A program made the translations under genes and the position numbers. A stretch of 64,000 nt of DNA, taken from NCBI GenBank assembly GCA_036378175.1, contig DASUWY010000051.1, positions 1 to 64,000 of the forward strand, read 5' to 3'. The notes below the pieces were generated by a model. That model was not told the origin of the DNA and ran no database searches. It was given only the letters and a program-made list of their open reading frames with translations. Shown in pieces: positions 1 to 64,000 of this stretch (position 1 is the first letter of the stretch; every line of letters begins with the position of its first letter). The stretch is from Thermoleophilaceae bacterium (GTDB lineage: Bacteria > Actinomycetota > Thermoleophilia > Solirubrobacterales > Thermoleophilaceae).

Positions 1-129
1 ATTCGGTAACGCTCCCACGCCCGTGCGGCAGGGGCCCCATCGGCGACACTCCTGTCAAGGCCGACCGCAAGGTGGGTCACCGACCGCGGTTGAAAGTTGG
101 CCCCCTTTGGCGGACGCGCCGGCCGATCG

Positions 130-345
130 ACGGGCGCGGACGTCCAATTCCCGTCCCGGCTACGGGCAGGCCGTGCGAGTTGGCGGTCTTTGAGGCGGTA
201 ACTGTCGTCTATGCGCAAGAGGATCTCGGCGTGGAGGACGAGCCGGTCGATCATCGCGGTCGCGGTCACGTCGTCGAAGATCTTGCCCCAGGCGGTGAAG
301 TGGCGAGGACGAGCTGGTAGCGGCAAGACGAGCATCAGGATCGGG
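130..345 (-). pseudogene. IS21-family IstB-like ATPase, C-terminal remnant
   Basis: Reading the minus strand gives HFTAWGKIFDD, then AMIDRLVLHAEI and DSYRLKDR, the typical C-terminal end of IstB, the ATPase helper of IS21-type transposases. The residues before HFTAWG do not fit the family (a LTSN-like segment is expected), which suggests a frameshift or deletion near 310-320. No ATPase core, no partner IstA gene and no clear stop codon are present, and the frame stays open to base 1. The fragment is therefore a decayed insertion-sequence end, probably non-functional. It sits beside a partial tRNA, which fits a mobile-element border. The family call rests on motif memory only. Confidence 0.6.
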
Positions 346-493
346 CTCCCGCCTACCGAATCGTTGCGTCGGGTCAACACCGGGTCAACAGCACGTCCGA
401 AAACAGCCGCGAAGGCGCACCCTGCAAGGATCGCCAAACCCGCATTGCAGAGCCAATAAGCCGAACAGCCGCAAGCCGCCAGAACCCCGGCGA

Positions 494-539
<46 letters not shown>

Positions 540-744
540 CTACCGAAGCCTCGGAAACGAGGACTCCCGAAAGTCCCCAGAGGACCTGAAATCGAGTCCC
601 ACGCCCGGGGCTTCGGCTTGTCCGGGGGCGCCCGCCGTCCAGGTGTCTCCACCTAAGCAGCAAATACGTGCGCCTGGGACGACACCCGGGCCGCGGGGCA
701 GGGGTGCCTCCCCTATCCGACCGCGCTGGTAGGATTTAACGCCG

Positions 745-1200
745 ATGAACTTCTCGGCGAAGACGGAGTACGGCGTGCGGCTCATGGTCGAGCTCGGACG
801 CCAGTACGGCGGCTCTCCCACGTCGCTCAAGGCGATCTCGGAGGCCGAGGGGCTGCCGCTGTCATACCTGGAGCATGTGGTTGCCGACCTCAAACGGGCC
901 GGCCTCGTTGAGGCCACCAGAGGCGCGCGTGGCGGCTACCGGCTCGAGCGTCCTCCGACGCAGATCGGAATGGACGAGGTGGTGACGGCGCTCGAGGGGA
1001 CTCTTGCTCCGATGGATTGCTTCGTGACGTTGCCCACCCAGCGCGTGAACTGCTCTCACGAGACCGATCGCGGTCACGCGTGTGCCACCAAGCTGCTCTG
1101 GACCCGTGTCCAGGGCGGCGTGGTCCGCGCGCTCAAGGGCACGACGCTGGCGGAGCTCGTGGAGTTCTCCGAGTCGCACGCCCCGGTGGCGGCCGCCTAG
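745..1200 (+). CDS. Rrf2-family Fe-S responsive regulator of the suf operon
   Basis: This 151-residue protein begins MNFSAKTEYGVRLM, the Rrf2 winged-helix start, with the recognition helix around residues 25-52 and the wing GARGGYRL near 60-67. Three cysteines (C92, C103, C113) lie where IscR/SufR-type proteins bind a cluster, although the spacing is wider than in E. coli IscR. It is the first gene before sufC, 25 bases upstream, so it is probably a cluster-sensing repressor of this operon (inference). A TAGGAT that could be a -10 box lies at 729-734, only 11 bases before the ATG, so the mRNA may be nearly leaderless. No -35 was convincing. Confidence 0.85.
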   Translation: MNFSAKTEYGVRLMVELGRQYGGSPTSLKAISEAEGLPLSYLEHVVADLKRAGLVEATRGARGGYRLERPPTQIGMDEVVTALEGTLAPMDCFVTLPTQRVNCSHETDRGHACATKLLWTRVQGGVVRALKGTTLAELVEFSESHAPVAAA

Positions 1201-1225
1201 CCACCCGACACACAACTGGAGACGA

Positions 1226-1990
1226 ATGCCTGACCTTGAAATCAAGAACCTGCACGTAAGCGCCGGCGACAAGGAGATCCTCCGCGGTGTCGATCTTGCC
1301 GTGAGCAAGGGCGAGATCCACGCGATGATGGGTCCCAACGGCTCGGGCAAGTCCACCCTCGCGAACGTGATCATGGGCCACCCCGGCCTCGAGGTCACCG
1401 AGGGCGAGATCCTCTACAAGGGCGAGGACATCACCGAGGCCGAGCCCGACGAGCGCGCCCGCATGGGCGTGTTCATGGCGTTCCAGTACCCGGTGTCGGT
1501 GCCGGGCGTGACGGTCACGAAGTACCTGCGCACGGTGATCAACGCGCATCGCGAGGAGCGCGGCGAGCCGCAGATCCCGCTGAAGGAGTTTCGCACGACG
1601 GTCGAGGAGGCGATGGACCTGATGCAGGTCCCCCACGACTTCTCGCGCCGCTACCTCAACGAGGGCTTCTCGGGCGGCGAGAAGAAGCGCATGGAGATGC
1701 TTCAGCTCGCTCTGCAGCGCCCGGAGATCGCGATCCTCGACGAGACCGACTCGGGGCTCGACATCGACGCTCTGCGGATCGTCGCGAATGGCGTGAACAC
1801 GTTCGCCGGTCCGGACCTCGGCGTGCTGATCATCACCCACTACCAGCGCATCCTCCATCTGATCAAGCCCACCTCCGTGCACGTGATGTGGAACGGCCGC
1901 ATCGTCAAGGAGGGTGGCCCCGAGCTCGTCGCGGAGCTCGAGGAGAAGGGCTACGGCTGGATCAAGGAGGAGGTCGAGGCGGCCGCCTGA
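1226..1990 (+). CDS. sufC: Fe-S assembly ATPase SufC
   Basis: This 254-residue ABC-type ATPase powers the SufBCD scaffold in the cytoplasm. Walker A GPNGSGKST is at 36-44, the signature FSGGEKKRMEM near 150 and Walker B AILDETDSGLD near 170. The D-loop form DSGLD is the SufC variant. The ATG at 1226 is preceded by GGAG at 1218-1221; the frame is open further upstream but that part overlaps the regulator gene and is not conserved. Its stop overlaps the sufS start (TGATG). It acts with the sufB and sufD products 2-4 kb downstream. Confidence 0.96.
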   Translation: MPDLEIKNLHVSAGDKEILRGVDLAVSKGEIHAMMGPNGSGKSTLANVIMGHPGLEVTEGEILYKGEDITEAEPDERARMGVFMAFQYPVSVPGVTVTKYLRTVINAHREERGEPQIPLKEFRTTVEEAMDLMQVPHDFSRRYLNEGFSGGEKKRMEMLQLALQRPEIAILDETDSGLDIDALRIVANGVNTFAGPDLGVLIITHYQRILHLIKPTSVHVMWNGRIVKEGGPELVAELEEKGYGWIKEEVEAAA

Positions 1991-3192
1991 TGGCTGTGCT
2001 CACCCCCACAGCGCTCGACTTCCCGATCTTCCGGCAGGAGTTCGGGGAGGGGCCGCTCGTCTACCTCGACAGCGCGGCCACCTCGCAGAAGCCGGAGGCG
2101 GTGCTCGAGGCGATGGACCGCGCGTACCGCACCCGTCACGCGAGCGTGCATCGCGGCGTCTATCCGCTTGGCGCCCAGTCCACCGAGGACTTCGAGGGTG
2201 CGCGCCAGAAGATCGCGGATTGGATCGGCGCGACAGCCGCTGAGACGCTCTTTGCGTCGAACGCCACGGCTGCGATCAACCTGGTGGCGCGCAGCTACAT
2301 CCAGCCGGGCGACCGGGTGCTCCTCACCGAGATGGAGCACCACTCGAACATCGTGCCCTGGCAGCTCGCCGGCGCCGAGATCGAGTACGTGCCTGTGGAC
2401 GATCAGGGCGTGCTCGACATGGAGGCTCTCGACCAGCTGCTCGAGCGGCACCGTCCCAAGCTGGTGGCCGTGGCGCACGTGTCGAACGTGCTCGGCACGC
2501 GCAACCCGGTCGCAGAGATAGCCGCGCGCGCGCGTGAGGTGGGCGCGGTGGTGCTCGTCGACGGCGCCCAGGCGGCGCCGCACCTGGCGATCGACATGGG
2601 TCAGCTCGGCGTCGACTTCTACGCGTTCACCGGCCACAAGATGTACGGGCCCACGGGCATCGGCGTGCTCTACGGGCGGCGCGAGCTGCTCGAGGAGATG
2701 CCTCCTCTCATCGGCGGCGGTCACATGATCAGCCGCGTGGACTGGCAGGAGTCGCGCTGGAACGAGCTGCCGTGGAAGTTCGAGGCGGGCACGTCGGCGA
2801 TCGTCGAGGCCATCGGTCTCGGCGTCGCGGTGGACTGGCTCGCCGGAGTGGGCATGGACGCGATCCACGAGCACGAGGCGGATCTCACCGTCTACGCGCT
2901 CGAGCGTCTTGGCGAGCACCCGCGGGTCACGATCTACGGCCCGCCGGCCGAACAGCGCGGCGCACTCGTGTCGTTCGAGTTCGAGGGCGCACACCCGCAC
3001 GACGTGGCCGAGATCCTCGGCAGCCGCAATATCTGCGTGCGAGCGGGACATCACTGCGCCCAGCCGCTGATGCGCAAGCTCGGCGTGCCTGCCACCTCTC
3101 GCGCGAGCTTCGGCGTCTACAACACGCGCGCGGACGTTGACCGGTTGGTCGAGGGACTCGAGCGGGTAACCGAGCTTCTGAGGCTTGACTGA
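1990..3192 (+). CDS. sufS: Cysteine desulfurase SufS
   Basis: A 400-residue PLP enzyme of the group II NifS/SufS type that takes sulfur from cysteine as an enzyme-bound persulfide. The PLP lysine is K217 in [11 protein letters not shown], and the catalytic cysteine is C356 in [15 protein letters not shown] and VDGAQAAPH are typical active-site stretches. It starts at the ATG overlapping the sufC stop by one base and ends the same way on sufU, so translation is probably coupled. SufU is the expected sulfur acceptor because no sufE is present. Confidence 0.96.
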
Positions 3193-3626
3193 TGGACGAC
3201 CTGTACAGAGAGCAGATCCTCGAGCACTACAAGCACCCGCAGAACTGGGGCGAGCTCGACTCCGCCGATCTCGAGTTCGAGGACACGAACCCGCTCTGCG
3301 GCGACGAGCTGAAGGTGCAGATCGCGGTGGACGACGACGGGCGAGTCGCGGACCTTCGCTTCTCGGGCCACGGCTGCGCGATCAGCCAGGCATCGGCCTC
3401 GATGGCGTCCGAGGAGGTCAAGGGCATGCCGGTGGACGAGCTGCTCCAGCTCGATAAGTCCTTCATCCTCGATCTGCTCGGGATCGACATCTCCGCCACC
3501 AGGATCAAGTGCGCGCTCCTGTCCCTGAAGGTGCTGAAAAGCGCCGCGCTCGGCCATGCGGCGGGGTGGGAGCAGGACACCCCCGAGGCCAGGCCGCCGG
3601 CCGGTGGCTCGCTACAATCCCTGTGA
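3192..3626 (+). CDS. sufU: SufU sulfurtransferase/scaffold protein
   Basis: A 144-residue protein of the IscU/SufU family. The metal site residues C36 and D38 (NPLCGD), C62 ([10 protein letters not shown]) and C107 (IKCALL) are all present. The SufU-type spacing between the second and third ligands indicates the zinc form that relays sulfur from SufS rather than a classical IscU scaffold. The start overlaps the sufS stop (TGATG). The last 25 residues are Pro/Gly/Ala-rich and look poorly conserved. A TACAAT that could act as an internal -10 for the next gene lies at 3612-3617. Confidence 0.93.
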
Positions 3627-3652
3627 ATTCCTATCGCAGAACTAGGACTTTT

Positions 3653-3982
3653 GTGACAAACGAAACCAAGGACACGATCACGGTCTGCCCGCTCTCGGAT
3701 CTGCCTCCGGGAAGCATGCGGCTGGTCGAGTGGGAGGACCTCGAAATCGGGGTCTTCAACTGCGGCGGGGAGATCCTCGCAATCGAGGACCGCTGCTCGC
3801 ACGACGACGGCCCGCTCGTGGAGGGCACACTCGACCAGGAGAGCTGCACCGTGGAGTGTCCGCGTCACGGCTCGGTGTTCGACTTGCGGACGGGCCGCCC
3901 CAAGACGCTCCCGGCGTACGAGCCGGTTGACACGTTCCCGGTGATCGTCGAGGACGACACGATCAAGTTGGAGGTCGAGTAA
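3653..3982 (+). CDS. Rieske-type [2Fe-2S] ferredoxin in the suf operon
   Basis: A 109-residue soluble Rieske protein. The ligands are C48-x-H50 (CSH) and C69-x2-H72 (CPRH), and the loop SVFDLRTG follows. It resembles the ferredoxin subunits of ring-hydroxylating oxygenases, but no oxygenase is nearby. Placement between sufU and sufB suggests that it is an electron carrier for, or a client of, Fe-S assembly. The GTG at 3653 was chosen because AGGA at 3644-3647 is well spaced. The upstream open frame overlaps sufU and does not look Rieske-like. It ends 4 bases before sufB. Confidence 0.9.
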
Positions 3983-3986
3983 GCAA

Positions 3987-5438
3987 GTGGCAACACCTGA
4001 AGTAATTCCGCCGAGCAAGATCGAGGAGACGCAGAGGGCGCTCGCTGAGATCAACGCCGACTATGCCGAGCGCTACGGCTTCCACGATCCGGAGAACTAC
4101 CTCTACAAGGCGCCTAAGGGCCTGAACGAGGAGATCGTTCGCAAGATCTCCGAGTTCAAGAACGAGCCGCAGTGGATGCGGGACTTCAGGCTGAAGGCAC
4201 TCGAGCACTTCCTCGCGCGGCCGATGCCGAACTGGGGCTCGCCGCTGCTGGACGAGGTGAACTTTGACGACATCCACTACTTCGTGCGCGCCTCCGAGCG
4301 CGCCGGCCGCTCCTGGGACGACGTTCCCGAGGACGTGAAGAAGACGTTCGACCGCCTCGGCATCCCGGAGGCGGAGCGCAAGTTCCTCGCGGGCGTGGGC
4401 GCCCAGTACGAGTCCGAGGTCGTGTACCACCAGGTGCGCGAGGACCTCGAGAAGCAGGGCGTGCTGTTCCTCGACATGGACTCCGGGCTGCGCGAGCACG
4501 AGGACCTCGTGCGCGAGTACTTCGCCACGATCATCCCGCCGAACGACAACAAGCTTGCCGCGCTCAACTCGGCCGTGTGGTCGGGCGGCTCGTTCGTGTA
4601 CGTGCCGCCAGGAGTGCACGTGGAGATGCCGCTCCAGGCGTACTTCCGGATCAACACCGAGAACATGGGCCAGTTCGAGCGCACGCTGATCATCGCGGAC
4701 GAGGGCTCGTACGTGCACTACGTGGAGGGCTGCACGGCGCCCACGTACTCGTCGGACTCGCTGCACTCGGCGGTGGTCGAGCTGATCGCCAAGCCGGGCG
4801 CGCGCATCCGCTACACGACCGTGCAGAACTGGTCGCAGAACGTCTACAACCTGGTGACCAAGCGCGCGGTGGCGCACGAGCGCGCCACCGTCGAGTGGGT
4901 GGACTGCAACCTCGGCTCGAAGCTCACGATGAAGTACCCGTCCGTGTACCTCCTCGGTGAGGAGGCGCATGGCGAGGTGCTCTCGATCGCCTTCGCCGGC
5001 CCCGGCCAGCACCAGGACGCCGGCGCGAAGATCTACCACGTGGCGCCGCGCACCACGTCGAACATCTTCGCCAAGTCGATCTCGAAGGACGGCGGCCGCA
5101 GCTCCTACCGCGGCATGCTCGAGGTGGCGAAGGGCGCCGTGGAGTCGCGCTCGAAGGTGGTCTGCGACGCGCTTCTTCTCGACGAGCGCTCGCGTACCGA
5201 CACCTACCCGACGATCCGCATCTCCGAGGACGACGTGAACGTCGGCCACGAGGCCACGGTGTCGAAGGTGGGCGAGGACCAGCTCTTCTACCTCCAGGCC
5301 CACGGCATCCCGGAGGACGAGGCGGCGAAGATGATCGTGAACGGCTTCATCGAGCCGATCACCAAGGAGCTGCCGATGGAGTACGCGGTGGAGATGAACC
5401 GTCTCATTGAGCTCCAGATGGAGGGCTCGGTTGGCTAG
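3987..5438 (+). CDS. sufB: Fe-S cluster assembly scaffold protein SufB
   Basis: A 483-residue SufB, the core scaffold on which the cluster is built in the SufBCD complex. The N-terminal region ([20 protein letters not shown]) and the beta-helix core ([50 protein letters not shown]) are characteristic, and the length is normal. It starts with GTG 4 bases after the Rieske stop, with a weak Shine-Dalgarno. The downstream gap to sufD is unusual (see 5439-5555), whereas the other suf genes overlap or nearly touch. Confidence 0.96.
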
Positions 5439-5555
5439 CCAGGCGGCTGCGAACCTTCGCATTGCTGCGTCATCGGCCTGCTCGCGTGCAGAGCACGCCA
5501 CGCAGTCCTCTTCCTTGCACTGCTCGGTTCTCGCGCGCCTGGTCGGGGTGAGCCG
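5439..5555 (+). repeat. Hairpin-rich insert between sufB and sufD, candidate interspersed repeat
   Basis: This 117-base gap breaks an otherwise overlapping operon. It contains nested inverted repeats: CTGCGT (5465-5470) with ACGCAG (5500-5505), and inside them a perfect hairpin GCGTGC-AGA-GCACGC (5484-5498). No gene is supported and I see no second copy in the window. It reads like a small mobile or repeated palindromic unit, or a processing or translation-control hairpin setting sufD output. The repeat nature is an impression that needs a genome-wide search. Confidence 0.45.
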
Positions 5556-6758
5556 GTGACGGGCGCCGCGGTCGCCGAACCCAGCTGGTTGGCGGCGCGC
5601 CGGGAGCGCGCCGCAGTTCTGAAGGGCGAGCTGCCCCTGCCGGAGTGGAAGGGCCAGCTCGGCTGGGAGTTCTCGCCGCTCACCGGGTTCGACATCGAGG
5701 CATTTCCGGCGGCCGCGCCGGCCGACGTGCCGCCGGCGGCCCCGCTGCTCACCCCGCCTTCGGCGTCCGTGCCCGACGGCGCGGTGGTGCTGCCCCTGGC
5801 CGAGGCCGCGGCGTCACACGCCGACGTGGTGGAGCGCTGGCTCGGCAGCGTCGCTCCGGGCGACGATCCGTTCGTGGTCCGCAACGACGCGAGCTGGACG
5901 GACGGGCGGCTCGTGTACATCCCGCACGGGGTGCGGCTCGAAGATCCGATCGTGATCAGCGCGGTGGTGGACGGCGCGAGCGCGCTGCATTGGCGCACTC
6001 TCATCGTGCTCGACGAGGACGCGGAAGCCGAGGTCTGGGAGCAGCACCTCTCGTCCGACGACGAGTCCGAGGGTGTGCTCAACACTGTGGTTGAGCTCGT
6101 GGTGGGCCAGGGCTCGATCCTGCGCTACGTGTCGGGGCAGCACGTGAACGAGCGCACCTGGGTTTTCGGCAGCCAGCGCGCCGAGGTGGCTCAGGAGGCC
6201 ACGCTCGACTGGGCATCGCTCGGCTTCGGCGGGCGTGGAGGCAAGGTGCGCATGGAGACGAAGCTCGCGGGCGACGGCTCGCACGCGAAGGTCACCGGCG
6301 CGTATGCCGGCCTTCACCGCCAGCACCTCGACTTCGACACGCTGCAGGAGCACGCGGCTCCGAATACCACCTCCGATCTCGCCTTCCGGGGAGTGCTCCA
6401 GAACCGCGCCACGGCCGTGTGGCGCGGGATGATCCAGGTGGATCCCGGCGCTCAGAAGACGGACGCCTTCCAGGAGTCGCGCAACCTGCTGCTCTCCAAG
6501 CGCGCGCATGCGGACGCGATCCCCGGCCTCGAGATCGAGGCGAACGACGTGCGCTGCACTCACGCCGCCGCCGTCGCGCAGATCGACAAGGACCAGCTCT
6601 ACTACCTGATGTCGCACGGCCTCCCGCGCGAGCAGGCCACGCGGCTCGTGATCGAGGGTTTCCTCGCCGAGCTCGTGGAGCGCTTCCACGAGGGTCCGGT
6701 GCGCGAGCAGGTGGGCGGCGCCCTCGAGCGCAGGCTCGCGGAGCTGCTCGGCAGCTGA
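5556..6758 (+). CDS. sufD: Fe-S cluster assembly protein SufD
   Basis: A 400-residue SufD, the partner of SufB and SufC. The SufBD beta-helix domain fills the C-terminal two thirds (LVYIPHGVRLEDPI; SDLAFRGVLQNRATAVWRG; CTHAAAVAQIDKDQLYYLM). The N-terminus (PSWLAARRERA) is typical. The GTG at 5556 is the first usable start after the insert; it follows GGGGTGA, a modest Shine-Dalgarno. It is the last suf gene, and a GNAT gene follows at once. Confidence 0.95.
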   Translation: MTGAAVAEPSWLAARRERAAVLKGELPLPEWKGQLGWEFSPLTGFDIEAFPAAAPADVPPAAPLLTPPSASVPDGAVVLPLAEAAASHADVVERWLGSVAPGDDPFVVRNDASWTDGRLVYIPHGVRLEDPIVISAVVDGASALHWRTLIVLDEDAEAEVWEQHLSSDDESEGVLNTVVELVVGQGSILRYVSGQHVNERTWVFGSQRAEVAQEATLDWASLGFGGRGGKVRMETKLAGDGSHAKVTGAYAGLHRQHLDFDTLQEHAAPNTTSDLAFRGVLQNRATAVWRGMIQVDPGAQKTDAFQESRNLLLSKRAHADAIPGLEIEANDVRCTHAAAVAQIDKDQLYYLMSHGLPREQATRLVIEGFLAELVERFHEGPVREQVGGALERRLAELLGS

Positions 6759-6760
6759 GC

Positions 6761-7552
6761 TTGCAGCTCGTCGCCGCCGATTCGATCTCCCTTTCGGCAC
6801 TCGCGGCGCTCTTCAACGAGGGGTTCTCGGACTACCTCGTGCCGATGCGGCTCAGCGAGTCCCAGTTTCGCGACCACCTGCAGAACAACGACATTGACCT
6901 GTCCTGCTCGCGGGTGCTGGTGGAGGACGAGCCGGTTGCCTTCTCCCTCGTCGGGTTGCGCGCCGAGGAGGCCTGGATCGGCGGCATGGGCACGGTGCCG
7001 GCGCGGCGGCGGCGTGCCCTCGGTGAGCGAGCGCTGGTCGCGTCCATGGATGCGGCGTCGGAACGCGGCGCGTCCGGTGTCTGGCTCGAGGTGATCGATC
7101 GCAACGAGCCCGCCCTTCGCCTCTACGAGAAGCTCGGCTTCGAGCTCGTGCGCGATCTGGTGGTGTGGTCGCTCACCGCGCCGCAGGACGAACCGCCGCG
7201 GTCGCGCGAGGTCGAGCCGGAGGAGGCACGCGCGTGGATTGCCGCGCACCGTCAGAGCCGGGAGCCGTGGCAGCGCTCCGATGCGGCGCTGCGCCACATG
7301 GATGGGCTGCGGGCACTGATGGTCGAGAGCGGTGCCGCAGTGATCTACAAGCGGGCCGACAGCACGACCATCACGATGCAGATCACCGCCGGGGACGAGG
7401 AGGCGGCCTCGGAGGCGCTGCTTGCCGCGGCGGCAGGCGGGGGCGCACTCCGCCTGTCGAACGCGCCAGCGGGCGAGCCCGCATCGCGTGCGCTCGAGCG
7501 CCTCGGCGCCGAGCAGCAGGTGTGGCAGCACGAGATGCGCCTGGCTCTTTAG
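6761..7552 (+). CDS. GNAT-family N-acetyltransferase
   Basis: A 263-residue protein with one clear acetyl-CoA-binding GNAT fold at about residues 50-140: MGTVPARRRRALGERAL is the pyrophosphate-binding loop region and NEPALRLYEKLGFE the conserved end. The C-terminal 110 residues are divergent and may be a decayed second GNAT domain. The substrate is unknown. The TTG at 6761, 2 bases after the sufD stop, was chosen because homology-like sequence (ISLSALAALFNEGFSDY) begins directly after it; there is no strong ribosome site. It may be co-transcribed with suf but has no obvious role there. Confidence 0.78.
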   Translation: MQLVAADSISLSALAALFNEGFSDYLVPMRLSESQFRDHLQNNDIDLSCSRVLVEDEPVAFSLVGLRAEEAWIGGMGTVPARRRRALGERALVASMDAASERGASGVWLEVIDRNEPALRLYEKLGFELVRDLVVWSLTAPQDEPPRSREVEPEEARAWIAAHRQSREPWQRSDAALRHMDGLRALMVESGAAVIYKRADSTTITMQITAGDEEAASEALLAAAAGGGALRLSNAPAGEPASRALERLGAEQQVWQHEMRLAL

Positions 7553-7592
7553 GCGCCAGCGCTAATCTCCGCCAGGTCGTCCGCGAGGTTTG

Positions 7593-7627
7593 CGCGGTTG
7601 GTCCGCCGGCGCACCGCGGCTTTTTTT
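7593..7627 (+). terminator. Rho-independent terminator after the suf/GNAT operon
   Basis: A stem CGCGGT (7593-7598) / ACCGCG (7613-7618) with a GC-rich loop is followed two bases later by seven T residues (7621-7627). It ends the suf-GNAT transcript before the next gene, whose ribosome site CAAGGAGA begins a few bases on. The loop is long and can pair within itself. Confidence 0.65.
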
Positions 7628-7647
7628 GATCAAGGAGAGAACTTCAG

Positions 7648-8526
7648 ATGTCGCTTCGCATCCGCGCCGCGCTGGCCGTAGCCGTACTGTCTCTGATCGC
7701 CGTCCCGGCTGCGCACGGGGCGAGCAAGCAGTTCTATCTCTCGCTCGGCGACTCGTACGCCGTCGGCTACCAGGACAGCCTGAAGCACAGCACGCACAAC
7801 GGCTTCCCGGACCAGCTCGTGCCGCTCGCGCGCAAGAAGGGCTACCGCTTCACGCTCGTGAACCAGGGATGTGGCGGCGCCACCACCACCTCGATGCTGC
7901 AGCAGAAGGGCTGCGCTGCCGCCGCCCTTGCACCGGGCGCGGCCAATTACCCGAATCAGACTCAGGTTCAGGCTGCGGTTTCCTTCATCAAGAAGCACAA
8001 GAAGCAGATGGGGCTCGTGACGATCTCGATCGGCGGGAACGACATCGATGTGTGTCTCCCGAAGGCGGACCCGCTCACCTGCGTGGCGAACAACATGAAG
8101 GGCGCGACGCGCAACCTCGAGAGCATCGTGAAGCAGCTGCGCAAGGCCGGCGGGAAATCGCTGAGGATGGTCGGCACGACCTATCCCGACGTCGCGCTGG
8201 GCGCCTGGGTCCGCCAGGACGTCTTTGGAGCGAACGCGTCCACCCTGGCCGCGGAGTCGGTCACCGCGTTCCAGAAATACATCAACCCGGGCCTGCGAAA
8301 GGCGTACAGGAGCCAGAAGGCGGCGTTCGTCGACGTGACCACGGCCACCGGCGCGTTCGGCCCGTTCACCACCACCACGCTGGCGCCCTACGGCACGATT
8401 CCCGTGCCGGTGGCGAAGGCATGCCGGCTCACGTTCTTCTGCAGCCTGATCGGCATCCACATGACCACGCCGGGCTACGGGATCATCGCGAAGCTCGTGG
8501 CGGCGACCCTGCCGAAGCACCACTGA
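7648..8526 (+). CDS. Secreted SGNH/GDSL-family hydrolase
   Basis: A 292-residue protein with a signal peptide (residues 1 to about 24, ending AAHGA). The SGNH blocks are visible: LSLGDSYAVGY (nucleophile Ser), NQGCGGATTT (Gly block), SIGGNDID (Asn) and, near the end, GIHMTTPGYG (catalytic His). Four or more cysteines suggest disulfides outside the cell. The family covers lipases and esterases of the actinobacterial SGNH type; the substrate cannot be read from sequence. A good Shine-Dalgarno (AAGGAG) precedes the ATG. Confidence 0.88.
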   Translation: MSLRIRAALAVAVLSLIAVPAAHGASKQFYLSLGDSYAVGYQDSLKHSTHNGFPDQLVPLARKKGYRFTLVNQGCGGATTTSMLQQKGCAAAALAPGAANYPNQTQVQAAVSFIKKHKKQMGLVTISIGGNDIDVCLPKADPLTCVANNMKGATRNLESIVKQLRKAGGKSLRMVGTTYPDVALGAWVRQDVFGANASTLAAESVTAFQKYINPGLRKAYRSQKAAFVDVTTATGAFGPFTTTTLAPYGTIPVPVAKACRLTFFCSLIGIHMTTPGYGIIAKLVAATLPKHH

Positions 8527-8533
8527 CCGCACC

Positions 8534-8560
8534 TGTCACATAGCCGGCGGGCCAACCGTC
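8534..8560 (+). promoter_or_regulatory. ECF41-type promoter, TGTCACA-N16-CGTC
   Basis: TGTCACA (8534-8540), a 16-base spacer and CGTC (8557-8560) match the described ECF41 target promoter. It lies 36 bases before the AhpD-like gene, which overlaps the ECF41 gene itself, so the sigma factor most likely drives its own operon. Confidence 0.8.
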
Positions 8561-8596
8561 TTGGTGTGTGCAACCGTACGAATAGGAGGCACCATC

Positions 8597-9073
8597 ATGA
8601 CCCCCAAGTTTCCGGCGGCGCGTATCCAGCTTGACGCGGTCGCGCCCAAGCCTGTGGCGGCGATACTGCGCGTGGAGCGCTCGATCGAGCTCGATCCCGG
8701 GCTCCACGACCTGGTGAGCCTGCGCGCGTCGCAGCTCAACGGCTGCGCCTTCTGCATCGACATGCACTGGAAGGACGCGCGGGCGCGCGGTGAGAGCGAG
8801 GAGCGGCTCTACATGCTGAGCGCCTGGCGTGAGAGCGACCTCTATGACGAGCGGGAGCAGGCCGCTCTCGAGCTCTGTGAGGCAATGACCTTCATCGCCG
8901 ACGGCCACGTGCGCGATTCGGTGTGGGCACAGGTGCGTTCGGAGTTCACCGAGGAGGAGACCGCGCAGCTTGTGTACGCGATCGCCGCGATCAACACCTG
9001 GAACCGGCTCCAGATCACCTCACGGGCGGAGGCTGGGCACTACCAACCGGGCGACCTCGCCGCGGCGGCGTGA
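8597..9073 (+). CDS. AhpD-like carboxymuconolactone decarboxylase family protein (ECF41 partner)
   Basis: A 158-residue all-helical CMD/AhpD protein. The peroxidatic CxxC is C50-x2-C53 with H57 four residues later (GCAFCIDMH), the redox-active form of the family. A strong AGGAGG lies 7 bases before the ATG. It overlaps the sigma-factor gene by one base (TGATG). CMD proteins are one of the three known partner types of ECF41 sigma factors. The likely role is peroxide or thiol stress handling; the substrate is unknown. Confidence 0.92.
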   Translation: MTPKFPAARIQLDAVAPKPVAAILRVERSIELDPGLHDLVSLRASQLNGCAFCIDMHWKDARARGESEERLYMLSAWRESDLYDEREQAALELCEAMTFIADGHVRDSVWAQVRSEFTEEETAQLVYAIAAINTWNRLQITSRAEAGHYQPGDLAAAA

Positions 9074-9972
9074 TGGGCATGAGCTCGCAGCTGGCCACCG
9101 CCGGAGCCGCGTTCAGTGAGCTCCGGCGGCTCATGTTCTCGATCGCTTACCGGATGACGGGCAGCGTGACCGATGCCGAGGACATCGCGCAGGAGGCGTT
9201 CATCAAGTTCGAGCGCGCACGGCGGGACGGCACCGAGGTGGAGTCGCCTCGGTCGTGGCTCGCGACGGTGACCACCCGGCTCGCCATCGACCATTTGCGG
9301 TCGGCGCGCAGGCAGCGCGAGACCTACGTCGGGCCGTGGCTGCCCGAGCCGCTGCTCACGGATTCCGCGCCCAGCCCCGCCGAGCACGCCGAGGTGGCGG
9401 ACACGCTGTCGCAGGCGTTCCTCGTCATGCTCGAGACGCTCTCGCCGGTGGAGCGCGCGGTGTTCCTCCTGCACGACGTGTTCGGCTACGACTACCCCGC
9501 CGTGTCCGAGGCGGTGCAGAAGAGCGAGCAGAACTGCCGGCAGATCGCGGCGCGGGCGCGGCGGCACGTGGAGGCGCGGAGGCCGCGCTTCGATCTTGAC
9601 GAGCGCCACCGCCGGGAGCTGTTCGATCGCTTCCTGGCCGCCTCGGAGAGCGGCGATACCGAGGGGCTGAAGGAGATCCTCGCCGCCGACGTCGTGCTGT
9701 ACAGCGACGGTGGCGGCAAGGCCGCTGCGGCGCGGCGACCGGTCGCGGGTTCCGAGCGCGTGGCGAAGCTGATGGTGGGCGTGACGCGCAAGCGGGCGCG
9801 ACGCGGCCGCTCGTCGTGGCAGCCTGCGACGGTGAACGGGCAGCCCGGGGCGATGCAGGTCGAGCCGGACGGCAGCGTTTCAGCCGTCCTCACCGTCGAC
9901 GTGCTCGACGGTGTGATCCAGACCGTTCGCATCATGCGCAATCCCGACAAGCTGCCGCAGAACATTGGCTGA
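9073..9972 (+). CDS. ECF41-group sigma factor (SigJ-like) with SnoaL-like C-terminal domain
   Basis: A 299-residue sigma factor: region 2 (MFSIAYRMTGSVTDAEDIAQEAF) at about 15-85, region 4 (SPVERAVFLLHDVFGYDYPAVSEAVQKSEQNCRQIAARAR) at about 125-170, then a SnoaL/NTF2-like domain at about 180-295. The C-terminal domain carries DGGGK (212-216), the signature of ECF41 proteins, where this domain tunes sigma activity in place of an anti-sigma factor. It follows its CMD partner with a one-base overlap. Autoregulation is supported by the promoter at 8534-8560. Confidence 0.93.
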   Translation: MGMSSQLATAGAAFSELRRLMFSIAYRMTGSVTDAEDIAQEAFIKFERARRDGTEVESPRSWLATVTTRLAIDHLRSARRQRETYVGPWLPEPLLTDSAPSPAEHAEVADTLSQAFLVMLETLSPVERAVFLLHDVFGYDYPAVSEAVQKSEQNCRQIAARARRHVEARRPRFDLDERHRRELFDRFLAASESGDTEGLKEILAADVVLYSDGGGKAAAARRPVAGSERVAKLMVGVTRKRARRGRSSWQPATVNGQPGAMQVEPDGSVSAVLTVDVLDGVIQTVRIMRNPDKLPQNIG

Positions 9973-10016
9973 GCGGGCTTGACTTCGAGAGCGGTCTCGG
10001 TCAGCGTCGCGCGCAT

Positions 10017-11102
10017 ATGCCCGACGAATCGAGGCTGCTGAAGCTCTTCCGCCGCGGCGAATGGCGGACGGAGGTGGAGGTGCGGCGGCGGGAGCTCGAG
10101 CACCGTCTGAACACGGCGCTTGCCCGGGGCGCGGACCCCGCGGCAGCGCTGCGCACCACGCAGGCAGAGCGCGTGGAGATCGCGGGAGCGGACGTCACGG
10201 CCAGTCTCACCGTGGCCGAGCGCCACGCGCGGGCCGCGGACGGCTCCGACACGCGCAGGGCGCACGAGGAGGCGATCCGCCACGGGCTTGCCGACGCGAA
10301 GCTCGCGATCGACTCGAAGCCGAGCGCGCTCGCCTGGCTCACCGGCAGCGCCGTGACCCTCGCGTGGGAGTCCGTACACGAGGCCGCAGGCGAGCTCGTG
10401 GCGATCGAGTCCGATGACGCCGTGCGCAGCTCGCTTCCGCGCCTCCTGGACTGGATCCAGGAGGTGATGCCCGCCAAGTCGCCGCTCCGGAAGCGCTACG
10501 AGGATCAACTCGGCCCGATCATCGAGGGCAAGAAGCCGGTGGACCGCACGGTCGTGCGACAGGCGCACCAGGATGCGCTCAACGCGAACAACGAGAAGCA
10601 CGCGAACCTGCGCACCTTCCGCAACCTCCTGCTCGCCGCCACGGCTCTCCTCACATTCCTGCTGGTGGTGCTCGCGGTCTGGCACGCGATCAACAAGAAC
10701 TTCGTCTCGCTTTGCGGCGCCACGCCGCCGAAGGGCGCCACGCAAGCGCCGCAGCGCTGCTTCAGCGGGCAGAACCCCGCGCACCGGGACATCGCGGCCA
10801 TCGAGCTGATCGGCGCGATCGCCGGGTTGCTCAGCGTGGCGTTCGCGCTCGGTAACGAGAAGGTGCCGCCGTCCCGCTACAACGTGCGCGCCGCGCAGAT
10901 CCTGCTGAAGCCCGCGGCGGGAGCCGCCACCGCCCTCATCGGCGTGCTGCTCGTGCAGTCGGGGATCATCGTCGCGCCCGCGCAGAACGCGTCGGAGACG
11001 CTCTTCCTCGCCTACGCGGCCGCCTTCGGCTTCTCCCAGCAGCTCCTCACGCAGTTCGTCGACAAGCGTGCCGGGAAGCTCCTGGGCACCGACGACAAAT
11101 AG
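10017..11102 (+). CDS. Membrane protein of unknown function, four helices at the C-terminus
   Basis: A 361-residue protein I do not recognise. The first ~200 residues are charged, helical and soluble (RRELEHRLNTALARG; GSDTRRAHEEAIRHG). About four hydrophobic segments follow near residues 200-225, 260-280, 300-320 and 330-345. Between the first two is a loop with two cysteines (SLCGATPP...PQRCF), probably extracellular. The layout, a cytoplasmic helical sensor on a small membrane bundle, recalls stress or signalling proteins but gives no function. The ATG at 10017 was taken; a TTG at 9979 is possible. The stop lies in the ArsR operator. Confidence 0.7.
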   Translation: MPDESRLLKLFRRGEWRTEVEVRRRELEHRLNTALARGADPAAALRTTQAERVEIAGADVTASLTVAERHARAADGSDTRRAHEEAIRHGLADAKLAIDSKPSALAWLTGSAVTLAWESVHEAAGELVAIESDDAVRSSLPRLLDWIQEVMPAKSPLRKRYEDQLGPIIEGKKPVDRTVVRQAHQDALNANNEKHANLRTFRNLLLAATALLTFLLVVLAVWHAINKNFVSLCGATPPKGATQAPQRCFSGQNPAHRDIAAIELIGAIAGLLSVAFALGNEKVPPSRYNVRAAQILLKPAAGAATALIGVLLVQSGIIVAPAQNASETLFLAYAAAFGFSQQLLTQFVDKRAGKLLGTDDK

Positions 11103-11158
11103 TCAAGTAGGCACTTGACTTTAGGGCCGTCAGGCGCAATACTCAAGTGCATGCTTGA
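11101..11158 (+). promoter_or_regulatory. Promoter and two palindromic operators of the ArsR gene
   Basis: A perfect palindrome AGTCAAGT-AGGC-ACTTGACT (11101-11120) overlaps a TTGACT -35 (11115-11120). A -10 AATACT follows after 17 bases (11138-11143). A second palindrome TCAAG-N6-CTTGA (11143-11158) covers the start codon. Binding at either site would block transcription, so autorepression by the ArsR-type protein is likely. Confidence 0.72.
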
Positions 11159-11513
11159 CCTACAGTCGCCGCCGCTCGACCGCGTGTTCCAGGCGCTGGC
11201 CGATCCCACCCGCCGGGCGATGGTGGAGCGGCTCACCGAGGGACCGGCATCCGTGAGTGACCTCGCCGGGCCGCTGCCAATGTCGCTTCAGGCGGTGGTG
11301 CAGCACCTCCAGGTGCTCGAGTCGAGCGGCCTCGTACAGACGGAGAAGGTTGGACGCGTGCGCACATGCCGGATCGAGCCGGCCGTAATGCGGTCCGCGG
11401 AGCAGTGGATCAGCGACCGGCGCACCACCTGGGAGCGGCGGCTCGACCGGCTCGGCGACTACCTGGACAAGCAGCCCGAGAAATCGAAGTCAAAGCCAAG
11501 GAGAAAACAGTGA
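11151..11513 (+). CDS. ArsR-family transcriptional repressor (SRPBCC-linked type)
   Basis: A 120-residue winged-helix protein. RVFQALADPTRRAMVERL opens the DNA-binding domain, MSLQAVVQHLQVLESSGLV is the recognition helix region, and the C-terminus is Lys/Arg-rich. No metal-binding cysteine pair is present, so it belongs to the non-metal ArsR group that is usually paired with an AHSA1/SRPBCC protein, as here. The ATG at 11151 lies inside the second operator; transcripts would have a very short leader. It overlaps the next gene by 4 bases. Confidence 0.9.
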   Translation: MLDLQSPPLDRVFQALADPTRRAMVERLTEGPASVSDLAGPLPMSLQAVVQHLQVLESSGLVQTEKVGRVRTCRIEPAVMRSAEQWISDRRTTWERRLDRLGDYLDKQPEKSKSKPRRKQ

Positions 11514-11989
11514 GCGAACGATCAGTCACCCATTCGACCTTCGCGATCGAGCGCACCTACGACGCACCGCCGGCGCGCGTGTTCGCCGCCTGGGCGAGCG
11601 CGGAGGCGAAGTCACAGTGGTTCGGCAGCCCCGATGACTCCAACTCGCGCTACGAGCTCGACTTCCGCGTGGGAGGGCGCGAGTCGTGGCGCGGGGGCCA
11701 GGGTGGGCCGACGGGCGAGTCCACGTTCTCGTACGACGCGATCTACCAGGACATCATCGAGAACGAGCGCATCGTCTACGCCTACGACATGCACATGGAC
11801 GACGCTCGCATCTCGGTGTCGCTCGCCACCGTGGAGTTCAAGGCGGTGGACGGCGGCACCCGCCTGACCTTCACCGAGCAGGGCGCGTTCCTCGACGGCC
11901 TCGACCAGCCGGACCGGCGCGAGGGCGGCACCGGAACGCTGCTCGACCAGCTTGGCAAGGTGCTCGCGAGGGAGACGGCCAACGCCTGA
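11510..11989 (+). CDS. SRPBCC (AHSA1-like) family protein
   Basis: A 159-residue START/Bet v1-like fold protein. FAIERTYDAPPARVFAAWAS starts the domain and GGTRLTFTEQGAF is the conserved C-terminal strand-helix part. It probably binds a small hydrophobic ligand; the chemistry is unknown. The GTG at 11510 overlaps the ArsR stop, with AAGGAG upstream. It is co-transcribed with its repressor. The ECF42 promoter of the next unit begins directly after its stop. Confidence 0.88.
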   Translation: MSERSVTHSTFAIERTYDAPPARVFAAWASAEAKSQWFGSPDDSNSRYELDFRVGGRESWRGGQGGPTGESTFSYDAIYQDIIENERIVYAYDMHMDDARISVSLATVEFKAVDGGTRLTFTEQGAFLDGLDQPDRREGGTGTLLDQLGKVLARETANA

Positions 11990-12016
11990 TGTCGAAATCC
12001 GCGATCCTGCTGCGAC
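11990..12016 (+). promoter_or_regulatory. ECF42-type promoter, TGTCGA-N17-CGAC
   Basis: TGTCGA (11990-11995), a 17-base spacer and CGAC (12013-12016) fit the reported ECF42 target promoter (TGTCGA, then CG[A/T]C). It lies 52 bases before the DGPF gene, which overlaps the ECF42 gene. This implies autoregulation, as in the ECF41 unit 3.5 kb upstream. Confidence 0.75.
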
Positions 12017-12067
12017 GTACTTGGTGAGGCCGCCCTCCGGCGGTGAATCCGAGAGCAGGAGGCATCC

Positions 12068-12451
12068 ATGCCGCAGTACATGCTGTTGATCTACACACCC
12101 GCGGACGGCCCGCCCGCCGGAACCGATCCGGAGCGGACGGCCGCGTGGTTCGACTACACCGAGTCGCTGAAGGAGGCCGGCGTGCACGTGGGCGGCGAGG
12201 CTCTGCAGCCCGCGGACACCGCCACCACTGTGCGGGTGCGGGACGGCGAGACCCAGCTCATCGATGGTCCGTTCGCGGAGACCAAGGAGTTCCTGGCGGG
12301 CTACTACGCGATCGAGTGCCCGGATCTCGACACCGCGCTCGAGCACGCGGCGCGCATGCCGAACATCCATTATGGGTCCACCGAGGTGCGGCCCGTGCTC
12401 GACCTGTCGGAGGCGATGGCCGCGGCGGCCGCCGCGCGCGCCGAGCAGTGA
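12068..12451 (+). CDS. DGPF/YCII-domain protein (ECF42 partner)
   Basis: A 127-residue YCII-like ferredoxin-fold protein with the signature IDGPFAETKEFLAGYY at about residues 64-79. Such DGPF proteins are the standard genomic partners of ECF42 sigma factors; their biochemical role is unsettled. A strong AGGAGG (12057-12062) sits before the ATG. The stop overlaps the sigma-factor GTG by 4 bases. Confidence 0.92.
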   Translation: MPQYMLLIYTPADGPPAGTDPERTAAWFDYTESLKEAGVHVGGEALQPADTATTVRVRDGETQLIDGPFAETKEFLAGYYAIECPDLDTALEHAARMPNIHYGSTEVRPVLDLSEAMAAAAAARAEQ

Positions 12452-13731
12452 CCTCACGCGACGAGCGGCGGCCGGGTGGGGAAGATCCGGCCGCCGCCGT
12501 CGAGCGCGCGTTCCGGGACGAGCGCGCCTCGGTGCTTGCCACGCTCATCCGGCACGTGGGCGACTTCCAGCTCGCGGAGGACGCGGTGCAGGACGCATTC
12601 GCATCCGCGGTGGCCACCTGGCCGCGGGACGGCGTGCCCCACAACCCCGGCGCATGGCTCACCACAGCGGCGCGCCGCCGCGCGATCGACAGGCTGCGGC
12701 GCAAGCGCTCCATCGCCGATCGCGCGGACAGGCTGGCGGAGCTCGCTCGCCTCGACGCGCAGGAGCATCGGCCGGATGCGGACGAGGAGAGCTCAGTGCA
12801 GGACGACCGGCTGCGGCTGATCTTCACCTGCTGCCATCCGGCGCTCGCGCTGCCCGCGCGTGTGGCACTCACCCTGCGCATGCTCGGCGGCCTGACCACC
12901 GGCGAGATCGCGCGCGCGTTCCTCGTGGCCGAGCCGACGATGGGGCAGCGGCTCTCGCGCGCGAAGCGCAAGATCGCGGACGCGCGCATCCCCTACCGCG
13001 TGCCGTCCGACGACCTGCTGCCCGACCGCCTCGGCGGCGTGCTGATGGTCGTCTATCTGATCTTCAACGAGGGCTACGAGGCAAGCGGCGGCGACCGCCT
13101 CGTGCGCGGAGAGCTGTGCGGCGAGGCCATCCGGCTCGGGCGGCTCCTCGCCAGGCTGATGCCGGACGAGGCGGAGGTGTGGGGGCTGCTTGCGCTGATG
13201 CTCCTGCACGACGCGCGGCGTGAGGCGCGCGTGGATGAGCGCGGGCGCTACGTCGCACTCGATGACCAGGACCGCTCACTGTGGGATCGCGGCCGGATTC
13301 GCGAAGGCGCGGGGGCGCTGGAGCAGGCGATGCGGCTCGGGCGCCCGGGGCCGTACCAGGTGCAGGCGGCGATCGCCGCGCTCCACGCGCAGGCACCGGG
13401 CCCCGACGCGGTGGACTGGCACCAGATCGCGGAGCTCTACGCTGCGCTCGCTCGGATGGCGCCGTCGGCGGTGGTGGAGGTGAACCGGGCGGTGGCGGTG
13501 GCGTTCGCGTCCGGCCCGCAAGCCGGGCTCGAGTTGCTCGCGCCGCTGCTCCAGGATGCCGCGCTCGAGCGCTACCAGCCGCTGCACGCGGCGCAAGCGG
13601 AGCTGCTGCGCCGGGCGGGCGACGCCGGTGGCGCCGCGCGTGCGTACGGGCGCGCGATCGAGCTCACGTCCAATGCCGTCGAGCGCGCGGAGCTCGAGCG
13701 GCGGTTGGAGAGCCTAGGCGCGGCGCGGTGA
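12448..13731 (+). CDS. ECF42-group sigma factor with TPR-like C-terminal extension
   Basis: A 427-residue sigma factor. Region 2 is at about 15-85 (RHVGDFQLAEDAVQDAFASA) and region 4 at about 130-185 (LTLRMLGGLTTGEIARAFLV; RLSRAKRKI). A helical, TPR-like domain of ~230 residues follows (YLIFNEGYEASGGD; WHQIAELYAALARMAPSAVV), which is typical of ECF42 and thought to control activity. The start GTG at 12448 overlaps the DGPF gene; the open frame upstream is a shadow of that gene. Transcription ends at the strong terminator just downstream. Confidence 0.93.
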   Translation: MTSRDERRPGGEDPAAAVERAFRDERASVLATLIRHVGDFQLAEDAVQDAFASAVATWPRDGVPHNPGAWLTTAARRRAIDRLRRKRSIADRADRLAELARLDAQEHRPDADEESSVQDDRLRLIFTCCHPALALPARVALTLRMLGGLTTGEIARAFLVAEPTMGQRLSRAKRKIADARIPYRVPSDDLLPDRLGGVLMVVYLIFNEGYEASGGDRLVRGELCGEAIRLGRLLARLMPDEAEVWGLLALMLLHDARREARVDERGRYVALDDQDRSLWDRGRIREGAGALEQAMRLGRPGPYQVQAAIAALHAQAPGPDAVDWHQIAELYAALARMAPSAVVEVNRAVAVAFASGPQAGLELLAPLLQDAALERYQPLHAAQAELLRRAGDAGGAARAYGRAIELTSNAVERAELERRLESLGAAR

Positions 13732-13735
13732 CCGC

Positions 13736-13772
13736 TCCGGACTTTTGGGCGCAGGAGACCTAAAAGTCCGGA
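13736..13772. terminator. Bidirectional terminator between convergent genes
   Basis: A perfect 11-bp inverted repeat, TCCGGACTTTT (13736-13746) and AAAAGTCCGGA (13762-13772), has a short loop. The T-tract is on the 3' arm in either direction, so it can end both the ECF42 unit (+) and the methyltransferase unit (-). TGACC/GGTCA outside extends the pairing after two mismatches. Confidence 0.85.
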
Positions 13773-13776
13773 CGGG

Positions 13777-14571
13777 TCACGCGGGCCGCTGAGGCCGCCG
13801 CGCCCGCTTGCGTGCGGACACGAACTGAGCGAGGCCGGACACGCGCTGTGCCGGGCGCATGAGGCCACGGCGCTCGAGCGCGCGCGTGATGTCGTGGCGT
13901 CCGAAGATGCGGACGCCGGTGAGCGGCCGGGCAAAGGCGTTGGCAAGCGCCGTGGGGAGGAGGCCGCGGTTCACGCTCGTCAGGATCGCCACCCTGCCAT
14001 CGGGCCGCAGCACGCGGGCGATCTCGTCGATCGCGCCCATCGGATCCTCGATCAGGTAGAGCGCCGCGAAGCAGCACACGGCGTCGAAGCTCTCGTCCTC
14101 GAACGGCAGGTCCGACGCGTTGCCGCGCACGTAACACACGCTCCCCGATGCCGTTTCCCGAACGGCTCGCGCGAGCATCGCGCCAGAGGCGTCCAGGCCA
14201 ACCACGAGGCCGTCATCCTCCACCTCGTCTGCGAACGAGCGCGCGAAGTTGCCGGGCCCGCAGCCCACGTCGAGAACGAGATCTCCCGGAGCGAGCTCGA
14301 GCATCTCCGCGGCGATCTTCCGCTCGTCATCCATGCCCGGTCCCACCGCGCCCATCAGCAGCCGCCCGAGCACCGGCCGCCACAGACGCTCGTAGATGAG
14401 CGCGAGCCCGGTGCTCTCCATCAGCTGCTGGCCGGGGTGCGACCCGGCCACGCGCTCCTCGCCGAGCAGGTCGAGATAGCCCGCCTCCACGTGCGGAACC
14501 GCTGGCAGCTTCGACGGCTGGATGAGATCGAGTGTGCGCTCGATGGGATCCTTGCGGCGGGCCGGGCTCAT
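13777..14571 (-). CDS. Class I SAM-dependent methyltransferase
   Basis: A 264-residue protein with SAM motif I LVLDVGCGPGNFAR near residue 100, DASGAMLARA (motif II) and the UbiE-like PFEDESFDAVCCFAALYL. It resembles menaquinone/lipid-type methyltransferases, but the substrate is not assignable. The ATG at 14571 overlaps the vapC stop by 4 bases; the longer open frame runs antiparallel through vapC sequence and lacks homology. It is therefore co-transcribed with the toxin-antitoxin pair, which is unusual for a metabolic enzyme. Confidence 0.85.
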   Translation of the reverse strand: MSPARRKDPIERTLDLIQPSKLPAVPHVEAGYLDLLGEERVAGSHPGQQLMESTGLALIYERLWRPVLGRLLMGAVGPGMDDERKIAAEMLELAPGDLVLDVGCGPGNFARSFADEVEDDGLVVGLDASGAMLARAVRETASGSVCYVRGNASDLPFEDESFDAVCCFAALYLIEDPMGAIDEIARVLRPDGRVAILTSVNRGLLPTALANAFARPLTGVRIFGRHDITRALERRGLMRPAQRVSGLAQFVSARKRARRPQRPA

Positions 14572-14960
14572 CGAAAGAGAAGGATCTCGCACTGCGGACC
14601 AGCGGACCGCGACAGCGCTTCGTCGGCCGTTAGCAGTGAGGTTTCGAGCGCCTCCGCGAGCGCGACGTAGGTCGCGTCGTATGCCGTGAGGTCGTCTCGT
14701 AGCTCCCAAACGCGATGGAGAAGCGGCTGGTGGGGGACGCGTCTCAGCGGAAGCACGGCCAGATCTCCAAGGGCCTGTTCGGCACGTTTGGCGGGAAGCA
14801 TGCCTCCCCTCACGTGCCTTCGCCAAACCGACAGGACTTCGACATCCAGAAGCTCGGGGGCCACGAGGGTCTCGCCCATTAGGCGCGTCCGAATCCTCTC
14901 GCCGTCGCTTCCGTCATCACTCAGCGCCGAAACGATGATCGACGCATCGACGACGATCAC
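14568..14960 (-). CDS. vapC: VapC-type PIN-domain ribonuclease toxin
   Basis: A 130-residue PIN protein. The acidic catalytic residues D5 (VVDAS), E41, D95 (YDATYVALAE) and D113 (TADEAL) are all in place, so it should be an active Mg-dependent RNase toxin. It overlaps its antitoxin gene by 4 bases upstream and the methyltransferase downstream. The targets are unknown; VapC toxins often cut tRNA or rRNA. Confidence 0.93.
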   Translation of the reverse strand: MIVVDASIIVSALSDDGSDGERIRTRLMGETLVAPELLDVEVLSVWRRHVRGGMLPAKRAEQALGDLAVLPLRRVPHQPLLHRVWELRDDLTAYDATYVALAEALETSLLTADEALSRSAGPQCEILLFR

Positions 14961-15187
14961 CGGGAGTCGCGTTCCTTGCGAATCGCCCGTGCCGCTTCAG
15001 CAGGTGGAAGCCTCCCTCCGGTGCGCTGACCAGCTCGGTTGAGAACTTCGTCGAGTGACGGGGTCCTCGCCTCGTCAACCAGTCGCGCGAGCAGATACTC
15101 CTGGAGTGACTGCCCCGCTTCGACGGCGCGGCGTCGGAGGACCCGGTGCACGTCGTCTGGAACGTTTTTGACCTGAATGCTCGGCAT
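14957..15187 (-). CDS. vapB: VapB-type antitoxin, ribbon-helix-helix
   Basis: A 76-residue protein. The N-terminal RHH-like region (SIQVKNVPDDVHRVLRRRA) binds DNA, and the C-terminal arm (RLPPAEAARAIRKERDSR) should wrap the toxin. It lies directly upstream of vapC with a 4-base overlap. The GGCGCC-containing palindrome at 15211-15240, just upstream, is the likely operator for VapBC autorepression. Confidence 0.9.
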   Translation of the reverse strand: MPSIQVKNVPDDVHRVLRRRAVEAGQSLQEYLLARLVDEARTPSLDEVLNRAGQRTGGRLPPAEAARAIRKERDSR

Positions 15188-15210
15188 CGTCGCACGACTT
15201 TAGCGCCATT

Positions 15211-15240
15211 TTGGCGCCATTGCATGCGCTGTGGCGCCAA
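15211..15240. promoter_or_regulatory. Palindrome TTGGCGCCA-N12-TGGCGCCAA between vapB and the HNH gene
   Basis: Two perfect 9-bp arms (15211-15219, 15232-15240) are separated by 12 bases. Each arm has a GGCGCC core, and a third half-copy AGCGCCA lies at 15202-15208. The palindrome overlaps the GTG start of the divergent HNH gene and lies 24 bases before vapB, so one VapBC-type repressor could silence both sides. Confidence 0.65.
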
Positions 15241-16223
15241 GGTACCGTCTGATTGCGAAAAGCGCCTTGATCGATGATGCTTCCGTCGTGGCCCAGCTGG
15301 ACCCCGATCACGATCTGCGGGTCACGGCTCATCAACGGGCGCGGGAGCTCGGCCAACGCTACGACGGACTCGTGCCCGTGTCGGTGCTGAGAGAGGGGTT
15401 CTGGTTTCGCGGCGACCGGATCAGCTTCGGCTCCTTTCAAAAAGGCATCCATCGCCCGCGCCAGATGCTCGGACCGGCTGCCCTGACCTTGACGACGGCC
15501 GCGCGGGTGCCCGGGAAGCGAGCCGCTTATGACGACGAGCTGGACGCTGACGGCCGGTCGATTCTGTACCACTATCGGACAGGACCGATCGATCAGCCTG
15601 ACAATCGCGCGCTCCGGGCCGCCTACGACGCGCAGGTGCCGCTCATCTACTTCCGAGGTCTTGCACCTGGTCAGTACGTAGTCGTGCAGCCGGTGTTCGT
15701 CACTGCGGATGATCCAGGTGCGCGCGCGGTCCTGCTCGAGGTCGGGCTACCCGTGGCGGACCTGCAGGGCGAGGGGATCGTCTCCTCTCCGAACGTGCGG
15801 GCCTACGCCCTGAGGGAGGTGCGACAGCGCCTGCATCAGCAGAGGTTCCGTTTAGAGGTGCTGACCGCCTACCGCCACCGGTGCGCGATCTGCGCGCTAC
15901 GGGAGCCTGAGCTCGTCCAGGCCGCGCATATCGTCGATGACTCTGATCAGGAGGGAGGGATCGCCGCGGTCGTGAATGGCCTCGCGTTGTGCGCGATTCA
16001 TCACCTTGCTTACGACCGGAACCTGATGGGAATTGATCCTGAGGGCGTCGTCCATATCGCCCGTCGCCTCCGCGAGGAGACGGATGGTCCCATGCTCCGT
16101 GAAGGGCTGCAAGGCTTCCACGGAGCGGCGATCCTCCGGCCAGGCCGTCCGAGCGACCAACCTGATCCGGAACGCCTTGCGCTCCGCTTCGAACGCTTCG
16201 CGGCCGTCGAGGACGCAGCGTAG
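15231..16223 (+). CDS. HNH endonuclease, putative modification-dependent restriction enzyme
   Basis: A 330-residue protein. The C-terminal half holds an HNH_2-type nuclease at about residues 215-265: a CAIC zinc knuckle, QAAHIVDDSD with the catalytic His, and LALCAIHHLAYDRNLMGID. The N-terminal ~180 residues (LREGFWFRGDRISFG; ALTLTTAARV; LIYFRGLAPGQYVVVQPVFV) look like the PUA/SRA-type reader seen in ScoMcrA-like type IV restriction enzymes; that match is from memory. The GTG at 15231 is the only start near the top of the domain and lies in the shared palindrome. No methylase partner is present, consistent with a type IV enzyme. Confidence 0.78.
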   Translation: MAPRYRLIAKSALIDDASVVAQLDPDHDLRVTAHQRARELGQRYDGLVPVSVLREGFWFRGDRISFGSFQKGIHRPRQMLGPAALTLTTAARVPGKRAAYDDELDADGRSILYHYRTGPIDQPDNRALRAAYDAQVPLIYFRGLAPGQYVVVQPVFVTADDPGARAVLLEVGLPVADLQGEGIVSSPNVRAYALREVRQRLHQQRFRLEVLTAYRHRCAICALREPELVQAAHIVDDSDQEGGIAAVVNGLALCAIHHLAYDRNLMGIDPEGVVHIARRLREETDGPMLREGLQGFHGAAILRPGRPSDQPDPERLALRFERFAAVEDAA

Positions 16224-16228
16224 GTTCT

Positions 16229-17011
16229 TCAGGATCCGGCCGCCTCGCACGCGCTCAAGAACGCATGCAGCCGCTCGTTGTAAGCGTCGCCCGTGGCCGG
16301 AATCGAATGACCGCGACCGGGGATCACGGCTCGTTCCGCGCCCATTCGCTCCGCCACCGCGTCGCACACCGTCTCGAACACCTCCGAATGCCCGCCGGAG
16401 ATCACGAGCTTCCGGAACGGCTGCTGGGCGAGCCGCTCGAGCGGCGGGTCGAGCTCCCACGGCGGGCGCTCGCGCATCAGCAGCCTCGCTCCCGCGAGGA
16501 GGTCGCCCTGCAGCTCGTCGGGCGTTGAGTGAGAGGAGCCCACACCGTCCCGGAAGAACACGAGCATGTCGCGCGGGTCCATGTCCGGCCCGCGGCGGAA
16601 CAGTTCGTCGCCCTGCGCGATCACGGCATCCACCGCGGGCGTGCCGGCGGCGACGCTGAGCGATCCCGGCTCGGACACCGTGAGCGATCGCACCGCCTCT
16701 GGCCGCAACGCGGCCGCGAACAGCGCGATCACCGCTCCGTACGAGTGGCCAACCAGGTGCGCGCCGTCCCCGAGCAGGTCGGCGATCAGTGGAGCCTCGG
16801 CCTCGAAGTCGCCGCGCTGGGCCGGCGGGCTGCCGCCGAACCCGGGGCGATTGGGCATGCACAGCGTCCAGTGGCGAGCGAGCGGCTCCTGCTTTCTCCA
16901 GGTGGAAGCAGCCCCCAGCACGCTGCCGTGAACGAGCACGACGAGCGGCCCGCTGCCGGTGCACGGGGCGTCAAGCATGGCGCCCGCCCGGCCTTGCTGG
17001 GAGGATGTCAT
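16229..17011 (-). CDS. Alpha/beta hydrolase
   Basis: A protein of about 260 residues with the alpha/beta-hydrolase fold: LVVLVHGS (oxyanion strand), GHSYGA (nucleophile Ser) and GRGHSIP near the end (catalytic His). The acid is probably the Asp or Glu after VISGGHSE. The substrate is unknown. The start is uncertain: ATG at 17011 is used here, but ATG at 16978, just before LDAPCTGSGPLVV, is equally plausible and would leave more room for the divergent P450 promoter. It is convergent with the HNH gene, with a gap of 5 bases. Confidence 0.85.
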   Translation of the reverse strand: MTSSQQGRAGAMLDAPCTGSGPLVVLVHGSVLGAASTWRKQEPLARHWTLCMPNRPGFGGSPPAQRGDFEAEAPLIADLLGDGAHLVGHSYGAVIALFAAALRPEAVRSLTVSEPGSLSVAAGTPAVDAVIAQGDELFRRGPDMDPRDMLVFFRDGVGSSHSTPDELQGDLLAGARLLMRERPPWELDPPLERLAQQPFRKLVISGGHSEVFETVCDAVAERMGAERAVIPGRGHSIPATGDAYNERLHAFLSACEAAGS

Positions 17012-17046
17012 TCGCAAAATCTAAGTCCGATCCGGAGGACCCGCAC

Positions 17047-18282
17047 ATGGCCACCGTGGGAAAGAACCTGAACGAAGTGCTCGTCGGCGATCGCGAGTAC
17101 TGGGAGAAGGGCCCGCCGCACGAGCTCTTTCGTGAGCTGCGGGGGCAGTGCCCGGTCCACTGGAGCGCCGCGATCAGCGAATTCCCGAACGAGGCCGGCT
17201 TCTGGTCCGTCACCACCGCGGACGACATCCACACCGTCAGCCGCGACTGGCAGACGTACTCGTCGGAGCGGGACGGCATCACCGCCGTGAACGCGGTCTT
17301 CCCGATCGAGCTGATGCGGGCCATGTTCATCGGCATGGACCCGCCGAAGCACGACCGCCTCAAGGCGCTGTTCCAGGCCGGGTTCACGCCCAAGCGCATC
17401 GCCGCGCACGAGGAGGCGATCCGGCAGATCGTGCGTGGCGTGCTCGACCGGCTGCGGGGTCAGGACGAGTGCGAGCTCGTGAACGAGGTGGCGCAGCCGG
17501 TGGTGTCGCGCGTGATCGGCAGCTTCATGGGCATCCCGGAGGAGGACGACGCGATCTGGGCGTACCTCATGAACTCCATCCTCGGAGCCACGGATCCGGA
17601 CCTCAACCCGGGCGGCATCGAAGACGCCATTCAGAACGGAGTGCCTGAGATCTTCGACCGCTGCGGCAAGCTCATCGCCGAGCGGCGCGAGAACCCCACG
17701 GACGATCTCACGAGCGTGCTGGTGCACGCCGAGATCGACGGCGAGAGGCTCGAGGAGCATGAGATCGTGATGGGCTTCTTCCTGCTCGTCGCGGCCGGCA
17801 ACGACAGCACCAAGGCCACCTACTCGAGCGGAATGCGCGCGCTGATGGAGAACCCGGAACAGCGCCAGCTGCTGCTCGACGATCCATCGCTCATCCCCGG
17901 CGCTGTGGAGGAGGCGCTGCGGATGTTCCCCGCGTTCGCCCACTTCCGCCGCACCGCCACGCGCGACACCGAGCTGCACGGCCAGCAGATCAAGGAGGGC
18001 GACAAGGTGGTGATGTGGTACGTGTCGTCCGGTCGCGACGAGACCCGTTACGACGATCCCGACCGCTTCGATGTTCTACGCAACCCGGAGCACCAGGCGT
18101 TCGGCGCCGGCGGCCGCCACTACTGCCTCGGCACGGCGCTGGCGCGCCTCGAGCTGAAGGTGCTGTTCGAGGAGACGCTCGCGCGCTACCCGCGGATGGA
18201 GATCGCGGGCGCGCCAGAGGCGGTGGAGTCGCCGTTCCTCAACCAACTCAAGTGCTTGCCTGTCCGCCTGAACGCGGCTTAG
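17047..18282 (+). CDS. Cytochrome P450
   Basis: A 411-residue soluble bacterial P450. The heme ligand is C360 in FGAGGRHYCLG. The I-helix oxygen-binding stretch is AAGNDSTKAT, and the K-helix ExxR is EEALR, followed by the perf region and the meander. The ATG at 17047 has GGAGGA 7 bases upstream; an in-frame ATG at 17008 is also possible. The substrate is unknown. The next three genes on the same strand are two membrane proteins and a fatty-acid hydroxylase, so a lipid or isoprenoid substrate is plausible. No ferredoxin partner is adjacent. Confidence 0.94.
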   Translation: MATVGKNLNEVLVGDREYWEKGPPHELFRELRGQCPVHWSAAISEFPNEAGFWSVTTADDIHTVSRDWQTYSSERDGITAVNAVFPIELMRAMFIGMDPPKHDRLKALFQAGFTPKRIAAHEEAIRQIVRGVLDRLRGQDECELVNEVAQPVVSRVIGSFMGIPEEDDAIWAYLMNSILGATDPDLNPGGIEDAIQNGVPEIFDRCGKLIAERRENPTDDLTSVLVHAEIDGERLEEHEIVMGFFLLVAAGNDSTKATYSSGMRALMENPEQRQLLLDDPSLIPGAVEEALRMFPAFAHFRRTATRDTELHGQQIKEGDKVVMWYVSSGRDETRYDDPDRFDVLRNPEHQAFGAGGRHYCLGTALARLELKVLFEETLARYPRMEIAGAPEAVESPFLNQLKCLPVRLNAA

Positions 18283-18292
18283 AGTTCCGGCC

Positions 18293-18913
18293 ATGACGGA
18301 CATCGCGCAGGAGCCGCCCGTCGGGCTCGCCACACCGCCGCCCGCGCCTCCGTTCGATCGCACTCAGCTTCAGGTCGTCCCGGTCAAGGCCCTCCCCGCG
18401 GTGGGCGTGGTGCTGGCCGCGCTTGTGGCGGTGATCGCCACGGACTCCGGATGGGGGCTCAACTTCTTCCACGTCGTGGCGGGCGGGCTCTGGACGGCGA
18501 TCGACCTGTTCGTAGGCTTCGTGGTCGGGCCGATCATGGGCCGCATGTCGATCCCCGCCCGCATGGAGTTCTCCACCCGCTTCATGCCGAAGATGCTGCT
18601 GCTCATGCCCACGCTCGTGATCTGCACGCTGGCAGCGGGCTGGCAGCTCGGGCACCACCTCGGCTTCACGGACTCGGGCTGGAGCCACCACGGATGGATC
18701 GTGGCCTCCTACATCGTGGTCGGCGTGATGTCGGTGATCGCGCTGGCGATTCTCGAGCCGGCCAACCTCGCGGTGCTGTTCGAGCTGAAGAAGCCGCGTC
18801 CGAACGGCGAGCTGATCGGAAAGCTCATGAAGCGCTTCATCTACACGGCCGGAATCACCGGCGCGATGCAGGTGGCCACGCTGATCATCATGACCAGGAT
18901 CGCGTCGCTATGA
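18293..18913 (+). CDS. Integral membrane protein, four to five helices
   Basis: A 206-residue protein that I cannot assign. After a Pro-rich start come helices at about 30-50, 60-85, 100-120, 140-160 and 185-205. NFFHVVAGGLWTAIDLFVGF has a conserved-looking His/Trp pattern reminiscent of CopD/DUF2269-type or urate-hydroxylase-like membrane domains, and more histidines occur in LGHHLGF, so heme or metal binding is possible. It starts 10 bases after the P450 and overlaps the next gene by 4 bases (ATGA). Confidence 0.75.
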   Translation: MTDIAQEPPVGLATPPPAPPFDRTQLQVVPVKALPAVGVVLAALVAVIATDSGWGLNFFHVVAGGLWTAIDLFVGFVVGPIMGRMSIPARMEFSTRFMPKMLLLMPTLVICTLAAGWQLGHHLGFTDSGWSHHGWIVASYIVVGVMSVIALAILEPANLAVLFELKKPRPNGELIGKLMKRFIYTAGITGAMQVATLIIMTRIASL

Positions 18914-19347
18914 CCGACCTGTCCGCACTCGAGGCCGAGCGGCCCGCGATGCCGGACCAGGACTCGCTCCCACCTGTGAACGAGGTGGCCGTGGCCTCGA
19001 TGATCCTGATCGTGATCGGCGGCATCTACATGGCGTCGCACCTGCCGCACCGCGCACCGGTCACGCTGCCGATCATCGTGCTGGTGGGCTCGGCCGCCCT
19101 CATCGGCTGGAACGCATTCGCTCTCTCGCGGGTGCGCGAGTTCTCGTGGACGTCGTTCTGGCTCGTGGGCCGCTGGGCGCTGCTCGCGTACGCGGTGATC
19201 GCCGGGATGCTGCTCTACGTGTTCCTGGAGGACGGCACGCGGGGCACCCAACTCGTGCTCGTCACGCTGATGCTTCTCGCGTACGCCGTGAACGTCCCGC
19301 TGCTGCTGTCGTACGGCGTGGCGCGCTATCAGCCGCCCGACCGCTAG
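18910..19347 (+). CDS. Small four-helix membrane protein
   Basis: A 145-residue protein with hydrophobic helices at about 25-45, 52-70, 82-105 and 112-135 and short loops. No catalytic motif is visible. The ATG at 18910 overlaps the preceding membrane gene, so the two probably form one complex. Function unknown. It belongs to the P450-to-hydroxylase gene row. Confidence 0.72.
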   Translation: MTDLSALEAERPAMPDQDSLPPVNEVAVASMILIVIGGIYMASHLPHRAPVTLPIIVLVGSAALIGWNAFALSRVREFSWTSFWLVGRWALLAYAVIAGMLLYVFLEDGTRGTQLVLVTLMLLAYAVNVPLLLSYGVARYQPPDR

Positions 19348-19367
19348 GGCGCTCTACCCTTTGACAC

Positions 19368-20051
19368 ATGCGGGGTGCGCGTTACGGGCGCGACGTGAAG
19401 ACGCTTCGGCAGGCGCGAGCGGAGTTCATCGCCAAGCGCTCGCCCAAGCTGATCGTGCTCGGGATCGTGGCCACGCTCGCGGTTCGGGTGGCGGTGGGCG
19501 GGCCGCTCGCGTGGCGCGACGCGGTTGCGGCGGCCGCGATGCTCGTGGTCTATCCCTTCGGCGAATGGGCGATCCACGTGTACCTGCTCCACCTCAAGCC
19601 GTTCGCCTTCCGCGGGGAGCGGGTGGAGCTGGCCACCGCACGCGCGCATCGTGAGCACCACGAGCAGCCGAACGACCTCTTCATGATCCTGCTCGCGCCG
19701 TCGGAGGCGGTGGCGCTCATGTTCCTCGCGGTGCCGCTGGTGCCGGCGCTGGCCGGCGTGGTGATCGCGCTGGCCGGCGGCGAGGTGCCATACGGCGCCC
19801 TCCTCACGGGCGTCCTGACCGGGCAGGTGCTCGTCGCCATCTACGAGTGGACCCACTTCCTGATCCACACCGCCTACCGGCCGCGCTCCCGTTACTACCG
19901 CTCGATCTGGCGCAACCACCGGCTGCACCACTTCAAGAACGAGCACTACTGGCACGGGATCACGAACACGCTGGCGGACAGCGCCCTGGGCACGCTGAAG
20001 GACCAGCGCGAGGTTCCGCGCTCGCGCACGGCCCGTACGCTCACGCCCTAG
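19368..20051 (+). CDS. Sterol desaturase/fatty-acid hydroxylase superfamily protein
   Basis: A 227-residue membrane di-iron enzyme. The histidine boxes are EWAIHVYLLH (near 65), HREHHE (near 95), EWTHFLIH (near 162) and HRLHHFKNEHYWHG (near 185-200), with three or four hydrophobic segments between. It should insert oxygen into a lipid or carotenoid-like chain. It lies 20 bases after a membrane protein gene and overlaps by 4 bases the 3' end of the convergent acyl-reductase-like gene. Confidence 0.88.
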   Translation: MRGARYGRDVKTLRQARAEFIAKRSPKLIVLGIVATLAVRVAVGGPLAWRDAVAAAAMLVVYPFGEWAIHVYLLHLKPFAFRGERVELATARAHREHHEQPNDLFMILLAPSEAVALMFLAVPLVPALAGVVIALAGGEVPYGALLTGVLTGQVLVAIYEWTHFLIHTAYRPRSRYYRSIWRNHRLHHFKNEHYWHGITNTLADSALGTLKDQREVPRSRTARTLTP

Positions 20052-21223
20052 ACGACCGCGGTTTCGCGCGCCGGCATGTCGAGCCCCGTGCGCGCCTCCA
20101 CGCGCGTGATCGGGCGCCGGCCCCAATCGGCCGCCTGGGCGAAGAGCACCAGGGAGTGGAAGTAGCTCTGGAGTGGGGGCACGCGGATCCCGGCCGGTGC
20201 GAGCGCCCTGGTGGCCGCGGTGGTGTCGAAGCGGGCGCCGACGTCGAAGTACGGGAAGTACACCTCGGCCCGCTTCAGCGCCTTGCGCCGCGACTTCGAC
20301 CCGCGGCGTAGGAGCCACGGGTGGACGGCCCGGGAGTACACGCGCGGGTGCAGCGCGAGCGCACGCCTGCGGCCGAAGGCGGCGGCTGACATCTCGATCA
20401 GCTCGCCCACCTCGGCGGCCTCGGGGCCTGCCGCCAGCGCGTATGTCTCGCCCGCCGCCTCCGGCCGCGACGAGAGCTCGAAGATCGCATCCGCCACGTA
20501 GTCCACCGGCACCACGTCGGCCGGCGCCGAGCGACGCCCCGGCACGAGCGTGAGCGACCCACGGGAGTACGCTCGCAGCGGCCCGTACACCACGTTGAAG
20601 GCGGGCGTCCAGCCACTGTCGTGCTCGCCCACCACGATGCTCGGCCTGAAGACGGTGGTCGGCACCCGCTCCGCCCGCGATCGCACAAGCTTCTCCGCCT
20701 CCCACTTCGACAGCTCGTAGCTGTTGTTGAACTCCTGGCCGCGGTCGTGGTCGTCCTCGTAGAACGGACCGCGGTGAGTGCCCGCCACGTACGCCGTGGA
20801 TACGTGCGCGAGGCGGCGGAGGCCGCGCCCGCGCGCCGCACACTGCTCCGCCAGGTCGAGCACCCGGCGAGTGCCGTGGAGGTTGATCTCGCGTGCCTGG
20901 TCGATAGGGAGGTTGAAGGACACCGACGCGGCGGAATGCACAACGTCGGTCACCTCCTCGGCGAGGCGCTCGCGAGTGTCGGGGTCGAGGCCGAGGTTTG
21001 GCTGCGTCACGTCACCGCGCACCGGCACGAGCCGGCCGGCGTACCGGTCTGCGGCGGCCACCACGGTCTGCGCCGCCCGGCTGACGCGCCGTTCAGCCTC
21101 TTCGTCGTCGGAGGCGCGGATGAGCGCGTAGATAGTGCGGTCGGTTCGCTCCAGATAGCGGGCGAGCAGCTCCATCCCGACGAATCCGGACGAGCCAGTG
21201 AGAAAGATTGCGCCTGAGTCCAT
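20048..21223 (-). CDS. Extended SDR, thioester-reductase/fatty-acyl-CoA-reductase-like
   Basis: A 391-residue Rossmann protein with GSSGFVG at 10-16 (NADPH), DVVHSAASVSFNLP and a catalytic Tyr-Lys pair in YELSK. It matches the NAD_binding_4 group (male-sterility/thioester reductase type) that reduces acyl-CoA or carrier-bound acyl chains to aldehyde or alcohol. No adenylation or carrier domain is present, so it probably acts on acyl-CoA. It is convergent with the hydroxylase gene. The start ATG has no competing upstream site. About 100 bases of untranslated DNA precede it. Confidence 0.82.
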   Translation of the reverse strand: MDSGAIFLTGSSGFVGMELLARYLERTDRTIYALIRASDDEEAERRVSRAAQTVVAAADRYAGRLVPVRGDVTQPNLGLDPDTRERLAEEVTDVVHSAASVSFNLPIDQAREINLHGTRRVLDLAEQCAARGRGLRRLAHVSTAYVAGTHRGPFYEDDHDRGQEFNNSYELSKWEAEKLVRSRAERVPTTVFRPSIVVGEHDSGWTPAFNVVYGPLRAYSRGSLTLVPGRRSAPADVVPVDYVADAIFELSSRPEAAGETYALAAGPEAAEVGELIEMSAAAFGRRRALALHPRVYSRAVHPWLLRRGSKSRRKALKRAEVYFPYFDVGARFDTTAATRALAPAGIRVPPLQSYFHSLVLFAQAADWGRRPITRVEARTGLDMPARETAVV

Positions 21224-21324
21224 GAGTCGCAGTGTTCCCGTGACATCCCGGACCGAACACCGACCGGGAGCTAAAGATTGCGCCTTGAATCTGGACCGCG
21301 TGTATACGTGCGGTGAAGATCCTC

Positions 21325-22329
21325 TTAGGCCTCGGCGGTCATGCCTGAACGCGAGCGAGTTGCGTCAAGGAACACTTCTGTGACGTCTGGCACGACCTCC
21401 CGCAACCGGTCGTCGATGCGGTCGGAGAGTTCCTCCACGCTGCCCGGCCGGAGGTCGTCCGCCAGGTCGATCCGCGCCGCCACGAGCAGGGAGCTGGGGC
21501 CGAGCACCATGGTGAGGAGCTCGACCACGTCGTCCACCTCGCGGAACTCGCGCAGCGCGCCCTCGAGCTTCTCGCGCTCGTCCGGCCGGGCCGCGCCGCC
21601 GATGAGGAGATGCGACACGTCGCGTCCCATCGTTATCGCCACGAGCACCAGCAGAAGGCCGATCGCGATCGAGGCTGCGGGATCGAAAACGGTCGACCCC
21701 GTCACCTGGTCGGCCACGATTCCGACGAGGGCGATCAAGATTCCGATCAGTGCGGCGGAGTCCTCGAACAGCACCATCTTCACGTTCGGATCGCGGCTGC
21801 CGCGCACGTATTCGAGGAGCGGCAGGCCGGCGTCGCCCGCCTCGCCGCGTACCTGCTTGACGGCTCGCAGCCAGGATGCCCCCTCCGCGGCGAGCGAGAT
21901 GGCAAGCGTGATGTAGGCGGCGATGTAGCCGCCCGGCTCCCCACCTGAGAGCAGCTCGTACGTGCCATAACCGATGGCGAACACCGCGCCCGCGAGGAAC
22001 ATGCCCACGGCGGCGAGGAAGGTCCACAGGAAGCGTTCCTGCCCGTAGCCGAAGGGTTGATCCGGGTTGGGCTCGCGCGCGCTGAGCCTGATCGAAGCGA
22101 GCAGGAAGGCCTGGTTCGTGGTGTCCGCCACGGAATGCGCCGCCTCGGCGAGCATCGCCGTGGAACCGCTCACGAGCCCGCCGAACAGCTTGACCACGGC
22201 CACGATCGCGTTCGAGGCGAGCGCGACCAGGACCGTCTTGCGGCTCGCCGCCGTCCTCCCGCGGGAGTGCTCGAGGCTCCGCCGGCTGGTGCGGCCGGCC
22301 ACCGCTCTCTCCGTTCTCTCCGCCGTCAC
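21325..22329 (-). CDS. Cation diffusion facilitator (CDF) family transporter
   Basis: A 334-residue protein with six expected membrane segments. Metal-site helix 2 is AEAAHSVADTTNQ (HxxxD), and helix 5 has EDSAALIGILIA. A C-terminal cytoplasmic domain of about 85 residues follows (DVSHLLIGG; EFREVDDVVELLTM). It probably exports a divalent cation such as Zn, Fe or Mn. It is divergent from the universal-stress-like gene, 100 bases away. Confidence 0.9.
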   Translation of the reverse strand: MTAERTERAVAGRTSRRSLEHSRGRTAASRKTVLVALASNAIVAVVKLFGGLVSGSTAMLAEAAHSVADTTNQAFLLASIRLSAREPNPDQPFGYGQERFLWTFLAAVGMFLAGAVFAIGYGTYELLSGGEPGGYIAAYITLAISLAAEGASWLRAVKQVRGEAGDAGLPLLEYVRGSRDPNVKMVLFEDSAALIGILIALVGIVADQVTGSTVFDPAASIAIGLLLVLVAITMGRDVSHLLIGGAARPDEREKLEGALREFREVDDVVELLTMVLGPSSLLVAARIDLADDLRPGSVEELSDRIDDRLREVVPDVTEVFLDATRSRSGMTAEA

Positions 22330-22429
22330 CCTGTCTGACTACCCGGCCACGCCAATGGCTCACCATCGTCGGTTGGGGCTGGACTGGCGCCAGAACCCGG
22401 GATACCGTTTGCGGGGAGGGAATCGGGGG

Positions 22430-22906
22430 ATGAGCTTCAACATCCTGGCAGTCGGACGCTCCGGCATGGGCGAGGAGTCGACGGTCGAGCGCGCCGCCGC
22501 CCGGGCGGCGGAGGAGCATGCGGCGCTCACGCTCATGTGCGTGTGGTCGCCGGCGCGGCTGATCCACTGGGCGCGGCTCGCCGGAGTCGACCCCGCCGAG
22601 CTCGTGCGCGAGCACGGCGAGCAGTCCTCACAGTGGATCCGCGGCGTGGTGGCCGGATTGCCGCCGGACGTGAGCGTGAAGTTCGCCTGCCGGCGGGGCA
22701 TGGCCAAGCGCGAAATCGCCACCGAGCTACGCAACGGCCACTACGACGAACTGGTGGTGAGCCGCCACCTCCTGGGCGAGCGCTGCCTCACGAAGCTGCG
22801 GCGCGCGTATCCGGAGCTGCGGGTCGAGCTGGTCGACCCAACCCCCGATCCTCTACGGACCGAACACCACGGTGGTGTTGCCGTGCCTGATCACGCGGTC
22901 CTGTAG
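22430..22906 (+). CDS. Universal stress protein-like (UspA fold)
   Basis: A 158-residue protein: [30 protein letters not shown] is a UspA-type first strand and helix, and [12 protein letters not shown] fits the second half. The ATP-binding Gly-x2-Gly motif is not clear, so it is probably a non-ATP form. The ATG at 22430 follows GGGGGA; the frame is open upstream but that part is antisense to the CDF gene. Its 3' end overlaps the purU 3' end by 54 bases on the opposite strand. Confidence 0.75.
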
Positions 22907-23710
22907 GTGCCACTGAACCGCCCGGGCGAGCACCACGCGCTCGATGTCGGAGCCCCGGCGCTCGAGTCGCGCAACGTCGTCGCGGTGTGACACGCGGATC
23001 ACGTCCTGTTCGATGATCGGCCCGGCGTCGAGCTCCTCCGTCACGTAGTGGGCTGTGGCGCCGATCAGCTTCACGCCGCGCTCCTTCGCCCGCGCGTACG
23101 GGCCGGCGCCGGCGAACGCGGGCAGGAACGAGTGGTGGATGTTGATCACCGGCACGCCCACGCGCTCGAGGAACTCGCCGGACAGGATCTGCATGTAGCG
23201 GGCGAGCACGACGACGTCGCAGTTGCCAACCAGCAGGTCGAGCAGCTTCTCCTCCGCCTGCGACTTGTTGTCCTTGTCCACAGGCACATGGTGGTACGGG
23301 ACGCCGAAGAACTCCACGTCGTCCCGCAGGTCGGGATGGTTGGACGCGACGAGCACGATGTCTCCCTCGAGCTGGCCGCTCTTCGCCCGCCAGAGGAGAT
23401 CCTGAAGGCAGTGGTCGTAGCGCGACACGAGTACGGCGATCCGCTTGCGCTCACGCGTGTCCCAGAAGCGGAAACCCATGTGGAAGCGGCCGGCGACAAC
23501 ACGAGCGAACTTCTCCGCTAGTCCCTCGGGGCCGCCGGGAAGGGTGAACTCCATACGCAGGAAGAAGTCGCCTCCCTCGGGGTCCGAGCTGTACTGATCG
23601 GACTGCACGATGTTCGCGCCCGCATCGAAGAGGAAGGTCGACACGGCGCTGACGATGCCGGGCTGATCGTCCTCGCACCAGACGAGCAGACGCATGAGTG
23701 GGGCGTCCAT
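22853..23710 (-). CDS. purU: Formyltetrahydrofolate deformylase
   Basis: A 285-residue PurU that hydrolyses 10-formyl-THF to formate and THF. An N-terminal ACT domain ([20 protein letters not shown]) is followed by a formyltransferase-like domain with [17 protein letters not shown] (Asn-His catalytic stretch) and [17 protein letters not shown] (Asp). It is the last gene of the sarcosine oxidase operon and overlaps the soxB stop by one base (ATG at 23710; an ATG at 23695 is possible). It returns THF and drains one-carbon units released by sarcosine oxidation. Confidence 0.95.
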
Positions 23711-24921
23711 CAGTGGCTGACGGCTGCGGCGGCCAGTTCGGAGACGAGCCGGTCCTCGTAGAAGCGCTCGAGCGCGAACGGCTCGATCAGATCGGGCGTG
23801 CGGTCGGTGGCCACGAGCTCGGCGAGCGTCTTGCCGACGATCGGCGCCGCCTTGAAGCCGTACGTGCCCCACCCGGCGCTCACGTGGAAGTTCTCCACCT
23901 CGGTGCGGCCGAGGATCGGGCTGTAGTCCGGACTCAGGTCGCACAACCCCGCCCACGCGCGCAGCAGCCGAGCGTGCTCGAGCTGCGGGAAGAGCTCGAG
24001 CGTGTGCCGGGTGAGGTCCTGCAGGAAGTTGAGCGTGCCCTGCATGCGGTACGTGGTCCACGGCTCGATCTCGGACCCCATGACGAACTCGCCGCGGTCC
24101 GACTGCGAGATGTACACGTGCATCTGCGACGAGACGATCACCACGTCGAGCAGCGGCTTCACCGGCTCGGTCACGCAGGCCTGGAGGATGTGGGTGGTGA
24201 TCGGGAGCTGCACTCCGGCCATTTCGCCGATCAGCGTGCTCCAGCCCGCGGTGCAGCTCAGCACCTGCCCCGCCTTCACCGTGCCCCGATTCGTCCTCAC
24301 GGCGTCGATGCGGCCGTTCGTGCGCTCGAGGCCGAGCACCTCCGTGTAGGGGTGGATCTCCACGCCGCCGCGGTCGGCGCCGCGTGCCAGGCCCCACACC
24401 ACGGCGTCGTGGCGGATGATGCCGCCCGGCGGGTGGTACAGGGCCCCCATGATCGGGAACGTGGCGTGCTCGCTCACGTTCATCGTCGGGGCGAGCTTCT
24501 TGATCTCGTCCGGATAGATGAGCCGTGAGTCGATCCCGTTCAGGCGGTTCACCTCCGCGCGGTTGGCCATCACGAACATCGCGCGGTCCGAGTGCGCGAG
24601 CGTGAGGTGCCCGCACTGGGAGAAGAGGAGGTTGAAGCCGAGCTCGCGCGAGAGGCCCTCGTAGAGCTTCACGCTGGCGTCGTAGAAGCGCGCGCCCTCG
24701 GGCGTCTTGTAGTTCGAGCGCAGGATGGTGGTGTTGCGCCCGGCGGCGCCGGATCCGATGTAGCCCTTCTCGAGCACCGCCACGTTCGTGATCCCTCGCT
24801 GCGCGAGGTAGTACGCGGTGGCGAGGCCGTGCGAGCCGCCGCCGATGATCACCACGTCGTAGGAGTCCTTCAGCTCGCCGCGCTTTCGCCACATGCGCCC
24901 GGGGCGGAAGAGGTCACGCAT
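23710..24921 (-). CDS. soxB: Sarcosine oxidase subunit beta
   Basis: A 403-residue DAO-family flavoprotein subunit with an N-terminal dinucleotide fold [19 protein letters not shown] at about 21-39. [14 protein letters not shown] is typical of heterotetrameric sarcosine oxidase beta, the site of sarcosine oxidation, and [14 protein letters not shown] lies near the C-terminus. The ATG at 24921 ([11 protein letters not shown]) fits the family; it overlaps the soxG 3' end by 8 bases. It works with soxA, soxG and soxD products in the cytoplasm. Confidence 0.94.
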
Positions 24922-25516
24922 GGGCGAGCTCCTCGCCGATCGGTGCCAGCGCGTCCGCTCCCACGGGCCCACCGCCGAGATGCCGCGCGGCGTCCGCCAC
25001 CGTCTCCCACATGTAGCGGCCGAGCGCCCAGCCGAAGAGCATGAGGAAGCGATCGCCGTTCTCGCGCAGCACGTAGCCGGGGGTGCGGGCCACCGAGCCG
25101 GGCCGGAACGCGCCCGGCGGCGCGGACTGGTGGCGGAGGTCGAGCGCGCAGAAGCGGGCGAAGAGCTCGCGGGCCTTCGGTCCGGCGATTGTGAGCGCGG
25201 CGTAGGTGGTGGTCACGTCGATGCCCGGCGGAGTGGCGCCGATCACGAGCGTGCGGTCGCGCGTGACGGGGCACCACCAGGCACCGTCGCGGCGTTCCGT
25301 CATGCCAAGCTCGAGGCCGTGCGCGCCGCGCACCTCGACCTTGCGCAGATGCGAGCTGTCAGCGAAGCCCACCTGAGCGAAGCTCTCGCTGGGGTAGCTC
25401 ACCGCCACGTTCCAGCCGTCACGGAGCTGGAAGCGCGCGCCGGCGGCGAGTGCCTCGCGCTCCATCGGGCTGCGGGCGATTGCATCCCCGTCCGGCACCA
25501 GGAAGTCGAGGCTCAT
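24914..25516 (-). CDS. soxG: Sarcosine oxidase subunit gamma
   Basis: A 200-residue SoxG. Family marks are SFAQVGFADSSHLRKVEVRG near the N-terminal third and DLRHQSAPPGAFRPGSVART, with GRYMWETV near the C-terminus. It is a structural subunit distantly related to GcvT/YgfZ folds. The ATG overlaps the soxA stop by 4 bases (ATGA), and the 3' end overlaps soxB. A much longer in-frame open stretch upstream is antisense noise within soxA. Confidence 0.9.
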   Translation of the reverse strand: MSLDFLVPDGDAIARSPMEREALAAGARFQLRDGWNVAVSYPSESFAQVGFADSSHLRKVEVRGAHGLELGMTERRDGAWWCPVTRDRTLVIGATPPGIDVTTTYAALTIAGPKARELFARFCALDLRHQSAPPGAFRPGSVARTPGYVLRENGDRFLMLFGWALGRYMWETVADAARHLGGGPVGADALAPIGEELAHA

Positions 25517-28077
25517 GAGCGCAGCACCTCGCCGTCCGGGTCGAAGAACGGGCGCGTGACCACCTCGGCGTCGAGCGTCCGCCCCTCGTCCGAGATGACG
25601 ATTCCGGCGCCGTCCTCGGCGAGGTGCGCCGGCACCCACGCCATGCCGATCGTCCGGCCGAGCTGGCGCGAATGCCGTGCGCTCGTCACCTGACCCATCG
25701 GTCCGCCGTCCTGGTTGAGCACCACAGCGCCCTCGGTGGGGACGTGGCCGTTCGGCAGCGTGAACCCCACGAGCGCCGTCTCCTGCGGGCTCTGCACGGC
25801 GCGCTCGAGCGCCCACTTGCCGATGAAGTCCTCCTCCTTGTCGAGCTTCACGATCCACGGCATTGCCGCGCCGTACGGGTTCGACTCGGAGTCGGTGTCC
25901 TGGCCCACGAGGATGTGCATCTTCTGCAGGCGCAGAATGCGCTGCGGCTCGAGGCCGAACGGCCGGATGCCGTAATCGGCGCCGGCTTCCAGGATCTTGT
26001 TCCACACGTCCTCGCCATACGCGGAGGGGAAGTGGATCTCGTAGCCCAGCTCGCCCACGAAGCCGATCCGCAGGATCAGGCTCGGCGCGCCGGCCACACG
26101 GCCACGCTGACCGTCGAGGTAGGGGAACGCCTCGCCCGACACGTCGAGGTCGGTGAGACGGCTCATGATCTCGCGCGCGCGAGGGCCCGCCAGGTTCACT
26201 GCGGCCAGCCCCTGCGTCACGTCCGTGAGCGTCACGTCCATGCGCCAATCGGCGAGCCACCACGCGAACCACTGCTCCACCGCGCCCGCGCCGCTCGACG
26301 TGGTGGTGACGTAGAACGTCTCGTCGTCCAGGCGGCACACGGTGCCGTCGTCGGTGATGCGGCCGGCGTCGCTCGTGAGCACGCCGTAGCGCACGCGTCC
26401 CGGCCGCAGGTTGGAGAAGCGGTTGGGGTAGAGGCGGTCGAGGAACTCGCCGGCGTCCGGGCCGCGCACAATCAGCTTGCCGAGCGTGGACACGTCGATC
26501 AGCCCGGCGGACTCGTGCACGGCCAGCGCCTCGCCCTGCGGATCGCCGTAGTCGTACGCGCGGCGCCAGTCGCCCGCCCACAGCATGCTCGCGCCCTGCT
26601 CACGCTGGCGCGCGTGAATGGGAGTGCGCTTGGCGGGCTCGAAGGGCCTCCCGGCCAACGCGCCCAGCGGAACTGTGGACCAGGGTGGGCGCGCCGTGGT
26701 GGTGCCCACCGCCTCGGGGCTCTGCCCGGTCTCCTCCGCGATGAGCCGCTCAGCGGCGCACTGGCACATCCGCCCCTGGCAGGGGCCCATCGTGGTTGTG
26801 GTGTAGCGCTTTGAAAGCTCTGCGGTGTCGTAGCCCTCGGCAACGCTGAGCTTGAAGTCCTTTGCTGTGACGTCCTCGCAGAGGCAGACGAAGGCTTTTC
26901 CGGCCGCAGGTCGCACGTCGCAGGTCGCAGGGGTGCACTCCGCCAGCTCGCCCACTGCCTCGGCGTTCGCGCCCGCCTGTCTGACGAGCGAGTTCGCCGG
27001 CGCGAAGCCGCCTGACACCACGAGCAGGTCGCACGGGATCGTGTCGCCGTTGCTCAGCACCGCGGCGGTGACGGCTCGCCTCCCCTTCGCCTTCACCACC
27101 GTCGCTTCCGCCACGTGCACATCCACGCCGGCGGCGCGAAGCACGTCCGCGATCCCGGTGTCGTTCGCCACCACCGCCTTGGTTCCGGGGCGCACGCCGT
27201 AGAGCGAGATGAGGCGGCGCACCGCGGTGGAGAGCATCACGCCCGGCAGGTCGTTGTTCTCGAACACGAGCGGCTGCTCGATCGAGCCGGTGGCGAAGAT
27301 GTGGCGCTGCGCGCGGATCTGGTGGAGCGTGGAGTCCTGCCAGACGGGCACGAGGCCGTCGAAGTAGCCGAGCGCCGGCGCGTTCGACAGGATCTCGACG
27401 CCGGCCGCCCGCGCACGCTCGGCAAGCTGCCGCGCGCGCTCCACCTCGCCGCAAACGAGCAGCCAGCCGCCCGGCTCGGGACCCTCGTCCACGAGCACCA
27501 CGTCCGCACCACTCTCCGCCGCCTCTATGGCCGCGGTGAGCCCCGCCTCGCCGGCGCCCACCACCAGCACGTCGCAGTGACGGCGCCGGTACTCGGTTCG
27601 CCATTCACGCTCCTCGCGTGACGCGCGGCCCAGCCGCCCGAGACCCGCGGCGTTCCGCAGCACCCTCTCGTACAGCGGCCACAACCTGCGCGGCCACATG
27701 AACGTCTTGTAGTAGAAGCCGGGCGGCGTGAAGCGCGAGCCCACGCGGTCGGTCACCGCCATCAGGTCGAAGTCGAGCGAGGGCGACGCGTTCATGTGCT
27801 CCACGCGCATCCCCTCGCGCAGCGGCTCGGTGCAGGCGCGCACACCGGGAGCGCCGTCCACCGCCACGAGGCAGTTGGGGCACTGCCCGGCGCAGCACAA
27901 CAGGCCGCGCCGGCGGTGGTACTTGAACGACCGCGAGAACACGCGCTGGCCGGACGCATAGAGCGCCGACCCGATCGTGTCGCCCTCGAAGCCCTGCACC
28001 GGCTTGCCGTCGAACTCGAACGAGATCACGCGCGCGCGGTTCACGCGCTCGCCCGGCTGAGGCGCAAGGCGGCTCAT
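25513..28077 (-). CDS. soxA: Sarcosine oxidase subunit alpha
   Basis: An 854-residue multidomain subunit. Residues ~15-100 form a ferredoxin-like domain with CCAGQCPNC. Residues ~165-400 are an FAD/NAD-binding pyridine oxidoreductase part (LVVGAGEAGLTAAIEA). A BFD-like region follows near 420-470 (CLCEDVTAKD; GPCQGRMCQC). The C-terminal ~380 residues are a GcvT-like THF-binding domain that captures the methyl carbon as 5,10-methylene-THF. It is somewhat shorter than the ~960-1000 residues usual in the family. The ATG at 28077 overlaps soxD by 4 bases. Confidence 0.94.
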   Translation of the reverse strand: MSRLAPQPGERVNRARVISFEFDGKPVQGFEGDTIGSALYASGQRVFSRSFKYHRRRGLLCCAGQCPNCLVAVDGAPGVRACTEPLREGMRVEHMNASPSLDFDLMAVTDRVGSRFTPPGFYYKTFMWPRRLWPLYERVLRNAAGLGRLGRASREEREWRTEYRRRHCDVLVVGAGEAGLTAAIEAAESGADVVLVDEGPEPGGWLLVCGEVERARQLAERARAAGVEILSNAPALGYFDGLVPVWQDSTLHQIRAQRHIFATGSIEQPLVFENNDLPGVMLSTAVRRLISLYGVRPGTKAVVANDTGIADVLRAAGVDVHVAEATVVKAKGRRAVTAAVLSNGDTIPCDLLVVSGGFAPANSLVRQAGANAEAVGELAECTPATCDVRPAAGKAFVCLCEDVTAKDFKLSVAEGYDTAELSKRYTTTTMGPCQGRMCQCAAERLIAEETGQSPEAVGTTTARPPWSTVPLGALAGRPFEPAKRTPIHARQREQGASMLWAGDWRRAYDYGDPQGEALAVHESAGLIDVSTLGKLIVRGPDAGEFLDRLYPNRFSNLRPGRVRYGVLTSDAGRITDDGTVCRLDDETFYVTTTSSGAGAVEQWFAWWLADWRMDVTLTDVTQGLAAVNLAGPRAREIMSRLTDLDVSGEAFPYLDGQRGRVAGAPSLILRIGFVGELGYEIHFPSAYGEDVWNKILEAGADYGIRPFGLEPQRILRLQKMHILVGQDTDSESNPYGAAMPWIVKLDKEEDFIGKWALERAVQSPQETALVGFTLPNGHVPTEGAVVLNQDGGPMGQVTSARHSRQLGRTIGMAWVPAHLAEDGAGIVISDEGRTLDAEVVTRPFFDPDGEVLRS

Positions 28078-28322
28078 GGCGCGGCCGTCCACAGCACCTC
28101 GTTGGTGCGCGTGTCGCGCTCGGCGAGGAACCACTCCCGGCAGCCGGAGCGGTGGTACCACCACTCGCGCTGTACGCCGGCCACGTTGCGGCGGAAGTAG
28201 TTGTAGGTGTTGAGCTCGCGGACGGTGGGGCGCGACTTCGGCCGCTCGGTCACCTCGCCGCCGAACGCGAAGTCGGTGACCTCACGAACACCGCAGTTCG
28301 GGCAGGTGAGAACGAACGACAT
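28074..28322 (-). CDS. soxD: Sarcosine oxidase subunit delta
   Basis: An 82-residue zinc-binding subunit with CPNCG at 7-11 and a distal cysteine in HRSGCREWF. WWYHRSGCREWFLAERDTRT is the classic SoxD C-terminal stretch. It is the first of the four sox genes, 6 bases after the PfkB gene stop, so the sox genes are in the same transcript as metK. Confidence 0.93.
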   Translation of the reverse strand: MSFVLTCPNCGVREVTDFAFGGEVTERPKSRPTVRELNTYNYFRRNVAGVQREWWYHRSGCREWFLAERDTRTNEVLWTAAP

Positions 28323-28328
28323 CGCGCC

Positions 28329-29258
28329 CTACTCGATTGCCAGCGAGGCTTCCTCGAAGTGGGTGAAGCGCCGCAGCTCGGCCACGCGCGTCTCCACCTC
28401 TTCGGCACTGAGACCGACCACCCGCTCGGTGCCGAAGTCCTCCACGTTGAACGAGGCGAGCGCGGTTCCATACGCCATCGCCTGCCGCAGCGTCTGGTCG
28501 TCCATGGCGTCCAGCCGCCGGGCCACATAGCCAAGGAAACCTCCGGCAAACGTGTCGCCCGCGCCGGTGGGGTCGATCACCGTCTCGAGCGGGTAGGCCG
28601 GCAGCGCGAAGAACGAGTCCGCCGTCACGAGCGCAGCGCCATACTCGCCCTGCTTCGCCACCACCACGCGGGGGCCCCACGAGAGCACCTCGCGCGCTGC
28701 AGACAAGAGGTTGGGCTTGTTCGTGAGCTGGCGCAGCTCCGCGTCGTTGAGGATCACGCAGTCCACCAGCTCGATCACGCCCGTGAGCGAGCCGCGCGCC
28801 GTGTCGATCCACAGGTTCATCGAGTCGAGTGCGCTGAAGCGCGCCGCCTCGCACTGCTCGCGCACCGCGCGCTGGAGGTCCGGCTGGATGTTCGCCAGGA
28901 AGAGCACGTCGGCCTCGCGCGAGCGGTCGGACAGCTTCGGCTCGAACTCGGCGAACACGCCCAGCTCGGTGGCGAGCGTCTCGCGCGAGTTGAGGTCCCA
29001 TCCGTACTCGCCGTGCCAGAAGAACGTCCGTCCGCCCGCCACGCGCTCCACGTCGTCGATCCGCGTGCCGCGGGTGGCGAGCACCTCGAGCTCGGCGTCG
29101 CCGAAGTCGTCGCCCACCGGGCCCACCACGTTCACCTCGTCGAAGAACGACGCCGCCAGCGCGAAGTGCGTGGCGGCGCCGCCAAGCATGCGCTCACGCT
29201 CGCCGAACGGCGTCTTCACGCGGTCGTACGCGATCGACCCGACGACGGTGATGCTCAC
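28329..29258 (-). CDS. PfkB-family kinase, possible adenosine kinase
   Basis: A 309-residue ribokinase-fold kinase with an N-terminal GGAATHFA substrate loop and the catalytic [12 protein letters not shown] near residue 240, whose Asp is the base. PfkB covers sugar, adenosine and other nucleoside kinases. Here it overlaps metK by 4 bases and sits in a methyl-cycle operon, so phosphorylation of adenosine released from S-adenosylhomocysteine is the most economical guess (inference from context). A sugar kinase cannot be excluded from sequence. Confidence 0.85.
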
Positions 29259-30493
29259 GCGCCCACCGGCTCAGCCTCGGGCTCCGACAGGCCGGCGGCC
29301 TCACGGAGCGCCTCGGCGCGGTCCGTCTTCTCCCACGTGAAGTCGTGGTCCTCGCGGCCGAAGTGGCCGTAGGCGGCGGTCCTCTGGTAGATCGGCCGGT
29401 GCAGGTTCAGGTACTCCCGGAACGCTCCCGGCCGCAGGTCGAAGTGCTCGTTGATGAGCGAGACGATCTGCGCGCGCCCGATCTTCTCGGTGCCGAAGGT
29501 ATCCACCATCACCGACACCGGGCGAGCCACGCCGATCGCGTAGGCCACCTGCACCTCGCAGCGGTCGGCCAGGCCCGCCGCCACCACGTTCTTCGCCACA
29601 TATCGGGCGGCGTACGCGGCGGAGCGGTCCACCTTCGACGGATCCTTGCCGCTGAACGCGCCGCCGCCATGGCGCGCGGCGCCGCCGTAGGTGTCCACGA
29701 TGATCTTGCGCCCCGTCAGCCCGCAGTCGCCCATCGGGCCGCCGATCTCGAACTTGCCGGTGGGGTTCACGAGCAGGTTGGCCCGGAGCTTGCCCTCCTC
29801 GTACATCTCGGGCGGCAGGATGGGATGCAGCACGTGCTCCCACAGATCCGGCTTGATCAGCGTCTCGGAGTCCACGCCGGGCTCGTGCTGTGTGGAGATC
29901 AGCACCTTCTCGATCTCCACCGGCCGGCCGTCCTCGTACCGAACCGTCACCTGGGTCTTGCCGTCCGGCCGCAGATACGGCAGCACATCGCCCTTGCGCA
30001 CCTCGGACAGCCGGTGCGCGAGCTTGTGCGCGAGCGAGATCGGCATCGGCATCAGCTCGGGCGTCTCGCGGGTGGCGTAGCCGAACATCATGCCCTGATC
30101 GCCCGCGCCGGCCACGTCGTGCGCGTCATCGTCATTCGCGCTCGTGCGCCGCTCGTACGCCTCGTTCACGCCCTGCGCGATGTCGGGCGACTGCTCGTCG
30201 ATCGCGGTGATCACCGCGCACGTGTTGCAGTCGAAGCCGTAGTGCGCGTTGTCGTAGCCGATCCGCCGGATCGTCTCGCGCGCGATCTTCGGCACGTCCA
30301 CGTACACCTTCGTGGAGATCTCTCCGGACACCACCACGAGGCCCGTGTTCACGAGCGTCTCGCACGCCACGCGACCCTGCGGGTCGTCGCGCATCACGGC
30401 ATCGAGAACGCCGTCCGAGATCTGGTCGGCGATCTTGTCCGGGTGGCCCTCGGTAACCGACTCGGACGTGAACAGAAACTCGGCGTCGCTCAT
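29255..30493 (-). CDS. metK: S-adenosylmethionine synthetase
   Basis: A 412-residue MetK that makes SAM from methionine and ATP. The motifs [14 protein letters not shown] (N-terminus), [12 protein letters not shown] (ATP site) and [19 protein letters not shown] (P-loop-like) are complete. It overlaps the upstream fusion gene and the downstream kinase gene by 4 bases each. Its place between a homocysteine methyltransferase and a kinase makes a local methyl-cycle module. Confidence 0.97.
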
Positions 30494-32280
30494 CCGGGCA
30501 AGCCCTCGCTTTCCGACCCCTTGCGGGTCACTTCGATCAGGTAGGCCACCATGATCTCCTCGCCGCCGAGGCTCAGGTGGTATGCGTCAGACAGCTGTTC
30601 GACGCGCTCGATCTGGTCCTTCTTCTCATTGAACAGCTCGTGGAACGGGAAGAAGGTGTAGTCCACCACGCGCGCCTGGAACCCCACCTTCTCGATCAGC
30701 TCGGAGGTGCGCTCCTGGCCGATGATCGAGAGCTGCATGATGTATGCAACGCCGTCGTCGGCGAGCGCCTTGGGGAGCATCTCGATCAGGTGGTCGATCA
30801 GGTTGCGGCCCCAGTAGTCGAGCGGGCGGTGGGTCACCACCTGCTCGAAGGGGTCCACCGGCATCTGGTAGAGGCTCGCCACGATCACGTCGTAGCGCTC
30901 CTCGGGCAGCCAGGGGTAGAGGTCCACGGCGGCGGCGCTCACGCGGTCCGCCACGCCGTTGCGGAAGGCGTTCGTGAGCGTGTTGTTCACGGCCTTCTTG
31001 TCGATGTCGATCGCGTGCACGTGCGCCGCGCCGTTCAGGGCCAGCTGCACGGCGAGAAGGCCCGTGCCCGAGCCGATGTCGAGACAGCGGCCGTGGCTTC
31101 CGATCCCCTCCTCGAACAGGTACTTCCACACGAGAAAGCTGCCCTGGGTGGGGACGAACACGCCGTCCTCCACCAGGATGTCCGGGAAGTCGAGCGGGAA
31201 CAGCGAGCGGCCGCGGCGGTCGGTCCAGCTGGGCGCGTGACCGTGGCCGTTGCCGTTCAGCTCGTCGTCTTGCAGTTCCGGGCGTTCGTGACCCGGCTTC
31301 GTGTCGGCGAGCGCCTTCTTCGCCGCGGCGATGTGCTCGGGTCCCACCCCGCAGCAGCCGCCGATGATCTGCGCGCCCTCCTCGCGCCACTGCATCGCCA
31401 TCTCGGCGTACTTCTCGCCGGTGATGTCGGACTCGAAGCGCCAGCCGGCGCTCGTGAAGTAGCCGAGGTTGGGATACACGCCGAGCGGCATGTCCGTGAA
31501 GTCGCGCAGCCAGGAGATCATTCCCGCCACGTGGTCGGGTGGGATGCAGTTGAGGAGCAGCGCGCCCACGCCCATCTCCTCGAAGCGGCGGGCCGCGCGG
31601 CCGAAGGCGTCGCCCTCCGGGCCGCCCCAGTGTTCTCCGTACACGCCGCACACGCCATGCCTACAGCGGCGGAAGCTCAGCCACACCGGTATGCCGGTGG
31701 CGAGCAGGCTCTCCACCGTGGAGTAGGTCGAGCTGCGTACGAGGGAGAGTGTTTCGAGCAGGATCAGATCGGGCGGCTCTTCCTCGAACGCGCGCGCGAG
31801 GAGGCGAACGGTCTCGTGGCCCTCGGGCGTGTCCACGTCGCCGTTGATGGAGAAGGCAACGGCCGTCTCGCCGGTGTGGCCGGCTTCCTCCACCGCGTGG
31901 CGGGCGATCTTCACTCCCTTGCGCGCGATGTCCATCCAGTGGATGGGGCGCGTGCTGTCCCAGAGGGCCGGGCGGTCGCTTCTGAGGGCGCTGGGGAGGC
32001 CCCAGGTGTCTGTGGAGATGACGTCGCAGCCGACGTTCACGTAGCTGCGGTGCACGCGTTCCACCGCGTCGGGCTGGTTCACGAGCGCACTCGTGCCCCA
32101 GAGGCGCTCCTCGAGCTCGGGTCTGTCCTCGGCCACCTCCTCGAGCTCGGTGGCGGTGCCGCCGTCGAGCATCACGCAGCGGTCGGTGACGATCAGTCTC
32201 TGGATGCGCTCCATGGCGCTCCGGGGCTCGCCGGCGCCAGGGGCTCCGTCGGCCGGCAGAGCGGTACTCACGTTTGCCAC
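30490..32280 (-). CDS. Homocysteine S-methyltransferase fused to a SAM-dependent methyltransferase
   Basis: A 596-residue two-domain protein. Residues ~25-330 are a zinc-type homocysteine methyltransferase barrel: [12 protein letters not shown] near 37, and zinc cysteines C245 (LLLNCIPP) and C309/C310 (IGGCCG). After a Gly/Asn/His-rich linker (~330-350), residues ~355-596 are a class I methyltransferase with DIGSGTG at 401-407. In place of an NPPY-like motif it has ASLYQMP, so the acceptor is uncertain. The first domain may use betaine, S-methylmethionine or methyl-THF as donor. The GTG start has GAGGAGAA just upstream. It is first in the eight-gene operon. Confidence 0.85.
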
Positions 32281-32395
32281 TTCTCCTCGCCTCTCTCAGG
32301 TCCCCGGTCGGGCTGATGGCCCGAGCCTGGCGTGGATGGTGCTCCACGGGTCGCTTGGCTGCGACCCCCATCACGCCTGACTTTCCCTACCTTTT
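32281..32395 (-). ncRNA. Structured 5' leader of the methyl-cycle operon, no known class
   Basis: Read on the minus strand, this leader holds three adjacent perfect hairpins. GGGTCGC-AGCCAA-GCGACCC lies near 32349-32368. CGTGGA-GCACCA-TCCACG, near 32332-32349, shares one base with it. TCGGGC-CATCA-GCCCGA lies near 32308-32324. A purine-rich stretch with the Shine-Dalgarno follows. Stacked hairpins before a homocysteine methyltransferase-metK operon suggest a cis-regulatory RNA. I tested SAM-I, SAM-IV, SAH and cobalamin core motifs by eye and none fits. Confidence 0.4.
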
Positions 32396-32406
32396 GGGCA
32401 GGTTGG

Positions 32407-32422
32407 GGCTTGTATACAAGCC
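32407..32422. promoter_or_regulatory. 16-bp palindrome GGCTTGTATACAAGCC, GntR-type operator
   Basis: This is a perfect palindrome whose core TTGTATACAA is the form bound by FadR/GntR-family regulators. It lies 127 bases before the operon start at 32280 and 110 bases before the divergent GcvT-like gene, so it could control both. No GntR gene is in the window. Confidence 0.6.
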
Positions 32423-32531
32423 TCATGCCGCTAGTTTGACGTGCTTTTGGCCACGAACCTCCCATTCGATAGGGCAAGACCTAACCGTCGGGAGGGGCGC
32501 TTTCGTCGTCGGTTCCGTACGGTCCCGGGCG

Positions 32532-33248
32532 ATGTCGCTCTACCGCAGCCCGCTGGAGGACGTGCTGCGCCGCGCCGGTGCGGTGATGACCCGCCGGGAC
32601 GGCTGGCGTGTGGCAGCGCACTTCGGTTCGCCGGCGGGTGAGCTTGCGGTATGCGCGCGCGGTGTAGGACTGGCGGACCGCTCCGAACTGGGCAAGCTGG
32701 AGCTCCGCGGCTACCCCGAGGCCATCGACCAGGTGCTGTGCCAGGTCGCTGACCGTCAGCTGGAGCCGGGCGAGGTGTTCCACGCGAACGGGGTCGCGTG
32801 GTGCCTGGCCTCGCCCGACCGGCTGTTCGCCCTGGCCGCGCCCTCGGTCTTCTTCGAGCTGAGCGAAAAGCTGCACGACGCCGTACACCGTGCTCCTGGG
32901 GTGTTGTTGACGGACGAGACCGAGGAGCTCGCCGCGCTTGCCTTGCTCGGCCCGGCGGCTCCCTCGGTCATCGCCGCGCTGGGTGCGTGGAACCTGGAGA
33001 CGATCGCTTTGCCGCGACCTTCGTTCTGCGGGATTTCGGTGGAGGGCCTGCCGGTGTTCCTGCTTGAGGAATCCGCTGCGCGGTCCCTGCTGCTCGTGGA
33101 TCGCGAGCACGCCGAGCGGCTGTGGGACCTGCTCGAGCGGGTGGGGCAGCGCTTTGGCTTGAGCTGTGTGGGTGCTGAGGCCGCGGATCGGTTCGCGATG
33201 ATCGAGCGGCAGCTCGTGCAGCGGCGGTCCAGGCCGGCTTTGGCGTAG
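32532..33248 (+). CDS. GcvT/YgfZ-like folate-binding family protein
   Basis: A 238-residue protein with a GcvT/SoxG-like fold: VGLADRSELGKLELRGYPEAIDQVLCQ near 48-75 is the LxDxSxxGKxxVxG pattern of aminomethyltransferases, and ALLGPAAPSVIAALG near 145 is another. It is shorter than true GcvT (~360 residues) and lacks clear catalytic features, so it may only bind folate. It is divergent from the methyl-cycle/sarcosine operon and may share the palindrome at 32407. The ATG at 32532 was chosen; the frame is open upstream through the leader without homology. Confidence 0.75.
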   Translation: MSLYRSPLEDVLRRAGAVMTRRDGWRVAAHFGSPAGELAVCARGVGLADRSELGKLELRGYPEAIDQVLCQVADRQLEPGEVFHANGVAWCLASPDRLFALAAPSVFFELSEKLHDAVHRAPGVLLTDETEELAALALLGPAAPSVIAALGAWNLETIALPRPSFCGISVEGLPVFLLEESAARSLLLVDREHAERLWDLLERVGQRFGLSCVGAEAADRFAMIERQLVQRRSRPALA

Positions 33249-33259
33249 GCCCCGTCGGG

Positions 33260-33709
33260 CTACCTGGGCGGGGCGGGGGTGAGGCCGTGGCGGCGCATCA
33301 CCTCACCGACCGCGGCGAGATTCGGGGGGCCGCCGGCGCTGGCCGCAAGAACCTCGGCGATCTCGCGAAAATAAGCGGATCCGAACAAGCCCGGGGTCGC
33401 GATCGCCAGGAACGTCGCGTCGATGTCGCCACGGTTCTCAAATCTGTGGACCTGGCCGCGCCGCACGCACACCGCCTCGCCGGGCCCGACCTCGACCGTC
33501 TCGCCGTCGATCGTCCAGGTCGTGGTGCCCTCCACCCCGTAGATCGTCTCCTCGAAGCCGTCATGGCTATGAGGCGCCGGCATCCGCGAGCTGGCCGGCG
33601 CGTGGCACTCAAACACGGACGCGCTTCCGTTCGAGTCTGTGGACTCCACCAGAAAGCGCACGCTGAGCTTACCGACGGTGATCGTGTCGCTGTCCATCGT
33701 CTTGTACAT
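33260..33709 (-). CDS. Cupin-domain protein
   Basis: A 149-residue single-domain cupin. Motif 1 is PHSHDGFEETIYGVEG with metal-type histidines and Glu; motif 2 is PGEAVCVRRGQVHRFEN. It probably binds a metal and a small molecule; the activity is unknown. The ATG at 33709 has AGGGG upstream; the open frame further upstream crosses the divergent promoter and is ignored. It is divergent from the MarR gene, whose operator lies between them. Confidence 0.85.
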   Translation of the reverse strand: MYKTMDSDTITVGKLSVRFLVESTDSNGSASVFECHAPASSRMPAPHSHDGFEETIYGVEGTTTWTIDGETVEVGPGEAVCVRRGQVHRFENRGDIDATFLAIATPGLFGSAYFREIAEVLAASAGGPPNLAAVGEVMRRHGLTPAPPR

Positions 33710-33762
33710 CCTGGCCCCTTTCGGTGGTCCTGTGCGTGGTGTCGCTCTCGGCCATTGGGCCA

Positions 33763-33820
33763 TTGAGTCAAGTGACTTGACCAGCGTATAATCGTTGCAT
33801 GAGTCTGTCAAGTGACTTTA
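33763..33820 (+). promoter_or_regulatory. MarR gene promoter with operators in and after the spacer
   Basis: TTGAGT (33763-33768), an 18-base spacer and a perfect TATAAT (33787-33792) form a sigma-70-type promoter. The palindrome GTCAAGT-G-ACTTGAC (33767-33781) fills the spacer, and an imperfect copy GTCAAGTGACTT follows around 33807-33818 over the start region. Occupation would block RNA polymerase, so MarR autorepression is likely; the cupin gene would be co-regulated. Confidence 0.78.
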
Positions 33821-34309
33821 CTCACCTCGAGATCCGTGGCTGAACCGCCGCCGCCGCTGATCGGGGCGCTGTTGCGAGTCCCATGGGAGACGGTGCGCGA
33901 GCGAATGCTCGCCGGCCTGCACGACCGCGGCTACACCGACCTCGTGGCGGCGCACGTGGACGTGTGGCGCTACCCCGGCCCGGAGAACCAGCGGCCCTCC
34001 GAGCTCGCGACCCAGACGCGCATGACCAAACAGGCGCTCAACTACCTGCTCGGCCAGCTCGAGCAGCTCGGATACCTCACCCGCGAGACCGACAGCAACG
34101 ACCAACGCTCCAAGCGCATTCGCCTCACGCCCAGAGGCCATGCTGCAACCAAAGCCATCTACGAAATCGTCCAAGAGGTCGAGACCGAATGGGAACGAAA
34201 GCTGGGACCCCGGAAGTTCGGCCAGCTGCGCCGCCTACTCACCGAGCTCTACACGCTCACCATGCCGACGGCCGAGGCACCGCCTGAGGGTCCCCGTTAC
34301 GAGCGTTGA
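33812..34309 (+). CDS. MarR-family transcriptional regulator
   Basis: A winged-helix MarR protein of about 165 residues: RPSELATQTRMTKQALNYLLGQLEQLGYL is the DNA-binding helix region and ETDSNDQRSKRIRLTPRGH the wing. The start is unsure: GTG at 33812 lies within an operator copy, and GTG at 33836 removes eight residues. The predicted transcription start (about 33799) falls on an ATG that opens a 14-codon ORF, MSLSSDFTHLEIRG, whose stop overlaps the second GTG; this may be a leaderless leader peptide. The ligand is unknown. Confidence 0.85.
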   Translation: MTLLTSRSVAEPPPPLIGALLRVPWETVRERMLAGLHDRGYTDLVAAHVDVWRYPGPENQRPSELATQTRMTKQALNYLLGQLEQLGYLTRETDSNDQRSKRIRLTPRGHAATKAIYEIVQEVETEWERKLGPRKFGQLRRLLTELYTLTMPTAEAPPEGPRYER

Positions 34310-34440
34310 TGTGGACGGGGGGAAGGAAACGCCGTGGGGCAGCGTCTTGTGGGTGTGACTTAGCAACAGCGCGGCCTTGACCCCCCGAGCGACAGCTCAA
34401 CCGCCGCGCCTGCACCCTTCGACAAGGAAATGGAATTCCT

Positions 34441-34938
34441 ATGAGACGTTCACTAGTTGCGCTGGCCCCTGCCGTGGTCGCGATCGCAATCGCGGGCTGT
34501 GGCGGCGGCAGCAATCACAACGGCAACGGCGCGTCCGCGCAGATGGGCGCAAGCCCGCAGGCGGCCAAGTCGGCATCCGCCACTGTCGATGCCGGAAGCA
34601 CGAAGCTGGGGCGGATCCTGGTGGACGGCAAGGGCCGCTCGCTCTACCTGTTCGAGCAGGACAAGGGCGCCGCCAGCACCTGCTACGGCGCCTGCGCCAG
34701 CCTCTGGCCGCCACTGACCGTCTCGGGTAGCCCCAAGGCCGGCGCCGGCATCGCGACTGCGAAGCTCGGCACCACCAAGCGCAAGGACGGCCAAGTCGAG
34801 GTGACCTACAACGGCCACCCGCTCTACTACTACGCCGGCGACCAGAAGCCCGGCGATACCGCCGGTGAGGGCCTCAACCAGTTCGGCGCGCCCTGGGACG
34901 TGCTCTCCCCTGCCGGCAAGGGGGTCGACGGTGACTAG
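34441..34938 (+). CDS. Secreted lipoprotein with two Lipoprotein_15-type repeats
   Basis: A 165-residue protein with a type II signal peptide; the lipobox AIAGC puts the lipid on C20. It has two repeats of the conserved secreted-lipoprotein family: GRSLYLFEQDKGAASTCYGACASLWPP near 65-90 and HPLYYYAGDQKPGDTAGEG near 122-140. Such proteins are common in soil actinobacteria and sit on the outer face of the membrane; their role is unsettled. AAGGA is in the leader, 15 bases from the ATG. The 130 bases upstream hold no gene I can support. Confidence 0.88.
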   Translation: MRRSLVALAPAVVAIAIAGCGGGSNHNGNGASAQMGASPQAAKSASATVDAGSTKLGRILVDGKGRSLYLFEQDKGAASTCYGACASLWPPLTVSGSPKAGAGIATAKLGTTKRKDGQVEVTYNGHPLYYYAGDQKPGDTAGEGLNQFGAPWDVLSPAGKGVDGD

Positions 34939-34971
34939 CCGAGCCGGCGGGAGGCCCGGACCCGAGGCTTC

Positions 34972-36087
34972 TCAGACCTCCGGCATCCGGCCGCCTGTGA
35001 GCCGCAGGTAGCGGGAGGCTGCCTCGGCTCGGTTCCCCGCGTGCAGCTTCCGGAGGATGTTGTTCACGTGGAACTTCACGGTGCCCTCTGAGATCACCAG
35101 CTCGGCCGCCACCGCGCCGTTTGTCTTGCCTCGAGCCATCAGGCGCAGCACGTCGAGTTCGCGGCGGGTCAACAGGCCGTCGAAGATGGCGCGGTCGTCG
35201 CGGGCGTCGCTTGGGAGGGGTTCGGCCAGGGCGGATGGTGTGCCGGCCGGGGCCGGCTCTTCTGCGTTCAGGTCCAGCGCGGCGTCGCTCAGCTGTCCGC
35301 TGCGGGCGTTCAGCCAGTCGAGGAAGCGGCGGGTTTGGTCGCGCTCCCGGCGCAAGGTGCGGCGCAGCGTTGCCGACTCGAGAACCTGCGCGTAGCCCAG
35401 GGCGAACGTCCACAGGACGTCGCGGTCCAGCGCGTCCACCGATCGGCCGGACGGCAGCTTGTCCGCGTGCAGCAGGCCCACAACCTCGCCCTGAATGACG
35501 ACAGCGGCCGCGGCGTACGACTCCCAGCCCATCAGATCTGCCATCTCGCGGTGCACGCGGGGGTGGAGGCGGGCCTCCAGCACGATCGTCGCGCGGCGGC
35601 GGCGCATCACCTCGGTCTCGATCATCGGATGCTGAAGCCGCGGCGCCAGCTCGCGCAGAGCCTCGAGCATTCGCGTGGCTCCTTCCGCGTCGCCGGCGAA
35701 GAACGCGGACTCGGCTATCAACCGCCCGTCGCGAATCCGGCTCAGCAGCGCGCGGTCGAACTCGGACGCCTCGCACAGTTCCTCGGGCGCGCGCGAGACC
35801 ATCACGCTCGGGGATGTGATCTCGCGCAGGCGGACGAGCGCGGCGTGCACTTGCTCGAGCGCGTCGAAGCGGCGGGAGAAGCGGCGGCGGAGTAGGTCGA
35901 GCTGCAGGCGGTGGAGCTCGGTTGCCTGCGCCCATGGCGCCTCCGAGTCGGCCAGGTGCAGCGCGCTCGTGACCGCGTCCACCGCCTGCTCCACCTCGGG
36001 CAGCTCGGTGCCGAGTAGAGACGAAGCTTCGGCCAGCGCTCGCTCCAGCCGCCGGGCCAGCTGCTCCTCCACCGGCGCGACGGTCAT
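34972..36087 (-). CDS. LuxR-family regulator with GAF-like domain (copy 2)
   Basis: A 371-residue protein. The C-terminal LuxR HTH at about 305-362 has LTRRELDVLRLMARGKTNGAVAAELVISEGTVKFHV. A GAF-like middle (about 85-240) includes FDRALLSRIRDGRLIAESAFF and GWESYAAAAVVIQGEVVGLLHAD, and the N-terminal part is helical. The signal is unknown. It overlaps the preceding paralogue by 4 bases (ATGA), so the two are made together and may form heterodimers. Confidence 0.88.
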   Translation of the reverse strand: MTVAPVEEQLARRLERALAEASSLLGTELPEVEQAVDAVTSALHLADSEAPWAQATELHRLQLDLLRRRFSRRFDALEQVHAALVRLREITSPSVMVSRAPEELCEASEFDRALLSRIRDGRLIAESAFFAGDAEGATRMLEALRELAPRLQHPMIETEVMRRRRATIVLEARLHPRVHREMADLMGWESYAAAAVVIQGEVVGLLHADKLPSGRSVDALDRDVLWTFALGYAQVLESATLRRTLRRERDQTRRFLDWLNARSGQLSDAALDLNAEEPAPAGTPSALAEPLPSDARDDRAIFDGLLTRRELDVLRLMARGKTNGAVAAELVISEGTVKFHVNNILRKLHAGNRAEAASRYLRLTGGRMPEV

Positions 36088-37106
36088 TCCGGCAACCCCG
36101 CGGTCATGCGCTCGTAGCGAGCGACAGCGTCGGCGCGATTCGCGGCCCGCAGCTTCCGCAGCACGTTCTTCACGTGGTACTTCACGGTGCCCTCGGCCAC
36201 GACCAAGGTCTTTGCGATGGCGACGTTCGTGTTCCCGCGCGCCATCAGTCGCAGCACCTCGAGCTCACGCGGCGTCAAGACCTCGTCGAGGTCATCAGCG
36301 GGACCGTCGCCGTTCACCGGCACTACTGACGAGTCGGACAGGCGGCTGAGTCGCGTGTTCATCCAGTCCACGGCACCGCGCAGCTCGGACCGATGAGCGC
36401 GCAGCCGCCCGCGCAGCACCGCGCGCTCGAACACGGCGGCCAGCCCCTCGGCGTAGGCGGCAAGCGTCTCGCGGTCGATCTCGTCCAGCGCGCGCCCGGA
36501 CAAATGAGCATCCGCGTGCACGAAGCCGACCGTGGACCCGCCCAGAGCCACCGTCGCCACCGCGTACGACTCCCATCCGAGCAACTCAGCCCAGCGGGTG
36601 TCGCTGCGCGAGCCGACGGAAACGAGCTCCACGCCCTGCCGGCGCGCCAGCTCTTCTTCCACGAGCGGGTAGGCGAGGCGCACCGGCGGCAGGTTCGGCG
36701 AGTCACCCTCCCGAACCCACGCCGACATCGCGGCAAACGCGCCATCGCCAAGGCTGCTCACCACCACGCGATCGAACTCCGACGCGTCACCGAGACCCTC
36801 GGCCGCCCGGTCGAGGATCCCCGTGGCGGAGCCGATCTCACCCAGCCCGCGCACGGCTTCCTGCACACGCTCCAGGGCGTCGAGGCGCCTCAGGAGCTGC
36901 CGCTCCACAAGCTCTCGCTCGAGCTGGTGGAGCTCCACGAGGAGTCGCCACAACGACCCCTGGGAACCCGCCCGAGCGTCCAATTCCTCCGCCACAACCC
37001 CCAGCGCCGACTGCACCCGCGCGCCAGCCGCCTGTAGTTCATCCGTGCCAACCGCGGCCCGTGCGGCCGAAATTGCCTCGGATACCTGTCCATAGGTATC
37101 AGCCAT
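36084..37106 (-). CDS. LuxR-family regulator with GAF-like domain (copy 1)
   Basis: A protein of about 340 residues, clearly a paralogue of the next gene: the same FDRVVVSSLGDGAFAAMSAW and GWESYAVATVALGGSTVGFVHAD blocks, and a LuxR HTH LTPRELEVLRLMARGNTNVAIAKTLVVAEGTVKYHV. ATG at 37106 is preferred; ATG at 37124 or GTG at 37166 would lengthen it. It is divergent from the c-di-GMP riboswitch unit, and the regulatory palindrome CACCTAAAGGTG (37177-37188) lies in the shared gap, so it may also act on that unit. Confidence 0.86.
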   Translation of the reverse strand: MADTYGQVSEAISAARAAVGTDELQAAGARVQSALGVVAEELDARAGSQGSLWRLLVELHQLERELVERQLLRRLDALERVQEAVRGLGEIGSATGILDRAAEGLGDASEFDRVVVSSLGDGAFAAMSAWVREGDSPNLPPVRLAYPLVEEELARRQGVELVSVGSRSDTRWAELLGWESYAVATVALGGSTVGFVHADAHLSGRALDEIDRETLAAYAEGLAAVFERAVLRGRLRAHRSELRGAVDWMNTRLSRLSDSSVVPVNGDGPADDLDEVLTPRELEVLRLMARGNTNVAIAKTLVVAEGTVKYHVKNVLRKLRAANRADAVARYERMTAGLPE

Positions 37107-37230
37107 CCGCCTGGTGAAGAGCATAAGTGGGGCCTGCAAAACGGCGGCAATACCGTCCCCAAACACCTGACGAAGTCACCTAAAGGTGGGATGCCCCCGG
37201 TCGATCCTCGCGGTTGCAGCACTGCACCCA

Positions 37231-37304
37231 AAAAGGCAAACCCGTCGTGAGGCGGGGACGCAAAACCAGAGGTCTCGCAAGGAAGCGAGATAGCTCGGTT
37301 GCCT
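37231..37304 (+). promoter_or_regulatory. Cyclic di-GMP-I (GEMM-I) riboswitch
   Basis: The aptamer shows the class I c-di-GMP architecture. Closing stem AGGCAA/TTGCCT (about 37234-37239 with 37299-37304). Hairpin CCCGTC-GTGA-GGCGGG with a GNRA tetraloop (37241-37256). The conserved joining strand GACGCAAAACC. A second hairpin TCTCGC-AAGGAA-GCGAGA (37273-37290). The invariant TAGC before the closing strand. It lies 45 bases upstream of the 31-residue peptide gene. The closing strand overlaps by two bases the 5' arm of the next hairpin, a plausible switch. Confidence 0.9.
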
Positions 37305-37338
37305 GCTGCGGCGTTTCGGCGCCAAACGCAGGCAGCAG
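37303..37338 (+). promoter_or_regulatory. Expression-platform hairpin before the peptide ribosome site
   Basis: CTGCTGC (37303-37309) pairs with GCAGCAG (37332-37338), and inside it GCGTTT pairs with AAACGC. There is no T-tract, and the Shine-Dalgarno AAGGAGG (37339-37345) follows at once, so control is more likely at translation or folding than at intrinsic termination. Its 5' arm competes with the riboswitch closing stem for bases 37303-37304. Confidence 0.6.
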
Positions 37339-37349
37339 AAGGAGGACAG

Positions 37350-37445
37350 ATGTACAAGTTCAAGCTCCGTAACCCGAAGCTGCTCCTTTCGATCGCAGCT
37401 CTCGTCGCGCTCGTCGTGGACGCGGGGGCCGGCTTCAAGTTCTAA
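37350..37445 (+). CDS. 31-residue membrane microprotein under c-di-GMP riboswitch control
   Basis: The ORF has a textbook Shine-Dalgarno (AAGGAGG, 5 bases before the ATG). It encodes 31 residues: a basic start MYKFKLRNPK, a hydrophobic segment LLLSIAALVALVV at about 11-23, then DAGAGFKF and a TAA. It is predicted to insert as a single short helix with the basic end inside. It has no signal-peptidase site and no cysteine. I know no family for it. It lies between the c-di-GMP riboswitch and a GGDEF-EAL gene, so its level should follow the second messenger that its neighbour makes or degrades. Codon use and the ribosome site argue for real translation. Confidence 0.75.
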   Translation: MYKFKLRNPKLLLSIAALVALVVDAGAGFKF

Positions 37446-37457
37446 GCGAACGGCCAT

Positions 37458-37490
37458 CGGGCGCCTCGGTGTGGTTTGCCGGGGCGCCCG
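37458..37490 (+). terminator. Hairpin CGGGCGCC/GGCGCCCG after the microprotein gene
   Basis: Perfect 8-bp arms (37458-37465, 37483-37490) with a 17-base loop lie 12 bases after the microprotein stop. Only a short GGCTTT follows, so termination may be partial, letting some transcripts read into the GGDEF-EAL gene 18 bases on. Confidence 0.5.
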
Positions 37491-37508
37491 TCACGGCTTT
37501 CAGGTGCC

Positions 37509-39569
37509 ATGAACCCTTCGAAGCTGCGGCCCGTTCACATCTACTGCACCGCCGTCGGCTTGATTGGGGCGGCGCTCCTTGGCGTGCTCATCGAGCTCGC
37601 GCCGCCAAGCGTTCATGTGTTCACGGGGGTCGCCTTCCCGGCGCTTGCGGCGAGCGTGATCCTCGGAGAGCTCTTCCCGCTCGAGCTGCCGCGACGCTCG
37701 GGCGATGGCGAGGTGACGGTGTCCACGATGTTCTCGTTCGCACTCGTCCTGGGCGTGGGCCTGCTCCCCGCGCTCGCGGCGCAGCTCGCCGCCTCGATCG
37801 TGCAGGACATCATCGCCCGCAAGCCGCTCTGGCAGGTGGGCTTCAACATCGGCCAGTACACGCTGTCGCTCGGCGCGGCCGCCGCCGTGGTTCAGCTGCT
37901 GCTCGGCCACACGCTGCTCATCGGCCACAGCCTCGGCGCGATCGAGCTGCTCGTGGTGATGGCCGCCGCGGCTGCGTTCTTCGCCACCAACCTACTTCTC
38001 GTCGCGCGCGCCACCACGCTGTACGTCGGCACGCCGTACCTCGCCGCGCTGCGCACCGACCTCGGTTTCGGCATGTCCGTGAGCGCGGTGCTGCTGTGCC
38101 TCGCGCCGGTGCTCGTCACGGTGCTCGATGCGAGCCCGATTCTCTTCCCGCTCCTGTACGTGCCGCTACTCGGTGTGTACGCCGGCGGCCGCCAGAGCGT
38201 GCGCACCGCAAAGGCCGAGCACATGGCCACGCACGACAGCCTCACCGAGCTGCCGAACCGGCGCTGGTTCCGCGACGCCGTGAACCGCGCGGTGACCGGC
38301 CGCAACCTGCGCAACGCCGGCCTGCTGCTGATCGACCTCAACCGTTTCAAGGAGGTGAACGACACGCTCGGCCATCACCACGGGGACAACGTGCTGAGAC
38401 AGATCGGCCCCCGCATCAAGGCGGCCTTCGGGGAGGAGGACTTCGTCGCGCGCCTCGGCGGCGACGAGTTCGCCGTGTTCATGCCAGGTGCCGACACGGC
38501 CGCGGTGGAAGCCGCGGTCGACCGCCTTCAGGACGCCGTCACCGCCCCGATCTTCGCCGACGGCATCAGCATCGAGATGGACGCCAGCGTCGGTCTCGCC
38601 TGGTACCCCTTCCACGGCGGCGACGTGGACACGCTGCTCGAGCGCGCCGACGTTGCGATGTACCGCGCGAAGGCCACTCAGTGCCAGCTCGTCACCTACC
38701 GGCCCGAGGACGACTACCACAGCCCCGCGCGCGTGGCGATGGCCACCGACCTTCGCCGCGGCATCGAGGAGAACCAGCTCGTGCTCCACTACCAGCCGCA
38801 GCTCGACCTGGCGCTCGGCGTGCCCGTGGCGGCCGAGGGGCTCGTGCGCTGGAACCACCTGCAGAAGGGGCTGGTTCGCCCGCTCGAGTTCATCGAGGTG
38901 GCAGAGCACGCGGGCCTGATCAAGGACCTCACGTACAAGGTGATCGAGCTCGGGTTGAAGGACCTGCGCGAGTGGCAGGACGCGGGGCGCGAGTTCTCGC
39001 TCTCGCTCAACATCAACGTGCGCAGCCTCCTCGACCGCCACTTCCCGCGCGAGGTGCAGCGGCTGCTTGCGCTGCATGGCGTGAGCGGGAGCGCGCTCAC
39101 CCTCGAGCTCACCGAGAGCTCGCTGATGGCCGACCCTGCGATGGCGAGGAAGACAATGGGCGAGCTGAGCGAGCTCGGCGTGTCGTTTGCGATCGACGAC
39201 TTCGGCACCGGCTACTCGTCACTCGCCTACCTGGCGGACCTGCCCGTGCGCGAGCTGAAGATCGACCGTTCGTTCGTGATGGCGATGAACGCGGACACGC
39301 GCAACCGGATCATCGTGCGCTCGACGATCGAGCTGGCGCGCAACCTCGGACTGCGCACCGTGGCTGAGGGGATCGAGGACCTGGAGACGTTCGAGCGTGT
39401 GCGCGAGCTGGGTTGCGAGCTCGCGCAGGGCTACTACATGAGCAGGCCGGTGCCGTTCAACGAGCTCGAGCGCTGGTGGGTTGCCAACACCGCCCCGGTG
39501 GATGCCAAGGTCGCTGCGGAGCGGCGCGCGGCGACTGTCGCGCCGGTGCCGAGGACGGCGATCGCCTGA
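37509..39569 (+). CDS. Membrane-bound GGDEF-EAL protein (diguanylate cyclase/phosphodiesterase)
   Basis: A 686-residue protein. The N-terminal ~240 residues hold about seven or eight membrane helices (a MASE-like sensor). GGDEF (317-321 in RLGGDEFAVF) is intact; the RxxD inhibitory site is absent (GEED in its place). The EAL domain starts with EGL at 443-445, with NINVRS, ELTESSL, IDDFGTGYSSL, LKIDRSF and TVAEGIE all intact. Both activities are thus possible on paper. The ATG at 37509 has only a weak ribosome site (AGGTG). It overlaps the DUF5317 gene by one base. The riboswitch upstream suggests feedback by c-di-GMP. Confidence 0.93.
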   Translation: MNPSKLRPVHIYCTAVGLIGAALLGVLIELAPPSVHVFTGVAFPALAASVILGELFPLELPRRSGDGEVTVSTMFSFALVLGVGLLPALAAQLAASIVQDIIARKPLWQVGFNIGQYTLSLGAAAAVVQLLLGHTLLIGHSLGAIELLVVMAAAAAFFATNLLLVARATTLYVGTPYLAALRTDLGFGMSVSAVLLCLAPVLVTVLDASPILFPLLYVPLLGVYAGGRQSVRTAKAEHMATHDSLTELPNRRWFRDAVNRAVTGRNLRNAGLLLIDLNRFKEVNDTLGHHHGDNVLRQIGPRIKAAFGEEDFVARLGGDEFAVFMPGADTAAVEAAVDRLQDAVTAPIFADGISIEMDASVGLAWYPFHGGDVDTLLERADVAMYRAKATQCQLVTYRPEDDYHSPARVAMATDLRRGIEENQLVLHYQPQLDLALGVPVAAEGLVRWNHLQKGLVRPLEFIEVAEHAGLIKDLTYKVIELGLKDLREWQDAGREFSLSLNINVRSLLDRHFPREVQRLLALHGVSGSALTLELTESSLMADPAMARKTMGELSELGVSFAIDDFGTGYSSLAYLADLPVRELKIDRSFVMAMNADTRNRIIVRSTIELARNLGLRTVAEGIEDLETFERVRELGCELAQGYYMSRPVPFNELERWWVANTAPVDAKVAAERRAATVAPVPRTAIA

Positions 39570-40117
39570 TGTTGCTCGTGATCGCAGCCGTGCTGCTGGT
39601 GGTGAGCGTGCCGCTCGCCGGCGGCAGCGTGCGGCGGCTCGCCCAGCTCGACATCCGCGCGGCGTGGACGGTGCTCCTGTCCGCCGCGATTCAGGTGGGG
39701 ATCACGAGCGCGCACCGCGGCGGGAGCCACACGTTCCACGTGGTGCTCCACTTCGTGTCCTACGGGCTCGTGGTGTGGTTCCTGCTCGCCAACCGCCGCT
39801 TCGTGGGAATGCCGATGCTCACGCTCGGCGCCGCCTTGAACGTGCTCGCGATCACCGTGAACGGCGGCGTGATGCCCGCCTGGAGCACCGCGATCCGGCT
39901 TGCCGGCCTCGACGAGAAGGCGGGCTTTGACAACTCGGCGCCCGTGTCGCACGCGCACCTGCAGTTCCTCGGCGACGTGATCCCGGTGCCGGGCCCGTGG
40001 CCCATCGGGAACGTGCTCAGCATCGGCGACCTGCTGATCTTCGCCGGCGCGTTCGTGCTGCTGCACTATGCCTGCGGGTCGAAGCTGGCGGTGCGCGGCC
40101 GGGCTGTTCGCGCGTAG
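39569..40117 (+). CDS. DUF5317 family membrane protein
   Basis: A 182-residue protein with five or six hydrophobic segments. ITVNGGVMPAW near the middle and the later GDVIPVP and NVLSIGDLLI match the DUF5317 pattern as I recall it. Function unknown. It starts on the ATG overlapping the GGDEF-EAL stop (TGATG), so the two products are made together, and it may be an accessory of the c-di-GMP enzyme. Confidence 0.8.
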   Translation: MLLVIAAVLLVVSVPLAGGSVRRLAQLDIRAAWTVLLSAAIQVGITSAHRGGSHTFHVVLHFVSYGLVVWFLLANRRFVGMPMLTLGAALNVLAITVNGGVMPAWSTAIRLAGLDEKAGFDNSAPVSHAHLQFLGDVIPVPGPWPIGNVLSIGDLLIFAGAFVLLHYACGSKLAVRGRAVRA

Positions 40118-40137
40118 CTGTAAGTAGATTGGGGGAG

Positions 40138-41274
40138 ATGGATTCTCCCGGTCACGTGGCTGTTGGAAGCTGGAGCGGCGGCCGCTTCATGCACTTTGGC
40201 GAGGAGCTCGAGGACGAGCGGCTCGTGCCGCTGCTGCGCCCGGGCGACGGCATCCACACCTTGCTCACGGCCGACGTGTACGGCCAGGGCGAGGCGGACT
40301 CGATCGTCGGGCACGCCTTGAGCGGGCTCCCGCGCGAGGACTACTTCCTCGTGGGCGCTGTTGGCCACGACTTCTACGAGGGTGAGCGCGACGGGCCGCG
40401 CGGCTTTCCGCGCTTCACCGACCCGTCGCTGCGCGGGGCGGAGGCATACGCGGACTACCTGCGGATGGCCACCGAGCGCAGCCTCGAGCGCTGCGGGGTC
40501 GACTCCTTCGACCTCCTTCTTCTCCACAACCCCGACCACACGGGCTTCACGAGCCCCGCTGTGTGGGAGGGGATGGAGGCGCTGCGCTCGCACGGGCTCA
40601 CGCGCCTGCTCGGCGTGGCGCCCGGCCCCGCCAACGGCTTCACGCTCGATCTCATCTCGTGCTTCGAGCGCTTCGCCGAGTCGATCGACTGGGCGATGAT
40701 CATCCTCAACCCGCTGGAGCCGTGGCCGGGCGAGCTGTGCCTCGACGCTGCGGCGCGCCACGACGTGAAGCTGATCGCGCGGGTGGTGGACTACGGCGGC
40801 CTCTTCTGGGACGACGTTCTGCCCGGGCACGAGCTGCGCAAGGGCGACCACCGCTCGTTCCGCCCCGCCGGCTGGGTGGAGCAGGGGCGCGAGCGGCTCG
40901 AGCGGATGCGGCCCGTAGCCGAGCGGCACGGGCTGTCGATGATGCAGCTCGCCTCGCAGTGGGACCTCGCGCACCAGCCGGTGGCATGCGTGGCGCCCAC
41001 GCTGATCCAGGAGGCGGGGCCGGCCGCGCGGCCTGTGGAGGAGAAGCGTGCAGAGCTTGCCGCGACGCCGCGCGACGTGGTGCTGGATGCGGACGAGGTG
41101 GACGAGATCCGCGCGATTGGCGACAACACGGGCTGCATGGCTCTGAAGGGCGGCTCCCCGGACCACGAGGGCGAGGTGCGGGCCGACCGCTGGCCGCTCG
41201 ACGACGAGCTCGCGGCCGTGGCGGAGCGCTGGGGGATCGAGCCCGAGTCCCAGCTTCGCCAGGTGGCGGCTTAG
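40138..41274 (+). CDS. Aldo/keto reductase family protein
   Basis: A 378-residue TIM-barrel protein: DYLRMATERSLERCGVDSFDLLLLHNP is the aldo/keto reductase helix-strand with the active-site His, and LASQWDLAHQPVACVAPTLIQ and LDADEVDEIRAIG are the C-terminal cofactor part. The N-terminal barrel (DVYGQGEADSIVGHAL) is divergent and the catalytic Tyr/Lys are not obvious, so activity is uncertain. GGGGGAG abuts the ATG, unusually close for a ribosome site. Confidence 0.8.
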   Translation: MDSPGHVAVGSWSGGRFMHFGEELEDERLVPLLRPGDGIHTLLTADVYGQGEADSIVGHALSGLPREDYFLVGAVGHDFYEGERDGPRGFPRFTDPSLRGAEAYADYLRMATERSLERCGVDSFDLLLLHNPDHTGFTSPAVWEGMEALRSHGLTRLLGVAPGPANGFTLDLISCFERFAESIDWAMIILNPLEPWPGELCLDAAARHDVKLIARVVDYGGLFWDDVLPGHELRKGDHRSFRPAGWVEQGRERLERMRPVAERHGLSMMQLASQWDLAHQPVACVAPTLIQEAGPAARPVEEKRAELAATPRDVVLDADEVDEIRAIGDNTGCMALKGGSPDHEGEVRADRWPLDDELAAVAERWGIEPESQLRQVAA

Positions 41275-42800
41275 GAAACGGCTTCGGGCTGGCGCTCCGC
41301 GGGGGCGGGCGGGGCCACGTGCTCGGTGTGCTTTCGCAGCGGCCGCTCCTCCAGCGCGAGGGCCAGCGCCAGCGCGATCGCCGCGAGCGGCACGCACACG
41401 ATCCACACGGAGTGGAGCGAGTTCGAAAGAGCCGTGCCCACGCCGTCGGCGATGCGCGGCGGCAGGTGCCCGGCGCCGCTCTGAATCACCGTGTTCGGGT
41501 CGATCCGCTTTCCGGCGGCGCCGAGCTGCTTGACGAGCTCGGTGCCGAGGCGGCTGGTGAGCAGCGCGCCCAGCCCCGCCACGGCGAAGCTGCCGCCCAT
41601 CGAGCGGTAGAAGTTGATCTGCCCGGTGACCACGCCGATCTGGCTCACGTCCACCGCGTTCTGCGCGGCGATCACGTACACCTGGAACATCACGCCCATG
41701 CCGATGCCCACGAGCACGAGGTAGCCGGACACGGTCGCGAGCGAGGAGCCGGTGCCGAGCGTGGTGAGCAGCAGGATGCCGGCGAGCACGAAGCAGCTGC
41801 CGATGATCGGGAACACTCGGTAGCGACCGGTGCGGGCGATGATCTGGCCGACGATCACGCTCACCACCGTCCAGCCGACCGTGAGCGGGATGAGCAGCGC
41901 GCCCGACTTGGTCGCCGATGTGCCGAGCACATCCTGCATGTACACCGGCGCGTAGATCACGACGGCGAATAGGAGCGCTCCGATCACGAGACCGGCGCCG
42001 CACGACACGGCAACGATGCGGTTTCTGAACAGCTCGAGCGGAAGCAGCGGCTCCGGCGCGGTGCGCTCGACCACAAGGAACGCAATCGAGAGTGCGACCC
42101 CCGCGGCGGCGGTGCCGAGCACCTGCCACGAGTCCCACGGGAAGCTGGTGCCGCCCCACACGAGGGCCAGCAGGATCGCCGTGATCCCGCCGCTGAGGAG
42201 CGCGGCGCCGAGGTAGTCGATCCGGTGCTCGCGGATGTGCGTCTGCGACTGCATGGTGCGGGCCACCACCACGAGCGCCAGGAGACCGAGCGGCAGGTTG
42301 ATGTAGAAGATCCAGCGCCACGAAGCGTGGTCTGAGAGGGTGCCGCCGAGCAGCGGGCCCGCCACAGCGGCGATCGCCCACATGCCGGCGATGTAGGCCT
42401 GGTAGCGGCCGCGCTCGCGCGGGGGGAAGAGGTCCGCGATCGCGGCCTGGCTCAGCGGGATGAGCCCGCCGGCGCCGATTCCCTGCAGCGCGCGGAATGC
42501 GATGAGCTGGCCCATCGTCTGCGAGATCCCGCACAGCGCCGAGCCCGCCAGGAAGATGGTGATGGCGACGAGGAAGAGGTTGCGCCTGCCGTAGAGGTCG
42601 GACAGCTTGCCGTAGAGCGGGACGGTGACGGTCGAGCTCACGAGGTACGCGGTCACCACCCAGCTCAGGTGCTCGAAGCCGTTCAGGTCCGAGACGATCT
42701 TCGGCAGCGCGGTGGCCACGATCGTCTGGTCGAGCGCGGCCAGCAGCGTGGCGAGCATGATCGCGCCGAAGGTGACGAGGGCTGAGCGCTGGGTGCTCAT
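41271..42800 (-). CDS. MFS drug exporter, EmrB/QacA (DHA2) family
   Basis: A 509-residue, 14-helix transporter. Motif D1 LDQTIVATALPKI, motif A GKLSDLYGRRN and motif C-like GMWAIAAVAGPLLGG are conserved. It exports hydrophobic compounds using the proton gradient. It overlaps the ABC-F gene by 4 bases (ATGA), so both are in one transcript, a plausible resistance pair. Its 3' end overlaps the convergent aldo/keto reductase gene by 4 bases. Confidence 0.92.
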   Translation of the reverse strand: MSTQRSALVTFGAIMLATLLAALDQTIVATALPKIVSDLNGFEHLSWVVTAYLVSSTVTVPLYGKLSDLYGRRNLFLVAITIFLAGSALCGISQTMGQLIAFRALQGIGAGGLIPLSQAAIADLFPPRERGRYQAYIAGMWAIAAVAGPLLGGTLSDHASWRWIFYINLPLGLLALVVVARTMQSQTHIREHRIDYLGAALLSGGITAILLALVWGGTSFPWDSWQVLGTAAAGVALSIAFLVVERTAPEPLLPLELFRNRIVAVSCGAGLVIGALLFAVVIYAPVYMQDVLGTSATKSGALLIPLTVGWTVVSVIVGQIIARTGRYRVFPIIGSCFVLAGILLLTTLGTGSSLATVSGYLVLVGIGMGVMFQVYVIAAQNAVDVSQIGVVTGQINFYRSMGGSFAVAGLGALLTSRLGTELVKQLGAAGKRIDPNTVIQSGAGHLPPRIADGVGTALSNSLHSVWIVCVPLAAIALALALALEERPLRKHTEHVAPPAPAERQPEAVS

Positions 42801-44662
42801 GTCTCCAGAGTTTCCAGTTCCGCGTAGAGCTTCTCAACCATCTTCTTGGCGTCGTCGTGGCGCTTGGCCGATTGCGCACTGCGCTCGGGCGTTGCCCAGG
42901 CGGATGGGTCCGACAGCTCGTCCTCGAGCTTCGCCAGCGCCGCCTCCGCGGACTGGATGTCCGTCTCCACGACGCTGATCTTGCGCTTGCGGTCCTTTGA
43001 GATCGCCGGCTTGGCCTTCTGTGACCTGCGGCGCTTGCCATTGGACTGAGGAGGCGCGGCCTTCTCCTTCTTCTCCTCGCGCGTGCGCACGTAGTCGGCC
43101 CAGCCGCCGAGGTGGCTCTTCAGGGTCTGGTCCTCGATCGCGATCGTGCGCGTGCCCACGGCGTCGAGCAGCGCGCGGTCGTGCGACACGAGGATCAGCG
43201 AGCCGGGGAACGCTCTCAGCGCGTCCTCGAGCGCCTCGCGGCTTTCGAGGTCGAGATGGTTGGTGGGCTCGTCGAGGATCAGCAGGTTGGCGCCCGACTG
43301 CACGAGGATGGCGAGGGAGAGCCTGCGGCGCTCGCCGCCGGAGAGGTCGCGCACCGGCTTCTCGGCGTCCGCGCCGGAGAACATGAAGCGTCCGAGGAGC
43401 GCTCGGGTTGGACCGGGCTTGAGGCCGGTCGCGCGCTGGGCCACCTCGAGCACCGTGCCCTGGTTGCCCAGCTCCTCCGCGTGCTGGGAGAGGTACCCGA
43501 GCACGACGTTGTGGCCGGTGCGGAGCTTGCCGGTTCCGAGCGGGCGCTTGCCGGCGAGCGTCTCGATTAGCGTGGTCTTGCCGGCGCCATTCGGCCCCAC
43601 GAGCGTCACGTGCTCACCGCGCTCGAGCCACATCTCGACGTCGTGGAGAAGGGGTTTGTCTCCGGCCTGTAGATCCGCGTGCTCGAGCTCGAGCACCACG
43701 CGGCCGCTGCGCGACGGCTTCTCAAAGCTGAAGCCGAGCCCCTTGCCGTCGCGCGGGTCGCGCTCGATCCGTTGCATCTTCGAGAGCTTCTTCGCGCGTG
43801 ACTGAGCCTGCCGGGCCCTCGTGCCGGCGCGGAAGCGGGTGACGAAGCGCTCGAGCCGCTCGATCTCCGCCTGCTGCTTCTCGATCGCGCGGCCAAGCGC
43901 GAGCTCGCGCGCCGCCTGCTCCTTGCGCCACGCGTGCCACGGGCCGGGAAAGAAGCGCGAGCGGCCGGCTTCCAGCTCCAGCACCGCCGTGCCCACCGCT
44001 TCCAGGAACCAGCGGTCGTGCGCGACGAGGATCACGCCGGCGTCGATCGTGGTGAGGCGCTGCTCGAGCCATTCGAGCGACTCGATGTCGAGGTGGTTGG
44101 TGGGCTCGTCGAGGAGCAGGAGGTCGGGGTCGCCCGCGAGGGTGCGGGCGAGCGAGCCGCGGGTGAGCTCGCCGCCGCTGAAGGTGTCGAGCGTGCGGTC
44201 GAGGTCGTCGTCCTTGAAGCCGAGGCCGCGGACGGTGGCCATCGCCTGCTGGCGCCAGTTGTAGCCGCCGGCGTGCTCGAGCCTGCTCTGCGCTCTTGCG
44301 TAGCGATCGAAGATGGAGTGCTCGGTCTTTCCCTTCGCCATCTGCTGCTCGAGCTCGTTCAGCTCCTTCTCGAGGGCCAGGAGGTCGCCGCAGCCCTGGA
44401 GGATGTAGTCGCGCAGGCTGAGGCCCAGTTCGCGGGGCGGGCGCTGGTCGTGGAGGGCCACTCGCGTGCCCTTGGCGAACACGAGCTCGCCGAAGTCCAC
44501 CGAGCTCTCGCCGGCGAGCATGCGGAGCAGGGTGGTCTTGCCGGAGCCGTTGCGGCCGGAGAGCGTGAGCCGGTCGCGCTGCTCGACCTTGAAAGAGACG
44601 CCGCGCAGGAGCGGCTCCCCGGCAATGTCCTTGCCGACGTCGGATGCGATCACGATTGCCAC
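42797..44662 (-). CDS. ABC-F family ribosome-associated ATPase
   Basis: A 621-residue protein with two ABC domains and no membrane part. Walker A motifs are SGRNGSGKTTLL (near 36) and GPNGAGKTTLI (near 350); signatures are FSGGELTRG and LSGGERRRL; both DEPTNHLD Walker B stretches are present. The linker between them is ~80 residues, and a Lys/Glu-rich coiled coil ends the protein (SNGKRRRSQKAKPAI onward). ABC-F proteins act on the ribosome, some giving antibiotic resistance. It starts with GTG 11 bases after hutI, so it may be read through from the hut operon. Confidence 0.92.
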   Translation of the reverse strand: MAIVIASDVGKDIAGEPLLRGVSFKVEQRDRLTLSGRNGSGKTTLLRMLAGESSVDFGELVFAKGTRVALHDQRPPRELGLSLRDYILQGCGDLLALEKELNELEQQMAKGKTEHSIFDRYARAQSRLEHAGGYNWRQQAMATVRGLGFKDDDLDRTLDTFSGGELTRGSLARTLAGDPDLLLLDEPTNHLDIESLEWLEQRLTTIDAGVILVAHDRWFLEAVGTAVLELEAGRSRFFPGPWHAWRKEQAARELALGRAIEKQQAEIERLERFVTRFRAGTRARQAQSRAKKLSKMQRIERDPRDGKGLGFSFEKPSRSGRVVLELEHADLQAGDKPLLHDVEMWLERGEHVTLVGPNGAGKTTLIETLAGKRPLGTGKLRTGHNVVLGYLSQHAEELGNQGTVLEVAQRATGLKPGPTRALLGRFMFSGADAEKPVRDLSGGERRRLSLAILVQSGANLLILDEPTNHLDLESREALEDALRAFPGSLILVSHDRALLDAVGTRTIAIEDQTLKSHLGGWADYVRTREEKKEKAAPPQSNGKRRRSQKAKPAISKDRKRKISVVETDIQSAEAALAKLEDELSDPSAWATPERSAQSAKRHDDAKKMVEKLYAELETLET

Positions 44663-44673
44663 GGCTGCTGATG

Positions 44674-45852
44674 CTAGGAGGGCACGAGCGCGGCGTCCGG
44701 GTCGGACCAGGCCAGCTCGCCGGCGGCGATCGTTGCCGCTACCAGCGGCACGCCAGGGCGGTAGATCAGGTGGGTGTAGCTCGGGGCGTCGAGGATCGCG
44801 ATGTCGGCGCGGGCGCCGGGGGAGAGGTGGCCGATGTCGTCGCGGCGGAGGGCGCGGGCGCCGCCGAGCGTGGCTGCCTCGAGTGCCTCCTCGGCGGTCA
44901 TGTGCATGTCGCGGACGGCGAGCGCGATGCAGAAGCTCATCGAGGTGGTGTAGCTCGACCCCGGGTTGGTGTTGGTGGCGAGGGCGACGCTCACGCCGGC
45001 ATCGATCGCACGGCGCGCGTCCGGGTACTGCTCGCGGGTGGAGAAGTCGGTGGCGGGGAGGAAGGTGGCCACGGTGCCGCTGCTCGCCAGCGCCTCGATG
45101 TCGGCATCGCTCAGGTAGGTGCAGTGGTCTGCCGAGGCGGCGCCCATCTCCACCGCCAGGCGCACGGCTGGTCCCTCGCCCAGCTGGTTGGCGTGAACGC
45201 GGAGCTCGAGCCCGGCGGCCACGCCCGCCCGCAGCACGGCGCGCGACTGCTCCTCGTCGAACGCGCCCTCCTCACAGAACACGTCGATCCATTTCGCGTG
45301 CGGCGCGCATGCCTCGAGCATCTCGTTGCAGACCAGGTGCACGTAGTCGTCGGCGCGGCCCTCGTACTCGGCCGGGACCACGTGGGCGCCGAGGAAGGTC
45401 ACGTCGTCGGTGAAGCGGCTGGCCACCTCGCAGGAGCGCTTCTCCGATCCGGTCTCGAGCCCGTAGCCGGACTTGATCTCCACGTGCGTGATCCCGGCCC
45501 GCACTCCCTCGCGGCGGCGGCGCTCCGTCAGGGCCGCGAGCTCATCGGCGCTCGCCGCCCGCGTGGCGTCGGTGGTCACGCGGATCCCACCCGCGCTGTA
45601 GCGCTGTCCCGCCATGCGCGCCGCGAACTCGTCGGCCCGATCGCCCGCAAACACGAGGTGCGTGTGACTGTCCACGAAGCCTGGAATGACGCAACGGCCG
45701 CCGGCGTCGAGGCGCCGATCCGCCTGAGCGCCGGCGCTCTCGATGGCGACCACGCGGTCGCCATCGATGACGAGGGCGGCGTCCCGGACCTGGCCGAGCG
45801 ACGCGTCGTTCGTCACGAGCAGGCCGATGTTGTCGATCACGAGCGTGCTCAT
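44674..45852 (-). CDS. hutI: Imidazolonepropionase
   Basis: A 392-residue amidohydrolase that opens imidazolone-5-propionate to N-formimino-L-glutamate, the third step of histidine breakdown. [19 protein letters not shown] holds the first metal histidines, [15 protein letters not shown] is the substrate loop, and [27 protein letters not shown] and [10 protein letters not shown] follow as expected. It overlaps hutF by 4 bases. Confidence 0.96.
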
Positions 45853-47153
45853 CGCGGCACCGTCCGCGCGAGTTCGCGCGGCACGTCGAGGTCCACGTGC
45901 GCGCCGTCGCGGACGATGAAGCGGCCACCGACCATCACGTGGTGGACGTCGGGCGCCGCGCCCGCGAACACGACTGATTCCAATGCGTGCTCGGCGCCGG
46001 TGCCCGCCAGCCGCACGCTGTCGAGCGAGATGGTCACCAGGTCCGCCAGCGCGCCCGCCTCGATGCGGCCGCCGTCCTCCAGGCCGAGGCAGCGGTAGCC
46101 GTCGGCAGTGGCTGCGGACAGCAGCTCGGAGGCGGAATGGCGGCCGCGCTCCCTCGCTGCGAGCCGTTCGTCGAGCTCGACTGCGCGCGCCTCTTCCAGC
46201 AGGTCGATGACCGCGTGCGAATCGCTGCCGAGCGACAGCCGCACGCCGGCATCGCGCAGCGCACGCGCCGGGCCGATGCCATCGGCCAGGTCGCGCTCGG
46301 TGGTGGGGCAGAAGCAGCAGGTCACGCCCGCGCCGCCGAGCAGCTCCACGTCCGCGACCGTCAAATGCGTGGCGTGCACGGCCGTGAAACGCTCGCTCAG
46401 CGTGTCAACCGAGGCGAGCAGGGCGGTGGGGGTGAGGCCGTGTGCTGCGAGGCAGGCCTCGTTCTCGGCAGGTTGCTCGGACACGTGCGCGTGCAAAGGC
46501 GCGCCGCGCGACTGCGCCCACGAAGCCACCGTACGCGCGGACTCCGGGTCCACCGCACGCACGCTGTGAATGGCCGCGGCGGCATCGGGGAGCGCGTTCA
46601 CGCGCTCCGCCCACGCGCCCACGTCGCCGTCGCAGAAGCGCCTCTGCACCTCATCGGGCTCCTCGCGAAATCCGCCGCGCAGGTAGCACGCGTCGATCAG
46701 CTTGATCCGCACGCCGGCCTCCTCAGCGGCGTGCAGCACCGCATGCCCCATCGCGTTCGGGTCGTCGTACGGCACCCCGCCCGGCCCGTGGTGCAGGTAG
46801 TGGAACTCGCCCACCACGGTGATGCCGGCCAGGGCCATCTCTCCGAACGTCGCGCGGGCGAGGGCGAAGTAGGAGTCAGGGTCGAGCGAGCCGGCGAGCG
46901 CGTACATCTGCTCGCGCCACGTCCAGAACGAGCCGGCGCCGCCGTGCGTCCGGCCGCGCAAGGCGCGCTGGAACGCGTGCGAGTGCGCGTTGGCGAAGCC
47001 CGGCAGGGTGAGGCCCGGGAGCCGGTCCGCGTCGGCCGGCGGGTCGCTGCCGGGTGCGACGGCGTCGATCCGGTCGCCGGACACCGAGATCAGCACGCTC
47101 TCCGCCGCCCGCGGCCCGCCCAGCCACGCGAGCTCGCACCAGAGCTGCGTCAC
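45849..47153 (-). CDS. hutF: Formimidoylglutamate deiminase
   Basis: A 434-residue amidohydrolase-fold enzyme that converts N-formimino-L-glutamate to N-formyl-L-glutamate and ammonia. [20 protein letters not shown] is the metal site and signature, with [30 protein letters not shown] and [14 protein letters not shown] following. Its presence means this organism uses the two-step route that needs an N-formylglutamate deformylase next. No hutG is in the window. It overlaps the peptide-deformylase-like gene by 4 bases. Confidence 0.94.
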
Positions 47154-47728
47154 GACCCCACTCGCTCCACGAGCTCCCGCGCCCGCGCCTCGAAGTCCGC
47201 GCGCCGGTGCCGGTCGAACTGCTCCCAGGTGGAGAAGGTGGCCGGGTCGCGCACGCGGTCGAGGAACAGCACGCCGTCGAGGTGGTCGACCTCGTGCTGG
47301 AAGGTGCCTGCGGTGAGCCCGCGGCGCACCTCCTCGTGCGGCTCGCCCTCACGGTCGAGATAGCGGACGCGCACGTTCACGAATCGCTCCACGTCCCCGC
47401 GCAGGTCCGGCACGGACAGGCAGCCCTCGTTCACGGCGAAAAGCTCGTCGTCCACCGGCTCGATCTCCGGGTTGACGATCACCGCGAGGTCCACCGGCGG
47501 CTTGTACGGGTAGCGCGGGTTGCCGGGTTCCACCTCCACCACCGCCACGCGCACCGCCAGCCCCACCTGATTGGCGGCGATGCCAGCGCCGTGTGCCGCC
47601 CGCTTGGTGTCGATCATGTCGTCGATCAGCCGCTGGATCTCGTCCGAGCGCAGCTCGTCCAGGGACAGCTCACGCGCGCGCTCGCGCAGCACGGGATCGC
47701 CCACCGTGACGATCTCGAGGACCGCCAT
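47150..47728 (-). CDS. Peptide deformylase homologue inside the hut operon
   Basis: A 192-residue protein with all three deformylase motifs: GAGIAANQ (47-54), EGCLS (101-105, metal Cys) and HEVDH (145-149, metal His and catalytic Glu). Active chemistry is therefore expected. The last ~30 residues (STWEQFDRHRRADFEARARE) form a charged helical tail. It overlaps hutU by one base and hutF by 4 bases, so it is made with the histidine pathway. Since HutF yields N-formylglutamate and no hutG is here, it may remove that formyl group. An ordinary role on nascent proteins is the alternative. Confidence 0.9.
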   Translation of the reverse strand: MAVLEIVTVGDPVLRERARELSLDELRSDEIQRLIDDMIDTKRAAHGAGIAANQVGLAVRVAVVEVEPGNPRYPYKPPVDLAVIVNPEIEPVDDELFAVNEGCLSVPDLRGDVERFVNVRVRYLDREGEPHEEVRRGLTAGTFQHEVDHLDGVLFLDRVRDPATFSTWEQFDRHRRADFEARARELVERVGS

Positions 47729-49383
47729 CAGTCCTCTTGCATCGGAATGCGGACGCCGCGCTCGGACGCCACTCGCAACGCCGACTCGTACCCGGCGTCC
47801 GCGTGGCGGATCACGCCGGTGCCCGGATCGGTGGTCAGAACGCGCTCGAGCTTGCGCGCCGCCAGCTCGCTGCCGTCCGCCACGCACACCATCCCGGCGT
47901 GGATCGAGCGCCCGATGCCCACGCCGCCGCCGTGGTGGATCGACACCCACGTGGCGCCCGAAGCCGTGTTCACGAGCGCGTTCAGCAGGGGCCAGTCGGC
48001 GATCGCGTCGGAGCCGTCCTCCATGTTCTCCGTCTCGCGGTAGGGCGACGCGACCGAGCCCGAGTCGAGGTGATCGCGCCCGATCACGATGGGCGCGCTG
48101 ATCTCTCCGCTGGCGACCATCTCGTTGAAGCGCAGCCCGAGCCGCGCGCGCTCGCCGTAGCCGAGCCAGCAGATGCGCGCGGGGAGCCCCTGGAACGCGA
48201 TCCTCTCGCCGGCCTGCTCGATCCAGCGGGCGAGCCGCTCGTCCTCCGGGAACTCCTCGAGCACCGCGCGGTCGGTGGCCGCGATGTCCGCGGGGTCGCC
48301 CGACAGCGCCGCCCAGCGGAACGGCCCCTTGCCCTCGCAGAACAGCGGCCGCACGTACGCGGGCACGAATCCCGGGTAGGCGAAGGCGCGCTCGAACCCG
48401 CCGAGTTTGGCCTCCGCGCGCAGCGAGTTGCCGTAGTCGAACACCTCGGCGCCGCGGTCGAGGAAGCCCACCATCGCCGCGCAGTGCGCGGCCATCGCGC
48501 GGCGCGAGCGGCGCACGTACTCGTCAGGGTCGGATTCGCGCAGCTCGAGCGCCTCCTCGAGCGACATCAGGTTCGGCACATAGCCACCCAGCGGGTCGTG
48601 CGCGCTCGTCTGGTCGGTGACGATGTCCGCCTCGAACCCGTCGGCGAGCAACTGCGGGATCACGTCCGCGGCGTTCGCGCACAGGCCCACGCTCAGCGCG
48701 CGGCGCTCAGCCGCTGCCGCACGGCAGCGCGCCACCGCGTCCTCGAGCGACGATGCCTCCTCGTCGAGGTAGCGCGTGTGTAGCCGCCGGTCGATCCGGT
48801 GCTGCTCAACCTCCACACACAGCGCCACGCCGTCGTTCATCGTGATCGCGAGCGGCTGCGCGCCGCCCATGCCCCCGAGGCCGGCGGTCACGGTGATCGT
48901 CCCGGCCAGAGACCCGCCGTGCTTTCGCCTCGCGATCTCGGCAAAGCACTCGTACGTGCCCTGCACGATGCCCTGCGAGCCGATGTAGATCCACGAGCCC
49001 GCGGTCATCTGCCCGTACATCGTCAGGCCGAGCGCCTCGAGCCGGCGGAACTCATCCCAGTTGGCCCACTCGGGCACGAGGTTCGAGTTGGCGATGAGCA
49101 CACGCGGCGCCCACTCGTGCGTGCGGAACACGCCCACCGGCTTGCCGGACTGCACGAGCAGCGTCTCGTCCGCGGCGAGAGAGCGGAGCGAGCGGACGAT
49201 CGCGTCGAACGCCTGCCACGAGCGCGCGGCGCGGCCCGTGCCGCCGTAGACCACGAGGTGGTCGGGGTCCTCGGCCACCTCCGGGTCGAGGTTGTTCATC
49301 AGCATCCGCAGCGCGGCCTCCTGCGGCCAGCCCTCACACGTGAGCTCGGTGCCGTGCGGCGCTCGAACCTCGCGGGCGCTCAT
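47728..49383 (-). CDS. hutU: Urocanate hydratase
   Basis: A 551-residue urocanase that hydrates urocanate to imidazolone-propionate using tightly bound [21 protein letters not shown]-like [24 protein letters not shown] and [12 protein letters not shown] (NAD loop) are diagnostic. The active-site cysteine region is [12 protein letters not shown], and the C-terminal [15 protein letters not shown] is intact. The ATG at 49383 overlaps the hutH stop by 4 bases; sequence upstream in frame is a shadow of hutH. Confidence 0.96.
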
Positions 49384-50888
49384 GCGAGCTCTCCCACCGC
49401 GCGCAACAGGTCTCCCGACTCGATCAGCTCCTCCGCGGCACGCAGCTCGGGCGCCAGCTCCCGGTCCGGCCCGAACCCGGGCACCACCTCGCGCAGCGCC
49501 GCCAGTGCTGCGCCCGTGCCGGCACCCGGCTGCAGTGGCGCCCGCAGCTCGATCCCCCGCCCCGCGCACACCAGCTCCACCGCCAGGATGCGCCGCAGGT
49601 TGCGCACGGAGATGCGCAGCTTGCGCGCCGCCCCCCAGCCCATCGACACGTGGTCCTCCTGCATCGCGCTCGTGGGCAGCGAGTCCACGCTCGACGGCGC
49701 CGCCAAGCGCCGGTTCTCCGCCACCATCGCGGCCTGCGTGTACTGGGCGATCATCAATCCGGAGTTCACGCCGGGATCGTGGGCGAGGAACGGCGGCAGG
49801 CCGTGCGAGCGAGACGCGTCGAGCAGGCGATCGGTGCGCCGCTCGGCAATTGCACCAACCTCCGCGCACGCTATGGCCAGGAAGTCACACGCGAATCCGA
49901 GCGGCGCGCCGTGGAAGTTCCCGCAAGACTCCACGCGGCCGTCCGGCAGCACCATCGGGTTGTCGATAGCCGAGACGAGCTCCGCAGCCGCGACGCGATG
50001 CGCGTGCTCGACGGTGTCTCGCGCCGCGCCGGCCACCTGGGGCGCGCAGCGCAGCGAGTAGGCGTCCTGCACGCGAGGATCGCCCCAGCGGTGCGAGGCC
50101 ACGATCGGCGAGCCTGCCAGCAGCCGCTGCATGTTCGCCGCGCTCAGCGCCTGGCCCGGCTGCGGCCGCAAGGCCAGCAGATCAGAGGCGAACGCGCGGT
50201 CGGTCCCGAGCAGAGCCTCCACCGACATGGCGGCCGTGACGTCCGCCACGCGCAGCAGCTCGTCCAGGTCGTGCAAAGCAAGCAGCAGCATGCCGAGGAT
50301 GCCGTCGGTGCCGTTGATCAATGCGAGACCCTCCTTCGGGCCGAGCACCAGAGGCTCGATACCGGCCGCCGCGAGCGCGTCCCGCGCCGACCCGCCCTCG
50401 AGCACCTCGCCCTCGCCGAGCAGCACCAGCGCGCAGTGGGCGAGCGGCGCGAGGTCTCCGCTCGCGCCGAGCGATCCGTGCTCCGGCACCACCGGCGTGA
50501 TCCCGGAGTCGAGCAGCGCGAGCAGCCCCTCCGCCACCTGCGGCCGCGCGCCAGAGCGCCCCATCGCGAGCGTGCGCGCCCGCAGCAGCATCATCGCTCG
50601 CACCACCTCGCGCTCCACCGGCGGTCCCATGCCGGCGGCGTGCGAGCGGATCAGCGCGCGCTGCAGCTCCTCCCGCCGCGACGCCTCGATCGTGACGGTC
50701 GCGAGCGAGCCGAACCCGGTGGACACGCCGTAGTGCGGCTCGTCCGACGCCGCCAGCTCGGCCACCACAGCGGCACTCTCCTCCATCGCGCGACGCCCCT
50801 CGTCGGACAGGCGAACGCGAGCGTCCGAGCGCGCCACCGCCACCACGTCCGCCGGGAAGAGGCCGGTGCCGCTGAGCTCGATCACCAT
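49380..50888 (-). CDS. hutH: Histidine ammonia-lyase
   Basis: A 502-residue enzyme that removes ammonia from L-histidine to give urocanate. The self-made MIO cofactor arises from A142-S143-G144 in [25 protein letters not shown] (catalytic Tyr loop) and [15 protein letters not shown] are also present. It is the first catabolic gene after the importer genes (10 bases after the ATPase stop). Confidence 0.96.
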
Positions 50889-50898
50889 CGAGGTGGGA

Positions 50899-51660
50899 CT
50901 AAAGCACCTTCGAGAGGAAGGCCTTGGTGCGCTCGTGCCGCGGATTCGCGAGCACCTCGCGCGGCTCGCCCTGCTCCACCACCACGCCGCCGTCCATGAA
51001 CACGAGCGTGTCGCCGGCCTCGCGCGCGAACCCGATCTCGTGCGTGACCACCACCATCGTCATGCCGGAGCGGGCGAGCTCGCGCATCACGGCGAGCACG
51101 TCGCCCACGAGCTCGGGGTCGAGAGCTGAGGTGGGCTCGTCGAACAGCATCAGCTTGGGATCCATCGCGAGAGCGCGCGCGATCGCCACGCGCTGCTGCT
51201 GCCCGCCGGAGAGCTGCGCGGGATAGGCGTCGATCTTGTCGCCGAGCCCCACGCGGTCGAGCAGCTCGCGGCCGCGCTTCACCGCCTCCTGCTTGTGAAT
51301 TCCCTTCACGCGGCACGGCGCCTCGATCACGTTCTGCAGGGCGTTCATGTGCGGGAACAGGTTGAAGCGCTGGAACACCATCCCGATCTGCGCCCGCTCG
51401 GCCGCCACCTCAGACTCGCGCAGCTCGTAGAGCTTGTCGCCCCTCTGGCGGTACCCCACCAGCTCGCCGTCCACCCACAGCCGCCCAGCGTTGATCTTCT
51501 CCAGGTGGTTGATGCAGCGCAGGAAGGTCGACTTGCCGGATCCCGACGGACCGAGCATGCACATCACCTCGCCCGGCTTCACCTCGAGCGTGATCCCCTT
51601 GAGCACCTCGAGCCGTCCAAAGCTCTTGTGGACGGCCTCGGCCTTGACCATCAGTTCCAT
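50899..51660 (-). CDS. Polar amino-acid ABC transporter ATP-binding protein
   Basis: A 253-residue GlnQ/HisP-type ATPase: Walker [10 protein letters not shown] at about 38-46, Q-loop [13 protein letters not shown], signature [15 protein letters not shown], Walker [15 protein letters not shown] and the switch His in [10 protein letters not shown]. It energises the importer made of the next two proteins upstream. Position before hutH suggests histidine as substrate (inference). It overlaps the permease gene by 10 bases. Confidence 0.94.
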
Positions 51661-52583
51661 TCGCGCCTCGCCAAGGTCAGGGCCCTGAGCTTCTGAACGG
51701 GCGTGGGCGGCAGCTCACGCGATGTGCCGCGTGCGTAGTGGCGCTCGATGTAGTACTGGCCGATCGAGAGGATCGTGGTGAAGAACAGGTACCACGCCGC
51801 CGCCACGAGCAGCAGCGGGATCGTCTTGAAGTTCACCGAGTAGATGAGCTGCGCGCTGTAGAGCAGCTCGGAGAAGGCGATCGCGCTCGCGAGCGAACTG
51901 GTCTTCAGCATCGAGATCGTCTCGTTGCCGGTGGGCGGGATGATCACCCGCATCGCCTGCGGCAGGACGATCCGGCGCATCGTCTGCATCCGCGACATGC
52001 CGAGCGACGCCGCCGCCTCGGTCTGGCCCTCGTCCACGGAGATGATGCCGGCGCGCACGATCTCAGCCATGTACGCGCCCTCGTTGAGGCCGAGGCCGAG
52101 GATGGCCGCTACGAACAGGGTGATCGCCTTGTTGGCGCCCACGCTCGCGAACTCCGGCCCGCCGAACGGGATGCCTATCGACAGCTTGGGATAGAGCGCC
52201 GAGATCCCGACGCCCCAGAAGATGATCTGCACCAGCACGGGCGTGCCGCGAAAGAACCAGATGTACACCCAGCTCGCGCCGGACACGAGCGGGTTGGGCG
52301 ACAGCCGCATGATCGCCAGGATCACCCCGAGCACGATCCCGATCGCCATCGCGATGGCGGTGAGCTCGAGCGTGGCCCGCACGCCGCGGAGGATGCGCGG
52401 GTCGAACAGGAAGTCCCCGAACACGCCCCACTGGAAGCGCGGGTTCGTGAACACCGAATGGAGGATTACGGCCGCGATCAGAAGCACGATCGCGGCCGCA
52501 ATCCAACGTCCCGGGTGCCGTACGGGGACGGCTCTTATCTCGTCGGCTCGGACCTCCGAGTCGACAACTTCGACGTCAGCCGT
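51651..52583 (-). CDS. Polar amino-acid ABC transporter permease, apparent ACG start
   Basis: A HisM/GlnP-type permease with the EAA loop [24 protein letters not shown] near the middle and five or so membrane helices. The only standard start in frame is GTG at 52487, which would cut into the first helix region. Upstream the frame stays open to the binding-protein stop at 52593, and the reading [15 protein letters not shown] is typical family sequence. AGGAG (52590-52594) lies 6 bases before an ACG at 52581-52583, giving a start of ACG-GCT-GAC and 310 residues. Either ACG initiates, or an ATG has been mutated or misread. Confidence 0.88.
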
Positions 52584-52592
52584 GACGGACTC

Positions 52593-53522
52593 CTAGCTGA
52601 TGGCCCCGTTGATCTGGGGGTTCGAAATGGCTCCATCCGCGATGCCCCACTTGGTGAGGATCGCCTTGTACTGGCCATTCGACATCAGCACCTTGAGCGC
52701 GTCAAGCACCGGCTTGGCCATCTTGGTGTCCTTCGGGATGGCGATGCCGTACGGAGCCGTGCCGTAGGGCGTGCCGACCGTCTTGAACTGGCCGCCTGAC
52801 TTCTTCACCTGGTAGTCCGCCACCGGCGAGTCCGCCATCCCGATCTGGGCCCGGCCGCTCGTGATGGCGAGGTTCGCGCCGTTCTGGTCGGGGAAGGTGA
52901 GCACCTTCACCGGCTTCTTCCCGGCACTCGTGCACTTCTTGGACTGGGCCGTGGAGTCGGCCTGCTGAGTCGTGCCCTTCTCCACCGCCACGGTGGTTCC
53001 GCAGAGGCTCGCGAGGCCGGTGACGGGCGGGCCGCCCGACGCCTTCTCATAGAACGACGTACCCGCGGAGAAGTAGGTGACGAAGTCCACCGTCTTCTCA
53101 CGCTCCTTGGTGTCCGTGAACGAGGACATGCCGAGGTCGTACTTGTGAGCCGCGAGGCCCGGGATGATGCTGTCGAACGTCGCGTTCACCACCTTCGCCT
53201 TGAGGCCCATCGTGCTCGCGAGCGCGGCCGCGAGGTCCGCGTCCATGCCCTCGACGGTCTTGCCGTTGGAGCCGATGAACTCGTTCGGCGCGTACGTAGC
53301 GTCCGCGGCCACGGTGAGCGTGCCCTTCGACTTGATCGCCGCCGGCACCTCCGAAGCCACCTTCTGATCGGCGCCGCCGCCGGTGGTGCTGCTCGCACCG
53401 CCGCCGGTTGACGCTGCCGTGGTGTTGGTGTTGCTGTTGCTGCTGCCGCAGCCGGCCGCAATGGCGGCCACGGCCGAAAGCGCCGCCACACTGGCAGCGA
53501 CGCGCGAAATCCTGCGTGTCAT
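52593..53522 (-). CDS. Amino-acid ABC transporter substrate-binding lipoprotein
   Basis: A 309-residue periplasmic-type binding protein anchored by lipid on C25 (AAIAAGC). A Ser/Thr/Gly linker follows, then the SBP_bac_3 domain: GTLTVAADATYAPNEFIG, VEGMDADLAAALASTMGL, FDSIIPGLAAHKYDLGMS and DQNGANLAITSGRAQIGMAD. It should capture a polar amino acid, probably histidine given the operon. GAGGAGG lies upstream of the ATG. Its gene is first in the importer-hut operon. Confidence 0.93.
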   Translation of the reverse strand: MTRRISRVAASVAALSAVAAIAAGCGSSNSNTNTTAASTGGGASSTTGGGADQKVASEVPAAIKSKGTLTVAADATYAPNEFIGSNGKTVEGMDADLAAALASTMGLKAKVVNATFDSIIPGLAAHKYDLGMSSFTDTKEREKTVDFVTYFSAGTSFYEKASGGPPVTGLASLCGTTVAVEKGTTQQADSTAQSKKCTSAGKKPVKVLTFPDQNGANLAITSGRAQIGMADSPVADYQVKKSGGQFKTVGTPYGTAPYGIAIPKDTKMAKPVLDALKVLMSNGQYKAILTKWGIADGAISNPQINGAIS

Positions 53523-53606
53523 GTCCCGGGTCCTCCTCAGGTTCTCTGGCCCGGCGAGGATACTTCGCGCAAGCGCAGATTTGCCCGAAACACACACCAG
53601 CACAAC

Positions 53607-53619
53607 GTGTTCTGAACAC
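53607..53619. promoter_or_regulatory. Palindrome GTGTTC-T-GAACAC in the hut/amidase divergent gap
   Basis: A perfect 6-bp inverted repeat with a 1-base centre ends 2 bases before the GTG of the amidase gene and 85 bases upstream of the importer-hut operon. It is a plausible operator for one or both; no regulator gene is adjacent. Confidence 0.5.
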
Positions 53620-53621
53620 TC

Positions 53622-55256
53622 GTGCGCCCCACGCTCCTGCTGCTGGTCCTCGCGCTTCTGCTCCCCGCCGCCGCGCAGGCCGCGCCAGGCGTCCGCACCG
53701 CGCAGTTCGGGATGGACGTGACCGCCGGCGCGGTGGGCGCGCGCGCCGCGTCCGGCGGCTTCCTCACGAGGCCGCTGCGAGCGCCCCGCCGCTACGACCT
53801 CGTGGGGGCCACCTGGCGGCGCGGCTCTGGCGCGCTGTGGTTGCGCGGCCGCCGCGCGGGCGGGCGCTGGAGCGGGTGGGTGAGGCTCAGCGAATCGGAG
53901 GAAAAGAGCCGCGCCGCCGGGCATTCCACCGAGCCCGTGTGGGCGGGCGGCAAGGACTTCGTGCAGCTCCGCGGCGCGCGGCCGCTGAGCGGGCTGCACC
54001 TGAGCTTCGTGAACGCGCACGTGCCCGCCGCGCGGGCCTCCGCGGTGCGCAAGGCGCAGGTGGCTCTGCCCACCGGCGGCCAGCTCGCGGTCACTCCGCG
54101 GGCGGCGTGGGGAGCGAGCCGCTGCAAGCCGCGCAAGACCGCGGGGTACGGACGCGTGGACCTCGCGTTTGTCCACCACACGGAGACGCTCAACGGCTAC
54201 AGCCGCTCGGAGTCGCCGTCAGTGGTGCTCGGCGTGTGCCTGTTCCACCGCAACGTGAACCGCTGGGACGACATCGGGTACGACTTCCTGGTCGACCGCT
54301 ACGGCCAGGTGTTCGAGGGCCGCGCCGGCGGAATCGAGGAGCCGGTGATCGGCGCGCAAGCGGGTGGCTTCAACTCGTTTTCCACCGGCATCGCCGCGAT
54401 CGGCGACTTCCGCTTCAGCCGCTTCAGCTCCGCGGGGATCAACTCGCTCGCCCGCCTGCTCGCGTGGAAGCTGTCGCTGAACGGCATACCCGCGGTGGGC
54501 ACCGTGTTGGAGAAGTCCGGCGGCGGGATCTTCACGGCCTATCCGAAGGGCGCGCCGGTCACGCTCAACCGGATCTCCGGCCACCGCGACGCGGACCAGA
54601 CCGCGTGTCCCGGCAATGCGCTCTACCGGCAGCTGCCGGCGCTGCGGCAGCAGGTGGCGCAGCTCGAGGGGCCGGTGAGCCGACTCGATCTGACCGCGCC
54701 GCAGCCGAGGCTCGTGTATCCGCAGCCGCTCGTGTTCAGCGGGCGGCTCACGCCCGCGCCGGGTGTCGCGCTCCCTGCAGGCGCGGCCGTGCAGATCATC
54801 GACAACCTTGCGAAGGGCGGACGGGTGCTCGCCACGTTGCCGCTCGCTCCGGACGGCAGCTTCAGCGGCGCGCTGCCGCTCGCGCGCAACGACGTGCTGC
54901 AGGCCGTGTTCGCGGGCGGCCCCGGCGTGCCGAAGCTTGTGTCGGGCGTTGTGGTCGCGGGAGTGGCGCCGGCGCTCACGCTGCAGTCGAGCGCTACGAG
55001 CGTGACACGCGGATCCACGATCACCCTCGCCGGATCGGTGAGCCCGGCCAAGGGGAGGCTCACGATCGACGAGGAGGAGCTGCGCGGCACCCGCTACCGC
55101 CGGGTGCGAACAGTGAAGGTGCGCGCCAGCGGAGGCCAGTTCTCCGTCACGCTCGGCCTCTCGCGGCCGGGCACCTTCCGCTTCACGGCGCGCACCGCGG
55201 CCTCACGCCAGACGCAGGCGGGCGCGTCCGTGCCGGTGTCAGTCCAGGTCGGCTGA
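53622..55256 (+). CDS. Secreted PGRP-domain N-acetylmuramoyl-L-alanine amidase
   Basis: A 544-residue exported protein with a signal peptide at 1-20 (LLLLVLALLLPAAAQA). The middle is a PGRP/amidase_2 domain at about 160-345: VDLAFVHHTETLNG with the first zinc His, WDDIGYDFLVDRYGQVFEGR, and GHRDADQTACPGNALY with the second His and the Cys. The last ~190 residues form two beta-sandwich-like modules. It probably cuts peptidoglycan stem peptides during wall turnover. It starts with GTG; no good ribosome site is visible. Confidence 0.9.
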   Translation: MRPTLLLLVLALLLPAAAQAAPGVRTAQFGMDVTAGAVGARAASGGFLTRPLRAPRRYDLVGATWRRGSGALWLRGRRAGGRWSGWVRLSESEEKSRAAGHSTEPVWAGGKDFVQLRGARPLSGLHLSFVNAHVPAARASAVRKAQVALPTGGQLAVTPRAAWGASRCKPRKTAGYGRVDLAFVHHTETLNGYSRSESPSVVLGVCLFHRNVNRWDDIGYDFLVDRYGQVFEGRAGGIEEPVIGAQAGGFNSFSTGIAAIGDFRFSRFSSAGINSLARLLAWKLSLNGIPAVGTVLEKSGGGIFTAYPKGAPVTLNRISGHRDADQTACPGNALYRQLPALRQQVAQLEGPVSRLDLTAPQPRLVYPQPLVFSGRLTPAPGVALPAGAAVQIIDNLAKGGRVLATLPLAPDGSFSGALPLARNDVLQAVFAGGPGVPKLVSGVVVAGVAPALTLQSSATSVTRGSTITLAGSVSPAKGRLTIDEEELRGTRYRRVRTVKVRASGGQFSVTLGLSRPGTFRFTARTAASRQTQAGASVPVSVQVG

Positions 55257-55276
55257 GCGCGGGCGCTACCGAGTCA

Positions 55277-55351
55277 GTCAAAAGAATTGACCCCCGGTCA
55301 AACCGATTGACGCCCCGTCAATTCTCTTGACCCTCGGTCAACGTTTTTGTC
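55277..55351. repeat. Four-unit array of GTCAA-N5-TTGAC palindromes at exact 20-bp pitch
   Basis: Units begin at 55277, 55297, 55317 and 55337. Arms GTCAA/TTGAC are perfect in the first three, and the fourth ends TTGTC. Central 5-mers differ (AAGAA, ACCGA, TTCTC, CGTTT), and the 5-base spacers are GC-rich (CCCCG, GCCCC, CCTCG). The 20-bp pitch puts all units on one face of the helix. The array lies in a 313-base gap between two convergent genes. TTGACC (55327-55332), 17 bases and TCTAAG (55350-55355) could be a promoter inside it. The rest of the gap (55352-55545) has only a doubtful 30-codon ORF from 55378. Confidence 0.8.
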
Positions 55352-55545
55352 TAAGTCGGTAGGACGCGCACAGCGGCATGGACGCGCGGGCAAATTCGGA
55401 GGCGTCTCGAGCGCCACCTCCTCGAGCCGGGCGAGCCGGTAGCGCCGCACCGCTGGGTCCGGTGAGCTGACTGGAACTAGGCCGAGCCGGTTCACGCGCA
55501 TGCCAACAGGCTGAAGCGCGAAACCCCGCTGCTCTACGGCAGCAG

Positions 55546-55560
55546 GGCCGAAATTCGGCC
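55546..55560. terminator. Palindrome GGCCGAA-A-TTCGGCC beyond the PfkB gene
   Basis: A perfect 7-bp inverted repeat with a one-base centre lies 10 bases past the minus-strand kinase stop, next to CTGC/GCAG arms (about 55530-55544). A T-run is lacking on either side, so termination would be weak or Rho-assisted. Confidence 0.4.
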
Positions 55561-55569
55561 GCCGGACCC

Positions 55570-56487
55570 TTACCGCGTGTCGAGCGCGAGCTGCTCGACC
55601 GTCGCCAGGTCGTACTCGCCGTGGTCGGTGCCGAGGCCCTGCGCCACCTGTGCCGCCGTTGCGCAACCGAGCAGCGCGGCTTCGCGCTTGTCGCGACCGA
55701 GCGCGAGGCCTCGGAGGAAGCCGGCGGAGAAGGCGTCGCCGCAGCCGGTGGTGTCCACCACGTCCACCTCGAACGCCGGCACGCTCTCCTCGCCGTCGCC
55801 GTCCACGATCAGCACCCCGTGGGCGCCACGCGTGGCAGCCACACATCCGGCGCCGCGTGATACGAGCTCGCGGCAGCCGTCGGCGAGGTCGTCCTTGCCC
55901 GTGAGGGCGAGTACCTGCTCGGCGTTCGGCAGCAGGTAGTCGAGGTGGGGAAGCGCGGGTCCGACCCAGTCGAGCAGCCCCTCGCCGGGCGCGAGTATGT
56001 CCGCGGAGGTGACGATGTCCTGCTCCCGCGCGCGCGAGAGGATCTGCGCCGCCGCCTCGCCGCCCATGAACTCGGGGCCGCCCAGGTGAAGGTGGGTGCA
56101 GTCCGCCAGCGTGTCCCAGCGCACGTCGTCCGGCCCGTAGTCGGCGTTCGCGCCCACCACGTGGAGCGCGGGGCGGTCGCCGTTCGGGCGGATCGGCAGG
56201 ACTGTGGCCGAGGTCTGAGCGTCCTCGCGGCGGACGAGCAGCGAAGTGTTCACGCCGTCGCGCTGCAAGAGGGACAGCAGCATGTCGCCCGCGGCGTCGA
56301 TGCCGATCGCGCCTGCGCTGAACACCTGCGCGCCGAGCTTCGACAGGATCAGCGCGGTGCCGCCCGCCGAGCCCGCGGCCGTGATCTTGATCTGCTCAAC
56401 GAGCTCGCCGCCCTGGCCCTCCGGGATCCGCTCCACCGGGCGCACCAGCACGTCGAGCACATGCACTCCCATCGCCACTGCCTTCAC
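55570..56487 (-). CDS. PfkB-family carbohydrate kinase
   Basis: A 305-residue ribokinase-fold kinase. The substrate part AAGSAGGTALILSKLG is near 37-52, and the catalytic DTTGCGDAFSAGFLRG near 245 has the base Asp. The GTG at 56487 overlaps the aldolase stop by 4 bases. Pairing with a class II aldolase suggests that a ketose or deoxysugar is phosphorylated and then cleaved (inference). The exact sugar is unknown. Confidence 0.88.
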   Translation of the reverse strand: MKAVAMGVHVLDVLVRPVERIPEGQGGELVEQIKITAAGSAGGTALILSKLGAQVFSAGAIGIDAAGDMLLSLLQRDGVNTSLLVRREDAQTSATVLPIRPNGDRPALHVVGANADYGPDDVRWDTLADCTHLHLGGPEFMGGEAAAQILSRAREQDIVTSADILAPGEGLLDWVGPALPHLDYLLPNAEQVLALTGKDDLADGCRELVSRGAGCVAATRGAHGVLIVDGDGEESVPAFEVDVVDTTGCGDAFSAGFLRGLALGRDKREAALLGCATAAQVAQGLGTDHGEYDLATVEQLALDTR

Positions 56488-57140
56488 TCGTTCTCCTTCG
56501 TCGCCCCGTAACCGCCGCTCACGAACCGTTCCACCACCGCTTCGAGCTGGCCCTTGTCGAGCACGCGCGGCTTGCCGAGCGCGGCGGCATGCCAGTACAC
56601 CGAGCACGCCCACTCGAGCAGCAGCATGTTCTCCACGGCGCCCTTCATGTCGACGCCGTATGCGATGGCGCCGTGGTTCGCCATGAGCGCTGCGGTGTGT
56701 CCCTCGAGCGCCTCCAGCACCGCCTCCGCGAGCGCGGGGGTGCCGAAGGTCGTGTACGGCGCTATGCGTACGGCCCCGCCCAGCATGAGCATCTGGTAGT
56801 GCACGCATGGCAGCTCGTCTTTCAGGACGCACGCGATCGCCGTGGCCATGGGAGCGTGCGTGTGCACCACGGCGCCGGCTTGGTAGCGGCGGTACACGCC
56901 GAGATGGAGGTCGAGCTCGGAGGTGGGCGCGAGCGGTCCATCCAGCTGGTTGCCCTCGAGATCGACAACCGCAACCTCGGCGGCGTCCAGCTCCGCGAGA
57001 ACCGCGCCGGTGGGTGAGATGGCCACGCGATCCTCGTGCCGCGCGCTCACGTTCCCGGCCGTGCCGGGCGTGAGTCCCTCCGCCGCGAGGCGCCGGCTTG
57101 CCGCCGCCACCTGCTCGCGCTGCTCTTCGAGGCCCGCCAC
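56484..57140 (-). CDS. Class II aldolase/adducin family protein, fuculose-phosphate-aldolase-like
   Basis: A 218-residue zinc aldolase. TPGTAGNVSAR is the phosphate-binding loop, ISPTG follows, SELDLHLGVYRR carries the catalytic Glu, HTHAPMATA holds the first two metal His, and LMANHGAIAYG holds the third His region. The length matches L-fuculose-1-phosphate aldolase. It is translationally coupled to the PfkB kinase. A role in 5-deoxyribose or methylthioribose salvage is an alternative. The start GTG at 57140 is the family-like choice; the far longer open frame is antisense to the oxidase. Confidence 0.87.
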   Translation of the reverse strand: MAGLEEQREQVAAASRRLAAEGLTPGTAGNVSARHEDRVAISPTGAVLAELDAAEVAVVDLEGNQLDGPLAPTSELDLHLGVYRRYQAGAVVHTHAPMATAIACVLKDELPCVHYQMLMLGGAVRIAPYTTFGTPALAEAVLEALEGHTAALMANHGAIAYGVDMKGAVENMLLLEWACSVYWHAAALGKPRVLDKGQLEAVVERFVSGGYGATKENE

Positions 57141-57233
57141 AGGCGCGGCATCGTACTGCGACCTCGCCGCGCGGCATCTGTTATCTCTTTGGAAAGCGAA
57201 GGAAGTTTCAGCTTTCGGCAGGGGGTAACGGTT

Positions 57234-58778
57234 TTGCAGGGGACCGGCGAAGACCCGCGCGCGGGCGCGGGCGCACAGCAGCAGAGGAACGGAATCACGC
57301 GCCGTCGCGCGCTCGGCGCCGCAGCGGTGATGGGCATCGGCGCGGCGATGCCGTCGGTGGCGAAGGCGGCGGCCAAGCCGCGGCCGGGCAGCGCGCCGAG
57401 CGGCAACACGGCCGATGTGATCGTGGTGGGAGCCGGCATCTCCGGGCTCACCGCGGCACGCAAGGTGGCGGCCGCCGGCAAGTCCGTGATCGTGCTCGAG
57501 GCGCGCGACCGCGTGGGCGGGCGCATGCTCAACCACGACATCGGCGGCGGCAAGGTCACCGAGCTGGGTGCGCAGTTCGTCGGCCCCACCCAGGACCACA
57601 TCCTCGGCCTCGCCAAGGACGTGGGCGTGGACACCTTCAAGGCGTACGACGACGGGCTGAACGTCTATTACAAGAGCGGCCAGCGCTCGACCTTCAGCGA
57701 CAAGCTGCCCACCGGCGCCATCCCGATCGATCCGCTGATCGACGCGGACATCATCAAGGCGGTCGAGCAGCTCGACCTGATGTCGCAGCAGGTGCCGGTG
57801 GACGCTCCGTGGCGCGCGAGCAACGCGGAGGAGTGGGACAGCCAGACCCTGTGGAGCTGGTTCAAGGAGAACCAGATCAACCCGCAGGTGGGGGCGGTGG
57901 TGTCCGCGGCGGTGGAGGCGATCTTCGGCGCGGAGACGCGCGACGTGTCGCTGCTCTACACGCTCTTCTACATCGCGGCGTCGGGCAACGAGTCGAACCC
58001 CGGCACGTTCGAGCGCAACTTCTCCACGAGCGGCGGCGCGCAGGAGAGCCGCTTCGTGGGCGGTTCGCAGCTGATCCCGCTGCGGATCGCGCAGCAGCTC
58101 GGCAGCTCGGTGCGGCTGAACTCGCCGGTGCGCCGGATCGACCAGACCGGCAGCAGCGTTGTGGTGGCCGCGGACAGCGGCACCTACTCGGGCAAGCAGG
58201 TGATCGTGGCGGTGCCGCCGCCGATCGCGGGGCGCATCGATTACGCGCCGCTCCTGCCGGCGCTGCGCGACCAGCTCACGCAGCACATGGCCATGGGAAC
58301 GCTGATGAAGGCGGAGGCGATCTATGACGAGCCGTTCTGGCGCGCCGACGGGTTGACGGGCCAGGCTGTGTCCGACACCGGGCCCGCGAAGATCACCTTC
58401 GACAACTCGCCGCCCGACGGCTCGCCCGGCGTGATGATGGGCTTCATCGGCGGTCATGAGGCGCGGCAGTTCACAAAGCTGTCGCCCGCCGACCAGCGCG
58501 CCGCGGCGCTCCAGAGCTTCGCCAACTACTTCGGCGACAAGGCGAAGAGCCCGCGCGACTTCGTGCTGATGAACTGGTCGGGCGAGCAGTGGACGCGCGG
58601 GTGCCCGGTGTCGCTGCTCTCGCCGGGCGTGCTGTTCGACTTCGGCGAGGCGCTGCGCGAGCCGTGCGGCAAGATCCACTGGGCGGGCACCGAGACGTCC
58701 ACCTACTGGAACGGCTACATGGACGGCGGCGTGCGCGCGGGCGAGCGCGCGGCCGGCGAAGTGCTGGCGGACCTGTAA
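57234..58778 (+). CDS. Tat-exported flavin monoamine oxidase
   Basis: A 514-residue FAD enzyme. A twin-arginine signal (ITRRRALGAAAVMGIGAAM) lies at about 21-39. The FAD fold VIVVGAGISGLTAARKV starts near 62, followed by EARDRVGGRM. The C-terminal amine-oxidase block GKIHWAGTETSTYWNGYMDG is intact. It resembles putrescine/tyramine oxidases and should oxidise an amine outside the membrane, giving aldehyde, ammonia and peroxide. The TTG at 57234 is supported by AGGGGGT 7 bases upstream and by the Tat signal that follows it. The stop overlaps the next ATG (TAATG). Confidence 0.9.
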   Translation: MQGTGEDPRAGAGAQQQRNGITRRRALGAAAVMGIGAAMPSVAKAAAKPRPGSAPSGNTADVIVVGAGISGLTAARKVAAAGKSVIVLEARDRVGGRMLNHDIGGGKVTELGAQFVGPTQDHILGLAKDVGVDTFKAYDDGLNVYYKSGQRSTFSDKLPTGAIPIDPLIDADIIKAVEQLDLMSQQVPVDAPWRASNAEEWDSQTLWSWFKENQINPQVGAVVSAAVEAIFGAETRDVSLLYTLFYIAASGNESNPGTFERNFSTSGGAQESRFVGGSQLIPLRIAQQLGSSVRLNSPVRRIDQTGSSVVVAADSGTYSGKQVIVAVPPPIAGRIDYAPLLPALRDQLTQHMAMGTLMKAEAIYDEPFWRADGLTGQAVSDTGPAKITFDNSPPDGSPGVMMGFIGGHEARQFTKLSPADQRAAALQSFANYFGDKAKSPRDFVLMNWSGEQWTRGCPVSLLSPGVLFDFGEALREPCGKIHWAGTETSTYWNGYMDGGVRAGERAAGEVLADL

Positions 58779-59857
58779 TGAGGCGGGCGGTTGTTGCGGC
58801 GCTGTGCGCGCTTGCGGTGCTGCCGGGTGCGGCGAGCGCGCGCAGCAAGTGGGACATCCAGGTGCTGGCGCATGTGCCGCCGCCGGGTTACCCGGCGCTG
58901 TCGCTCGTCGCGCCCGATCGAACCATCTACGTGGGCACGTTCACCAACGCCACCGGCGACGCGAACGGCCCTTCCCATCTGTACGCGTACTCGCCCGAGG
59001 GCCTGATGCTGCGCGACTGGACGATCAAGGGCCAGAGCGCGAGCGGCGACAACGGCATCCAGGTGGCGGCGCAGGATTCGGGCGGCAACCTGTACCTCCT
59101 CGATCAGCAGCCGCCACGGGTGATCAGGTTCGACCCGCACACCGGCACACAGTCCGACTACGCCACGTTCAGCGACGTGCCGTCGTGTCCGCCCTCCGGC
59201 GCCGCTTCCGGCTGCTCCGACACGGTGATGGACAACCCACCCGAGCCGGACTACGCGGCATGGGGTCCCGACGGCAGCCTCTACGTGACCGACTACGAGC
59301 AGGGTCTCGTGTGGCGCGTGCCGCCCGGAGGCGGCAAGGCGAAGGTGTGGTTCACCGATCCGCAGCTCGACGGAACGCTCTTCGGCCCGGCGGGGATCGT
59401 GCTGATGCCGGACCACAGGACCCTCATGCTCGACACGAGCGCCGGCGGCGCCACCAGCGTGGGCAATCCCACGAGCGGCAAGCTCTACAAGCTGCCCATC
59501 GAGGCCGACGGGTCGCCGGGCAAGCTGCAGGAGGTGTGGGAGTCGGGCGCGACGGAGGCGCCGGATGGGTTCGCCCTCGCGCAGTCGGGCAACGTGTACA
59601 TGGCGCTCGTCGGGCCGGAGACGAACCAGCTCGTGGAAATCTCGCCCGACGGCAAGGAGCTGGCGCGCGCGCCCGCCACGCCGCTCGACAACCAGGCGCT
59701 GGCGGTGCCGTTCGACGAGCCGTCGAGCGTGCAGTTCGACGGTGACCGGATGATCGTCACGAACGACGCGTACTTCTCCGGCGACTCCTCCCACTGGGTG
59801 ATTTACGACGTATACGCCGGGGAACCCGGAGCGCCCGTCTACTTTCCAAGTAAGTGA
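58778..59857 (+). CDS. Secreted SMP-30/NHL-like beta-propeller protein
   Basis: A 359-residue exported protein (signal peptide 1-21, ending AASA). Repeated blade motifs occur: APDRTIYVGTF, DSGGNLYLLDQ, GPDGSLYVTDY, PDHRTLMLDTS and QSGNVYMAL. It resembles gluconolactonase/SMP-30 or NHL-type propellers and probably hydrolyses or binds a small ligand; the metal residues are not clear. It is translationally coupled to the Tat amine oxidase, so it may act on the same compound. Confidence 0.8.
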   Translation: MRRAVVAALCALAVLPGAASARSKWDIQVLAHVPPPGYPALSLVAPDRTIYVGTFTNATGDANGPSHLYAYSPEGLMLRDWTIKGQSASGDNGIQVAAQDSGGNLYLLDQQPPRVIRFDPHTGTQSDYATFSDVPSCPPSGAASGCSDTVMDNPPEPDYAAWGPDGSLYVTDYEQGLVWRVPPGGGKAKVWFTDPQLDGTLFGPAGIVLMPDHRTLMLDTSAGGATSVGNPTSGKLYKLPIEADGSPGKLQEVWESGATEAPDGFALAQSGNVYMALVGPETNQLVEISPDGKELARAPATPLDNQALAVPFDEPSSVQFDGDRMIVTNDAYFSGDSSHWVIYDVYAGEPGAPVYFPSK

Positions 59858-60510
59858 GTAGCCAGGAACGCACCGAGATCCCGCGGCTCCGCCGCGTCCC
59901 GACGCAGGCCCGCAGCCGCGCGCGCGTGCAGCGCCTGCTCGACGCCGCCGAGAAGCTCATCGCCGCCGAGGGGGCCGAGGCGCTCACCACCACGCGCGTG
60001 GCGGAGGAAGCGGGCGTGTCGGTTGGTTCGCTCTACCAGTACCTGCCGGACAAGGGTGCGATCGTCCAGGCACTCGCGCACCGTTACCTCACCGAGTTCG
60101 AGGAGCGTATGCACGACCTCGAGCGGGCGGCACGACGCGGCGGGCACGGCTGGGAGGACCCGGTGGCGATGCTGATCGACTCGTTCTCGGAGCTGTACCG
60201 CGAGCGGCCCGGCTACAGGGCGCTGTGGTTCGGTCGCGAGCTGAGCGACGAGCTGCGGGCCGCGGACCGCGAGAACAAGGTGGCGCTGGCGCGGGGGGTG
60301 CGCAGCATCGCGGTGACGCTCGGGCTGGCGCGCGACGACGCCTACCTGCGCGTTGCGGCACGCGCCGGCGTGCTCGTCACCGACAGCATCCTCCAGGAGG
60401 CGTTCCGCTCCGACCCGCGCGGCGACGCTCAGCTCATCGAGGAGGCCAAGCGCATCCTCCGCCTCTACCTCGCCGAGGTGATGAGGCACTACGCAAGCCA
60501 AGCCGCCTGA
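59854..60510 (+). CDS. TetR-family transcriptional regulator
   Basis: A 218-residue regulator. The HTH at about 20-65 is RVQRLLDAAEKLIAAEG then TTRVAEEAGVSVGSLYQYLPDKG; the C-terminal ligand domain is of the TetR_C type (YRERPGYRALWFGRELSDEL). GTG at 59854 overlaps the propeller gene by 4 bases, so it is in the amine-oxidase operon and probably regulates it. Its 3' end abuts the convergent GH5 gene. Confidence 0.92.
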   Translation: MSSQERTEIPRLRRVPTQARSRARVQRLLDAAEKLIAAEGAEALTTTRVAEEAGVSVGSLYQYLPDKGAIVQALAHRYLTEFEERMHDLERAARRGGHGWEDPVAMLIDSFSELYRERPGYRALWFGRELSDELRAADRENKVALARGVRSIAVTLGLARDDAYLRVAARAGVLVTDSILQEAFRSDPRGDAQLIEEAKRILRLYLAEVMRHYASQAA

Positions 60511-62013
60511 CTAGCGGCAGGCGTGGGTGGTACTCGGCGGGCGCGTGCCGGAGTTGCGCGACGGGGCGACGGTCAAAGTCACCGTCTTCGCGCGCCCACC
60601 CCACAGCTCGAGCAACCCCGCTGGGCCTGACAACGCTTTTGCTCCGTGCACGCGTACGCGGTAGCCGTGCGGATACTGCAGCGCCGGCACGAACACAGCC
60701 GTGCACGAGCCCGGCTTGAACCCGTGGCGCGAGCCGGCCCGGCGCGTGGAGTAGCTCAGCTTGAACACGCCGTTGCGCGCGTTGAACGAGAACGACTTCG
60801 GCGTGCCCGCCACCGCCTGCGGATAGGGTCGCTCGAGCGCGCGCAGCGTCGAGCGCTGCACGTTCGCGCCGCGCGGCGGCTTGTGCGGGTCGAGTACCAG
60901 CGCCTCCGCTGACGGCGGCACGCTGCCGGTGGGATCGTCGCAGCCGCAATACGCCCATTCGATCCACGGCATGAGCTGCGCGTCCGCCTCGTCCTCGACG
61001 CGCGTGAGCACGGACGTGTCTGTTGTCGAGCCGAACTCGCTGAGCAGCACGGCGTCGCCCGTGTGCCCCGAGCGCGCGAGTGCGTTCGCGAGAGCGCCCT
61101 GCTCGCCCTTGGCGCACGCCGCCGCGGTGGTGCCCGCGAGGCAGTAGTCGTGGAACGACATCCCCGCGCGCGCGTCGCCGAAGTCGGGAAGGCGCGTTTG
61201 CGCGACGCCCTGGTTGAAGAGCACGTTGGGCTCGTACCACACGAGGTGTCGGCGGTCCGCGCCGCGGATTGCGGCGATGGCCTTGCGCTGAAGCGTGCCG
61301 AGCTTCGCGTCGAAGGCCGCGCAGCCCGCCGGCGCCACGCACGGCGTCCAGTCGGTGCCCGGCCAGGGCTCGTTGAAGAGGTCGTAGCCGAGCACGTGGC
61401 CATCGCCGGCGAATCTGCGCGCCACCGCGCCCCATGCCGCGGCGTAGCGCTCCTGAAGACCCACGCCACCTGGTCCCGCCGAGTCCGCCCATAGATGGTC
61501 GAATGCGTGCTGAAGAGCGGGCATGCCGACGTAGTTGGCGGGAAACCCGAGGTCGGGCAAATTCGGCAATCCGTCGTCCTGCACCGCCCACGCCGGGAAG
61601 CCCTCGCCGTGGAAGCGCTCGTTGTACTGGTCCTGGTGGAAGTCGAGCAGCGTGTGGATGCCGCGGGCGCCGAGCTGGCGCACAGTGCGGGCAATCCTCG
61701 CGAGATAGACCGGATCAAACGACCCCGGCGACGGCTCTACGGCGCCATAGATCACGCCAAGCCTCACCACGTTGAAGCCATTGCGCGCGAGGAACGCGGC
61801 GTCATCAGCCCCGAACCCCACCGCGCTCGGCAGATAGGGCGGCCGCTTGGAAACCATGTTGAGTCCATGGAGGAGAAGGACGCGGCCGGTGCTGTCGAGG
61901 ATCCAGCGTCCGTGGTGGGCCGTGCCGCCCGGCGAGGCAGCAGCGTGCGCCACGGAGGCCCCGGACAGCACGAGGCAGAGTGTCGCGACGATCACGCAGC
62001 AGGGCCCGCGCAC
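60511..62013 (-). CDS. Secreted GH5-family glycosidase, endoglycoceramidase-like
   Basis: A 500-residue exported enzyme (signal peptide 1-25). RWILDSTGRVLLLHGLNMVSK opens the (beta/alpha)8 barrel. Acid/base Glu is in YDLFNEPWPG near 215, and the nucleophile is Glu in LLSEFGS near 322. A C-terminal beta-sandwich domain of ~120 residues follows. The LHGLN and DFHQDQYNERF patterns resemble endoglycosylceramidases rather than cellulases. Glycolipid or glycan hydrolysis outside the cell is likely. Confidence 0.9.
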   Translation of the reverse strand: MRGPCCVIVATLCLVLSGASVAHAAASPGGTAHHGRWILDSTGRVLLLHGLNMVSKRPPYLPSAVGFGADDAAFLARNGFNVVRLGVIYGAVEPSPGSFDPVYLARIARTVRQLGARGIHTLLDFHQDQYNERFHGEGFPAWAVQDDGLPNLPDLGFPANYVGMPALQHAFDHLWADSAGPGGVGLQERYAAAWGAVARRFAGDGHVLGYDLFNEPWPGTDWTPCVAPAGCAAFDAKLGTLQRKAIAAIRGADRRHLVWYEPNVLFNQGVAQTRLPDFGDARAGMSFHDYCLAGTTAAACAKGEQGALANALARSGHTGDAVLLSEFGSTTDTSVLTRVEDEADAQLMPWIEWAYCGCDDPTGSVPPSAEALVLDPHKPPRGANVQRSTLRALERPYPQAVAGTPKSFSFNARNGVFKLSYSTRRAGSRHGFKPGSCTAVFVPALQYPHGYRVRVHGAKALSGPAGLLELWGGRAKTVTLTVAPSRNSGTRPPSTTHACR

Positions 62014-62230
62014 AAGCAGATCACACTACAGATTCTGCGGAGAATGGCCCGGAAACGCTGCTCTTTATCCCAAAGGGAGCGGCGACGCGCCAAATCGGCC
62101 CGGAAGGCTTCCAAGCCGGCGCCACCCGACATATTTTGTCCTCCTCCCCCACGTCCGCACTGGCCGGCTGAGCGTTTCTCCAAGAGAGAGCTGAGGAGGG
62201 GTCCTGAACGGCGGGAAGCTGTCCAACTCA

Positions 62231-64000
62231 TTGGTCTCGCCAAACGACATCTCCACGCCCACCCGAGACGCCGCAGGCTCCAGCGCCCAAGCCTCGACCG
62301 GGCCCGCCGTTGCCGTCGCTCAGTCGCCGGCCGCTCATCGCTCGAACGGTGCCTCGCCGCACAGCCGGGTGCGCGTGGACGGGAAGTTCTTCGCAACGGG
62401 CGATGTGCGCTTCCAGTTCCGCGGCGTCACGTACGGGACGTTCGCCCCGCGCCGCGACGGCGCCCAGTTCCCCGAGCGGGAGCAGCTAGAGCGCGACTTC
62501 GCCGCGATCCAACGAGCCGGCTTCACGGTGGTCCGCACCTACACGCCGCCCCCCGAGGACCTGCTCGAGCTGGCCAGCGCGCACGGCCTGCGCGTGCTGG
62601 CCGGCGTGTTCTACCCGGACTGGCGCTACCTCCTGGGTGGGTCGCGGCGGCAGACCCGCCAGGTGGCGCGCGAGGCCCGCCGCGAGGTGAGGACCGCTGC
62701 GCGCCGCTTGGCCGGCAACGAGCAGATCCTCGCGCTGTCGCTCGGAAACGAGGTGCCGGCCGACGTGCTGCGCTGGCACGGCATGGGCATGGTGGCTCGG
62801 ACGATCCGGGAGCTGGTCGAGATCGTGCGCGACGAGGACCCCGAGCAGCTCGTCACGTACGCCAACTACCCCACGGCCGAATACCTCCCGCTCGAAAGCC
62901 TCGACTTCATGATGTTCAACGTCTTCCTCGAGAGACAGGCGGACTTCCGGCGCTACCTCACCCGTCTTCACCACCTGGCCGGCGACCGGCCGCTCGTGCT
63001 CGGCGAGCTCGGCATCTCCGTGGGAGATGATCCCGAGGCGGAGGCGCAGCAGGCAGAGGTGCTGAACTGGCAGCTCGAGACCGCGCTCGAGCGCGGGGTG
63101 GCAGGCACGTGCGTGTTCTCGTGGACGGACGACTGGTGGGTGGGCGGCCAGCGCGTGGAGGGGTGGCACTTCGGGCTCACCGACGCCGTGCGGGCGCCGC
63201 GGCCGGCCCTGGAGGTTGCCCGGAGGTGGAACCGCTGCACGGTCCGCGACCTCTCGTTCCAGTGGCCGTCGGTGAGTGTGGTGATCTGCGCGCACAACTC
63301 GGCATCCACGCTGGAGGAGTGCCTGAGGCGCACGTGCACGCTCGAGTATCCGGACTACGAGGTGATCGTGGTGGACGACGGCTCGAGCGATGGCACCGCC
63401 GAGATCGCGCGCCGGCATTCGCGCGTTCGCCTGGTCCAGATCCCGCACAGCGGCCTGGCGGTGGCGCGCAACGAGGGCTTCCGCGCGGGCCGCGGCGACC
63501 TCGTGGCCTACCTCGACGCCGACGCCTATCCGAGCCCCGAGTGGCTGCACTACCTCGCGCTCGGGCTGGACGCTCCCAACGTGGCGGGTGTGGGCGGGCC
63601 GAACCTCCCGCCCCTTGACGATGGCACCGGCGCGCACGTGGTGGCGCGCTCGCCCGGAGGCCCGGTTCACGTGCTGGTGTCAGACGACCGCGCCGAGCAC
63701 GTGCCCGGCTGCAACATGGCGTTCTGGCGCGGCGTGCTCCCCGAGATCGGAGGGTTCGACCCCGTCTACACCGCAGCGGGCGACGACGTGGACTTCTGCT
63801 GGAAGGTGCTCGACCGCGGATGGGAGATCGGCTTTCACCCGGCGGCGGTGGTGTGGCATCACCGCAGGCCGGGACTGCACAAGTATCTGCGTCAGCAGTA
63901 CATCTACGGGAAGAGTGAGGCGCTCGTGGAGGTGCGCCACCCGGATCGCTTCACGCCGGCGGGCACAGCGCGCTGGCGCGGCCGGATCTACAACTCGCTG
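62231..64000 (+). CDS. Glycoside hydrolase-glycosyltransferase 2 fusion, 3' end beyond the window
   Basis: The frame is open from 62195 to the window end. After a disordered Ser/Ala-rich stretch, VRVDGKFFATGDVRFQFRGVTYG (from 62369) starts a (beta/alpha)8 hydrolase-like domain with acid/base Glu in SLGNEVPAD, a second Glu in VLGELGIS and FSWTDDWW. From about 63265 a GT2 domain follows: VSVVICAHNSASTLEECL, VVDDGSSDGT, LDADAYPSPEW (DxD) and GCNMAFWRG with AAGDDVDF. TTG at 62231 is taken as start; GTG at 62369, or CTG at 62204 right behind GAGGAGGGG, are alternatives. The 190 bases before it hold nothing else I can support. Role: probably synthesis and trimming of an envelope glycan. Confidence 0.8.
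   Translation, partial: MVSPNDISTPTRDAAGSSAQASTGPAVAVAQSPAAHRSNGASPHSRVRVDGKFFATGDVRFQFRGVTYGTFAPRRDGAQFPEREQLERDFAAIQRAGFTVVRTYTPPPEDLLELASAHGLRVLAGVFYPDWRYLLGGSRRQTRQVAREARREVRTAARRLAGNEQILALSLGNEVPADVLRWHGMGMVARTIRELVEIVRDEDPEQLVTYANYPTAEYLPLESLDFMMFNVFLERQADFRRYLTRLHHLAGDRPLVLGELGISVGDDPEAEAQQAEVLNWQLETALERGVAGTCVFSWTDDWWVGGQRVEGWHFGLTDAVRAPRPALEVARRWNRCTVRDLSFQWPSVSVVICAHNSASTLEECLRRTCTLEYPDYEVIVVDDGSSDGTAEIARRHSRVRLVQIPHSGLAVARNEGFRAGRGDLVAYLDADAYPSPEWLHYLALGLDAPNVAGVGGPNLPPLDDGTGAHVVARSPGGPVHVLVSDDRAEHVPGCNMAFWRGVLPEIGGFDPVYTAAGDDVDFCWKVLDRGWEIGFHPAAVVWHHRRPGLHKYLRQQYIYGKSEALVEVRHPDRFTPAGTARWRGRIYNSL

Follow-up and report, generated by a model that had tools for sequence, protein, structure and literature searches.

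A 31-codon open reading frame between a c-di-GMP-I riboswitch and a GGDEF-EAL gene, located in the window (the whole 64,000-nucleotide stretch of Thermoleophilaceae DNA that was analyzed), founds a small-protein family that, judged by sequence and gene order, belongs to a membrane sensor module. Relatives of the peptide-sensor pair occur across the Actinomycetota, which suggests that one class of bacterial receptors has a small partner protein of wide distribution. The aptamer, the coding conservation, the family and the recurrent gene neighbourhood are directly established. The reading toward which we lean, with slightly better than even confidence, is that the peptide is a translated single-pass membrane protein which, acting in trans, is dedicated as subunit or regulator to the MASE9-type sensor domain encoded just downstream. 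Its basic N terminus would stay inside and its GxKF/GxKW end would reach the outer face, and by binding to the sensor the peptide would set how the latter responds, irrespective of the output domain. In this genus the operon would also be under the riboswitch, so that c-di-GMP feedback on the synthesis of both peptide and enzyme, through a putative ligand response, is plausible. We infer translation, topology and physical binding, as well as any influence on activity and the sign of riboswitch control, and gene neighbourhood does not in itself prove contact between peptide and sensor.

Table 1. Features of the riboswitch-peptide-sensor locus (window positions)
Feature	Position	Strand	Basis or remark
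c-di-GMP-I (GGC type) riboswitch aptamer	37226-37307	+	cmscan, RF03167
Aptamer P1 pairing	37235-37242 (GGCAAACC) with 37297-37303 (GGTTGCC)	+	
Hairpin competing with aptamer helix P1	37298-37338	+	sequence and fold analysis
Shine-Dalgarno GGAGG	37341-37345	+	sequence; 4 nt 5' of peptide ATG
31-codon peptide ORF MYKFKLRNPKLLLSIAALVALVVDAGAGFKF, founding member of the peptide family	37350-37445	+	
Stem-loop in the gap between peptide and sensor gene	37458-37490	+	without U run
GGDEF-EAL gene	37509-39569	+	Pfam GGDEF and EAL
Membrane sensor domain (MASE9-type) of the GGDEF-EAL protein	37509-38216	+	profiles, Pfam matches of relatives, AlphaFold, Foldseek
GGDEF domain	38226-38678	+	Pfam PF00990, 1e-39
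EAL domain	38748-39449	+	Pfam PF00563, 4.4e-71
DUF5317 membrane protein gene	39569-40117	+	Pfam PF17248, 5.6e-29

A first-pass annotation made from the letters alone had described most of this layout, and its full class I aptamer, competing hairpin, 31-codon frame with a good ribosome site and hairpin ahead of the enzyme gene were all recovered. The Rfam covariance search that it proposed did return a class I match (64 bits against a gathering threshold of 59, E 8.5e-13), to RF03167 (c-di-GMP-I-GGC), a same-clan relative of the RF01051 model that it had named. Pfam and direct reading also agree with its account of a GGDEF-EAL protein with both sites intact: the GGDEF motif is preserved, the EAL motif occurs as EGLVRW, and the cyclase lacks an RxxD site, since GEED occupies the four positions that end five residues ahead of GGDEF. 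The DUF5317 gene start overlaps the GGDEF-EAL stop codon (TGATG). Two LuxR-type regulator genes that overlap each other (34972-37166, minus strand), one with a GAF domain, diverge from the riboswitch operon, and the promoter region may be common to both.

The peptide frame carries a coding signal beyond chance and, by its substitution pattern, is under purifying selection. A same-genus genome holds two copies of the peptide, 100% and 90% identical, each with an aptamer 5' and the same GGDEF-EAL gene 3', and the changes are mostly synonymous, bearing out the expectation that the frame would be conserved in relatives keeping the riboswitch. In another genus of the same family, a 62% identical peptide lies 5' of the orthologous GGDEF-EAL gene. 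Comparison of the window peptide with one relative revealed 5 synonymous and 0 non-synonymous changes, and pN/pS pooled over 12 close pairs was 0.19, the pairs not being independent and some sharing sequences. The peptide family is new with respect to Pfam and NCBIfam, the two libraries scanned, where the window peptide had no match above cut-off; the earlier remark that it fits no described family thus stands.

Members of the family are about 30 residues long, with a basic N terminus, one hydrophobic helix and a GAGxKW-like C terminus; conservation extends to both termini, and plausible ribosome sites precede the peptides tabulated. Searching 354 genomes of the class, many of the sampled genomes being incomplete drafts, with the sensor-domain profile alone, we found matches in 88 genomes, and in 26 of the 29 top sensor loci (window counted) the peptide was encoded directly upstream. 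Because this profile derived mostly from peptide-bearing proteins, lower-ranking sensor members were also fetched. Distant peptides found by profiles in other families of the class likewise lie 5' of membrane proteins, with GGDEF-EAL, GGDEF plus HD-GYP, or HD-GYP as outputs; weak matches of the peptide profile within long frames were taken as chance unless a sensor gene came next. In a phylum sample the sensor domain occurred in 119 of 366 genomes, and outside the class the GAGxKW type is found about 50-170 nt 5' of GGDEF-EAL, HD-GYP or histidine-kinase genes. Most other GGDEF-EAL paralogue loci inspected had no such peptide upstream, nor did a distant sensor in Nonomuraea, and a plasmid collection yielded no match for the window sensor domain.

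Many of these other sensor genes are preceded, at a distance of about 7-149 nt, by a second kind of peptide (W-type), which begins with M-x-[QHEK]-W, contains a single helix and has a W-rich end terminating in W. These were chosen by ribosome site and hydrophobicity, which is itself a selection step, and the picks are supported by the N terminus common to them. Altogether, 133 sensor loci divided into 48 with the GAGxKW type, 34 with the W-type and 51 without a detected peptide, several of the last being cut by a contig end or by the fetched stretch. At four loci (L124, L126, L129 and L140) two family peptides stand in tandem before one sensor gene.

DUF5317 probably belongs to this receptor module as well, as a third component. 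Its gene lies near 34/48 GAGxKW-type loci, compared with 0/33 W-type loci and 1/52 loci without a peptide (1/85 for the others combined; one of the 52 was later reassigned as W-type), an association with a Fisher p of 3e-19 that ignores shared ancestry and cut contigs. The gene is placed either 3' of the sensor gene or divergently 5' of the peptide; at L152 and L171 a unit of peptide and DUF5317 diverges from the sensor gene. A role as a known protease or exporter was rejected, the model having no PDB fold match, and we found no paper on DUF5317 in the open-access literature. Beyond the phylum, DUF5317 matches turned up in Thermotoga maritima and Thermus composti.

Because the outputs joined to the sensor domain differ (GGDEF-EAL, HD-GYP, GGDEF plus HD-GYP, or histidine kinase), the sensor domain is the element that these loci share. 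Among 68 aligned sensor domains, 43 match MASE9 (Pfam PF20972) at E <= 0.01 (best E 8e-13), and that of L233 exceeds the Pfam cut-off; the window's own domain matched 0 Pfam families, PF20972 included. Among relatives, a few have weak Pfam matches to CbiM or to the ECF riboflavin S-component. AlphaFold modelled the window sensor domain with high confidence, and the best Foldseek matches of that model in the PDB are consistently S-components (probability near 1, target TM 0.5-0.68), with best E values of only 0.01-0.07, above 0.001. In a read-through chain the sensor was confident and the peptide reached only about 50 pLDDT, so that no docking of the peptide is predicted. The open-access literature yielded nothing on the peptide-sensor pair or on a small MASE9 partner.

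The riboswitch looks like a genus-level, local addition to this peptide-sensor module. Both same-genus copies have aptamers that fall just under the Rfam gathering thresholds (57.6 of 59 and 65 of 65.9), and the combination of riboswitch, peptide and sensor was seen only at copies of the host's genus. The first-pass annotation had proposed a c-di-GMP-dependent effector or a partner of the GGDEF-EAL protein; the genomic partnership held, and the tie to c-di-GMP and the riboswitch did not. The peptide was present at 0/30 other riboswitch loci inspected in the class (L005-L034), which eliminates the riboswitch as its defining partner; a riboswitch was looked for and not detected at the other-genus copy; and related peptides also occur 5' of genes for histidine kinases devoid of c-di-GMP domains.

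Within the leader, GGTTGCC can either close P1 with GGCAAACC or begin the competing hairpin, which ends immediately 5' of the ribosome site, and both same-genus copies preserve this alternative. Energy-model folds of the window riboswitch gave no direction (ligand to on or off). A UCCUC upstream in the window could mask the ribosome site, and we assigned no direction because this element is missing from one same-genus copy. Reading the hairpins as intrinsic terminators was rejected, since they lack a U run.

Several alternatives bear on the same observations. That the conserved frame is a by-product of conserved RNA or shared ancestry, encoding a functionless peptide, would draw on the nearby aptamer and hairpins, which are conserved at the RNA level; given the low pN/pS, the conservation of the peptide in genomes without the riboswitch and its recurrence across the phylum while the DNA changes, we consider this highly improbable. 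A cis-acting leader, in which pausing of the nascent chain near the KW-stop together with the stem-loop would control sensor gene expression, is a good deal more credible, if still doubtful. The peptide is seen only 5' of sensor or DUF5317 genes, and a 30-residue chain would fit wholly inside the ribosome tunnel. The stem-loop between the two genes is kept in both same-genus copies, structured gaps recur in many GAGxKW-type loci, and across 48 such loci the gap shows more structure than its shuffled versions do (mean z -2.06). Furthermore, in seven loci of one family (0.014 expected) a second micro-ORF ending in KW-stop follows within 8 nt. These micro-ORFs (for example, MQVRNGRKW) have no membrane segment and only the KW-stop ending in common, and count against the subunit reading, since a membrane subunit does not explain them. 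Control by a paused leader sits poorly, however, with the conserved N terminus, the membrane-helix composition and the varying stop codon (TAG, TAA or TGA); no known arrest motif was recognised in the peptide, and W-type loci often leave little room for a hairpin.

The peptide could instead be the precursor of an exported signal, whose short C-terminal piece (released, for example, after an [SAG]GA site) is read by the sensor, perhaps with DUF5317 as processing or export partner. We think this unlikely; its logic would be akin to that of AgrD-AgrB-AgrC, but feeding c-di-GMP or a histidine kinase. It would account for a polytopic membrane protein and a membrane receptor recurring together with the peptide and for a sensor model resembling ligand-binding S-components, and residues near the peptide end obey, by eye, the small-small rule of signal peptidase. 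The tails of W-type peptides are also suggestive: 13/33 contain an exact four-residue repeat (mean for shuffled tails 0.07, in a test that ignores shared ancestry), with seven motifs that vary by lineage (QFTW, QLTW, NFTW, QFGW, SFGW, SWGW and NHQW). An export leader would not, however, need the conserved N terminus; DUF5317 matches no protease or exporter fold and did not occur at the W-type loci that were fetched; and some C termini run on by about ten residues. A fuller proposal, that of an undescribed Actinomycetota peptide-sensing module with an exported C-terminal motif, an S-component-like receptor and a DUF5317 accessory, driving c-di-GMP turnover or histidine kinases by lineage, is a little more doubtful still. 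It is the tail repeats, the structured gaps and the KW-stop micro-ORFs that keep the exported signal and the cis-acting leader under consideration beside the membrane partner that we favor.

Known systems offer partial parallels. MgrB, of 47 residues, inhibits the sensor kinase PhoQ (PMC8404706, PMC10576120). The likeness is that of a small membrane protein acting on a membrane sensor, binding in the window being proposed only, whereas the window peptide belongs to another sequence family and is encoded beside a multi-output sensor domain. Prli42 is about 31 residues long, and thus similar to the window peptide in size and kind but with a different partner, and we claim no sequence link. It is a conserved membrane miniprotein of the Listeria stressosome and part of a signalling complex (PMC9840623). 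While the sensor domains of relatives match MASE9, the window's own does not. The predicted fold may be like that of ECF S-components (RibU, ThiT, CbiM, NikM), which are transporter parts; the window sensor is instead fused to signalling domains. The genes for AgrD, AgrB and AgrC, a small peptide, a membrane protein and a membrane receptor, lie together, much as peptide, DUF5317 and sensor are co-encoded here, but the window peptide has neither a cysteine nor an NCBIfam match, and DUF5317 has no known fold match. Among c-di-GMP-I riboswitches the window aptamer is canonical, and unusual only in the gene that it precedes.

Proteins of this length usually escape annotation, so that a receptor class of wide distribution may have a partner that has gone unnoticed. 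Binding of the peptide to the sensor, if it occurs, would offer a way into the question of what signals MASE9-type domains perceive, which bears on many c-di-GMP enzymes and kinases, and the varied outputs on one sensor-peptide pair, along with the lineage-specific repeats, present clear experimental openings. Loci with four-residue repeats include L156, L160, L168, L179, L183, L185, L198 and L200, and the micro-ORFs, at L123, L133, L138, L139, L141, L143 and L146, start 3-8 nt past the peptide stop.

The host genome contains one further strong c-di-GMP-I riboswitch match (L002, contig C47 7693-10771), situated among four prepilin-like genes and 5' of a row of type IV prepilin-like genes. Sensor genes of this superfamily in one family of the class have a c-di-GMP-I riboswitch some 2 kb 5' on the same strand, as at L029 and L195, where a long ORF intervenes between the riboswitch and the sensor gene, and also at L196, L202, L205, L214 and L216.
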